The position numbers were made by a program, and so were the translations under genes. Of a stretch of DNA of 35,837 nt, positions 1 through 35,837 are shown piece after piece. Every line of letters begins with the position of its first letter. Position 1 is the first letter of the stretch. Origin of the DNA: Streptomyces sp. NTH33 (GTDB taxonomy: Bacteria > Actinomycetota > Actinomycetes > Streptomycetales > Streptomycetaceae); NCBI RefSeq assembly GCF_003236365.1, contig NZ_POTZ01000013.1, positions 1 through 35,837 on the forward strand. The letters are read 5' to 3'. The notes below the pieces were generated by a model, which was not told the origin of the DNA, searched no databases, and saw nothing but the letters and a program-made list of their open reading frames with translations.

Positions 1-515
1 GCGGCGACGCCCGCGGACTGCAGGCCGGCCACGTAGGCGGCGGTGTGCCGGGCGACCAGCCCGGGATCGGCGCCGAAGGAGCGGACCCCGATGACCGGGT
101 TGCGAGGATTGGAGTTGACGTCGGCGGACGGCGCCCAGTTGAGGTTGACGCCGCACTCCGCGAGCCGCCGGCCGAGCTCCAGGGCCGCGCTCCGGGTCAG
201 CTCCACGTCGTCCACCGCGCCGAGCGCGTGGTTGCCGGGGAAGCTGGAGCCGGTGCGCACCTCCAGGCGGGTGACGTCGCCGCCCTCCTCGTCGATGGCG
301 ACCAGGACGTCGTCCCGTTCCTCGCGCAACCGCGCGGTCAGTGCGGCCAGTTGCCCGGGTGAGGCGATGTTGCGGCCGAACAGGCCGACCGAGGCCAGGC
401 CCTCGCCGAGGCGGCGCAGCAGCCAGTCGGGGGGCGTGGTCCCGGTGAAGCCGGGCTGGAGGACGGTCAGCGCGTCGCGGGTGAGCGTGTCGGTTCCGCT
501 GGCGATTGTCGTCAT
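1..515 (-). CDS. dasD: GH3 beta-N-acetylhexosaminidase, N-terminal part (C-terminus off the window)
   Basis: About 171 N-terminal residues are visible. The motif VAIDEEGGDVTRL (around residues 72-84) followed by SFPGN and NWAPSADVN matches the barrel start of glycoside hydrolase family 3 enzymes of the NagZ type, where the equivalent segment is D-Q/E-E-G-G-x-V-x-R. No signal peptide is seen, so it is probably cytoplasmic and cleaves imported N-acetylglucosamine oligosaccharides. The ATG at 513-515 lies 9 bases after the dasC stop, so it is very likely the last gene of the dasABC transcript. The catalytic His/nucleophile regions are outside the window. Identity as DasD rests on family plus context. 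Confidence 0.85.
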   Translation of the reverse strand, partial: MTTIASGTDTLTRDALTVLQPGFTGTTPPDWLLRRLGEGLASVGLFGRNIASPGQLAALTARLREERDDVLVAIDEEGGDVTRLEVRTGSSFPGNHALGAVDDVELTRSAALELGRRLAECGVNLNWAPSADVNSNPRNPVIGVRSFGADPGLVARHTAAYVAGLQSAGVA

Positions 516-524
516 CGGGTGGCG

Positions 525-1376
525 TTATCCCTTCACGGCGCCCGCGGTCAGACCCGCGGCCATCTTGCGCTGGACGAGCAGGAACAGGACGACGATCGGT
601 ACGGCCATCATCGTGGCGCCGGCCATCATCGGGGCGTATTCGGTGCCGTGCTTGGTGGTGAAGTTGGCGAGCCAGACGGTCGCGGTCTGACGCTCCTGGC
701 TGAGCAGCATCAGGGCGTACAGGTACTCGTTCCAGGCCTGGATGAAACCGTAGACCGAGGTGGCGACCAGGCCGGGGGCCAGCAGTGGGAAGACGACCCG
801 GACGAACGCCCCGGTGCGGGAGCAGCCGTCGACCATGGCGGCCTCCTCCAGCTCCCGGGGGATGTTGACGATGAAACCGCGCAGCATCCACACGGTGAAG
901 GGGAGGATGAAGGTTAGGTAGGTGATGATCAGACCGGTGAGCTTGTCGTACTGCTTCAGGTCGTTCAGCAGCAGGAAGACCGGGATGATCATGGCCACCA
1001 GCGGCACCATCTGGACCGCCAGGATGCCCACGATCACGACCTTGCGGCCGCGGAAGGCGAAGCGGGAGATGGCGAGCGCGGCCAACATGCCGACGACCAT
1101 GCCGATCGCCACCACCGACAGCGACACGACCAGGCTGCGGCCGACCGAACCCCAGAAGTCGGCGATGTCCAGCGCCCGGCGGAAGTTCGACAGGGTGAGC
1201 CCCGTGGGCAGCAGGCTCGGATCGGGGTCGATGGCGTCCTTGGCCGGCTTGAACGCCGTGTTGAGCATCCAGTAAAGGGGGAAGCCGGCGGTGACGAGGA
1301 CGAGCAGGCCGAGCATGTCCCAGCCGAGCCTCGCCCTCCGGCGGCGGGGAGCTGCGAGGGTACTCGTCCCGCTCAT
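525..1376 (-). CDS. dasC: ABC sugar transporter permease DasC
   Basis: 283-residue inner-membrane permease of the CUT1 sugar ABC family. Six hydrophobic segments are visible, and the EAA loop that contacts the ATPase reads ELEEAAMVDGCSRTGAF followed by PLLAPG. It forms the DasB-DasC channel for N,N'-diacetylchitobiose. The start ATG overlaps the dasB stop (ATGA, 1373-1376), which points to translational coupling. No ATPase gene is nearby; in streptomycetes the shared ATPase MsiK, encoded elsewhere, energises this transporter (family knowledge). Confidence 0.95.
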   Translation of the reverse strand: MSGTSTLAAPRRRRARLGWDMLGLLVLVTAGFPLYWMLNTAFKPAKDAIDPDPSLLPTGLTLSNFRRALDIADFWGSVGRSLVVSLSVVAIGMVVGMLAALAISRFAFRGRKVVIVGILAVQMVPLVAMIIPVFLLLNDLKQYDKLTGLIITYLTFILPFTVWMLRGFIVNIPRELEEAAMVDGCSRTGAFVRVVFPLLAPGLVATSVYGFIQAWNEYLYALMLLSQERQTATVWLANFTTKHGTEYAPMMAGATMMAVPIVVLFLLVQRKMAAGLTAGAVKG

Positions 1377-2359
1377 TCGACTTCTCCTATCTTCAGCATC
1401 TGGCGCATGTAGACGGCGACCACGCCGAGCAGCAGCCCCACCGTGACCAGGGCGATCGCCGAGCCCTGCGCGTAGTCGTTGACCACGAAGGCGCGGTCGT
1501 AGGAGTAGGTGTTGAGGACCTGGAACTCCGCCTCGGGGTGGCCGCCCCGCATCACGAACACCTGCGGGAAGACGCCCATGTCCCAGATCACCGACAGGGT
1601 GGTGAGCATCACGATGATCGGCTTGAGGATCGGCAGGGTGACATGGCGGAAGACGCCCCAGGCGCCCGCGCCGTCCAGCCGCGCGGCCTCCTCCAGCTCC
1701 TTGGGCACCTGGGTCAGGCCCGCGCCGAGCGTGATGGCCACGAAGGGCACGGCGCCCCACACCACAAGGAGCATGATCACGGCCAGGCCCTCGGGCCCGC
1801 TCGCAAACCAGTTGTGGCCGACCATCTCGACCCCGGGCAGCCGGCTGAGCAGCGCGTTGAAGACGCCGTAGTCGGAGTCGAAGAGCCACTTGAAGACGGT
1901 GGTGGCCACGATGACGGGCATGCCCCAGCTGGCCACCAGCACGATGTTGATCAGGACCTTGAGCCAGGCCGAGACCCGCTGCAGCAGCAGTGCGATCGCC
2001 ATGCCGGCGACCATGGTGAAGGCCACGCAGCCGACGGCGAAGACGATCGTGCGCAGAACGACCGCCCAGAACTCGCCGTCGTCCAGCACACCGGTGAAGT
2101 TGGCGAACCCGACCCACTCGGCCGACTGGAAGCCCCACAGCTGCGACTGACCGAACTTCTGGAAGGACAGGGTGACCAGGCGCGCCAGCGGATACGCCAT
2201 GACCAGGGTCAGCACCAGCAGGCAGGGCGCGAGCAGCAGCCAGGGGGTCGCGGCCCCGCCGGAGGTGCGCTGTCCGCGCGGCCGGTCGGGGACGGCTGGT
2301 GGCGGTGCCTGCCGCGGTGGCGGCACCTTGGCAGGGGTGGTCGTGTCTGCGGCACTCAT
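1373..2359 (-). CDS. dasB: ABC sugar transporter permease DasB
   Basis: 328-residue CUT1 permease with a basic, proline-rich cytoplasmic N-terminus of about 38 residues, six predicted membrane helices and the EAA loop ELEEAARLDGAGAWGVF. It pairs with DasC to transport chitobiose delivered by the lipoprotein DasA. The ATG at 2357-2359 follows the dasA stop by 127 bases; that gap holds two strong hairpins (see separate entry), so expression relative to dasA is probably reduced by partial termination or processing. The 3' end overlaps dasC by 4 bases. Confidence 0.95.
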   Translation of the reverse strand: MSAADTTTPAKVPPPRQAPPPAVPDRPRGQRTSGGAATPWLLLAPCLLVLTLVMAYPLARLVTLSFQKFGQSQLWGFQSAEWVGFANFTGVLDDGEFWAVVLRTIVFAVGCVAFTMVAGMAIALLLQRVSAWLKVLINIVLVASWGMPVIVATTVFKWLFDSDYGVFNALLSRLPGVEMVGHNWFASGPEGLAVIMLLVVWGAVPFVAITLGAGLTQVPKELEEAARLDGAGAWGVFRHVTLPILKPIIVMLTTLSVIWDMGVFPQVFVMRGGHPEAEFQVLNTYSYDRAFVVNDYAQGSAIALVTVGLLLGVVAVYMRQMLKIGEVE

Positions 2360-2405
2360 CGCGCGCTCCTCAGCGGTCCCTCAGGTCGTACGAAGGCGAA
2401 GCCCC

Positions 2406-2479
2406 GCACGACCGTGCGCGGACGGGCCGGCGCACGGTCGTACGAGAAGCAGGGCCCCGCGGCGGTGGCAGGGCCCTGC
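2406..2479 (-). terminator. Two consecutive hairpins in the dasA-dasB gap
   Basis: Arm 2406-2419 pairs with 2430-2443 (14 positions, one mismatch, 10-nt loop). Arm 2449-2457 pairs perfectly with 2471-2479 (9 bp, 13-nt loop). No T-run follows. Their place just after the binding-protein gene and before the permeases fits a partial terminator or 3' stabiliser that keeps dasA mRNA above dasB/dasC; this role is inferred. Confidence 0.6.
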
Positions 2480-2486
2480 GCTCCGG

Positions 2487-3773
2487 TCACTTGGTGTTGA
2501 TCACCTTGTCGATCGCGGCGTCCGCCTCCTTGGCTGCCGCCTCGACCGACTTCTTGCCGGTGCCGATGTTCTGCAACATGGTCTGCAGCACCTGGGCCTT
2601 CTCGACCTGGCCCCAGCCGGGGGCCATCGGGACGAACCAGTTGGACTCGGCCGCGGTGGCCGGGACGGCCGTCGCGGGGTCGTTCTTCAGTGTCGCGAGG
2701 TCGGTCTTGTTGTTGGGCAGGTTGCCCTTGCCCATCAGCCCCTTCTGGCCCGAGGGGCCGGTGAAGGCGTCGATCCACTCGGCGGCGAGCGCCTGTGCCT
2801 TGGACTTCACCGGGATGGCGAGGTCGGAGCCGCCCAGGAAGACCGGCATGTTCTTGCCGGACGGTCCGGGCATCACGAAGTTCTCGTTGTTGTCCTTGAG
2901 CTTGCCGGTCTTGTCGTTCTCCGGGGCGGCCGAGGCCGCGCCCTCCCAGGCAGCGCCGAAGATCATGCCGGACTTGCCCTGGCCGTAGACGATGTGACGG
3001 TCCGACTCATCCTTGGTCCTGTCGCCGTGCATGTACTTGCCGACGACGTTCCTGAACTCGTTGAGCCCCTTGAGGGACTCGGGCGAGGAGAGATCGGCCT
3101 TCCACTGGCCGCCCTCCTCCTTGGCAATGGAGCCGCCGGCGTCGTAGACGAAGGACATGGCCGCGTACCAGTCGCGCGTGGGCTGGTACCAGGCGCTGAA
3201 CTTGTCCCCCTGCTTCTTCTGGACCTTGTCCAGGCCGGCCGTGAGTTCCTGGTAGGTCTTCGGCGCGGACTTCACGCCGGCCGCGGCGAACACGTCCTTG
3301 CGCCAGTTGGCGACCCGGCCGCCCGCGTAGTACGGGACGCCGTAGGTCTTGCCGTCGTAGGTCACCGAGGCCTTCAGACCGTCCAGCCAGGCCTCGGAGC
3401 CGCTGAACTTCGCCGGGTCGACGGGGGCGAAGGCGCCCTTGACCATGTAGCCGAGCATCTCGGTGTTGCCCATCTCGACCACGTCGGGGGCCTTGTCGGT
3501 GGCGAGAACGGCGTCCAGCTTGGTGTTCTTGTCCGGCCAGCCGTAGTACTCGTGCTTGATCTTCAGGCCCGGGTGCTTCTTCGTCACCGCGTCGTCGGCG
3601 GCCTTGACCAGTTCCGGCCAGTTGTTCTGCGCGTCCACGGTGAGCCAGACGGTCAGCTCCTTGGCGTCGGCGCCGCCCTTGCCGGAGCCTCCGTCCTTGT
3701 TGTCACTCCCGCACGCCGCGATGGAGACCATCATGCCCGCGATACCGATCGCGGCAACCAGCTTGCGCTTCAC
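2487..3773 (-). CDS. dasA: Chitobiose-binding lipoprotein DasA
   Basis: 428-residue extracytoplasmic solute-binding protein of the CUT1 family. A lipoprotein signal is clear: MKRK, a hydrophobic stretch, then SIAAC with the lipidated Cys at residue 21, followed by a polar linker. The mature protein begins AKELTVWLTVDAQNNW and ends AIDKVINTK, closely resembling S. coelicolor DasA as I remember it. The GTG at 3771-3773 is chosen because GAGGAGG sits just upstream and the signal peptide starts there; a longer in-frame extension lacks such a site. It captures N,N'-diacetylchitobiose for DasBC. Transcription is divergent from dasR, and two DasR-type operators lie 100-140 bases upstream. Confidence 0.96.
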   Translation of the reverse strand: MKRKLVAAIGIAGMMVSIAACGSDNKDGGSGKGGADAKELTVWLTVDAQNNWPELVKAADDAVTKKHPGLKIKHEYYGWPDKNTKLDAVLATDKAPDVVEMGNTEMLGYMVKGAFAPVDPAKFSGSEAWLDGLKASVTYDGKTYGVPYYAGGRVANWRKDVFAAAGVKSAPKTYQELTAGLDKVQKKQGDKFSAWYQPTRDWYAAMSFVYDAGGSIAKEEGGQWKADLSSPESLKGLNEFRNVVGKYMHGDRTKDESDRHIVYGQGKSGMIFGAAWEGAASAAPENDKTGKLKDNNENFVMPGPSGKNMPVFLGGSDLAIPVKSKAQALAAEWIDAFTGPSGQKGLMGKGNLPNNKTDLATLKNDPATAVPATAAESNWFVPMAPGWGQVEKAQVLQTMLQNIGTGKKSVEAAAKEADAAIDKVINTK

Positions 3774-3872
3774 GCCACCCTCCTCAGGGATGCCACAAAC
3801 CCCCCTGCCTCCCCGCGGCTGAGCGACATACGAGCGTCGGCGCATCACCGCCCGTGGGGCCGGGACTGGACC

Positions 3873-3888
3873 AATGGTGTAGACCAGT
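3873..3888. promoter_or_regulatory. DasR-responsive element (dre) 1 of dasA
   Basis: On the minus strand it reads ACTGGTCTACACCATT, close to the published dre consensus ACTGGTCTAGACCAGT. It is an inverted TGGTnTAnACCA repeat downstream of the candidate dasA -35 box, where bound DasR would block transcription. GlcN-6-P or GlcNAc-6-P releases DasR from such sites (established for DasR). Confidence 0.85.
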
Positions 3889-3896
3889 AGCTGGAG

Positions 3897-3912
3897 CTTG
3901 GCCCAGACCAAT
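3897..3912. promoter_or_regulatory. Second dre-like site of dasA
   Basis: TGGCCCAGACCA at 3899-3910 matches the dre core TGGTCTAGACCA at 10 of 12 positions. It is offset 24 bases from the first site and lies in the spacer next to a minus-strand TTGACA (3918-3923), so it overlaps the likely dasA promoter. The matching -10 (3895-3900) is weak. Confidence 0.7.
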
Positions 3913-4088
3913 AGGGCTGTCAAGAGCGTGCAAGCAGGCTCAAGAAGGCCGTTACGGGACCGCGATATGCAGGGACCTTTCATTGCTCACCCGGCCAAAC
4001 GGACGCGCCCGCCCCCTGCTGGACCACCGGCGGCCGCTCCCCGTCCGCGGCGTGTCCGCCGACGTGGACCACCGGGCCCGCACCGAGA

Positions 4089-4124
4089 GATGGACTAGAC
4101 CAAGCGCGGTCACGACGGTATACA
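4089..4124 (+). promoter_or_regulatory. dasR promoter with overlapping dre operator
   Basis: TAGACC (4096-4101), a 17-bp spacer and TATACA (4119-4124) form a plausible promoter towards dasR. The dre-like sequence GATGGACTAGACCAAG (4089-4104) covers the -35 box, so negative autoregulation by DasR is expected. Confidence 0.65.
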
Positions 4125-4150
4125 GAGGAGATCACGGAGCGTGCGGGTGA

Positions 4151-4999
<849 letters not shown>

Positions 5000-5151
5000 G
5001 GGCCTCGTGACGGGGCGAACACCTTGTGGCCCACGTGCTCGGCGGTGATCCGCGAGGGGACGGAGTCGCCGCACGTCGAACGCCCCGGACATCCCGGAGC
5101 AGCGTGATACCCGCGCAGATGACCCTTTCCGCGCCCTGGGGCGTGATGCGG

Positions 5152-5186
5152 CAACGGGCCGCCGGAGGAAAACCGGCGGCCCGTTG
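5152..5186. terminator. Perfect 14-bp inverted repeat between dasR and the GNAT gene
   Basis: Arm 5152-5165 (caacgggccgccgg) pairs perfectly with 5173-5186 across a 7-nt A-rich loop. No T-run follows. It lies 152 bases after the dasR stop and only 27 bases before the GNAT start, so it may end dasR transcription or act as a leader hairpin for the acetyltransferase. Confidence 0.7.
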
Positions 5187-5213
5187 TCGTACCCGTGCGG
5201 CACACTCACCCCC

Positions 5214-5723
5214 GTGGACATCGCGATCCGGCCGGTCGAGCCCGGCGAATACGACACCCTCGGGGAGATCACCGCCCAGGCCTATCTCCAGGACGGGCTC
5301 CTCGACTTCGGGGAGAGCGACGCGTACCTCGGCGAGCTGCGCGACGTGGCCAAGCGGGCGGCCGCCGCCGAGGTGCTGGTGGCCGTGGCGGACGGGAAGG
5401 TGCTCGGCGGCGTGACCTTCGTGCCCACCCAGGGCCTCATGGCCGACATCTCCGGTCCGGGCGAGGCCGAGATACGGATGCTCGCGGTCGCGCACGCGGC
5501 ACGCGGCCGGGGCGCCGGCGAGGCACTCGTACGCGCCTGCCTGGACCGGGCACGGGCCACGGACGGCTGTGTGCGCGTGGTGCTGTCGACCCAGAGCTCC
5601 ATGCACGCGGCCCACCGGATCTACGAACGCCTGGGCTTCGTCCGCGCGCCCGAGCGGGACTGGAACCCGCTGCCGCACCTCGACGACATCTCCCTGCTCG
5701 CCTACGAACTGACCCTGAGCTGA
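5214..5723 (+). CDS. GNAT-family N-acetyltransferase
   Basis: 169 residues spanning one GCN5-related acetyltransferase domain. It begins IAIRPVEPGEYDTLGEI; motif A is visible as IRMLAVAHAARGRGAGEAL, the acetyl-CoA pyrophosphate loop being R/Q-x-x-G-x-G/A; motif B follows as AHRIYERLGFVRAPERDW. The substrate cannot be told. The GTG at 5214 is chosen because the domain begins immediately; an upstream in-frame TTG at 5184 falls inside a strong hairpin. No clear ribosome site precedes the GTG. It is probably monocistronic and is followed by the nrd regulatory region. Confidence 0.85.
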   Translation: MDIAIRPVEPGEYDTLGEITAQAYLQDGLLDFGESDAYLGELRDVAKRAAAAEVLVAVADGKVLGGVTFVPTQGLMADISGPGEAEIRMLAVAHAARGRGAGEALVRACLDRARATDGCVRVVLSTQSSMHAAHRIYERLGFVRAPERDWNPLPHLDDISLLAYELTLS

Positions 5724-5789
5724 CGCCCAGCTGACGCCGAGTCGCCCGGCCGAGCCGTCCGGCCGAGCCGTCTGTCTGACGCCGACTCG

Positions 5790-5836
5790 GCACAACATCT
5801 GGGGGTGTCTCCCCCGCCCGGCACAACATGTATGCT
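5790..5836 (+). promoter_or_regulatory. Tandem NrdR-like boxes and promoter of nrdAB
   Basis: Two CACAACAT elements start at 5791 and 5822, exactly 31 bases apart (three helical turns), the arrangement known for paired 16-bp NrdR boxes. Each 16-mer (5790-5805, 5821-5836) matches the NrdR consensus acacwAtATaTwGtgt at about 10 positions. The second box overlaps TATGCT (5831-5836), a good -10 hexamer, so bound NrdR would exclude RNA polymerase. The -35 region is weak. Confidence 0.7.
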
Positions 5837-5842
5837 CATGCT

Positions 5843-5958
5843 CGCTGTCGTCGCAGGGGAATCCGGTGCGAATCCGGAACTGTCCCGCAACGGTGTACTC
5901 GTACACGTATGCCCGCATGGCCGTGTACGTGCGTCAGTCCGAGGACCTGCCGACAGTG
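5843..5958 (+). ncRNA. Cobalamin (B12) riboswitch in the nrdAB leader
   Basis: The conserved 5' core GAATCCGGTGCGAATCC with AACTGTCCCGCAACGGT is followed by a variable arm (5890-5933) and the B12 box AGTCCGAGGACCTGCC (about 5935-5950). Closing stem P1 is visible: 5843-5850 pairs with 5951-5958 (8 bp, one G-T). Coenzyme B12 is known to repress the class Ia nrdABS operon of S. coelicolor through such a riboswitch, so that B12-dependent class II reductase is used when cobalamin is present. The 131 bases from here to the nrdA start hold further GC-rich pairing (around 5959-5998) that probably forms the expression platform. Confidence 0.95.
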
Positions 5959-6089
5959 CGCCCGGCCGTCCGGTCCGGGTGCCCTGACGTCCGGGCCTCG
6001 CGGAATGGGCCGGTGGACGCGACGCCGCGTGCGCTCGTGTGCTGCCCCTGCCCTCGGTGAGGCCCCGTGCCGAGCGAGGGAGACCCCAC

Positions 6090-8453
6090 GTGACCATCGC
6101 GCCAGCCGACCCCGCCTCAGCAGCGGCCCCGGAGCCCGACAGTCCCGGCGCCGCACTGCTGCGGATCCTGACCGAGCTGACCGCCGACCTTCCCGACGCC
6201 GATCCCGGCCGGGTCGCCGCCGCCGCGCTGCGCGGCCGGTCGGCGCGGGCCGACGAGGCCGAACTGCACGAGCTGGCCACGGAGGCGGCCGCCGGGCTCA
6301 TCTCCGAGGACCCCGCCTACTCGCGGCTGGCCGCCCGGCTGCTGACCCTCGGCATCCGCGCCGAGGCCGCCTCCCAGGGCGTCACGTCGTTCACCGGGTC
6401 CATCGCCGTCGGCCACCGCGAGGGCCTGATCGCCGACCGGACCGCCGCGTTCGCGGGCGTGCACGGCGAGCGCCTGGACGCACTGGTCGACCCGGCCGCC
6501 GACGACCGCTTCGGCTACTTCGGCCTGCGCACCCTGCACAGCCGCTACCTGCTGCGGCACCCGATCACCCGCAAGGTGATCGAGACGCCCCAGCACTTCA
6601 TGCTGCGGGTGGCGAGCGGCCTCGCCGAGGACGACAGCGTGCGCTCCCTCGACGAAGTCGCGGCGCTGTACGGGCTGATGAGCCGCCTCGACTACCTGCC
6701 CTCCTCCCCCACGCTGTTCAACTCCGGCACCCGGCACCCCCAGATGTCGTCCTGCTACCTTCTGGACTCCCCCAAGGACGAGCTGGACTCGATCTACGAG
6801 CGCTACCACCAGGTCGCCCGCCTGTCCAAGCACGCCGGCGGCATCGGCATCGCCTACTCCCGCATCCGCTCGCGCGGTTCGCTGATCCGCGGCACCAACG
6901 GGCACTCCAACGGCATCGTGCCGTTCCTGAAGACCCTGGACGCCTCGGTGGCCGCCGTGAACCAGGGCGGCCGGCGCAAGGGCGCGGCGGCGGTCTACCT
7001 GGAGACCTGGCACTCGGACATCGAGGAGTTTTTGGAACTGCGGGACAACACCGGTGAGGACGCCCGCCGGACGCACAACCTGAACCTCGCGCACTGGGTC
7101 CCGGACGAGTTCATGCGCCGGGTGAACGCCGACGAGCGGTGGTCGCTGTTCTCCCCCTCGGACGTGCCGGAGCTGACCGACCTGTGGGGCGAGGAGTTCG
7201 ACGCCGCCTACCGCGCGGCGGAGGCGAAGGGCCTGGCGAGGAAGACCATGCCGGCCCGCGACCTGTACGGCCGCATGATGCGCACCCTCGCACAGACCGG
7301 CAACGGCTGGATGACCTTCAAGGACGCCGCCAACCGGACGGCGAACCAGACGGCGACCGCGGGCCATGTCGTGCACTCCTCCAACCTGTGCACGGAGATC
7401 CTGGAGGTCACCGACGACGGCGAGACGGCGGTCTGCAACCTGGGCTCGGTGAACCTCGGCGCGTTCGTCGGCGACGGGGACATCGACTGGGAGCGGCTGG
7501 ACGAGGCGGTCCGCACCGCCGTCACCTTCCTGGACCGCGTGGTCGACATCAACTTCTACCCGACCGGGCAGGCGGCCCGGTCCAACGCCCGGTGGCGCCC
7601 GGTGGGCCTGGGTGCCATGGGCCTGCAGGACGTGTTCTTCAAGCTGCGGCTGCCCTTCGACTCCCCGGAGGCGAAGGCCCTGTCCACCCGTGTCGCCGAG
7701 CGGATCATGCTCGCCGCGTACGAGGCCTCCGCCGACCTCGCCGAACGCAGTGGCCCGCTCCCTGCCTGGGAGAAGACCCGTACGGCCCGGGGTGTGCTGC
7801 ACCCCGACCACTACGGCGTCGAGTTCACCTGGCCCGAGCGCTGGGCGGCCCTGCGCGAGCGCGTCGCGGCGGTCGGCATGCGCAACGCGCTGCTGCTCGC
7901 CATCGCCCCGACCGCCACCATCGCCTCGATCGCGGGCGCGTACGAGTGCATCGAGCCGCAGGTCTCCAACCTGTTCAAGCGCGAGACGCTGTCCGGGGAG
8001 TTCCTGCAGGTCAACTCCTATCTGGTGGCGGACCTGAAGGAGCTCGGCGTCTGGGACGCCCGGACCCGGGAGGCGCTGCGCGAGGCCAACGGCTCGGTAC
8101 AGGACTTCACCTGGATCCCCGAGGACGTGCGGAAGCTGTACCGCACGGCGTGGGAGATCCCGCAGCGCGGCCTGATCGACATGGCGGCGGCCCGCACCGC
8201 GTTCCTGGACCAGTCGCAGTCCCTGAACCTGTTCCTGGAGACGCCGACCATCGGCAAGCTCTCCTCGATGTACGCGTACGCGTGGAAGCAGGGTCTGAAG
8301 ACGACGTACTACCTGCGCTCCCGCCCGGCCACCCGGATCGCCCGCGCGGCCCGGGCGCAGAACCGCGCCACCGCCCCCGTACCGCAGGCGACCGAACCGG
8401 ACGCCGTCGCCTGCTCCCTGGAAAACCCCGAGTCCTGCGAGGCCTGCCAGTGA
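6090..8453 (+). CDS. nrdA: Class Ia ribonucleoside-diphosphate reductase large subunit
   Basis: 787 residues. It reduces ribonucleoside diphosphates to deoxyribonucleotides with NrdB. Visible active-site residues: C222 (SSCYLL) and C449 (AVCNLGS) form the redox pair, C434 (SNLCTEI) is the thiyl radical cysteine with the following Glu, Y740-Y741 (TTYYLRS) carry the radical, and C783/C786 (SCEACQ) are the C-terminal thioredoxin-reactive pair. The first 90 residues are Ala-rich and do not show the usual ATP-cone motif, so allosteric activity control may be reduced (inference). GTG 6090 is chosen for the GAGGGAG upstream. Regulation by B12 riboswitch and NrdR is indicated by the leader. It overlaps nrdB by one base. 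Confidence 0.95.
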   Translation: MTIAPADPASAAAPEPDSPGAALLRILTELTADLPDADPGRVAAAALRGRSARADEAELHELATEAAAGLISEDPAYSRLAARLLTLGIRAEAASQGVTSFTGSIAVGHREGLIADRTAAFAGVHGERLDALVDPAADDRFGYFGLRTLHSRYLLRHPITRKVIETPQHFMLRVASGLAEDDSVRSLDEVAALYGLMSRLDYLPSSPTLFNSGTRHPQMSSCYLLDSPKDELDSIYERYHQVARLSKHAGGIGIAYSRIRSRGSLIRGTNGHSNGIVPFLKTLDASVAAVNQGGRRKGAAAVYLETWHSDIEEFLELRDNTGEDARRTHNLNLAHWVPDEFMRRVNADERWSLFSPSDVPELTDLWGEEFDAAYRAAEAKGLARKTMPARDLYGRMMRTLAQTGNGWMTFKDAANRTANQTATAGHVVHSSNLCTEILEVTDDGETAVCNLGSVNLGAFVGDGDIDWERLDEAVRTAVTFLDRVVDINFYPTGQAARSNARWRPVGLGAMGLQDVFFKLRLPFDSPEAKALSTRVAERIMLAAYEASADLAERSGPLPAWEKTRTARGVLHPDHYGVEFTWPERWAALRERVAAVGMRNALLLAIAPTATIASIAGAYECIEPQVSNLFKRETLSGEFLQVNSYLVADLKELGVWDARTREALREANGSVQDFTWIPEDVRKLYRTAWEIPQRGLIDMAAARTAFLDQSQSLNLFLETPTIGKLSSMYAYAWKQGLKTTYYLRSRPATRIARAARAQNRATAPVPQATEPDAVACSLENPESCEACQ

Positions 8454-9472
8454 TGACCAGCACCACCCGCCCCCGGAACCTCCTCGACCCCGGCTTCGAG
8501 CTGACCCTGCGCCCCATGCGCTACCCGGACTTCTACGAGCGCTACCGGGACGCCATCAAGAACACCTGGACCGTGGAGGAGGTCGACCTCCACTCGGACG
8601 TGGCCGACCTCGCGAAGCTGACGCCGGGCGAGCAGCACCTCATCGGCCGGCTGGTCGCGTTCTTCGCCACCGGCGACTCGATCGTCGCCAACAACCTGGT
8701 GCTGACCCTCTACAAGCACATCAACTCCCCCGAGGCGCGGCTGTACCTGAGCCGGCAGCTGTTCGAGGAGGCGGTGCACGTCCAGTTCTACCTGACGCTG
8801 CTGGACACCTACCTCCCCGACCCCGACGACCGCGCCGCAGCCTTCGCCGCGGTGGAGAACATCCCCTCCATCCGGGAGAAGGCCGAGTTCTGCTTCACGT
8901 GGATGGACTCGGTGGAGAAGCTGGACCGGCTGGAGACGAAGGCGGACCGCCGGCGCTTCCTGCTCAACCTGATCTGCTTCGCCGCGTGCATCGAGGGCCT
9001 GTTCTTCTACGGCGCCTTCGCCTACGTGTACTGGTTCCGCAGCCGGGGCCTGCTGCACGGGCTGGCCACCGGCACCAACTGGGTGTTCCGGGACGAGACG
9101 ATGCACATGTCGTTCGCCTTCGACGTGGTGGACACCGTCCGCAAGGAGGAGCCGGACCTCTTCGACGACGAGCTGCGGCGGCAGGTCACCGACATGCTGG
9201 GGGAGGCCGTCGAGGCCGAGCTGCAGTTCGCGCGCGACCTGTGCGGTGACGGCCTCCCGGGGATGAACACCGACTCCATGCGGCAGTACCTGGAGTGCGT
9301 CGCCGACCAGCGCCTGACGCGCCTCGGCTTCGCTCCGGTGTACGGCTCGGAGAACCCCTTCTCCTTCATGGAGCTCCAGGGCGTTCAGGAGCTGACCAAC
9401 TTCTTCGAGCGGCGCCCGTCGGCGTACCAGGTGGCGGTGGAGGGCACCGTCGACCTGGACGAGGACTTCTGA
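8453..9472 (+). CDS. nrdB: Class Ia ribonucleotide reductase small (radical) subunit
   Basis: 339-residue di-iron protein that generates the tyrosyl radical for NrdA. Ligands and radical site are visible: D75 (ATGDSIVANN), E106 and H109 (LFEEAVH), radical Y113 (E-x-x-H-V-Q-F-Y spacing as in E. coli Y122), then CIEGLFFYGAF and DETMHMSF supplying further Glu/His ligands. The start ATG uses the last base of the nrdA stop (TGATG), so translation is coupled. In S. coelicolor this pair is followed by nrdS; here only a remnant follows. Confidence 0.95.
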   Translation: MTSTTRPRNLLDPGFELTLRPMRYPDFYERYRDAIKNTWTVEEVDLHSDVADLAKLTPGEQHLIGRLVAFFATGDSIVANNLVLTLYKHINSPEARLYLSRQLFEEAVHVQFYLTLLDTYLPDPDDRAAAFAAVENIPSIREKAEFCFTWMDSVEKLDRLETKADRRRFLLNLICFAACIEGLFFYGAFAYVYWFRSRGLLHGLATGTNWVFRDETMHMSFAFDVVDTVRKEEPDLFDDELRRQVTDMLGEAVEAELQFARDLCGDGLPGMNTDSMRQYLECVADQRLTRLGFAPVYGSENPFSFMELQGVQELTNFFERRPSAYQVAVEGTVDLDEDF

Positions 9473-9520
9473 GCCTCGCGGGCTTCGTGGGGCTCCCGGT
9501 CCTCCTGGGCCTGCGCGGAC

Positions 9521-9628
9521 CGGACGGGGTTCGGGACGGCGGCGGCGCTGCGGCACCAGTTCGTCCGCGCGCTGGGCACCACCCCGAACTCCTACCGGCG
9601 CGCGTTCAGGGGCCCGCGGGCCGCCTGA
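9521..9628 (+). pseudogene. nrdS: C-terminal remnant of an AraC-family regulator, probably nrdS
   Basis: Frame 9521-9628 encodes RTGFGTAAALRHQFVR, then ALGTTPNSYRRAFRG, a textbook second helix-turn-helix of AraC/GATase1-like regulators, ending in a normal TGA. Nothing upstream continues it: in frame there are only unrelated residues back to the nrdB stop at 9470-9472, and the other frames do not resume the domain. S. coelicolor carries a full AraC-like nrdS directly after nrdB, so about 90 per cent of the gene seems deleted here. It has no usable start codon and is not expected to function. Confidence 0.75.
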
Positions 9629-9652
9629 ACGCGCGGTGCGTTCCCGCTCGCC

Positions 9653-11026
9653 TCACCTCGGCACCGGCCGCACCAGCAGCCTGCGCGGGCGCAGGGTGAT
9701 GCCGATCCGGGGCGAGTCGTCCGACCCGGCGACCTGCTCCAGGCGGAACCTCGTCGCCACCGCCGCCGTGAAGAGGCTCAGCAGCGCCATGGAGAAGTGG
9801 TCGGCGGGGCACTTGCGGTTGCCCACGCCGAACGGGCTCATGGCGTGTTTCGGTACGTCCTCGGCCCGCTGCGGAAGCCAGCGGTCGGGATCGAACTCCA
9901 GGTGGTCCGGGTACGATCGCGGATCGCGCTGGACGGCGTACGGACTGTAGATGATGTCCGCCCCGGCGGGAATATGCCGGCCACCGAGTTCGGTGTCGGT
10001 GACCGCCCGCCGCGTCAATATCCATACGGAGGGCCGCAAACGCATCGTTTCCACAATGACATTGTTGGTGTGCGTGAGCCTGCGGATGTCGCCGAATGCG
10101 ACCGGCCTGCCACCGGTCACGGATTCGGTCTCGGCGCGGATCCGGTCCGCGTGTTCCGGGTGATTCGCGAGTGTCTGCAGCAGCCACATGATCGTGGTGG
10201 CCACCGTTTCACCGCCGGCGGTGAGTATCGCGACCACCTGATCGTGGATCTCCTGCTCCCCGATGGGCTCGCCATTGTCGTCCTCGGCCGTCAGCAATGC
10301 CGTCAGCAAATCGTCCGGATTTTGCCCGGACGCCCGGCGTTCGGCGATGATCTCGTCGACGAGGCGATGCAGATCGGCCAGCGCGCGGTCGAATGCGCGG
10401 TTGGCCGGCAGCGGCAGCCGGTACAGCGGCCCGAGCGGCAGGACCATCCGCCGGTACATGCCGCGGAAGACGGTGGAGAGCGCGCCGCCCAGGCGCTCGG
10501 CGCGCTCGTCCATGTACGGGCCGCGCAGCAGGCAGCGGGCCGAGACGCGCACGGCGATCCGGAATGCCTCCGAGGTGCAGTCGACCGGCCGGCCGGAGCT
10601 CCAGCGCTCGGTCAGCGCGTGCGCCTCCTCCTCCATGACCGGACCGTAGGCGGGGATGGCGTCGCGCCGGAAGGCGGGCTGAATGGTGCGGCGCTGGCGG
10701 CGGTGCAGGGGGCCGTTGGCGGTGGCCACGCCCTCCTTGCCGAGCAGGCTCTCCAGGGTCTCCCACAGCGGGCCGGAGATGATGTAGTCGGGGTTCAGGG
10801 CCACCGCTCCGGTGAGGGCGGGGGTGGTGACGGCGTACACCGTCTTGGGGCCGAGCCGGAGGCGGACGACGTCGCCGTGGTCGCGCAGCCGGCACATGAA
10901 GGCCAGGGGATCGCGGGCCAGTTTCAGACTGTGGCCGAGAAGCGGCACCGCCCCTCCGGCCACCGGCGGCTCGTGCGGTTCCTCCGTTTTCTGCCGGGCC
11001 TCGGGATTCACCGACTCGACGGTCAT
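9653..11026 (-). CDS. Cytochrome P450 CYP170A (albaflavenone monooxygenase)
   Basis: 457-residue soluble P450. The I-helix region reads [18 protein letters not shown]; the K-helix ExxR is VETMRLRP; the heme loop is [14 protein letters not shown] with Cys406 as iron ligand (Pro-Ala after Cys instead of the usual Gly is as I recall it for CYP170A1). It oxidises epi-isozizaene in two steps to albaflavenols and albaflavenone. CYP170A1 also has a moonlighting farnesene synthase site; the segment [13 protein letters not shown] is the acidic motif of the kind implicated, but I cannot assess its activity. The start overlaps the synthase stop by 4 bases (ATGA), so the two genes are one operon. Confidence 0.93.
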
Positions 11027-12114
11027 TTCTCACCTGCCGCTTCGTTGTCGACATACGGGGGCGTGGACCGGTCGTCCCAGCTGTCGACCATGTAACGGCC
11101 GGACTCGTGGTGGAACCAGTAGACGGCACTGAACCAGTTCCGCATATTGCCGAGGCAGTCCCTTACGGCGGTGCTCAGTTCCTTTCCCCGCACCGTGCCG
11201 TCCGCGAGGCCGTCGGCGAAACGTAATCCCTCCTGTTCGGCGACGAGGAATTCGGAAACGCACTCCTCGATGCGCCGGCGCATTTCCCTCACCGCCTCCT
11301 CCAGGGTCAGTCCGCCATGTTTGACGAGACTGATCCCCAGATTGTGCACCTCGTCGCCCGCCAGTTCCTTGGGCAGCGAGCACAGGTCGTTGTACCAGGC
11401 GGCGAATTCCTGGCTGAGCAGTGCCGGGCGCCGGTAGGCGGGGTTCTTCCGGACGGCGTCCGGGAGTTCGCGGCCGGCGCTCGGCTCCAGCAGGTCGGTC
11501 CAGATCCAGTGCGCGAAGGTGAGCCGGCGCAGCGCGAGGTACTCCTCGACCGTGGGCACCACGCCCTCGGTGCGGTTGTGGAACTCCCGGTCGTACGCCT
11601 CGATCACCGCGTGGAAGTGCCGGGCGAAGCGGGCGTTCCACGTCGGCGACAGGAACGAGTAGAACCGCAGCACGCTGTCCGCCAACCCCGCGACCAGGGC
11701 GTCCCGGTGGTGCAGATGCTCCCGGGGGGAGTCCAGAGCCGTGTGCAGCGCACTGCGCAGCCTCCGCCAGGCGGCGGGCCGGCCGTGGACGACGCAGCGG
11801 TCATGACGGTCGTCCCAGACGAAGAACCACGCGCTGTAGTCCGCTATCGCCTGGAGCACCTCGTCCGGGGCGCCGATGTAGTACCCCGCCATGAGGTCGG
11901 TGTAGCACAGGCCGTCCGCGTGTTCCTCGACCTTGTCGGCCGGCATGAGCCGCTTATCCAGCAGCCAGCCGCGGGTCTTCTCCTGGAGTTGGGGCCAATA
12001 GGCGTGCAACTGCCTGGGAAACACGGCCTCGATCACCGGGAGAGCGAGCTGCGGCGGGACTGCGATCGCCGTCGGTGTGGATGTCGTTGTGGTGCTGTGC
12101 GGGAAAGCTGGCAC
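11023..12114 (-). CDS. cyc1: epi-Isozizaene synthase (class I sesquiterpene cyclase)
   Basis: 363 residues. It cyclises farnesyl diphosphate to epi-isozizaene. The Asp-rich metal motif is FVWDDRHDR (D101-D105) and the NSE motif is NDLCSLPKE (N242, S246, E250); the C-terminal [15 protein letters not shown] is the conserved RY segment. The sequence closely follows the S. coelicolor enzyme (361 residues) as I remember it. The GTG at 12112-12114 is chosen because the family starts there and GAGGGG lies 7 bases upstream. Residue 297 is encoded by TTA (11224-11226), the rare codon read by the bldA tRNA, so expression may depend on development. It is coupled to the P450 downstream. Confidence 0.95.
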
Positions 12115-12340
12115 GAACAAACCCCTCTCAGCCGCCAGTGACGTGCGCCCCTTCTGTTGTGCCGGGCGCACGCCGTCGCGTATCCCCGTACTCCCATTCA
12201 GCACCACAACTGACCGCTCTGGGAACGGATTTGACTCACTCACCATCCCGGGATGCCGAGAATCTCCCCTTGTGTAACTGAATATGAATCAGTGGAAGCG
12301 CACAAAGGATCGAATATGCGCGGCATTCACAACGCCTGTG

Positions 12341-12406
12341 CGAGGCCGGCGCGAGGACACTACGAGGCCGGTACAGGGCCAGTACGAGGCCAGGACGAGA
12401 ACAGTG
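12341..12406. repeat. Three degenerate 22-bp direct repeats upstream of epi-isozizaene synthase
   Basis: CGAGGCC recurs at 12341, 12363 and 12385, exactly 22 bases apart. Neighbouring units share about 15-16 of 22 positions, including an ACxxTA/AGTA-like end. Weaker partial copies may flank it (12319, 12407). The period is two helical turns, so repeated protein contacts on one DNA face are possible. The block lies about 230 bases upstream of the synthase start. Confidence 0.6.
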
Positions 12407-12420
12407 CGACGGCACACGAA

Positions 12421-12455
12421 CGGCGCCCGGTCGGTTTCCTGCCGACCGGGCGCCG
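12421..12455. terminator. Terminator hairpin after peptide deformylase
   Basis: 14-bp perfect stem (12421-12434 with 12442-12455) with a 7-nt loop, 41 bases past the deformylase stop on the minus strand. There is no T-run, as is usual in Streptomyces. It separates def from the terpene operon. Confidence 0.85.
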
Positions 12456-12495
12456 TACGGGCGGGTCACTCCCGCCCCGACTGCCGTGATGCGTG

Positions 12496-13146
12496 TCAGT
12501 CGTTGGCGACGACGGGGTAGCGCGGCTCGTTCTCGGCCATCTGCCGCAGCGCGTCCTTGCGCTCACGCTTGGAGAGCCGGTCGATGTAGAGGTAGCCGTA
12601 GAGGTGATCGGTCTCGTGCTGCAGACACCGCGCGAAGTAACCGGTGCCGCGCACCTTGATCGGGTTGCCCCGCTCGTCCTGTCCGGTCACCTCGGCGTAG
12701 TCGGGGCGGGCGAGCGGCGCGTAGGCGGTGGGCACGGACAGGCAGCCCTCGTTGCTGTCGTCCAGGCGGCGGCGGTCGGCGGGCAGCTCGACCAGCTCGG
12801 GGTTGCAGACGACGCCGACGTGCCGGGCACCGTCGTCGTCCGGGCAGTCGTAGACGAAGACCTTCAGGTCCACACCGATCTGGTTGGCGGCCAGGCCCAC
12901 GCCCTCGGCGGTGCGCTGGCTGGCGAACATGTCCGCGACCAGCTGCTGGAGCTCCTCGCCGAAGTCGGTGACGTCCTTGCACTCCTTGTGCAGCACCGGG
13001 TTGCCGACGACCGTGATGGGCCGGGAGGTGCCGCGCTCGCGCCAGGCCGTCTCGCGCTCCTCGCAGTCCTCCGTGTCGACGACGTACCCCTCGTCGTCGA
13101 CGGGGAGTACGCCCGCGTGCTGCTGATCGGTGTCCTGCTGCGCCAT
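12496..13146 (-). CDS. def: Peptide deformylase
   Basis: 216-residue metalloenzyme that removes the formyl group from new N-terminal methionines. All three motifs are present: GVGLAANQ (residues 82-89), EGCLS (133-137, metal ligand C135) and QHETDH (176-181, ligands H177 and H181 with catalytic E178). It carries about 40 extra acidic, disordered-looking N-terminal residues compared with typical bacterial enzymes of about 170 residues. The EGCLS motif is the type usual in actinobacterial deformylases. It follows the TPR-like gene by 59 bases on the same strand and ends in a strong hairpin. Confidence 0.95.
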
Positions 13147-13205
13147 GACCGCCCTGTGCCTGCCTTCCTGGAACGACTGATGCTGTTAAAGAGTACGGCG
13201 AGTGC

Positions 13206-14186
13206 TCAGCAGACCTCTTCCAGGTCCCGCCAGTCCCGGGAGTCCGGGCTGTCGGCGACCCAGCCGTCCAGCAGTCCCCTCACCAGCGAGGCGGGCGCGG
13301 CCACCCCGCACTCCCGCTCCGGCACCCACAGCTGTCCGTCGGTGCGGTGGCCGAGGGGCCCGGGGTGTCCCGGCTCGCTGTGGTCGTGCGGGTCGAGGTG
13401 CTCGCCGTCGCCCTCGTCGGACGGCATCCGCGACTCCGAGCACATCCGGCACAGCAGCCGTACGGACGACGACCAGTCCTCGGCGGCGAAGCCGGCGTCG
13501 GCGGCCAGTTGCTCCAGGGCGTCCCGGTCGGCCTCGGTGGCGGCCTCCAGCAGGACCACCCAGGTGGGCACGGGCGAGGGCGCCCACAGCTCGATCTCGT
13601 CGAAGACGGGGTAGGTGTCACCGGCCGCGATGGTCCGCTCGCCGTGGGGCACGCCGTCGTGCAGCACGACCTCGCCCCAGCGCCGCCCCGAGGAGGGCAG
13701 CGGGATGGACAGCACCTCGATCCGGGCCGGGTCCAGGCGGCGGCCCCAGACCACCTCGGCCTCGCCCTCCGGCGACAGCCGCACGGCCGCGCTGCCCAGC
13801 TCCATGCCCACCGGCTCCCCGGCGGCGGCCGCGCCTCCGGGCACCTTCAGGCCGTACGCCTGCCAGGCCCGCCGGGCCAGCGGCCAGTCCTGCAGGGCGG
13901 TGGCGGCGATGCCGACGTTCCACCAGTCGGGTGCCCCGGTCTCCTTCTCCAGCAGGGCCACGGCCCTCAGCCCCGCCGTCCTGGCCTGCTCCCAGTCGTG
14001 CCGGAACTTGTGCAGCAGGGCGAGGTTGAACCAGGACTCGGACAGCCAGGGCTCCAGGTCGGCGGCGCGCGTCAGCAGCGCGCCCGCGTCCTCGTACCGG
14101 CCGTCGCCGATCAGGGTGAACGCGCGGTCGGTGGCCTGCCGCCAGGAGGCGGAGGGCCGGTGCCGTACCTTGCCGAAGATCCTCAC
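13206..14186 (-). CDS. TPR-like protein of unknown function
   Basis: 326 residues. Residues about 10-110 look like two to three tetratricopeptide units (DRAFTLIGDGRYEDAGALL, SESWFNLALLHKFRHDWEQA, APDWWNVGIAATALQDWPLA), followed by an alpha/beta region (EVVWGRRLDPARIEVLSIPLP and WGEVVLHDG) and a His/Cys-containing tail (LLCRMCSES, HLDPHDHSEPGH, PERECG). The GTG at 14184-14186 is chosen because the homologous start VRIFGKV begins there; the ribosome site is poor. No signal peptide or membrane helix. It sits between the HD-domain pair and def on the same strand. Function not recognised. Confidence 0.8.
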   Translation of the reverse strand: MRIFGKVRHRPSASWRQATDRAFTLIGDGRYEDAGALLTRAADLEPWLSESWFNLALLHKFRHDWEQARTAGLRAVALLEKETGAPDWWNVGIAATALQDWPLARRAWQAYGLKVPGGAAAAGEPVGMELGSAAVRLSPEGEAEVVWGRRLDPARIEVLSIPLPSSGRRWGEVVLHDGVPHGERTIAAGDTYPVFDEIELWAPSPVPTWVVLLEAATEADRDALEQLAADAGFAAEDWSSSVRLLCRMCSESRMPSDEGDGEHLDPHDHSEPGHPGPLGHRTDGQLWVPERECGVAAPASLVRGLLDGWVADSPDSRDWRDLEEVC

Positions 14187-14292
14187 GATTCCCGCCTGCC
14201 AGTTCCGTTCGGTGGGCTGGCTTCTGCCCCCCGGACACCCTCTCCTTCGCATCCAACCACGTACGGCTGGAAAGGCGCTCATTACCCATGGG

Positions 14293-15525
14293 TTACCCCA
14301 CGGCGGGCGACGCCAGACCGTCGCGTGAGAGTACACGGGCCAGCGACTCCACCACATCGGAGGCGTAATCGGCCGCCAGCCGCAGCTCCTCCAGGGCCTG
14401 GAGCGACCCGCCGGGTCCGGCGTCGCGCGCCTTCTCCTCGTAGGCGTTGACGGCCCGCACGATCCGCGCGGGCAGCGGCTGCTCCCGGCAGGGGTCGGCC
14501 TGGCGTTCCACCACGACCGCGACCCGCGCGTCGACCCCGGTCTGCCGTACGACGGCCCCGCCGAGCAGCGCGATGCGCCGCTGCTGCTCGGCGGGCAGGC
14601 CGGCGGTGGCGCCCGCGGGGACCGGGTCGACCAGGCTGAGCTGCCCGATGTCGTGCATGAGGGCCGCGTGCTCCAGCACGGTCAGCTCCGGCTCCGTCAG
14701 GCCCAGGTCCCGGCCCACGGCCCGGCTGAGCGCGGCCACGCGCCGGGCGTGCCCGGGCGGGGTGTACCCGGCGACCTCGGTGGCGCGGGCCAGGGAGGCG
14801 ATGGTCTGCCGGTAGGTGCTCCGCACGGCCGCGTACCGTCTCAGGGAGAGCTGGGTGAGCAGCAGCGGCACCGAGAACACGGGCAGCGCCCACAGCCCGG
14901 CCACCGCGACCGCGAGGGCCATGACCGCGCCGGTCGCGCACACCGCCGAGCCGATCCCGAGCAGCCCGCGCAGCTCCTCGCGCAGCAGCGGGCCGAACGG
15001 CCACCGGGTACGGCAGTGCGCCGACGCGGCGGCCAGCACGGCGCCGCACAGCGCGGTGAGCACCAGCAGCGCGAGCAGCAGCAGGGCGTACGCCGGGCCG
15101 GTCCAGCCCCGGAACGCCCCTTCGCCGTACAGCGGCTGGAAGCAGACGGCCGCGAAGGCGACGGTGAGGATCCGCCGCGCGAGGTGGTCGAGGGCCTGGC
15201 CCTCCCCGCGCGCGAGATGCGGCACGCTGCCGAGCAGACACGCCCCGAGCACCACGGCGACGACCTGGAAGGCCCCGTGGTGACTGGCCCGCCCGGCGTC
15301 CTCGCCCAGCAGGGCGTACGACAGCCCTCCCGCGGCACCCAGCGGCGCGGCCTCCCGGACACCGGCCCCGCTCCACCGCGCGAGCTCGCCGACGAGCACG
15401 AGCACCCCGAAGGCGAGGGCGGCCCCGCGCTCCTCCACGCCGGTCCACAGGGTGACGCCGAGGGACAGCAGGGCGACGAGGAGAGCCGAGCCACGGATGA
15501 GGACCAGCAGCAGGGAGCGGCTCAT
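14293..15525 (-). CDS. Membrane protein with degenerate HD-GYP-like domain
   Basis: 410 residues. The first about 225 residues hold several hydrophobic helices; a cytoplasmic HD-superfamily domain follows. H259 (PPGHARRVAAL) and the HD pair H291-D292 (LMHDIGQL) are present, but the usual Lys after HDIG is Gln, the third-helix His pair is missing, the HHExxDGxGYP loop is replaced by VVERQADPCRE, and the DAFDAM segment by NAYEEK. It is therefore probably not a working cyclic-di-GMP phosphodiesterase; a binding or regulatory role is inferred. Its start overlaps the upstream canonical HD-GYP gene by 4 bases (ATGA), suggesting co-translation and perhaps a heteromer. Confidence 0.85.
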   Translation of the reverse strand: MSRSLLLVLIRGSALLVALLSLGVTLWTGVEERGAALAFGVLVLVGELARWSGAGVREAAPLGAAGGLSYALLGEDAGRASHHGAFQVVAVVLGACLLGSVPHLARGEGQALDHLARRILTVAFAAVCFQPLYGEGAFRGWTGPAYALLLLALLVLTALCGAVLAAASAHCRTRWPFGPLLREELRGLLGIGSAVCATGAVMALAVAVAGLWALPVFSVPLLLTQLSLRRYAAVRSTYRQTIASLARATEVAGYTPPGHARRVAALSRAVGRDLGLTEPELTVLEHAALMHDIGQLSLVDPVPAGATAGLPAEQQRRIALLGGAVVRQTGVDARVAVVVERQADPCREQPLPARIVRAVNAYEEKARDAGPGGSLQALEELRLAADYASDVVESLARVLSRDGLASPAVG

Positions 15526-16829
15526 CGGCGCGCTTCCTCGCGGTCGGCCGCGGGCGGCACCGGTGGGGAGACGGGCGCCCCGTCCTCGGCCGTGACCGCC
15601 GGGTGCCAGCCGTGCCGGTCCAGGGCCCGTACCAGTGCCGTGACCATCCGCGGGTCGAACTGCGCGCCGGCGCAGCGTTCCAGTTCCTCCAGGGCGGCGC
15701 CGACCGGACGGGCCCGCCGGTAGGAGCGGGTGGAGGTCATCGCGTCGAAGGCGTCCGCGACGGCCACCACCCGTGCGGACTCGGGGATCTGGCTGCCCGT
15801 CAGCCCGTACGGGTAGCCGCTGCCGTCCAGGCGTTCGTGGTGGTGCAGGATCGCCGAGCGGGCCTCGCCGAGGAAGGAGATCCCGCGCACCATCTCGTGC
15901 CCGTACTCGGGGTGCAGCTCGATCACCCGCCGCTCCTCGGGGGTCAGCGGCCCGTCCTTGCGCAGCAGCCGGGTGGGAACGCCCAGCTTTCCCACGTCGT
16001 GCAGGATGCCGGCGAACCGCAGCACCTCGACGCGCTCGTCGTCCATGCCGAGCTCGCGCGCGATCATCATGGAGGCCTGACCGACCCGCTCGCTGTGCCC
16101 GCGCGTGTACCCGTCCTTGATGTCGACGGCCTGCACCAGCGCGCGGATGGTGGCCCGGTGGGCGGCCCGTTCCCGGTGGTACTGGGCGTACACCCACCAC
16201 GACACGCACATCGGCAGCAGCACCAGCAGTGCGGCGACCGGGCCGTAGGGGCTGCGCCACAGCACGGCCATCATCAGTCCCGCGAGCCCGTGCACCCCGA
16301 TCGGCGCCAGTGACCGGGTGAACAGCCCCGGCCACGCCCGCCGGACCGGCACTCTCTCGGCAAGTGCGTGGATCCCGCCGTCCAGCGCCGTCAGCACCAG
16401 GCAGAAGGCGAGCACGGCGGCCCCGGCGGGGGCGAGGGCGTAGGGGAAGTCGGAGGCGGCGACGGCGTCCCGGCCGCCCAGTGCCCCGTGCACCCGGGCA
16501 GCCGCCCAGACCGCGAGGGCGAGCTGGGCCGCCCGCCAGATCCGGCGCAGCCCCTCGGGCCGCTGCCCTGCGCGGGCGAGCAGGACGCCCGGCAGCGGGA
16601 CCAGCGCGGCGGCGGCCGGCGGCAGCAGGAAGGCCGCTGCCAGCAGGACCGGGTAGAAGGGGCCGGCGAGATTGCGCCGGACGAGGTGCCTGCAGCCGGC
16701 GTACACCGCGGCGAGCAGGGCGACCGCCCACCAGGGGGTGCGGGTCACCGGCAGCGGCAGCAGGCAGGTCAGGGCACCGAGGACCACGCAGGCGACGTAC
16801 GCACGGGCCCGTGGTGGAACCGCCTCCAT
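15522..16829 (-). CDS. Membrane HD-GYP domain protein, predicted cyclic-di-GMP phosphodiesterase
   Basis: 435 residues. Residues 1-215 contain about seven hydrophobic segments; residues about 225-405 form a full HD-GYP domain. Metal and catalytic residues are all present: H245 (GHSERVG), H277-D278-K281 (HDVGKLGVP), H306 and H311 (HPEYGHEMV), H330-H331 with DGSGYP (335-340), and D359 (ADAFDAMTS). Such enzymes hydrolyse cyclic-di-GMP, the developmental second messenger of Streptomyces. The ATG at 16827-16829 follows GGGGAGGAG. It is the first gene of an overlapping pair with the degenerate HD protein and lies 135 bases downstream of rsrA. No PAS or other sensor domain apart from the membrane region. 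Confidence 0.9.
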   Translation of the reverse strand: MEAVPPRARAYVACVVLGALTCLLPLPVTRTPWWAVALLAAVYAGCRHLVRRNLAGPFYPVLLAAAFLLPPAAAALVPLPGVLLARAGQRPEGLRRIWRAAQLALAVWAAARVHGALGGRDAVAASDFPYALAPAGAAVLAFCLVLTALDGGIHALAERVPVRRAWPGLFTRSLAPIGVHGLAGLMMAVLWRSPYGPVAALLVLLPMCVSWWVYAQYHRERAAHRATIRALVQAVDIKDGYTRGHSERVGQASMMIARELGMDDERVEVLRFAGILHDVGKLGVPTRLLRKDGPLTPEERRVIELHPEYGHEMVRGISFLGEARSAILHHHERLDGSGYPYGLTGSQIPESARVVAVADAFDAMTSTRSYRRARPVGAALEELERCAGAQFDPRMVTALVRALDRHGWHPAVTAEDGAPVSPPVPPAADREEARR

Positions 16830-16964
16830 GCCGCTCCTCCCCGGTCACGCCTGTCCACGGTGGGAGCGTAGGGCGGACAACGGGGAGTACACGGGGCAAA
16901 GCCCCATGGATTAGCACGTTCGGGTGAACAGTGCCCGAGTGGGCGCATCCGCGCGGACGGCGGG

Positions 16965-17276
16965 TCAGGACTCCTGCGGAGTCACCGGCGCCGCGGTCAC
17001 GTCGCTCTCGGGGACGGTCTGGCCGGAGCGGATCAGCTCGATCCGCCCCATGACCTTGGCGCGCAGGTCGGCGGGTACGTCGTCATGCCCGCAGCACCGC
17101 TTGACCAGCTTCTTCACGGCCTGCTCCAGGCCGTACTTCTCGAGACACGGCGAGCACTCCTCGAAGTGGTGCTCGAACTTGGTGCGATCGACTTCCGGCA
17201 TCTCACTGTCGAGGAACTCGTAGAGGTGGTCGAGCACCTCACCGCAGTCCGTCTCGTGCGGCTCTCCGCAGCTCAT
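16965..17276 (-). CDS. rsrA: Zinc anti-sigma factor RsrA
   Basis: 103-residue ZAS-family anti-sigma factor that holds sigma-R inactive while reduced and releases it when disulfide stress forms an intramolecular disulfide. The full cysteine/histidine set of the S. coelicolor protein is present at the same positions: C3, H7, C11, H37, C41, C44, C61 and C62 (H-x3-C-x2-C at 37-44). The start ATG overlaps the sigR stop by 4 bases (ATGA), coupling synthesis of the pair. Followed by 135 bases before the HD-GYP gene; a small 5-bp hairpin (16893-16905) is the only terminator-like structure there. Confidence 0.97.
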
Positions 17277-17968
17277 GAGCCCGAGCCTTTCGCTTCGTTC
17301 GACTCTCCGGTACCGGCCGGGACCAGTCCGCGCTCGCGGGCGTAGTCCTCGAGCATTCCGCGCAGCTGACGGCGGCCCCGGTGCAGCCGGGACATCACCG
17401 TACCGATGGGTGTCCCCATGATGTCCGCGATCTCCTTGTAGGCAAAGCCCTCCACGTCCGCGAGGTAGACGGCTATGCGGAACTCCTCGGGGATCGCCTG
17501 CAGCGCTTCCTTTACGTCCGAGTCGGGCAGGTGGTCGAGCGCCTGCGACTCGGCGGAGCGCAGCCCCGTCGACATGTGCGACTCGGCCCGCGCGAGCTGC
17601 CAGTCCTCGATGTCCTCGGCCGCGCTGCGCTGGGGTTCGCGCTGCTTCTTGCGGTAGGAGTTGATGAACGTGTTGGTGAGGATCCGGTACAGCCACGCCT
17701 TGAGGTTGGTGCCCTCGCGGAACTGGTGGAACGAGGCGTACGCCTTGGCGTAGGTCTCCTGCACCAGGTCCTCGGCGTCGGCCGGGTTGCGCGTCATGCG
17801 CAGCGCGGCCGAATACATCTGGTCGAGGAATTCGAGCGCGTCCCGCTCGAAGCGCGCACTGCGCTCGGCGCTCGACTCCGCGGACGCTTCCACACGCGCG
17901 CCCCGGCCCTCGGGCTGCTCCGCCTGGCCGTTGTCGGCCCCTGCGTCGGTACCGGGAACCGGACCCAC
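17273..17968 (-). CDS. sigR: Redox-responsive ECF sigma factor SigR
   Basis: 231 residues in the short form. Region 2 ([27 protein letters not shown], quoted here only as its span around residues 45-75) and region 4 ([18 protein letters not shown]) are intact. It directs transcription of thioredoxin, mycothiol and proteostasis genes under thiol oxidation. The short start GTG (17966-17968) corresponds to the S. coelicolor start VGPV; however the purines GAGGAG abut it directly, with no normal Shine-Dalgarno spacing. A second, longer start exists at 18133 (separate entry). It is autoregulated by a sigma-R-type promoter upstream and translated together with rsrA. Confidence 0.95.
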
Positions 17969-18133
17969 CTCCTCAAACGATGTCGGAGGACCGGAAGCGG
18001 TCCCACCCGAATCGGAGGATAGACGACGATCCGGCCCGCCCGCCGCTCGAATCGGAGCGGTCCTGGCCGCGTGCAGCACCGTCCAGTCCAGGGCAGTACG
18101 GCTGCTGCGGCTCGGGCATACGGTCGAACCCAT
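17969..18133 (-). other. N-terminal extension of sigma-R' (upstream in-frame start)
   Basis: An ATG at 18131-18133 is preceded by AGGAGAGGA with 10-base spacing and opens a frame into sigR that adds exactly 55 residues ([13 protein letters not shown]...). The unstable induced isoform sigma-R' of S. coelicolor has the same 55-residue extension. It lies downstream of the sigma-R-dependent promoter, so induced mRNA would make the longer form. Clp degradation of sigma-R' gives negative feedback in S. coelicolor (established knowledge). Confidence 0.85.
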
Positions 18134-18191
18134 GCGGCGGACTTCCTCTCCTGTGACGTAGGTGCCGGTGACCGGCACCCCTGTCCGCCTC

Positions 18192-18218
18192 AACAGCGCC
18201 CGGGGGCCGGACATTCCC
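18192..18218 (-). promoter_or_regulatory. Sigma-R-dependent promoter of sigR (sigRp2)
   Basis: On the minus strand GGGAAT (18218-18213), an 18-base spacer and GTT (18194-18192) fit the sigma-R consensus GGAAT-N18-GTT exactly. It would start transcription near 18185, upstream of the sigma-R' ATG at 18133. Confidence 0.9.
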
Positions 18219-18223
18219 GGGCG

Positions 18224-18922
18224 TCACCCGAGTGACGCGGCCCACTGGGCGACGCCCTCGGTGATGATCCCCAGCGCCTGCTCCTGCGTGATGTCCGCCC
18301 GCTTCGGCACGGCGAAACCGTGATCGGCGTACGGCACCTCGATCAGGTCGTAGTCCCCCTCGGGGAACTCCACCGGCCTGCCGAACGGGTCGTTGCCGCC
18401 CTGGACCACGAGGGTGGGCACCCCGGGTGCGAGCAGTTCCTCCGCGCGGGACTTCTCCGGCCTGCCCGGCGGGTGCAGCGGGAAGCCGAGCGCCAGCACG
18501 GCGTGCGCGCCCAGCTCGGCCGCGGTGCGGCAGGCGACGCGCGCGCCCGCGCTGCGGCCGCCGGAGACCACCGGCGGTCCGGGCGCGGTGAGCGCCGGCC
18601 AGAGCCCGCGCCAGCCGGTGTCCAGGGTCTTCGGCGCGGGGGCGACCTTCTTGCCGGCCACCCGCCAGGGCTGCTCGACGAGCGCGACGGTCACACCGTG
18701 CCCGGGGAGGGTCCGCGCCAGCGCCTGCAGGTCGCGGGCCTCGATGCCGCCGCCGGCGCCGTGGCTCACGGCGAGGACGAGCCGCGCGCTGTCCGCCCGG
18801 TGCCAGGTGATGCGGGCCGGGCCCGCATCGGTCTCGACGGTCTCGGCCATCTCGGCCGTCTCGGCCATCTCGGCGGTCTCGGCGGTCTCGGCGGTCTCGG
18901 CGGTCTCGGCGGTCTCGCTCAT
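18224..18922 (-). CDS. Alpha/beta hydrolase (dienelactone hydrolase/KANL3-Tex30-like) with ETA-repeat N-terminus
   Basis: 232 residues. Residues about 2-29 are a repetitive acidic stretch (SETAETAETAE...), encoded by a 9-bp tandem repeat. The rest is a compact alpha/beta hydrolase: oxyanion region VSHGAGGGIEARDL, nucleophile elbow GGRSAGARVA, acid region VVQGGNDPFG and catalytic His in YADHGFAVP. The substrate is unknown. The ATG at 18920-18922 is separated by a single base from the stop of the SRAP gene, so translation is probably coupled. There is no good Shine-Dalgarno of its own. Ends 6 bases short of the sigR promoter. Confidence 0.85.
   Translation of the reverse strand: MSETAETAETAETAETAEMAETAEMAETVETDAGPARITWHRADSARLVLAVSHGAGGGIEARDLQALARTLPGHGVTVALVEQPWRVAGKKVAPAPKTLDTGWRGLWPALTAPGPPVVSGGRSAGARVACRTAAELGAHAVLALGFPLHPPGRPEKSRAEELLAPGVPTLVVQGGNDPFGRPVEFPEGDYDLIEVPYADHGFAVPKRADITQEQALGIITEGVAQWAASLG
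18832..18912. repeat. 9-bp tandem repeat (TCTCGGCGG) encoding Glu-Thr-Ala
   Basis: Nine 9-bp units run 18832-18912; the five nearest the start codon (18868-18912) are identical and the inner four differ by one or two bases (giving EMA or ETV). Period 9 keeps the frame, so slippage would only change the number of ETA triplets. Confidence 0.9.
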
Positions 18923-18923
18923 G

Positions 18924-19739
18924 TCAGAAGAGTGTGCCCTCCTCGGGCGCCGGAAGCTCACTCAGCAGCTCCGGGCCGTTGTTGCGGACGTTGCTCACGG
19001 CCGTCGGGACGGGGTAGGCGCGCATCAGGCCGGGCGGCGGGGGCGCCAGCAGGGCGCGCAGGTCGTCCACGTCCGTGCGGGCCGGGTCCAGCCAGGCGTC
19101 CCACCGGTCGGGGGTCAGCATCAGCGGCATCCGGGGGTGGATGTCGTGCAGCGAGCGCGGGCCCTCGGCCGGGGCGGCGGCCAGCGGGGTCTGCTCGGCC
19201 TCCGTGGTGATCACCGAGCAGGTCGCCCACCAGGCCCGCGGGTGGTCGTCGGGCAGCGTACGGTCCCGCCAGAACTCGTAGAGTCCCGCCATGGCGAACA
19301 CCGAGCCGTCCGCCGGGGTGACGAAGTACGGCTGCTTGCGGGGCCGCTTGCGCTTGCCCTGGACCTCCAGCTCGCGCTCCTGGGTGCCGGTGACCCACTC
19401 GTAGTAGCCGTCGGCGGGCACGATGCAGCGCCGGGCGGCGAAGGCACGGCGGTACGACGGCTTCTCGTGCACGGTCTCCGCGCGCGCGTTGATCATCCGG
19501 GCGGCGCCCTCGGGGGACTTCGCCCAGGAGGGGACGAGCCCCCACTTCAGCTTCCGCAGCTGCCGAACCGGACGCTTGTCGTCGGCGTCCTTCAGGGGGC
19601 GGTCGAGGACGACGGGGACCTCCTTGGTCGGGGCCACGTTGTAGTCGGGCACCAGGGTCTCCGCCGGTTCCCTCACCTCGGCCTCGAAGATCCCTGCGAG
19701 CTCCTCGGGCCCCCGGCTCACTGCATACCGTCCGCACAT
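18924..19739 (-). CDS. SRAP-domain abasic-site crosslink protein (HMCES/YedK family)
   Basis: 271 residues covering a SRAP domain. After removal of Met1, Cys2 (MCGRYAV) becomes the catalytic N-terminus that forms a thiazolidine crosslink with abasic sites in single-stranded DNA. Other active residues are visible: N34 (PDYNVAPT), E114 (GYYEW) and H201 (DIHPRMPLML). The ATG at 19737-19739 is chosen because Cys must follow Met; upstream in-frame codons are excluded on this ground. Length fits the family. Followed after one base by the alpha/beta hydrolase gene. No obvious SOS box seen upstream. Confidence 0.93.
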   Translation of the reverse strand: MCGRYAVSRGPEELAGIFEAEVREPAETLVPDYNVAPTKEVPVVLDRPLKDADDKRPVRQLRKLKWGLVPSWAKSPEGAARMINARAETVHEKPSYRRAFAARRCIVPADGYYEWVTGTQERELEVQGKRKRPRKQPYFVTPADGSVFAMAGLYEFWRDRTLPDDHPRAWWATCSVITTEAEQTPLAAAPAEGPRSLHDIHPRMPLMLTPDRWDAWLDPARTDVDDLRALLAPPPPGLMRAYPVPTAVSNVRNNGPELLSELPAPEEGTLF

Positions 19740-19843
19740 ACGTGCAACACTGCCAGGCCCACCCGTCACCCGACCACCGCCCCTCGACGACGGCGCCGCG
19801 CGCCGGCCCCTCCTGACTCGACCACAGGGAGCCACTCGGAAAC

Positions 19844-20566
19844 ATGGACAGCCTCGCCTCGACCGCGCTGCCCGACCTCTGGGACCGGCTGATCGGCACC
19901 CAGCCCGACCCCGATCTGTGGGTGGTGGCCGCCACCGCGGTCGCCGCGCTCGCCGTGGTCGTCCCGCACGGCCTGTGGCGCCTCTCCCGCAACGCGATCA
20001 CCATCGCGCACGAGGGCGGCCACGGACTGGTAGCCCTGCTCACCGGCCGCACGCTGACCGGGATACGCCTGCACTCCGACACCAGCGGCCTGACCGTCAG
20101 CCGCGGCAAGCCGTACGGCATCGGCATGATCCTCACCGCGGCCTCCGGCTACACCGCTCCCCCGCTGCTGGGCCTGGGCGGCGCGGCCCTGCTCGCCGCC
20201 GGGCGCATCACGCTGCTGCTGTGGGCGGCCACGGCGCTGCTGGTGGCGATGCTGGTGATGATCCGCAACGCGTACGGGGCGCTCACCGTGGTCCTCACCG
20301 GCGGCACGTTCCTGCTGGTGTCCTGGCTGGCCGGCTCCCAGGTGCAGGCGGCGTTCGCGTACGCGGTGGTGTGGTTCCTGCTGCTCGGCGGGGTGCGCCC
20401 GGCCTTCGAGCTGCAGGCCAAGCGGTCCCGAGGGGGCGCCGGGGACTCGGACGCGGACCAGCTGTCGCGGCTGACGCACGTACCGGCGGGGCTGTGGCTG
20501 TTCCTGTTCCACGCGGTGTCGCTGTGCTCGCTGATCGGCGGGGGCCGCTGGCTGCTGGGGCTGTGA
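19844..20566 (+). CDS. M50-like membrane zinc metalloprotease
   Basis: 240-residue membrane protein with about six hydrophobic segments. The zinc motif HEGGH (H56, E57, H60, in ITIAHEGGHGLVALL) fits the M50B-like/YtkA-type peptidase family found widely in actinobacteria, where HExxH lies near the start of a helix. The typical second ligand (an NPDG-like motif) is not obvious, so activity is uncertain. The start ATG is preceded by a modest GGGAGCC site. Divergent from the SRAP gene (104 bases between starts) and 55 bases upstream of aroA. Confidence 0.8.
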   Translation: MDSLASTALPDLWDRLIGTQPDPDLWVVAATAVAALAVVVPHGLWRLSRNAITIAHEGGHGLVALLTGRTLTGIRLHSDTSGLTVSRGKPYGIGMILTAASGYTAPPLLGLGGAALLAAGRITLLLWAATALLVAMLVMIRNAYGALTVVLTGGTFLLVSWLAGSQVQAAFAYAVVWFLLLGGVRPAFELQAKRSRGGAGDSDADQLSRLTHVPAGLWLFLFHAVSLCSLIGGGRWLLGL

Positions 20567-20607
20567 TCACCCACCTGGAAGGACGGCGACCGGTCAGACC
20601 GCCTCCT

Positions 20608-20621
20608 TATAGAGTGGGACC
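20608..20621 (+). promoter_or_regulatory. Candidate leaderless promoter of aroA
   Basis: TATAGAGT (20608-20615) contains two overlapping -10 hexamers ending 6-8 bases before the aroA ATG at 20622, and no Shine-Dalgarno is present. This spacing suggests transcription starting at the start codon. The -35 is weak. Confidence 0.45.
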
Positions 20622-21938
20622 ATGGCTCCGAACCCCGCGCACACCGCCCTCTGGCCCGCCCCGCACGCGAGCGGAGCCGTCGATGCGACGGTCCACGTGC
20701 CCGGGTCCAAATCAGTCACCAACCGCGCCCTGGTGCTCGCCGCCCTCGCCTCCGAGCCGGGCTGGCTGCGGCGCCCGCTGCGCTCCCGCGACACACTGCT
20801 GATGGCGGCCGGCCTGCGGGCGATGGGCGTGGGCATCGACGAGGGCGTCGGCCCGGACGGCACCGGGGAGGCCTGGCGCGTGATCCCCTCGGGCCTGCAC
20901 GGCCCGGCCACGGTCGACGTCGGCAACGCGGGCACCGTGATGCGCTTCCTGCCGCCGGTCGCCGCGCTGGCCGACGGCCCCATCCGCTTCGACGGCGACC
21001 CGCGGTCGTACGAGCGTCCGCTGCACGGAGTCATCGACGCGCTGCGCGCCCTGGGCGCCCGCATCGACGACGACGGCCGGGGCGCGCTGCCGTTGACCGT
21101 GCACGGCGGCGGCGCGCTGGACGGCGGCCCGGTGGAGATCGACGCCTCCTCCTCGTCCCAGTTCGTCAGCGCCCTGCTGCTGTCCGGGCCGCGCTTCAAC
21201 CAGGGCGTGGAGGTCCGGCACACCGGTCCGACGCTGCCGTCGATGCCGCACATCCGGATGACGGTGGACATGCTGCGCGCGGTCGGCGCCCAGGTGGACA
21301 CCCCCGAGTCGGGCGGCGAGCCGAACGTGTGGCGGATCACGCCGGGTGCCCTGCTGGGCCGGGACCTGACCGTGGAGCCGGACCTGTCCAACGCCCAGCC
21401 CTTCCTCGCGGCGGCGCTGGTGACCGGCGGCAAGATCGTCATCCCCGACTGGCCGGCCCGGACGACCCAGCCGGGCGACCGGCTGCGGGAGATCTTCACC
21501 GAGATGGGTGGTTCCTGCGAACTCACCGATTACGGCCTGGTGTTCACCGGTTCGGGTGCCATCCACGGCATCGACGTGGACCTGGGCGAGGTCGGCGAGC
21601 TGACTCCGGGCATCGCGGCCGTCGCCGCCCTCGCCGACTCGCCCTCGACCCTGCGCGGCGTGGCCCATCTGCGGCTGCACGAGACCGACCGGCTGGCCGC
21701 GCTGACCAAGGAGATCAACGAGCTCGGCGGTGATGTGACCGAGACGGCCGACGGCCTGCACATCCGCCCGCGCCCGCTGCACGGCGGGGTCTTCCACACC
21801 TACGAGGACCACCGTATGGCGACCGCCGGTGCGATCATCGGCCTGGCGGTGGAGGGCGTGCGGATCGAGGACGTGGCGACCACGGCGAAGACCATGCCGG
21901 ACTTCCCCGAACTGTGGACCGGGATGCTCGGGGCGTAG
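20622..21938 (+). CDS. aroA: 3-Phosphoshikimate 1-carboxyvinyltransferase (EPSP synthase)
   Basis: 438 residues; transfers enolpyruvyl from PEP to shikimate-3-phosphate in aromatic amino acid synthesis. Signature segments: [17 protein letters not shown] (phosphate-binding, residues about 28-44), [25 protein letters not shown], and the late [17 protein letters not shown] and [12 protein letters not shown] motifs. The GNAGTxMRF segment is of the PEP-binding type. Full family length. A leaderless start is likely. It ends 18 bases before rsgA, so the two are probably cotranscribed, as is common in actinobacteria. Confidence 0.96.
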
Positions 21939-21956
21939 GGGCGCGGGGAACACGTC

Positions 21957-22967
21957 ATGCGGCGCTACGGCAAGCACACCGACGAGGACGACATCCGCAC
22001 CCGCCCCAATCGCCGGGGCAACCGGCCGCGTACGAACATCCGCCCGAAGCACGAGGACGCCGCCGAGGGCGTGGTGCTCACCGTCGACCGGGGCCGGCTG
22101 ACGTGTCTCGTCGAGGGCCGCACGATCGTCGCGATGAAGGCACGCGAACTGGGCCGCAAGGCCGCCGTCGTGGGCGACCGGGTCGCCCTGGTCGGTGACC
22201 TGTCCGGGACGAAGGACACCCTCGCGCGCATCGTCCGCATCGAGAAGCGCACCTCCGTCCTGCGCCGCACGGCGGACGACGACGACCCGTACGAGCGCGT
22301 GGTGGTGGCCAACGCCGACCAGCTGGCCATCGTCACCGCGCTCGCCGACCCCGAGCCGCGCCCGCGCCTGATCGACCGGTGCCTGGTGGCGGCGTACGAC
22401 GGCGGCCTGAGCCCGCTCCTGGTCATGACCAAGTCGGACCTGGCCCCGCCGGACGAGCTCCTGGAGCTGTACGGCGCGCTGGACATCCCCTACGTCGTCA
22501 CCAGCCGCGAGGAGCTGGAGAACGGGGACGCTGCGGACCGGGTGCGCGAACATCTGGACGGGAAGGTCACGGCGTTCGTCGGCCACTCCGGCGTCGGCAA
22601 GACCACGCTCGTCAACGCGCTGGTGTCCGAGGAGCTGCGGCGGGAGACGGGCCGGGTGAACGCGGTGACCGGCCGGGGCCGGCACACCACCACCTCGGCG
22701 CTCGCGCTGCCGCTGACGGGCGCGGCCGGCTGGGTCGTCGACACCCCGGGCGTACGGTCGTTCGGCCTCGCGCACATCGACCCGTCCCGGGTCATCCACG
22801 CCTTCCCCGACCTGGAGCCGGGTACGGAGGGCTGCCCGCGCGCGTGCAGTCACGACGAGCCGGACTGCGCTCTGGACGAGTGGGTCGCCGAGGGCCACGC
22901 CGACCCGGCGCGTCTGTACTCGCTGCGCCGGCTGCTGGCCACGCGGGAGCGCAAGGAGGGCGACTGA
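21957..22967 (+). CDS. rsgA: Ribosome small-subunit biogenesis GTPase RsgA
   Basis: 336-residue circularly permuted GTPase that aids 30S maturation. An OB-fold spans about residues 35-105; the permuted G motifs follow in the order G4 (VMTKSDL), G1 (GHSGVGKTTL), G2 region (GRGRHTTTS) and G3 (VDTPGVRSFG). The C-terminal zinc knuckle reads GCPRACSHDEPDC. The N-terminus is basic (RTRPNRRGNRPRTNIRP), consistent with RNA contact. It follows aroA by 18 bases with GGGGAA as a modest ribosome site. Confidence 0.95.
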   Translation: MRRYGKHTDEDDIRTRPNRRGNRPRTNIRPKHEDAAEGVVLTVDRGRLTCLVEGRTIVAMKARELGRKAAVVGDRVALVGDLSGTKDTLARIVRIEKRTSVLRRTADDDDPYERVVVANADQLAIVTALADPEPRPRLIDRCLVAAYDGGLSPLLVMTKSDLAPPDELLELYGALDIPYVVTSREELENGDAADRVREHLDGKVTAFVGHSGVGKTTLVNALVSEELRRETGRVNAVTGRGRHTTTSALALPLTGAAGWVVDTPGVRSFGLAHIDPSRVIHAFPDLEPGTEGCPRACSHDEPDCALDEWVAEGHADPARLYSLRRLLATRERKEGD

Positions 22968-23096
22968 CCTGCCCTGACCTCAGCGTTGTTTGGGTGTGGT
23001 GCGGTCTGGCAAGTGCATAACCGCACGGAACCGGACGGGGACCTGCCCAGGCACGACCAAGCGGTCACGGCATGCGGACGCACAGGAGGACAGCAC
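22968..23096 (+). other. GC-rich leader region of the Gdx-type exporter
   Basis: 129 bases between rsgA and the SMR gene, with a strong AGGAGGA ribosome site at 23083-23089. Short complementary segments exist (CCGCA 23021-23025 with TGCGG about 23073-23077) and CCGGACGGGG at 23031-23040 carries an ACGG element. Riboswitch identity is unproven; see findings. Confidence 0.4.
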
Positions 23097-23420
23097 ATGG
23101 CGTGGCTGCTGGTCATCGTGGCCGGGTTGCTCGAGACGGGCTTCGCCGTGTGTCTGAAACTGTCGCACGGTTTCACCAGACTCTGGCCGACCATCGCCTT
23201 CTGCTGCTTCGCCCTGGGCAGCTTCGGACTGCTCACCCTGTCGTTGAAGAAGCTCGACGTGGGCCCGGCCTATGCGGTGTGGACCGGCATCGGCGCGGCG
23301 GGCACCGCGGTCTACGGCATGGTCTTCCTCGGCGACCTGGTCTCCACGCTGAAGATCGTCTCGATCAGCCTGGTCATCATCGGCGTGATCGGGCTGCAGC
23401 TGTCCGGTTCCGCGCACTGA
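23097..23420 (+). CDS. gdx: SMR-family exporter, Gdx/SugE type (guanidinium exporter)
   Basis: 107-residue protein with four transmembrane helices, the standard SMR length. The essential Glu13 in AGLLETGFAV and the second-helix/third-helix signature AYAVWTGIGAAGTA are of the SugE/Gdx subtype, which exports guanidinium rather than bulky dyes (Gdx branch knowledge). LSHGFTRLWP matches the E. coli SugE segment YTHGFSRLTP. ATG 23097 is preceded by AGGAGGAcagcac. It is a lone SMR gene, so an antiparallel homodimer is expected. Converges with the TetR gene, 19 bases between ends. Confidence 0.9.
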   Translation: MAWLLVIVAGLLETGFAVCLKLSHGFTRLWPTIAFCCFALGSFGLLTLSLKKLDVGPAYAVWTGIGAAGTAVYGMVFLGDLVSTLKIVSISLVIIGVIGLQLSGSAH

Positions 23421-23439
23421 GTCGCACCACCGGGCCGGA

Positions 23440-24045
23440 TCAGACCGGTTGGCGGTGCAGGACGCCGCGGACGAGCTCGGCGACCCCGCCCTCGCCCGGC
23501 GGCGCCGCCACGCACGACAGGGCGAGGCGGACCACCAGTTCGCAGGTGCGGGCCAGAGCGGCGGTCTCCGCCTTGGGCGTGCCGGGGGCGGACAGCAGGG
23601 CCACGGCACGGTCGCGGACGATCGCCACGAAGTCGCCGGGCGACGGCAGCGGGCCGTCCGCCCTGCGCTGCGCCGGCACGGCGGAGGAGGACGGCACCGC
23701 CGAGAGCGTGGGCGCGGGCAGCCGCTCGCTCCAGCAGCCGGTGAGCATCGCCTTCACCAGCGCGTTGTCCCGGGCGACCGACGCGGTCCACTCGGCGGCG
23801 GCGGTGAGCCGTTCGCGCGGGTCGCCGTGGGCGGCGAGGGCGCGCTCAGCGCCGGCGAGATAGCCGTCCGCCTCTCTTCTGACGAGGGCGCGGGCGAGTC
23901 CTTCCTTGCTGCCGAACTCGTTGTAGAGCGTCTGCCGGGAGACTCCGGCCGCCGCGGCCACGTCCACCATCCGCACGGCGGACCACGGCCGGCGTGCCAG
24001 CGCCGCGCGGGCGGCGTCCAGCAGGGATTCCCTCGCTGCGGGCAT
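23440..24045 (-). CDS. TetR-family transcriptional regulator
   Basis: 201 residues. The N-terminal helix-turn-helix is clear: ESLLDAARAALARRPWSAVRMVDVAAAAGVSRQTLYNEFGSKEGL (about residues 6-50; note VSRQTLYNEF recognition helix). The C-terminal ligand domain is Ala-rich with no recognisable effector. Two adjacent ATGs exist (24048 and 24045); the second is preferred because AGGGAGG lies 5 bases from it. It is convergent with the SMR exporter and divergent from hisN; its target is not clear from context. TetR control of the neighbouring exporter is possible but unproven. Confidence 0.88.
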   Translation of the reverse strand: MPAARESLLDAARAALARRPWSAVRMVDVAAAAGVSRQTLYNEFGSKEGLARALVRREADGYLAGAERALAAHGDPRERLTAAAEWTASVARDNALVKAMLTGCWSERLPAPTLSAVPSSSAVPAQRRADGPLPSPGDFVAIVRDRAVALLSAPGTPKAETAALARTCELVVRLALSCVAAPPGEGGVAELVRGVLHRQPV

Positions 24046-24244
24046 CATCGCCTCCCTGGGGCGGAGCGACTCTGCGCCCAGATTTGACGCCCGGGAACGC
24101 ACTGTCAAGGGTTCGTGACGGAGTGTGGGGGAAACTCGGCCGTGCCCGCCCGCGGGCGCGGCGAGCCGACCCGCCTCCGTCCGCCCACGCGCACCGCCGC
24201 GCCCCCGGTAGCCTCGTACCCGCGGGGCGGATACCGTGCCTTAC

Positions 24245-25045
24245 ATGCCCGACTACCTCGACGATCTGCGTCTGGCCCACGTCCTCGCGGACGCGGCCGA
24301 CGCCGCGACCATGGACCGCTTCAAGGCCCTCGACCTCAAGGTCGAGACGAAGCCGGACATGACCCCGGTCAGCGAAGCGGACAAGGCGGCGGAAGAACTC
24401 ATCCGCGGCCAGCTGCACCGCGCCCGCCCCCGCGACGCGATCCTCGGCGAGGAGTACGGCATCGAGGGCACCGGCCCCCGCCGCTGGGTCGTCGACCCGA
24501 TCGACGGCACCAAGAACTACGTCCGCGGCGTCCCCGTCTGGGCGACGCTCATCTCCCTGATGGAGGCCTCCGAGGGCGGCTACCAGCCCGTCGTCGGTGT
24601 CGTCTCCGCGCCCGCGCTCGGCCGCCGCTGGTGGGCCGCGCAGGGCTACGGCGCCTTCGCCGGCCGCAGCCTGACGAAGGCGAGCAGACTGCAGGTCTCG
24701 CGCGTGGCGAAGCTCACGGACGCCTCCTTCGCGTACTCCTCGCTCAGCGGCTGGGAGGAGCAGGGCCGCCTGGACGGCTTCCTGGACCTGACCCGTCAGG
24801 TGTGGCGCACGCGCGCGTACGGCGACTTCTGGCCGTACATGATGGTCGCCGAGGGCTCGGTCGACCTCTGCGCCGAACCCGAGCTGTCCCTGTGGGACAT
24901 GGCCGCGAACGCGATCATCGTCACCGAGGCCGGCGGCACCTTCACCGGCCTGGACGGCCGTCCAGGCCCGCACGGCGGCAACGCGGCCGCGTCCAACGGA
25001 CTGCTGCACGACGAGATGCTGGAGTACCTCAACCGGCGCCGCTGA
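24245..25045 (+). CDS. hisN: Histidinol-phosphate phosphatase (inositol monophosphatase-type)
   Basis: 266 residues of the IMPase superfamily; in actinobacteria this clade dephosphorylates histidinol phosphate. Metal-binding motifs: E69-E70 (LGEEYG), DPIDGT (84-89) and WDMAAN (W217-D218). The ATG at 24245 starts the conserved MPDYLDDLRLAHVLADAAD; TACCGT (24232-24237) ends 7 bases before it, so a leaderless transcript is plausible; an in-frame GTG at 24236 would overlap that -10. It is an isolated histidine gene, as usual in Streptomyces. Confidence 0.93.
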   Translation: MPDYLDDLRLAHVLADAADAATMDRFKALDLKVETKPDMTPVSEADKAAEELIRGQLHRARPRDAILGEEYGIEGTGPRRWVVDPIDGTKNYVRGVPVWATLISLMEASEGGYQPVVGVVSAPALGRRWWAAQGYGAFAGRSLTKASRLQVSRVAKLTDASFAYSSLSGWEEQGRLDGFLDLTRQVWRTRAYGDFWPYMMVAEGSVDLCAEPELSLWDMAANAIIVTEAGGTFTGLDGRPGPHGGNAAASNGLLHDEMLEYLNRRR

Positions 25046-25193
25046 AAAACCGCCGTATGCCGCGCACGCCCCCAACCGGTCGTGCGCGCCCCCTTGTTGG
25101 CCCCCGTTTTGGCTGCGACTCTGAGAGTCCCCCACTTGTGCGTTTGTGAATCCGCGAACTATCCGGATTCCCCCAAGGAGGTGGCTCCATCCC

Positions 25194-25595
25194 ATGCTCG
25201 TCCGCGACGCCATGAGCACGGTGGTCCTCACCATCGGCCCCGCACACACCCTCCGCCAGGCGGCGGCCCTGATGTCCGCGCGCCGCGTCGGCGCCGCCGT
25301 GGTCCACGACCCCGACGCCGGCGGCATCGGCATCCTCACCGAACGCGACATCCTCGACTCCGTCGGCCGGGGCCAGAGCCCGGACACCGAGCGCGCCCAT
25401 GCCCACACCACCACCGACGTGGTATTCGCCGCCCCGACGTGGACCCTGGAGGAGGCGGCCCGGACCATGACGCACGGCGGCTTCCGGCATCTGATCGTCC
25501 TGGACGGCGGCGAACCGGCGGGAATCGTCTCCGTCCGCGACATCATCCGCTGCTGGGCGCCGGCCCGGCAGCGGGCGGCGCGGGTACCGGCCTGA
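25194..25595 (+). CDS. Tandem CBS-domain protein
   Basis: 133 residues forming one Bateman module: first CBS about residues 3-60 (VRDAMSTVVLTIGPAHTLRQAAALM, ending TERDIL), second about 70-128 (TTDVVFAAPTWTLEEAARTM, ending VSVRDIIR). Such stand-alone modules bind adenine nucleotides or similar ligands. No effector domain, so a sensor role on an unknown partner is inferred. AAGGAGGTG (25175-25183) precedes the ATG by 10 bases and decides this start over the longer frame from 25146. Ends at a bidirectional hairpin shared with the catalase gene. Confidence 0.9.
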   Translation: MLVRDAMSTVVLTIGPAHTLRQAAALMSARRVGAAVVHDPDAGGIGILTERDILDSVGRGQSPDTERAHAHTTTDVVFAAPTWTLEEAARTMTHGGFRHLIVLDGGEPAGIVSVRDIIRCWAPARQRAARVPA

Positions 25596-25616
25596 CGGTC
25601 CCGGCGGACACGGCAG

Positions 25617-25646
25617 CGGGCCGGGTCCCCGAAGGAACCCGGCCCG
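25617..25646. terminator. Bidirectional terminator hairpin between the CBS gene and catalase
   Basis: Ten-base perfect stem (25617-25626 with 25637-25646) and 10-nt loop, placed between two convergent stop codons (25595 and 25678). Confidence 0.85.
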
Positions 25647-25677
25647 TCGGCCACGGCAAGCGGTCCAGTGCTGGAAA

Positions 25678-27129
25678 TCAGCCGCGCAGGGCCTGGACCG
25701 CGGCCTCCAGCCGCTTGCCGAAGTCGTCGTCCGCCTGACGGAAGTTGTTGATCGCGCGCTCGGCGATGTCGTCGCGCGAGACCTGGGAGATGGAGCCCGC
25801 CAGGTTGTTGACCAGGCGCTCCTTCTCCTCCTCCGTCATCAGGCGGTAGAGGTTGCCGGCCTGGACGAAGTCGTTGTCCTCGGCGTGGACCGGCGCCTCG
25901 TGGTCGCCGGTGACGCCGGTGACCGGGACGGGCTGCCACAGCGGCTGGTTCGTCTGGAACGGTCCGCCGAAGCTGTTGGGCTCGTAGTTCTTCGCGCCCT
26001 TGTGGCGGCCGTCGTACAGGTAGCCGTCACGGGAGTGGGTGCGCGCCTCGGTGGCGTGCGGGCGGTTCACCGGCAGGTGGTCGGCGTTGATGCCGACGCG
26101 GTAGCGGTGGGCGTCGCCGTAGGCGAAGAGGCGACCCTGGAGCATCTTGTCCGGGGACGGGCCGATGCCGGGCACGAAGTGCGCCGGGGAGAAGATCGAC
26201 TGTTCGACCTCGGCGAAGACGTTCTCCGGGTTGCGGTTGAGCTCCAGCTTGCCGATCTCGATGCGCGGGTAGTCGGCGTGCGGCCAGACCTTGGTCAGGT
26301 CGAACGGGTTGAAGCGGTAGGTCGCCGCCTCGGCCACCGGCATCACCTGGACGTAGACGGTCCAGGACGGGAACTCGCCGCGCTCGATCGCCTCGCGCAG
26401 GTCGCGCTGGTGGGAGTCGGGGTCCTTGCCCGCGAGGACCCCGGCCTCCTCGGCGGTCAGGCACTTGATGCCCTGGTCGGTCTTGAAGTGGTACTTGACC
26501 CAGAAGGCCTCGCCGGCCTCGTTGCTCCACTGGAAGGTGTGCGAGCCGAAGCCGTCCATGTGGCGGTACGACGCCGGGATGCCGCGGTCACCGAACAGCC
26601 AGGTCACCTGGTGCGTGGACTCCGGCGACAGGCCCCAGAAGTCCCAGACGTTGTCCGCCTCCTGGCTGCCCGTGTACGGGTCGCGCTTCTGGGTGTGGAT
26701 GAAGTCGGGGAACTTGATCGCGTCCTTGATGAAGAACACGGGGGTGTTGTTGCCGACGAGGTCGTAGTTGCCCTCTTCGGTGTAGAACTTCAGCGCGAAG
26801 CCGCGGGGATCGCGGACGGCGTCCGCGGCGCCCAGGTTGCCGGCCACGGTCGAGAAGCGGAGGAAGACCTCGGTCTGCTTGCCGACCTCGGAGAGGAACT
26901 TCGCACGCGTGTACTTCGTGAGGTCGGCGGTGACCGTGAAGGTGCCGTAGGCACCGGCGCCACGGGCGTGCACCACGCGCTCCGGGATGCGCTCACGGTT
27001 GAAGTGGGCGAGCTTCTCCAGGAGGAGCTGGTCCTGGACGAGCACCGGGCCGCCGACTCCCGCGGTCTCGCTGTTCTGGTTGTCGGCCACCGGAGCACCG
27101 GCTTCCGTCGTGAGCGGCGCCTGCGTCAC
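25678..27129 (-). CDS. catA: Monofunctional heme catalase
   Basis: 483-residue clade 3 catalase that disproportionates hydrogen peroxide. The distal His lies in [20 protein letters not shown], quoted here by its core RIPERVVHA; the substrate Asn region is [14 protein letters not shown]; the proximal heme-ligand motif is [14 protein letters not shown] with Tyr as the iron ligand. The GTG at 27127-27129 follows AGGAGGcgac. It is divergent from a PerR/CatR-type regulator with an operator-like palindrome over its promoter, so peroxide derepression is expected. Resembles the major vegetative catalase CatA of S. coelicolor; other Streptomyces catalases cannot be ruled out. Confidence 0.95.
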
Positions 27130-27184
27130 GTCGCCTCCTGGGTCGCATTCGTCTGGTCACATCTCTTGGTCAAAGCCGAGATCG

Positions 27185-27212
27185 ATCCTACATTGGACAA
27201 TTTCTAAGTCAA
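27185..27212 (-). promoter_or_regulatory. catA promoter overlapped by a CatR/PerR-like operator
   Basis: On the minus strand TTGACT (27212-27207), a 16-bp spacer and TAGGAT (27190-27185) form a strong promoter. The span 27193-27212 is an AT-rich imperfect palindrome (TTG...CAA ends) of Fur/PerR-box character across the spacer. It contrasts sharply with the GC-rich surroundings. Confidence 0.8.
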
Positions 27213-27258
27213 GCAAGACTCCAAAGTCACACCCGTTCGGAAACTGTCCCTCTGCTGT

Positions 27259-27271
27259 TAGGCTGGTCTGT
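27259..27271 (+). promoter_or_regulatory. Leaderless promoter -10 of the CatR-type gene
   Basis: TAGGCT (27259-27264) is followed by exactly seven bases and then the ATG at 27272; no Shine-Dalgarno is present. A leaderless mRNA is predicted. Confidence 0.6.
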
Positions 27272-27688
27272 ATGAGTGACCTACTGGAACGGCTGCGCGG
27301 ACGCGGATGGCGCATGACCGCGCAGCGACGCGTCGTGGCCGAGGTGCTCGACGGCGAACACGTCCATCTGACCGCCGACGAGGTCCACGCACGGGCCGTC
27401 GCGAAGCTGCCCGAGATCTCCCGGGCGACCGTCTACAACACGCTGGGCGAGCTGGTCTCCCTCGGTGAGGTCCTCGAGGTGGCCACCGACAAGCGCGCCA
27501 AGCGGTACGACCCCAACGCGCACCGGCCGCACCACCACCTGGTCTGCGCCGGCTGCGGCACGATCCGTGACGTCCACCCGAGCGGCGACCCGCTGACCGA
27601 CCTGCCCGACTCGGAGCGCTTCGGCTTCAAGGTCTCGGACGTCGAGGTGACGTACCGCGGTCTGTGTCCGAACTGCGCGGCGGCCTGA
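27272..27688 (+). CDS. catR: Fur-family peroxide-responsive repressor (CatR/PerR type)
   Basis: 138 residues. Winged helix in residues about 1-75 (EISRATVYNTLGELVSLGEV). Structural zinc cysteines C92-x2-C95 and C132-x2-C135 are present. Regulatory metal ligands align with B. subtilis PerR: H39, D80, H87, H89 and D100; the Asp at the PerR D104 position (GTIRD) favours peroxide-sensing over classic Fur. Divergent from catalase with 142 bases between; it probably represses catA and itself. In S. coelicolor the H2O2-sensitive repressor of catA is CatR. The leaderless ATG start is described separately. Confidence 0.92.
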   Translation: MSDLLERLRGRGWRMTAQRRVVAEVLDGEHVHLTADEVHARAVAKLPEISRATVYNTLGELVSLGEVLEVATDKRAKRYDPNAHRPHHHLVCAGCGTIRDVHPSGDPLTDLPDSERFGFKVSDVEVTYRGLCPNCAAA

Positions 27689-27706
27689 CCGCGCCGACCT
27701 TCCAGG

Positions 27707-27740
27707 AGACCCCGGCGCCGACGAGGTGCCGGGGTCTTTT
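27707..27740 (+). terminator. Intrinsic terminator of the CatR-type gene
   Basis: Stem 27707-27716 with 27728-27737 (AGACCCCGGC/GCCGGGGTCT, perfect) followed by TTT, a rare T-tailed example in this GC-rich window, 19 bases after the stop. Confidence 0.9.
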
Positions 27741-27772
27741 CGCAGGTGTTGTGCGCGACTGCGCCGGAAACA

Positions 27773-27810
27773 CCGAGGGCCGGAATCCTTGATCGGATTC
27801 CGGCCCTCGG
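27773..27810. terminator. 16-bp perfect hairpin next to the tRNA 3' end
   Basis: Arms 27773-27788 and 27795-27810 are perfectly complementary with a 6-nt loop (TTGATC). It lies 7 bases beyond the tRNA 3' end on the minus strand, so it is the likely tRNA terminator, and acts as a second barrier after the CatR-type gene. Confidence 0.9.
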
Positions 27811-27816
27811 CTTCAG

Positions 27817-27890
27817 TAGCGGGGACAGGATTTGAACCTGCGACCTCTGGGTTATGAGCCCAGCGAGCTACCGAGCTGCTCCACCCCGCG
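27817..27890 (-). tRNA. Initiator tRNA-fMet (CAT)
   Basis: 74 nt on the minus strand folding as a full cloverleaf: acceptor CGCGGGG with CCCCGC, D arm GAGCAGCTCGGTAGCTC, anticodon arm CTGGG-CTCATAA-CCCAG and T arm with GGTTCAAATCC. Two initiator hallmarks are visible: three consecutive G-C pairs at the base of the anticodon stem, and no Watson-Crick pair at position 1-72 (C opposite T). CCA is not encoded. It charges methionine for formylation, the substrate later handled by deformylase. Confidence 0.95.
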
Positions 27891-27960
27891 TCGTTGAGTG
27901 CAACAGTACGTGAACGACGAGGAGAGAAGCAAATCGCTTCCGGTGGCGTGTGCCGAGGCG

Positions 27961-28056
27961 TGCGTCACACTCCGCACGTCACACCCCGCACGTCACATCC
28001 CGTGCGCCACCTCCCGCGCGCCGCATTCCGTACGCCATGCCCCGCACGTCACGCCG
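27961..28056. repeat. 14-bp degenerate tandem repeat at the 3' end of the Sel1 gene
   Basis: Six full units and a partial seventh with strict 14-base period, e.g. TGCGTCACACTCCG, CACGTCACACCCCG, CACGTCACATCCCG; later units diverge (TGCGCCACCTCCCG, CGCGCCGCATTCCG, TACGCCATGCCCCG). The stop codon of the Sel1 gene (28049-28051) lies in the last unit, so the array begins where the coding sequence ends. Confidence 0.85.
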
Positions 28057-29923
28057 ACAGCTCCTCGCGCAGTGCGTCCCGCAGCCGCGCCGCCCGCTCG
28101 GCGACCGGTGTCGGCCCCAGCTCCACGGCCCGGTCGGCCCACCGCTGGCCCTCGGACAGCTCGCCCCGGCGCGCGTAGACCAGGGCGAGCCGGAGCGCCG
28201 CCCGTCCGTGCCCGGCGTCGGCGGCCCGTGTCCACCACAGGGCGGCCTCCGGCTCGCTGCCCTCCCGAGCGAGCAGCAGCCCCAGGTTGAACGCGCCGTT
28301 GCGGGAACCGGCCTCCGCCGCCGCCCGGTACCAGCGCGCCGCCTCGACCACGTCCCCGCGGGCCGCGGCCAGCATCCCGACCCGCACCTGTGCGCGCCGG
28401 TGCCCCTGCGAGGCCGCCCGCTCGTACCACTCCTCGCACTCGGTCTTCTCGTGGACCGCCGGCTCGCCGAGCTCGTGCGCGGGCGCCGGCGGCCGCCGGG
28501 CGTCGAGCAGGGTGGCCAGCCGGTACGCGGCCTCCGCGCTGCCGCCGCCGGCCGCCCACCGCAGGTGCCGCTCGGCCTCCCGCTCGTCCCCCGCGCGCAG
28601 CCGGGCGATGCCCACCTGCAGCGCCGCCTCCGTGTGCCCGGCCGCCGCCGCCCGCTCGTACCAGCGCAGGGCCTCGGGCTCCAGCTCCCGCCCGGCGTAG
28701 AGGATCCCCAGGTTGAACGCGGCGTCGACGCTGCCGGCCTCGGCCGCCTTGGAGAACCACGGCTCGGCGCCCCCGGTGTCCCCGACCTGCAGCAGCAGCA
28801 CGGCCAGCGCGTTCGCCGCCTCCCGGTGTCCGGCGTAGGCCGCGCGCCGGTACCACTGCTCGGCCTGCGCGGTCCGGCCCTGCTCGGCGCAGAGCAGCCC
28901 GAGGTTGTAGGCGCCGTTGATGTCGCCCGCGTCCATCGCGGCCCGGTACCACCGCTCGGCGGTCTGCGTCTCGCCGCGCTCGGCGTGCAGCGCGCCCAGC
29001 GCGTTCGCCGCGTTGCCGTCGCCGTCCTGCGCGGCCCGCAGCCACCACACGGCGGCGCTCTCGGTGTCGCCGGCGTCCCGCAGCAGGAACCCGAGCGCGC
29101 AGGCGGCCCGCGTCTCGCCGTCCTTGGCGGAGGTCAGGTACCAGCGGCCGGCCTCCTTGAGCTCGCCGCGCCTCTCCAGGATCGCGCCGAGGTGCAGCGC
29201 GGCCCGGCGGTGCCCGCGCGCGGCGGACTGCCGGTACCACTGCTCGGCCTCCGCCATGAGGTCGGCACCGTCGCCGCCGGCGGACTCCCGCGCGGCCCGC
29301 CGGTCCAGCGCCCGTGCCAGCCGGTACTCGGCCTCCCGGTGGCCCCGCTCGGCGGCGGCCCGCATCCAGCGCTCGGCCCCGGCCTCCCCGCGGTGCTCCA
29401 GCAGGTCGGCGAGCGCGTAGGCGCCCAGGACGTGCCCCTGCTCGGCGGACTGGCGCAGCCAGTACTCGGCGGCGGGCTCGTCGCCGCGCTCGCGGTGGTG
29501 GCGCCCGAGCGCGTGCGCGGCCGCCGCGGATCCGGCGACGGCGGCGATCCGCCACCATCCGGCGGCCTCGTCGGCGTATCCGCGCTGGTAGAGGAGGACT
29601 CCCAGGTTGTTGGCGGCGGCGCGGTCACCGGCCGCGGTGGCGGCCCGCAGATGGGGTTCGGCTCCGTCGAGATCGCCGCGGCGCAGCAGCATGGCCCCGA
29701 GGACGCTCATGGCCTCGACGTCCCCCGACTCCGCGGCGAGACGGCGGCGCGCCAGCTCCGCGAGCTCGTCGGCGGCCGCCCCGGTCTCGTCCCGGGTCTC
29801 GTCCCGGTCGTCGCTTCCGGTCCCCTCAGGTCCGGTCCCCTCGGATCCGGTCTCCTCAAGGTCGGAAGCCCGTACAAATCGCCCCGTCTCGAACAGAGTT
29901 GCCTTGTCCCCCATAACGTCCAT
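28049..29923 (-). CDS. Sel1-like/TPR repeat protein
   Basis: 624 residues. After an acidic, low-complexity N-terminus (about residues 20-50), the protein consists almost wholly of about a dozen 36-residue Sel1-like helical repeats, each with the pattern A-x-x-x-LG-x-L-x-x-x-x-G-x-x-x-x-A-x-x-W-Y/W-x-x-A-A-x-x-G (for example AAYNLGLL-type and EQWYRRAAYAGH segments). These are alpha-alpha superhelical adaptor domains. No signal peptide or membrane helix, so cytoplasmic. The ATG at 29921-29923 has AGGTGG 7 bases upstream. Partners are unknown. Followed by a 14-bp tandem repeat. Confidence 0.92.
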   Translation of the reverse strand: MDVMGDKATLFETGRFVRASDLEETGSEGTGPEGTGSDDRDETRDETGAAADELAELARRRLAAESGDVEAMSVLGAMLLRRGDLDGAEPHLRAATAAGDRAAANNLGVLLYQRGYADEAAGWWRIAAVAGSAAAAHALGRHHRERGDEPAAEYWLRQSAEQGHVLGAYALADLLEHRGEAGAERWMRAAAERGHREAEYRLARALDRRAARESAGGDGADLMAEAEQWYRQSAARGHRRAALHLGAILERRGELKEAGRWYLTSAKDGETRAACALGFLLRDAGDTESAAVWWLRAAQDGDGNAANALGALHAERGETQTAERWYRAAMDAGDINGAYNLGLLCAEQGRTAQAEQWYRRAAYAGHREAANALAVLLLQVGDTGGAEPWFSKAAEAGSVDAAFNLGILYAGRELEPEALRWYERAAAAGHTEAALQVGIARLRAGDEREAERHLRWAAGGGSAEAAYRLATLLDARRPPAPAHELGEPAVHEKTECEEWYERAASQGHRRAQVRVGMLAAARGDVVEAARWYRAAAEAGSRNGAFNLGLLLAREGSEPEAALWWTRAADAGHGRAALRLALVYARRGELSEGQRWADRAVELGPTPVAERAARLRDALREELSA

Positions 29924-30086
29924 CGTCGCACCACCTGCAACCTGGGTACACCTGGTATACCGCAGCCAGTGAGGTCACTTCAGCGTTTTGTCGACATGCC
30001 CACAGAGAGACAAGTCAAACACAGATCGCCCAACTCCCCACGGTGGCACGGCCGCAGGGCACGTCGGCACATGCGTTCGTACACCG

Positions 30087-30125
30087 CGAAGGGCCCGGGT
30101 CCGTGGCACGGACCCGGGCCCTTCG
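30087..30125. terminator. 18-bp perfect terminator hairpin after the UPF0182 gene
   Basis: Arms 30087-30104 and 30108-30125 are perfectly complementary, loop GGC, starting 16 bases past the UPF0182 stop on the minus strand. It is the strongest hairpin in the window. Confidence 0.9.
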
Positions 30126-30140
30126 GCTCGGTCGGAGCGA

Positions 30141-33125
30141 TCAGCCGCTGGTGGGACTGCCGCTGGGACTGGCACTCGGACTCCGGTCCGGCGTCGGCTT
30201 GTTGTCGCCGCTGTCGGCGTTCTTGCCGCTACCGCCGGCCTTCTCCGCCTGCGCCTGCGCGTCCTCAGCCCGCTGCAGCGCGTCCTGAAGGTCCTTCTGG
30301 GACTGGCCGTACGCCTGCCAGTCGCCCTTCTTCAGGGCGGCCTGACCGTCGTCGAAGGCCTTCTGGGCGTCCTTCAGCGCCTGCTGGACCGTCGGGTTGC
30401 CACTCGACGGCGGCGGGGTCTCGCCGGTCCCGGTGTCCGAGGGCGGCGGGGGCGCCGAGCCCGACGCACCGAAGACCTTGTCGAGGGCTTCGCCGAGGGT
30501 GTTCTCGAACGCGGTGACGCCGTCGTAGGTCACCAGCACCTTCCGCATCAGCGGGTACTTGAGCTCACCACCGCGCACGTAGACCGGCTCCACGTAGAGC
30601 AGTCCGCCGTCCAGCGGGACGGTCAGCAGGTTGCCGTACTCGAGCTCCGAGTCACCGCCCCTGATGAGCCGGACGAACTCGGCGATGTTCTGCTGCGAGT
30701 TCGAGTTGAACTGGCTCTGCACCTGCTTGGGACCGCCGACCGTGGTGCTCGTCGGCAGCTTCAGGAGCCTGATCTGGCCGTAGCCGGGCGTGCCCGCCTC
30801 GGCGTCGACCGCCATGAAGGCGCTCAGGTTGTCCCGGCCCGTCGGCGTGAACGTCGTCGTCAGCGAGAACGCCTGGGAGGCCTGGTCGGGCATCTTCATG
30901 GTCAGGTAGTACGGCGGCACCGCGTTGCCCGACTTGTTGGTCGGGTCGTCCGGCACCTGCCACACCTCGCTGCCGCTGAGGAAGGTCTGCGCGTCCTGCA
31001 CGTGGTAGCGGGTGAGCAGTTCGCGCTGGACCTTGAACAGGTCCTGCGGGTACCGCAGGTGGTCCATCAGCGCCGGCGAGATGTCCTTCTTGGACTCGAC
31101 CGTGCCGGGGAACGCCTTCATCCAGGTCTTCAGGACCGGGTCCTCGGTGTCCCACTGGTACAGCTTGACCTCGCCGCTGTAGGCGTCGACGGTCGCCTTC
31201 ACCGAGTTGCGGATGTAGTTGACCTGGTTCTGCTGGGCCACCACCGCGCGCTGGTTGTTGTTGTACGTCAGCGAGTCGGCTGTGGTGTCGCCCAGGGTCG
31301 TACGGGAGGCGTACGGGTAGCCGTTCGTCGTCGTGTAGGCGTCGACGATCCACTGGATGCGGCCCTCGACCACCGCCGGGTAGGCGTCGCCGTCGATGGT
31401 CAGCCAGGGCGCCACCGCCTCGACGCGCTCCTTGGGCGTGCGGTTGTACAGGATCCGCGAGCCGTCGCCGATCGCGCCGGAGTAGAGGATCTGCGGCTCG
31501 CCGAACGCCACCGCGTACGCGGCCCGGTTGACCGGGTTGGAGAGGCTGACGCCGCTGTCGCCCCGGTAGCTGGTGGTCTTCTCACCGCTGTCGTCGGAGT
31601 AGTCGACCTCCTTCTGGGGGCCGCCGACGATCGAGTACGTGGTGGTCTTCTCGCCGTAGTAGACCCGCTGTTCGTACTCCCCCAGATGGCCGGTGGAGGG
31701 CAGGTCGGACTCGGTGAAGGACGGCTGGCCGTTGCCGTCGGCCTCGGTGCCCTTGGCCGCGACGACGCCGTAGCCGTGGGTGTAGCGGAAGTGGTTGTTG
31801 ATCCAGTTCTTCTTCGGGATGCCGTCGAGGTTCAGCTCGCGCAGACCGATGACCGTGTCCTGGACCTTGCCGTCCTTGTCCTTGTAGCGGTCGACGTCCA
31901 GGTTGGTCGGGAATCCGTAGAAGTTACGGATCTGCTGGAGCTGCTGGAAGGTCGGCGAGACGACGTTCGGGTCCAGTATGCGGATGCTCGCCGCCTTCTC
32001 GACCTCGTCACGCAGCTTCGTCTTGTCCGCGGTCTGGCTCTTGCCCGCGTACTCGGACACCTTGGTGTCGTCGATGCCGTACGCCTCACGCGTCGCCTTG
32101 ATGTTCTTCGCGACGTACGGCGCTTCCTTGGCCTGCTCGTTGGGCTGGACCTGGAACTTCTGCACGATCGCCGGGTACAGGCCGCCGATGAGGACGGCCG
32201 AGAACACCATCAGGCCGAAGCCGATGACCGGCAGCTGCCAGGTGCGCCGCCACAGGGTGGCGAAGAACAGCAGCGCGCAGATGACCGCGATGCAGAACAG
32301 GATCGTCTTGGCCGGCAGATAGGCGTGGGCGTCGACGTACCTCAGGCCCGTCCAGTCGCTGGTCGCCTTGAAGTCGCTGGACTTCACCGCCAGTCCGTAC
32401 CGGTCCAGCCAGTACGCCACCGCCTTCAGCGCCACGAAGACGCCGAGGAGCACCGACAGGTGCCCGGTCGCCGCGGCCGTGGCACGCGCGCCGGGGCTGG
32501 TGACGCGCAGCCCGCCGTACAGGTAGTGGGTGAGCGCCGCGGCGATCAGGGACAGGATCGTGGCGGCGAAGCCGAAGCCCAGCAGGAACCGGTACCAGGG
32601 CAGGTCGAAGGCGTAGAAGGCGACGTCCAGGTTGAACTGCGGGTCCCGCGTGCCGAACGGCACGCCGTTGACCCACATCAGCCAGGTCCGCCACTGGCTC
32701 GCGGCGGAGGCGCCGGCGATCAGCCCGACCAGCGCCGTGATGCCGAGCAGCAGCCACTTCTTGTACGGCGCGATGCCCATCCGGTAGCGGTCCAGGCTCT
32801 GCTGCTCCATCGACATGGCGCTCAGTGGCGGCCGCAGCCGGTGCGCGAGCCAGATGTTGACTCCGACCGCGCCCGCCATCAGCAGGCCGAAGACGAAGAA
32901 CAGGCCGATCTTGGTCCACAGGGTGGTGGTGAACACGGACGAGTAGTGCACCGACCGGTACCACAGCCAGTCCGTCCAGAAGCCCGCGAACATGGCGAAC
33001 GCCATGCCGAGGGCGGCGAGGACGCCCAGTGTCATGAGCAGGGTCCTGGCGCGCCGGGACGGGCGGCCCACTCTGATCCGCGGCCCTGTCGGGCCTCCGC
33101 CGCGGTCCGGCATCTGGAAAGCCAA
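30141..33125 (-). CDS. UPF0182 family large membrane protein
   Basis: 994 residues. Seven transmembrane helices occupy about residues 28-335 (for example [34 protein letters not shown] and [19 protein letters not shown]), followed by a conserved extracytoplasmic region of about 550 residues, then a low-complexity acidic/Ser-Pro tail with a short coiled-coil-like Gln/Asp-rich part ([19 protein letters not shown]). This is COG1615/UPF0182, function unknown. The start used is TTG at 33123-33125 (homologues begin [14 protein letters not shown] lies 7 bases upstream); an ATG four codons in lacks a ribosome site. Divergent from the PPA1309-type gene. Confidence 0.93.
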
Positions 33126-33306
33126 GGGTGTGCACCTCGAAGTTCGCTGTTGGTTGGGTCTCGTTGTCAGTCGGGTCTCGTTGCGTCAGGTCCCGTGTCC
33201 ATGGACCGTACGGTGCGCCCCCGTCTCCGTGGGCCCACACTTATGCAACTTACTCACCGTTTACTCAGTTCCCGATTCCGGCCGGGAACGAGGCAGGATT
33301 GTGACC

Positions 33307-33849
33307 ATGTCCAACACTCCCATGGCAGCGAGCCCGCTCACCCGGGCCGTACTCGAGATCGACGAGTACGCCTCCGGCCTCGGCTGGGACCAGCCCGCTC
33401 GCCTCTTCGCCCTCGTAGACACCGCACGGCTGCGGGCCCAGGAACCCGCCCTCGCGGCCCAGCTCGGACTGGAGGACGAGCAGGAGACCTCCGGTCTCAC
33501 CCCGATCGAGCAGGACGAGATTCCGGCGAACCGGCCGCTCGACGAGTTCCTGGGCACGATCGCCTGGCCCGACGCGGTGACCGGCTGCGCGCTGACCGTG
33601 GAGCGTCTGATGCTGCCGCCGTCCGCCGAGGCGCAGGTCCCCGAGGGGCTGGACCAGGCGAAGCTGGCGAAGTGGGTGGCGGGCCACCCCGAGCGCCAGG
33701 AGGTCCGCATGACGGTGGCGGTTCTGCGCGACGGCACCCGGGAGTCGGCCCTGCGGCTGCGCGAGAAGGACTCCGCGACGGAGGTCCTCACGGGCGCGGA
33801 CCTGGTGCCGGGGCTGGCGGAGGCGCTGGCGGCGACGTTCGAGGACTGA
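33307..33849 (+). CDS. PPA1309-family protein of unknown function
   Basis: 180 residues, acidic, soluble, no signal peptide. Begins MSNTPMAASPLTRAVLEIDEYA and includes GWDQPARLFALVDT, ALTVERLMLPP and the C-terminal VRMTVAVLRDGTRESALRLRE. This fold occurs next to UPF0182 genes in actinobacteria (recalled, not checked). The ATG at 33307 is preceded by GAGGCAGG; an in-frame GTG two codons upstream is an alternative. Divergent from UPF0182 (181-base region between, with an AT-rich stretch at about 33240-33280) and convergent with the PDZ-Lon gene. Confidence 0.8.
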   Translation: MSNTPMAASPLTRAVLEIDEYASGLGWDQPARLFALVDTARLRAQEPALAAQLGLEDEQETSGLTPIEQDEIPANRPLDEFLGTIAWPDAVTGCALTVERLMLPPSAEAQVPEGLDQAKLAKWVAGHPERQEVRMTVAVLRDGTRESALRLREKDSATEVLTGADLVPGLAEALAATFED

Positions 33850-33915
33850 CGACGCTCGAGGGCTGACGGTGCTCGAGGGGCTGGGGTCGTCCGCCGCCTC
33901 GAAGAGCGCCGCCCG

Positions 33916-35013
33916 TCAGCCCCCGACCGTGCATTTCGGCAGGTCGGCGGTGCTGCCGGCGCGGATGTCCTTCAGGGCGGCGAGGGCGTCGCCCATGGTG
34001 TTCACCTTCACGAGGGTGAGCCCCGAGGGAGTGTCCTTGGCGGCGGACGCGCAGTTGTCGGCGGGGGTCAGGAAGAACTGGGCGCCCTTGTCGCGCGCGC
34101 CGACGGTCTTCATCTCGATGCCGCCGATCGGGCCGACCTTGCCGTTGTCGTCGATCGTCCCGGTGCCGGCCACGAACTTGCCGCCGGTCAGGCTGCCCGG
34201 GGTGAGCTTGTCGTAGATGCCGAGGGCGAACATCAGTCCGGCGCTCGGTCCGCCGACGTCGGCGAGCTTGATGTCGATCGTGAACGGGAAGGTGTGGTCG
34301 GTCCCGGCGGAGATCCCGACGATGGCACGCTTGGCGCCGGCGTCGGCGGACTGCGCCGTGGTGATGGTCACGTCCTCGGTGACGGTCGCCGTCCTGTGCT
34401 GCTTCTCGGCGGCGGCCTGCTCCTTGGCGGGCACGATCGTGAAGACGACCTTCTGCCCGGGCTTGTGCCTGGTGACCAGCTTGGCGACGTCGGAGGGCTG
34501 CTTGACCGCCGTGCCGTCGACGGCCTTGATGACGTCGCCCGCGTGCAGCTTGCCCTGGGCGGGGGTGCCCTTGACGACCGTGGAGACGATCACCCAGGAC
34601 TGCACCGGGACACCGAGCTGCTTCAGGGCGGCGACCTTGGCGCTCTCCTGGGACTGGGTGAACTCCTCGGCGTTCTCCTGCGTCGACTGCTCCTCCGTCT
34701 TGCCGTTGGGGTAGAGCGTGTCGTGCGGGACGATCTTGTTGTCGTGTGCCAGCCAGCCGTAGACGGCCTCGACGAGGTTCATCCGGTAGTCGGCGCTGGT
34801 GACCCGGACGGTGGTCATGTTGAGGTGGCCGTCCGTCGGGTAGGTCTTGCGGCCCGAGATCTGCAGCACCGGCTCACCGTTGTGCTCACCGAGAGTGTTG
34901 ACCGTCGGCCCCGGGGACATCTCCGAGTACGGCACGGGAAGGAAGACTCCCGCGCACAGGAGCGCGATCAGCATCAGAGTGGAGGCGAGCATCGTAGCGG
35001 TGCGGCGTGGCAT
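33916..35013 (-). CDS. Membrane-anchored PDZ-Lon (S16) protease, YlbL type
   Basis: 365 residues. Signal anchor at about 8-27; a PDZ domain at about 138-195 (VIVSTVVKGTPAQGKLHAGDVI); a Lon-type proteolytic domain at about 230-350 with the Ser-Lys dyad S257 (VGGPSAGLMF) and K302 (GGIEMKTVGA). It lacks the Lon ATPase, as is normal for this secreted class. Acts outside the membrane, probably on protein termini or misfolded exported proteins (inference). Located between the PPA1309-type gene (convergent) and a small membrane protein gene (same strand, upstream). Homologues lie beside UPF0182 in mycobacteria. Confidence 0.92.
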   Translation of the reverse strand: MPRRTATMLASTLMLIALLCAGVFLPVPYSEMSPGPTVNTLGEHNGEPVLQISGRKTYPTDGHLNMTTVRVTSADYRMNLVEAVYGWLAHDNKIVPHDTLYPNGKTEEQSTQENAEEFTQSQESAKVAALKQLGVPVQSWVIVSTVVKGTPAQGKLHAGDVIKAVDGTAVKQPSDVAKLVTRHKPGQKVVFTIVPAKEQAAAEKQHRTATVTEDVTITTAQSADAGAKRAIVGISAGTDHTFPFTIDIKLADVGGPSAGLMFALGIYDKLTPGSLTGGKFVAGTGTIDDNGKVGPIGGIEMKTVGARDKGAQFFLTPADNCASAAKDTPSGLTLVKVNTMGDALAALKDIRAGSTADLPKCTVGG

Positions 35014-35064
35014 GACTCGACAGTACGGGACATGCCTGTCGGCGCACCGTCAGGGCGGTCCGTC

Positions 35065-35229
35065 TCACGTACTGGAGTGCGACCTCTCCATGGCCTCGCG
35101 GAACCGGGCATATCCGTCCAGCTCGGGACCGTCGCTGCGCGCCTTGCGGGTCCGGTTCGCCCAGCTACCCCAGAGTCCCGCGCCTATCGCAGCCACAAAC
35201 GGAATCAGCAACCAGGCGAGAGCCGCCAT
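35065..35229 (-). CDS. Small single-span membrane protein
   Basis: 54 residues: one N-terminal hydrophobic helix (MAALAWLLIPFVAAIGAGLW) and a charged cytoplasmic tail ending FREAMERSHSST. The ATG at 35227-35229 is preceded by GGAGGTcggc, an excellent ribosome site, and this decides the start over the longer frame. It precedes the PDZ-Lon gene by 51 bases on the same strand, so it may belong to that operon. Function unknown; resembles small proteins seen next to PDZ-Lon genes in streptomycetes. Confidence 0.8.
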   Translation of the reverse strand: MAALAWLLIPFVAAIGAGLWGSWANRTRKARSDGPELDGYARFREAMERSHSST

Positions 35230-35380
35230 GCCGACCTCCCAACCCCAATTGAGCGAGGGCAACTGACCGATCAGCAGATTAACCATCCGCAGTGACAACG
35301 CTCACGCCAGGGGTGCGGTTACGCAACCGGAGCTACGGCGAAGGGGTTGAGGAGGACCAGGTTCAGCAGGCGCGCGTGGG

Positions 35381-35837
35381 TCAGCAGGCCCCCACCCACT
35401 CCTCGGTTCCGTCGGAGAACTTCTGGTGCTTCCAGATCGGCACCTCGTGCTTGAGGTCGTCGATCAGCTTGCGGCAGGCCTCGAACGCCTCGCCCCGGTG
35501 CGGACACGACACCCCGACCACGACGGCGAGGTCCCCGACCTTCAGCTCCCCCACGCGGTGCACGGCCGCCAGCGCCCGCACCGGGTACTCGGCGACGACC
35601 TTCTCGGCGATCCGCCGCATCTCCGCCTCCGCGCTGGGATGACAGGAGTACGCGAGCTCATCGACATCGGCGCCCCCGTCGTGGTTCCGCACGGTCCCCA
35701 CGAACAGCGCGGTCCCCCCGGCGGCATCGTCCCCCACGGCCCGGAACACCTCGTCCACGGAGAGCGGGGTCTCCCTGACCCCGATCAGCTTGACGGGCTC
35801 GTCGGCGGCGTACTCGCCGGGGTGATCGCAGGTGGCT
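35381..35837 (-). CDS. moaE: Molybdopterin synthase catalytic subunit MoaE, 5' end off the window
   Basis: About 152 residues visible; the frame is open to the window edge (TCDHPGEYAADEPVKLIGVRETPLSVDEVF), so the start lies outside. The MoaE core is intact: FVGTVRNHDGG, VHRVGELKVGDLAVVV, SCPHRGEAFEA and the catalytic lysine loop KHEVPIWKHQKF near the C-terminus. It transfers sulfur from thiocarboxylated MoaD to precursor Z to make molybdopterin. A GTG at 35758 is internal, since the conserved leader continues upstream. No moaD is seen in the window. Confidence 0.93.
   Translation of the reverse strand, partial: ATCDHPGEYAADEPVKLIGVRETPLSVDEVFRAVGDDAAGGTALFVGTVRNHDGGADVDELAYSCHPSAEAEMRRIAEKVVAEYPVRALAAVHRVGELKVGDLAVVVGVSCPHRGEAFEACRKLIDDLKHEVPIWKHQKFSDGTEEWVGAC

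Follow-up and report, generated by a model that had tools for sequence, protein, structure and literature searches.

The closest described system is a gene pair of Streptomyces venezuelae that was already named hdgA and hdgB (vnz24090 and vnz24095), with HdgB already called "degenerate" (Al-Bassam 2018, PMC6205966). According to that survey, HdgA is a 6-TM HD-GYP protein listed as a predicted PDE and HdgB a 6-TM degenerate HD-GYP protein lacking the GYP residues; both proteins occur in the membrane fraction only, and the two genes very likely form one operon. The survey also reports 76 HdgA and 79 HdgB orthologues in 93 strains (with a 45% identity cut-off for clusters), both genes missing in 13 of the 93, an hdgB transcript that is maximal in sporulation and an hdgA that is among the least expressed genes. 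Single deletions of hdgA or hdgB were without developmental effect, and the survey infers no conserved function in Streptomyces. Self-interaction of HdgB in a two-hybrid assay (BACTH) is reported in PMC13232838.

Degenerate HD-GYP domains are known in other arrangements. V-cGAP3 of Vibrio cholerae (PDB 5z7c), annotated as 3'3'-cGAMP-specific, carries a degenerate HD-GYP domain and one with HD-GYP motifs in a single chain, whereas here the two reside in two membrane proteins. DvhD of Desulfovibrio vulgaris (PDB 9rbz), as described in PMC13090378, resembles HdgB: it is anchored in the membrane, and a helical stalk carries its HD-GYP domain, which is non-catalytic. That domain of DvhD binds c-di-GMP without hydrolysing it; however, DvhD lacks the HD residues and retains its contacts to c-di-GMP, and HdgB is largely the opposite. 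In Xanthomonas, a complex of RpfG with GGDEF, PilZ and PilT/PilU proteins (reviewed in PMC3749722) ties an HD-GYP protein to PilT, as the hdgAB-pilT linkage does outside Streptomyces, but the Xanthomonas link is physical, through the GGDEF and PilZ proteins, and the one reported here is known from gene order alone.

The stretch of DNA analysed here (the window) comprises 35,837 nucleotides of Streptomyces sp. NTH33. It carries the same pair as S. venezuelae, adjacent and co-oriented, as matched by the description in the 2018 survey. An earlier note on this DNA had placed two adjoining genes with an ATGA overlap between 14293 and 16829, and these positions, the overlap and the minus strand were confirmed in the sequence: hdgA begins with an ATG at 16829 and its TGA ends at 15522, with the ATG of hdgB at 15525. 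The features of the locus are:

15522..16829, minus strand: hdgA, membrane protein with an intact HD-GYP domain, 435 aa (translation, Pfam HD_5 and HD, match to the description in PMC6205966)
14293..15525, minus strand: hdgB, paralogue with a degenerate HD domain, 410 aa (translation, Pfam HD above and HD_5 below cut-off, match to the same description)
15522..15525, minus strand: ATGA overlap of the hdgA stop and hdgB start (sequence)
16215..16829, minus strand: HdgA membrane domain, residues 1-205, predicted fold like ECF transporter S components (model, VIA alignment, homology to that of HdgB)
15600..16154, minus strand: HdgA HD-GYP domain, residues 226-410
15996..16001, minus strand: HdgA His277-Asp278 codons (HD motif)
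15810..15818, minus strand: HdgA GYP motif codons, residues 338-340
14890..15525, minus strand: HdgB membrane domain, residues 1-212 (model, homology to that of HdgA)
14326..14808, minus strand: HdgB degenerate HD domain, residues 240-400 (Pfam, alignment, VIA; purifying selection)
14749..14751, minus strand: HdgB His259 codon (conserved in 146 of 147 rows)
14650..14655, minus strand: HdgB His291-Asp292 codons (each conserved in 146 of 147 rows)
14641..14643, minus strand: HdgB Gln295 codon, replacing the catalytic Lys (143 of 147 rows have Gln here)
14446..14448, minus strand: HdgB Asn360 codon, replacing the metal-binding Asp (144 of 147 rows have Asn here)
16965..17276, minus strand: rsrA, conserved upstream neighbour (reading frame MSCGEP...; synteny)
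17273..18214, minus strand: sigR open frame, conserved upstream neighbour; frame bounds, not a settled start (synteny)

We take the last two frames to be those of the anti-sigma factor RsrA and the sigma factor SigR, the names also used in the earlier note.

HdgA matches Pfam HD_5 (PF13487) with 146.3 bits (cut-off 27.2) and HD with 78.3 bits. Translation and alignment confirm the earlier claim that it retains all HD-GYP residues, with H245, H277-D278, K281, HHHE at 329-332, GYP at 338-340 and D359 all present. The HD metal residues, the Lys, HHE, GYP and the later Asp each occur in at least 142 of 144 Streptomyces rows; beyond the class, only 6 of 20 HdgA-like rows retain the Pro of GYP (a literal GYP in 6 of the 20 upstream frames). 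The C-terminal domain of the AlphaFold model aligns with HD-GYP structures. Because its metal and nucleotide residues are intact, HdgA is probably an HD-GYP phosphodiesterase hydrolysing c-di-GMP.

HdgB, by contrast with its partner, matches Pfam HD (PF01966) at 25.5 bits (cut-off 22) and HD_5 at just 19.1 bits, under the cut-off of 27.2. As had been noticed, it holds H259, H291 and D292 and lacks the Lys (now Gln295), the GYP loop and the later ligands, with Asn360 in place of the Asp. It thus has the H...HD signature and an HD fold (the PF01966 match, and a VIA Z of 17.8 to an HD-GYP structure) and, lacking the GYP motif and the full metal-ligand set, does not qualify as an HD-GYP phosphodiesterase. 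The substituted site is itself conserved across the class, the Lys position being Gln in 59 of 60 HdgB proteins and the Asp position Asn in 51 and Ser in 6 of the 60. The Streptomyces residue counts omit two copies of the window's own locus, the loci L131, L136 and L138, and open-ended or stop-containing frames, with the window itself as one row; the loci come from two sources that possibly share species.

The two proteins were said to have the same architecture, and both AlphaFold models indeed consist of an N-terminal helical region, a long helix and a C-terminal helical domain. A profile comparison of the HdgA and HdgB families gave 99.4%, and one of the membrane domains alone 97.4% (E 9e-12; column-reversed control 0.1%, E 0.4), the membrane domains being homologous end to end. 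This common membrane domain, as judged from sequence profiles, points to an old duplication. A tree was built from 17 Streptomyces loci, every second one of the class loci and all 20 of those beyond the class; in it, one branch splits 66 HdgA from 66 HdgB rows (SH-aLRT 100; the tree is unrooted and has long branches). Rooting the duplication with 16 other HD-GYP proteins, after 9 long or gappy rows were left out and the remainder thinned, was unsuccessful: HdgB formed one clade and HdgA was mixed among the other proteins. The sister status of HdgA and HdgB is therefore drawn from the membrane domain that they have in common and not from this tree. HdgB is under purifying selection, with a median omega in the HD domain of 0.14 for HdgB and 0.09 for HdgA (12 pairs, some loci reused).

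The pairing of hdgA and hdgB is near-obligate. Among 150 Streptomyces genomes, HdgA was found in 129 (E 1e-30) and HdgB in all 129 of these; neither gene was found in 18, including G149 with a weak HdgB match at 1e-7 (its identity deduced from lists), and the remaining 3 comprise two contig ends and one broken remnant. Among 246 genomes of the class, full-length HdgA occurred in 79, all 79 with HdgB; HdgB occurred in 82, the three lacking full-length HdgA being two contig ends and G455, where a diverged HdgA adjoins. In these class-wide searches no more than 6-7 first-look candidates were scored for each genome, and absences are perhaps over-counted as a result; the HdgA and HdgB sets, for the genus as for the class, were compared by reading lists. 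The earlier note would have been contradicted by homologues of the second protein that often occur without the first; among the 150 genomes of the genus and the 246 of the class, HdgB matched in the absence of a clear HdgA only at four contig ends, in one broken remnant and in one case beside a diverged HdgA.

Within the class the pair turns up in many families, and it is also present in other classes of the phylum. Loci were fetched from 60 of the 63 non-Streptomyces HdgB genomes of the class (G294, G369 and G392 excepted), and 59 of the 60 have hdgA followed by hdgB on the same strand. Outside the class, where 20 loci were fetched of 33 matching genomes, an HdgA-like frame precedes an HdgB-like frame in all 20, and 4 of the 20 second frames score equally or higher with the HdgA profile. 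With script-chosen starts, the genes overlap in 36 of 58 class loci (L226 has no partner and one more locus gave no gap) and in 19 of 20 outside the class. In 9 genomes of one family of the same order, the match ends lie 1.2-2.1 kb apart. Apparent breaks in hdgB in G023, G137 and G005 (a stop inside or a split match) proved not to be real, the open frames having 409-439 aa; hdgB of G108 is broken, and in G027 and G128 hdgA is split between frames, by error or decay.

The present analysis adds to the 2018 survey the near-obligate pairing, which is strict within the genus, the range far beyond Streptomyces, the duplication, the selection and the link to pilT; no paper on the pair outside Streptomyces or on the pilT link was found in open-licence PMC.

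Residues, conservation, selection and co-occurrence together support the earlier suggestion of an enzyme/pseudoenzyme pair. We consider it somewhat probable that hdgA and hdgB encode an obligate two-subunit membrane module, in which HdgA is the catalytic subunit and HdgB a non-catalytic regulatory partner. According to this model, HdgB would have arisen by an old tandem duplication, lost catalysis along with a large part of the nucleotide pocket, and been retained as a non-catalytic partner, with the homologous membrane domains and long helices joining HdgA to HdgB. Input would reach the membrane domains, and the HD domain of HdgB may set the conformation of the HD-GYP domain of HdgA, by analogy with the degenerate and complete domains that stand side by side in V-cGAP3. 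The best VIA match of HdgB is residues -3..233 of V-cGAP3, its N-terminal, degenerate part (Z 17.8, rmsd 2.7, 163 residues), and HdgA aligns by sequence with the C-terminal domain; the N-terminal match is not specific to HdgB, since the HdgA model aligns there too (Z 16.5). If the pairing reflects a complex, HdgB is an old, strictly maintained pseudoenzyme of cyclic-dinucleotide signalling, and the question of why a dead HD-GYP protein is retained, which dates from the naming in 2018, becomes directly testable in S. venezuelae.

The near-universal pairing in the sampled genomes, which reaches far beyond Streptomyces, suggests that the inactive partner has a real job, and pairing makes a heteromer of HdgA and HdgB likely. 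Neighbouring genes are, however, inherited and lost together by default, which counts against reading the pairing as a complex, as do the 1.2 kb between the genes in G055 and the separated match ends in the 9 genomes mentioned above. The two could be separate proteins of one operon, held together by gene order, with HdgB forming homodimers and acting either as a receptor for another ligand or as a scaffold for a different partner, without contact to HdgA. We regard this as unlikely, though it has points in its favour. HdgB interacts with itself and the expression profiles of hdgA and hdgB differ, according to PMC13232838 and PMC6205966. In addition, G455 looks as if HdgB had its own job: its HdgA lacks H245, K281, R368 and Y370 while the HdgB site is kept. 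GGDEF matches at E 1e-10 occur in 213 of the 246 class genomes and in 80 of the 82 with HdgB (read off lists), the exceptions being G336 and G455; both have strongly diverged pairs, with a damaged HdgA site only in G455, a single case from which GGDEF was not taken to be a condition. Against separate proteins stands the scarcity of HdgB without HdgA (contig ends, one remnant and one diverged pair), and the pair is maintained in G055 despite 1.2 kb between the genes. One 936-codon frame in G119 (L137) comprises the C-terminal part of HdgA and the whole of HdgB; it was not counted as a fusion that would prove contact, because the same draft contig has a frame change within hdgA near residue 153. 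A second fusion was not indicated in 26 genomes around G119, by a search not designed to exclude one.

HdgB could also be a degenerate receptor of the DvhD type, binding c-di-GMP uncut and relaying the signal through its helix, either to HdgA or to the membrane domain. DvhD with bound c-di-GMP is its best PDB match in Foldseek (E 7e-4), and R316 of HdgB (144 of 147 rows have Arg) lies opposite K582 of DvhD and R300 of HdgA, the latter not conserved as Arg in HdgA outside Streptomyces. However, the DvhD contacts Y621, M646, R650 and Y652 map to Y339, M364, R368 and Y370 of HdgA, each kept in 142-143 of 144 rows, and HdgB has a gap or another residue opposite all four (the Tyr of GYP, the Met, and the Arg and Tyr of RxY); it keeps the HD that DvhD lost and has lost most of what DvhD kept. 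We find this reading improbable. Of the "heteromeric cyclic-di-GMP sensor" proposed earlier, the heteromer is made likely by the pairing and the sensor is a poor fit for HdgB; sensing, if any, is more likely to proceed via the membrane domain.

It is still less probable that HdgB is a working HD hydrolase for another substrate, with a one-metal site of H259, H291, D292 and N360. All four are conserved, in Streptomyces as in the class, and omega is low, but most class rows have Asn or Ser rather than Asp as the fourth ligand, and in nearly all of the rows Gln replaces the Lys. In the 20 rows from outside the class, the Lys position holds R, M, K, L, S or H, Ser stands at the Asp position in 14 and D292 is missing from 2, as fits a site freed from catalysis. 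That the pair is dispensable and has no conserved role, as PMC6205966 hinted for Streptomyces HD-GYP proteins with its absences and deletion results, and as the 18 of 150 genomes lacking both genes might suggest, is hardly credible given the purifying selection on both proteins and their spread over many families within the class and over further classes of the phylum.

Returning to the two-subunit module, the membrane domains offer a concrete class of ligand to consider, if the predicted fold is correct. The predicted HdgA model gave VIA matches to 4m5b (Z 12.8), 4dve (biotin S component, Z 11.5), TmRibU (Z 11.4) and ThiT (Z 11.2), and that of HdgB to TmRibU (Z 11.8), where Z values under about 13 may reflect a common helical arrangement; no S-component family was among the Pfam matches up to E 1. 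A small ligand may be possible, because the predicted fold resembles vitamin-binding S components.

Of the 40 class genomes outside Streptomyces with both the pair and pilT, the gene for the type IV pilus retraction ATPase, 32 carry pilT downstream and in the same orientation; in the 22 Streptomyces genomes of the class draw, PilT gave no match. This linkage provides a concrete output to test in other actinobacteria. With this in mind, one may tentatively speculate that HdgAB is an ancient two-subunit receptor enzyme across the phylum, in which S-component-like membrane domains sense a small ligand and the dead HdgB gates HdgA; its early output would have been local c-di-GMP at PilT, and Streptomyces would have kept the receptor without the pilus motor.

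The pair was also noted to adjoin sigR-rsrA, which is true here, where 135 nt separate the rsrA stop at 16965 from hdgA downstream of it. The same adjacency is seen in 42 of the 60 fetched class loci. No SigR-type promoter was seen before hdgA by a pattern scan of 16701-17300 or a promoter/terminator scan of 16700-17100. The adjacency is one of synteny and does not imply co-regulation; in the class loci with rsrA, 459-3406 nt lie between rsrA and hdgA.

The window carries two adjacent genes with the anatomy that the earlier note described, the first with all HD-GYP residues and the second degenerate; coordinates, residues and Pfam matches bear this out.

16829 to 15522, minus strand: hdgA, intact membrane HD-GYP gene, 435 aa
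15525 to 14293, minus strand: hdgB, its degenerate sister gene, 410 aa

In the window sequence the genes overlap by ATGA. HdgA has the full HD-GYP set (H245, H277-D278, K281, HHHE at 329-332, GYP at 338-340 and D359). In HdgB, H259 and H291-D292 remain, Gln295 replaces the Lys, Asn360 replaces the Asp and the GYP loop is absent. The Pfam model HD_5 gives HdgA 146 bits versus 19 for HdgB (cut-off 27.2), and both proteins pass the general Pfam HD model. The closest named locus is that of Streptomyces kebangsaanensis, with 97% identity for HdgB.

The pair itself is already named. As hdgA/hdgB of S. venezuelae it appears in Al-Bassam et al. 2018 (PMC6205966), parts of which describe a conserved HD-GYP protein and a degenerate one lacking key GYP residues; six transmembrane helices are predicted for each, the genes very likely form one operon, and both proteins were found solely in the membrane fraction. 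The same parts report that deletion of either gene gave no developmental phenotype, and that 93 strains held 76 HdgA and 79 HdgB orthologues, with neither in 13. Self-interaction of HdgB is recorded in part of a 2026 paper, from a two-hybrid screen centred on RmdB (PMC13232838). We regard the window genes as orthologues of the S. venezuelae pair, matched by description, architecture and relatives and not by vnz sequences. None of the open-licence PMC literature searched described the pair, or its link to the pilus retraction ATPase gene pilT, outside Streptomyces. As far as that literature goes, three things are new: near-obligate pairing across the part of the phylum sampled, the HdgB nucleotide pocket being partly lost, and the pilT linkage.

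Frequent occurrence of HdgB without HdgA, which the earlier note named as evidence against an enzyme/pseudoenzyme pair, was seen neither in Streptomyces, nor in the actinobacterial class, nor outside it. Among 150 Streptomyces genomes, one per species, HdgB was matched in 133 (E 1e-5; weakly in G149) and HdgA in 129 (E 1e-30), and HdgB was present in all 129 genomes with HdgA. HdgB stood without HdgA in three genomes: in G102 and G116 the match begins right at the edge of a contig, and G108 has only a broken hdgB remnant, split in two and lacking an adjacent hdgA match. In a second genome collection hdgA lay upstream of hdgB in 77 of 80 loci, the other three stretches beginning just 58-438 bases before the hdgB match; 39 of 40 further fetched Streptomyces loci held both genes, the exception being G108. 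The pair is kept even in G055, with its genes 1.2 kb apart. A few loci show irregular frames. One open frame of 936 codons in G119 joins the C-terminal part of HdgA to all of HdgB, possibly a natural fusion or an assembly error, and the same draft contig has a frame change in hdgA near residue 153. In G128 and G027 hdgA is split between frames and hdgB is open, reflecting either sequencing error or decay.

Across the class, the HdgB profile matched 84 of 246 genomes, or 82 after removal of two weak matches (G371, G439), 63 of them non-Streptomyces. The HdgA profile matched 92 at E 1e-40; full-length matches (at least 290 bits) occurred in 79 genomes, domain-only ones reached at most 201 bits, and a single 226-bit contig-end fragment lay between. 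All 79 genomes with full-length HdgA had HdgB. The other three HdgB genomes comprise two contig-end cuts (G310, G369) and G455, with a diverged HdgA adjoining. An HdgA frame lay upstream on the same strand in 59 of 60 fetched loci (some cut by contig ends), the remaining locus being itself cut; with script-chosen start codons, 36 of 58 loci have overlapping genes, 28 of them with an overlap of exactly 4 nt. Outside the class, 33 genomes of a 198-genome draw from the phylum matched the HdgB profile (E 1e-20). All 20 loci fetched there held an HdgA-like then an HdgB-like frame, overlapping in 19; assignment is looser here, since in four the second frame scored at least as well with the HdgA profile as with that of HdgB. 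Match ends of HdgA and HdgB-like genes lie 1.2-2.1 kb apart in nine of nine genomes of the window's order (G697-G705), a distance exceeding the true gap by the unmatched start of hdgB. Because neighbouring genes are inherited and lost jointly, pairing alone is no proof of HdgA-HdgB contact.

By several comparisons the two proteins are of common origin, through one old duplication. The families match each other in profile comparison, and deeper alignments give an end-to-end match of the membrane domains by themselves (97.4%, E 9e-12, versus 0.1% for a reversed control). An HD-domain tree of 66 HdgA and 66 HdgB proteins has one separating branch, with SH-aLRT 100 and a tool warning that long branches meet there; with 16 other HD-GYP proteins added, HdgB stays a single clade and HdgA intermingles with them. 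HdgB is, as judged from its sequences, maintained. Median omega (12 pairs each) is 0.14 for HdgB and 0.09 for HdgA in the HD domain, and 0.22 and 0.30 in the membrane domain. Each of H259, H291 and D292 is retained by 146 of 147 Streptomyces rows, Gln295 by 143 and Asn360 by 144; of 60 class rows, 59 have each of H259, H291, D292 and Gln295, 51 have Asn360 and six have Ser at that position.

In all 20 loci outside the class the first frame has the HD, Lys, late Asp and both RxY residues (Arg, Tyr), with HHE in 16 and literal GYP in just six. The second frame has GYP in none of the 20, the late Asp in one and Lys in four, and retains H259 in 19, H291 in 20 and D292 in 18. It looks as though HdgB catalysis was lost early and the site then altered stepwise. 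The hdgA-like frames of four of these loci (L261-L263, L272) have no literal GYP, and two (L262, L272) also no clear HHE; in some lineages the upstream partner may thus be degenerate too.

DvhD of Desulfovibrio vulgaris, a c-di-GMP receptor with a degenerate HD-GYP domain, has a known structure; its contacts with c-di-GMP, as given in parts of PMC13090378, are Y523, L577, K582, Y621, M646, R650, Y652 and E668. The first seven of these align with HdgA Y241, L295, R300, Y339, M364, R368 and Y370, each present in at least 142 of 144 Streptomyces rows; outside Streptomyces most rows have Phe or Tyr at the R300 position, and the other six largely hold. DvhD is without the HD residues and retains its pocket; HdgB shows largely the opposite. 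The cyclic-di-GMP sensor suggested earlier fares poorly for HdgB: the alignment places a gap or a different residue opposite Y339, M364, R368 and Y370, four of the pocket contacts, which speaks against it, and an arginine (R316) opposite R300, which speaks for it. Sensing by HdgB through this pocket appears unlikely.

Structure models (mean pLDDT 85 for HdgB, 80 for HdgA) offer further hints. The HdgB HD domain best matches residues -3 to 233 of Vibrio cholerae V-cGAP3 (Z 17.8, rmsd 2.7, 163 residues), by sequence alignments a degenerate N-terminal domain beside a C-terminal one with HD-GYP motifs. This match is suggestive only, because the HdgA model aligns with the same range (Z 16.5), its best matches being DvhD, PA4781 and 4mcw (Z 18-20). 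The predicted membrane domains resemble ECF transporter S components, several different ones for HdgA (Z 10-13) and RibU among others for HdgB (Z 10-12), values that, the alignment tool warns, can reflect a common helical arrangement. With this warning and no S-component family among the Pfam matches of either protein, the likeness is just a lead.

The most likely mechanism is that HdgA hydrolyses c-di-GMP and that HdgB, a non-catalytic sister, joins it in the membrane, where it would link the membrane domains to the HdgA active site by relaying a signal. The analysis shows the anatomy of the two proteins, the degeneracy of HdgB, its maintenance, the pairing and the common origin; we infer the complex, its regulation, the substrate and the ligand. 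A counter-case is G455, which has no GGDEF match at E 1e-10 and whose HdgA has lost H245, K281, R368 and Y370, its HdgB site being intact (H259, H291-D292, Q295, N360). Either the pair persists there without c-di-GMP, or HdgB works beyond the catalysis of HdgA.

The placement beside the sigma and anti-sigma factor genes sigR and rsrA holds: rsrA ends 135 nt upstream of hdgA. Among Streptomyces loci, 75 of the 80 and all of the 40 have matches to both SigR and RsrA close to the pair, as do 42 of 60 class loci and three of 20 outside the class. RsrA lies on the hdgA strand in all 44 class loci that have it, at 459-3406 nt, and on the opposite strand in the three outside-class loci. A PilT-like ATPase is encoded downstream within the fetched flank in 24 of 60 class loci (L207 and L208, for example), often after a biotin/lipoyl carrier gene; one falls in the PilT/PilU family by NCBIfam (450 bits, cut-off 319). 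A carboxylase (AccC-like) gene is sometimes also present downstream of hdgB in these loci. Genome-wide, PilT (E 1e-90) was found in 40 of the 63 HdgB genomes outside Streptomyces, and 32 of these 40 carry a pilT downstream of hdgB on the same strand, at a distance of 86-6417 bp from its match. Some genomes have PilT and no HdgB, and 23 of the 63 have HdgB and no PilT, so neither requires the other. There was no PilT match in the 22 Streptomyces genomes of the class draw or in the fetched flanks of the 20 outside-class loci. In Xanthomonas, according to part of a review (PMC3749722), the HD-GYP protein RpfG exerts control over PilT and PilU by way of GGDEF and PilZ proteins, whereas the tie of hdgAB to pilT is one of gene order.

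The window has further frames with putative identities:

9653-12246, minus strand: P450-like and terpene-synthase-like open frames
12496-13146, minus strand: peptide-deformylase-like frame
13206-14357, minus strand: TPR-like frame

The first two presumably resemble the epi-isozizaene/albaflavenone genes (cytochrome P450, terpene synthase); in 71 and 72 of the 80 Streptomyces loci, respectively, hdgAB has a match to them nearby. For the peptide-deformylase-like and the TPR-like frame alike, matches accompany the pair in 79 of the 80 Streptomyces loci and in all 40 of the further set.
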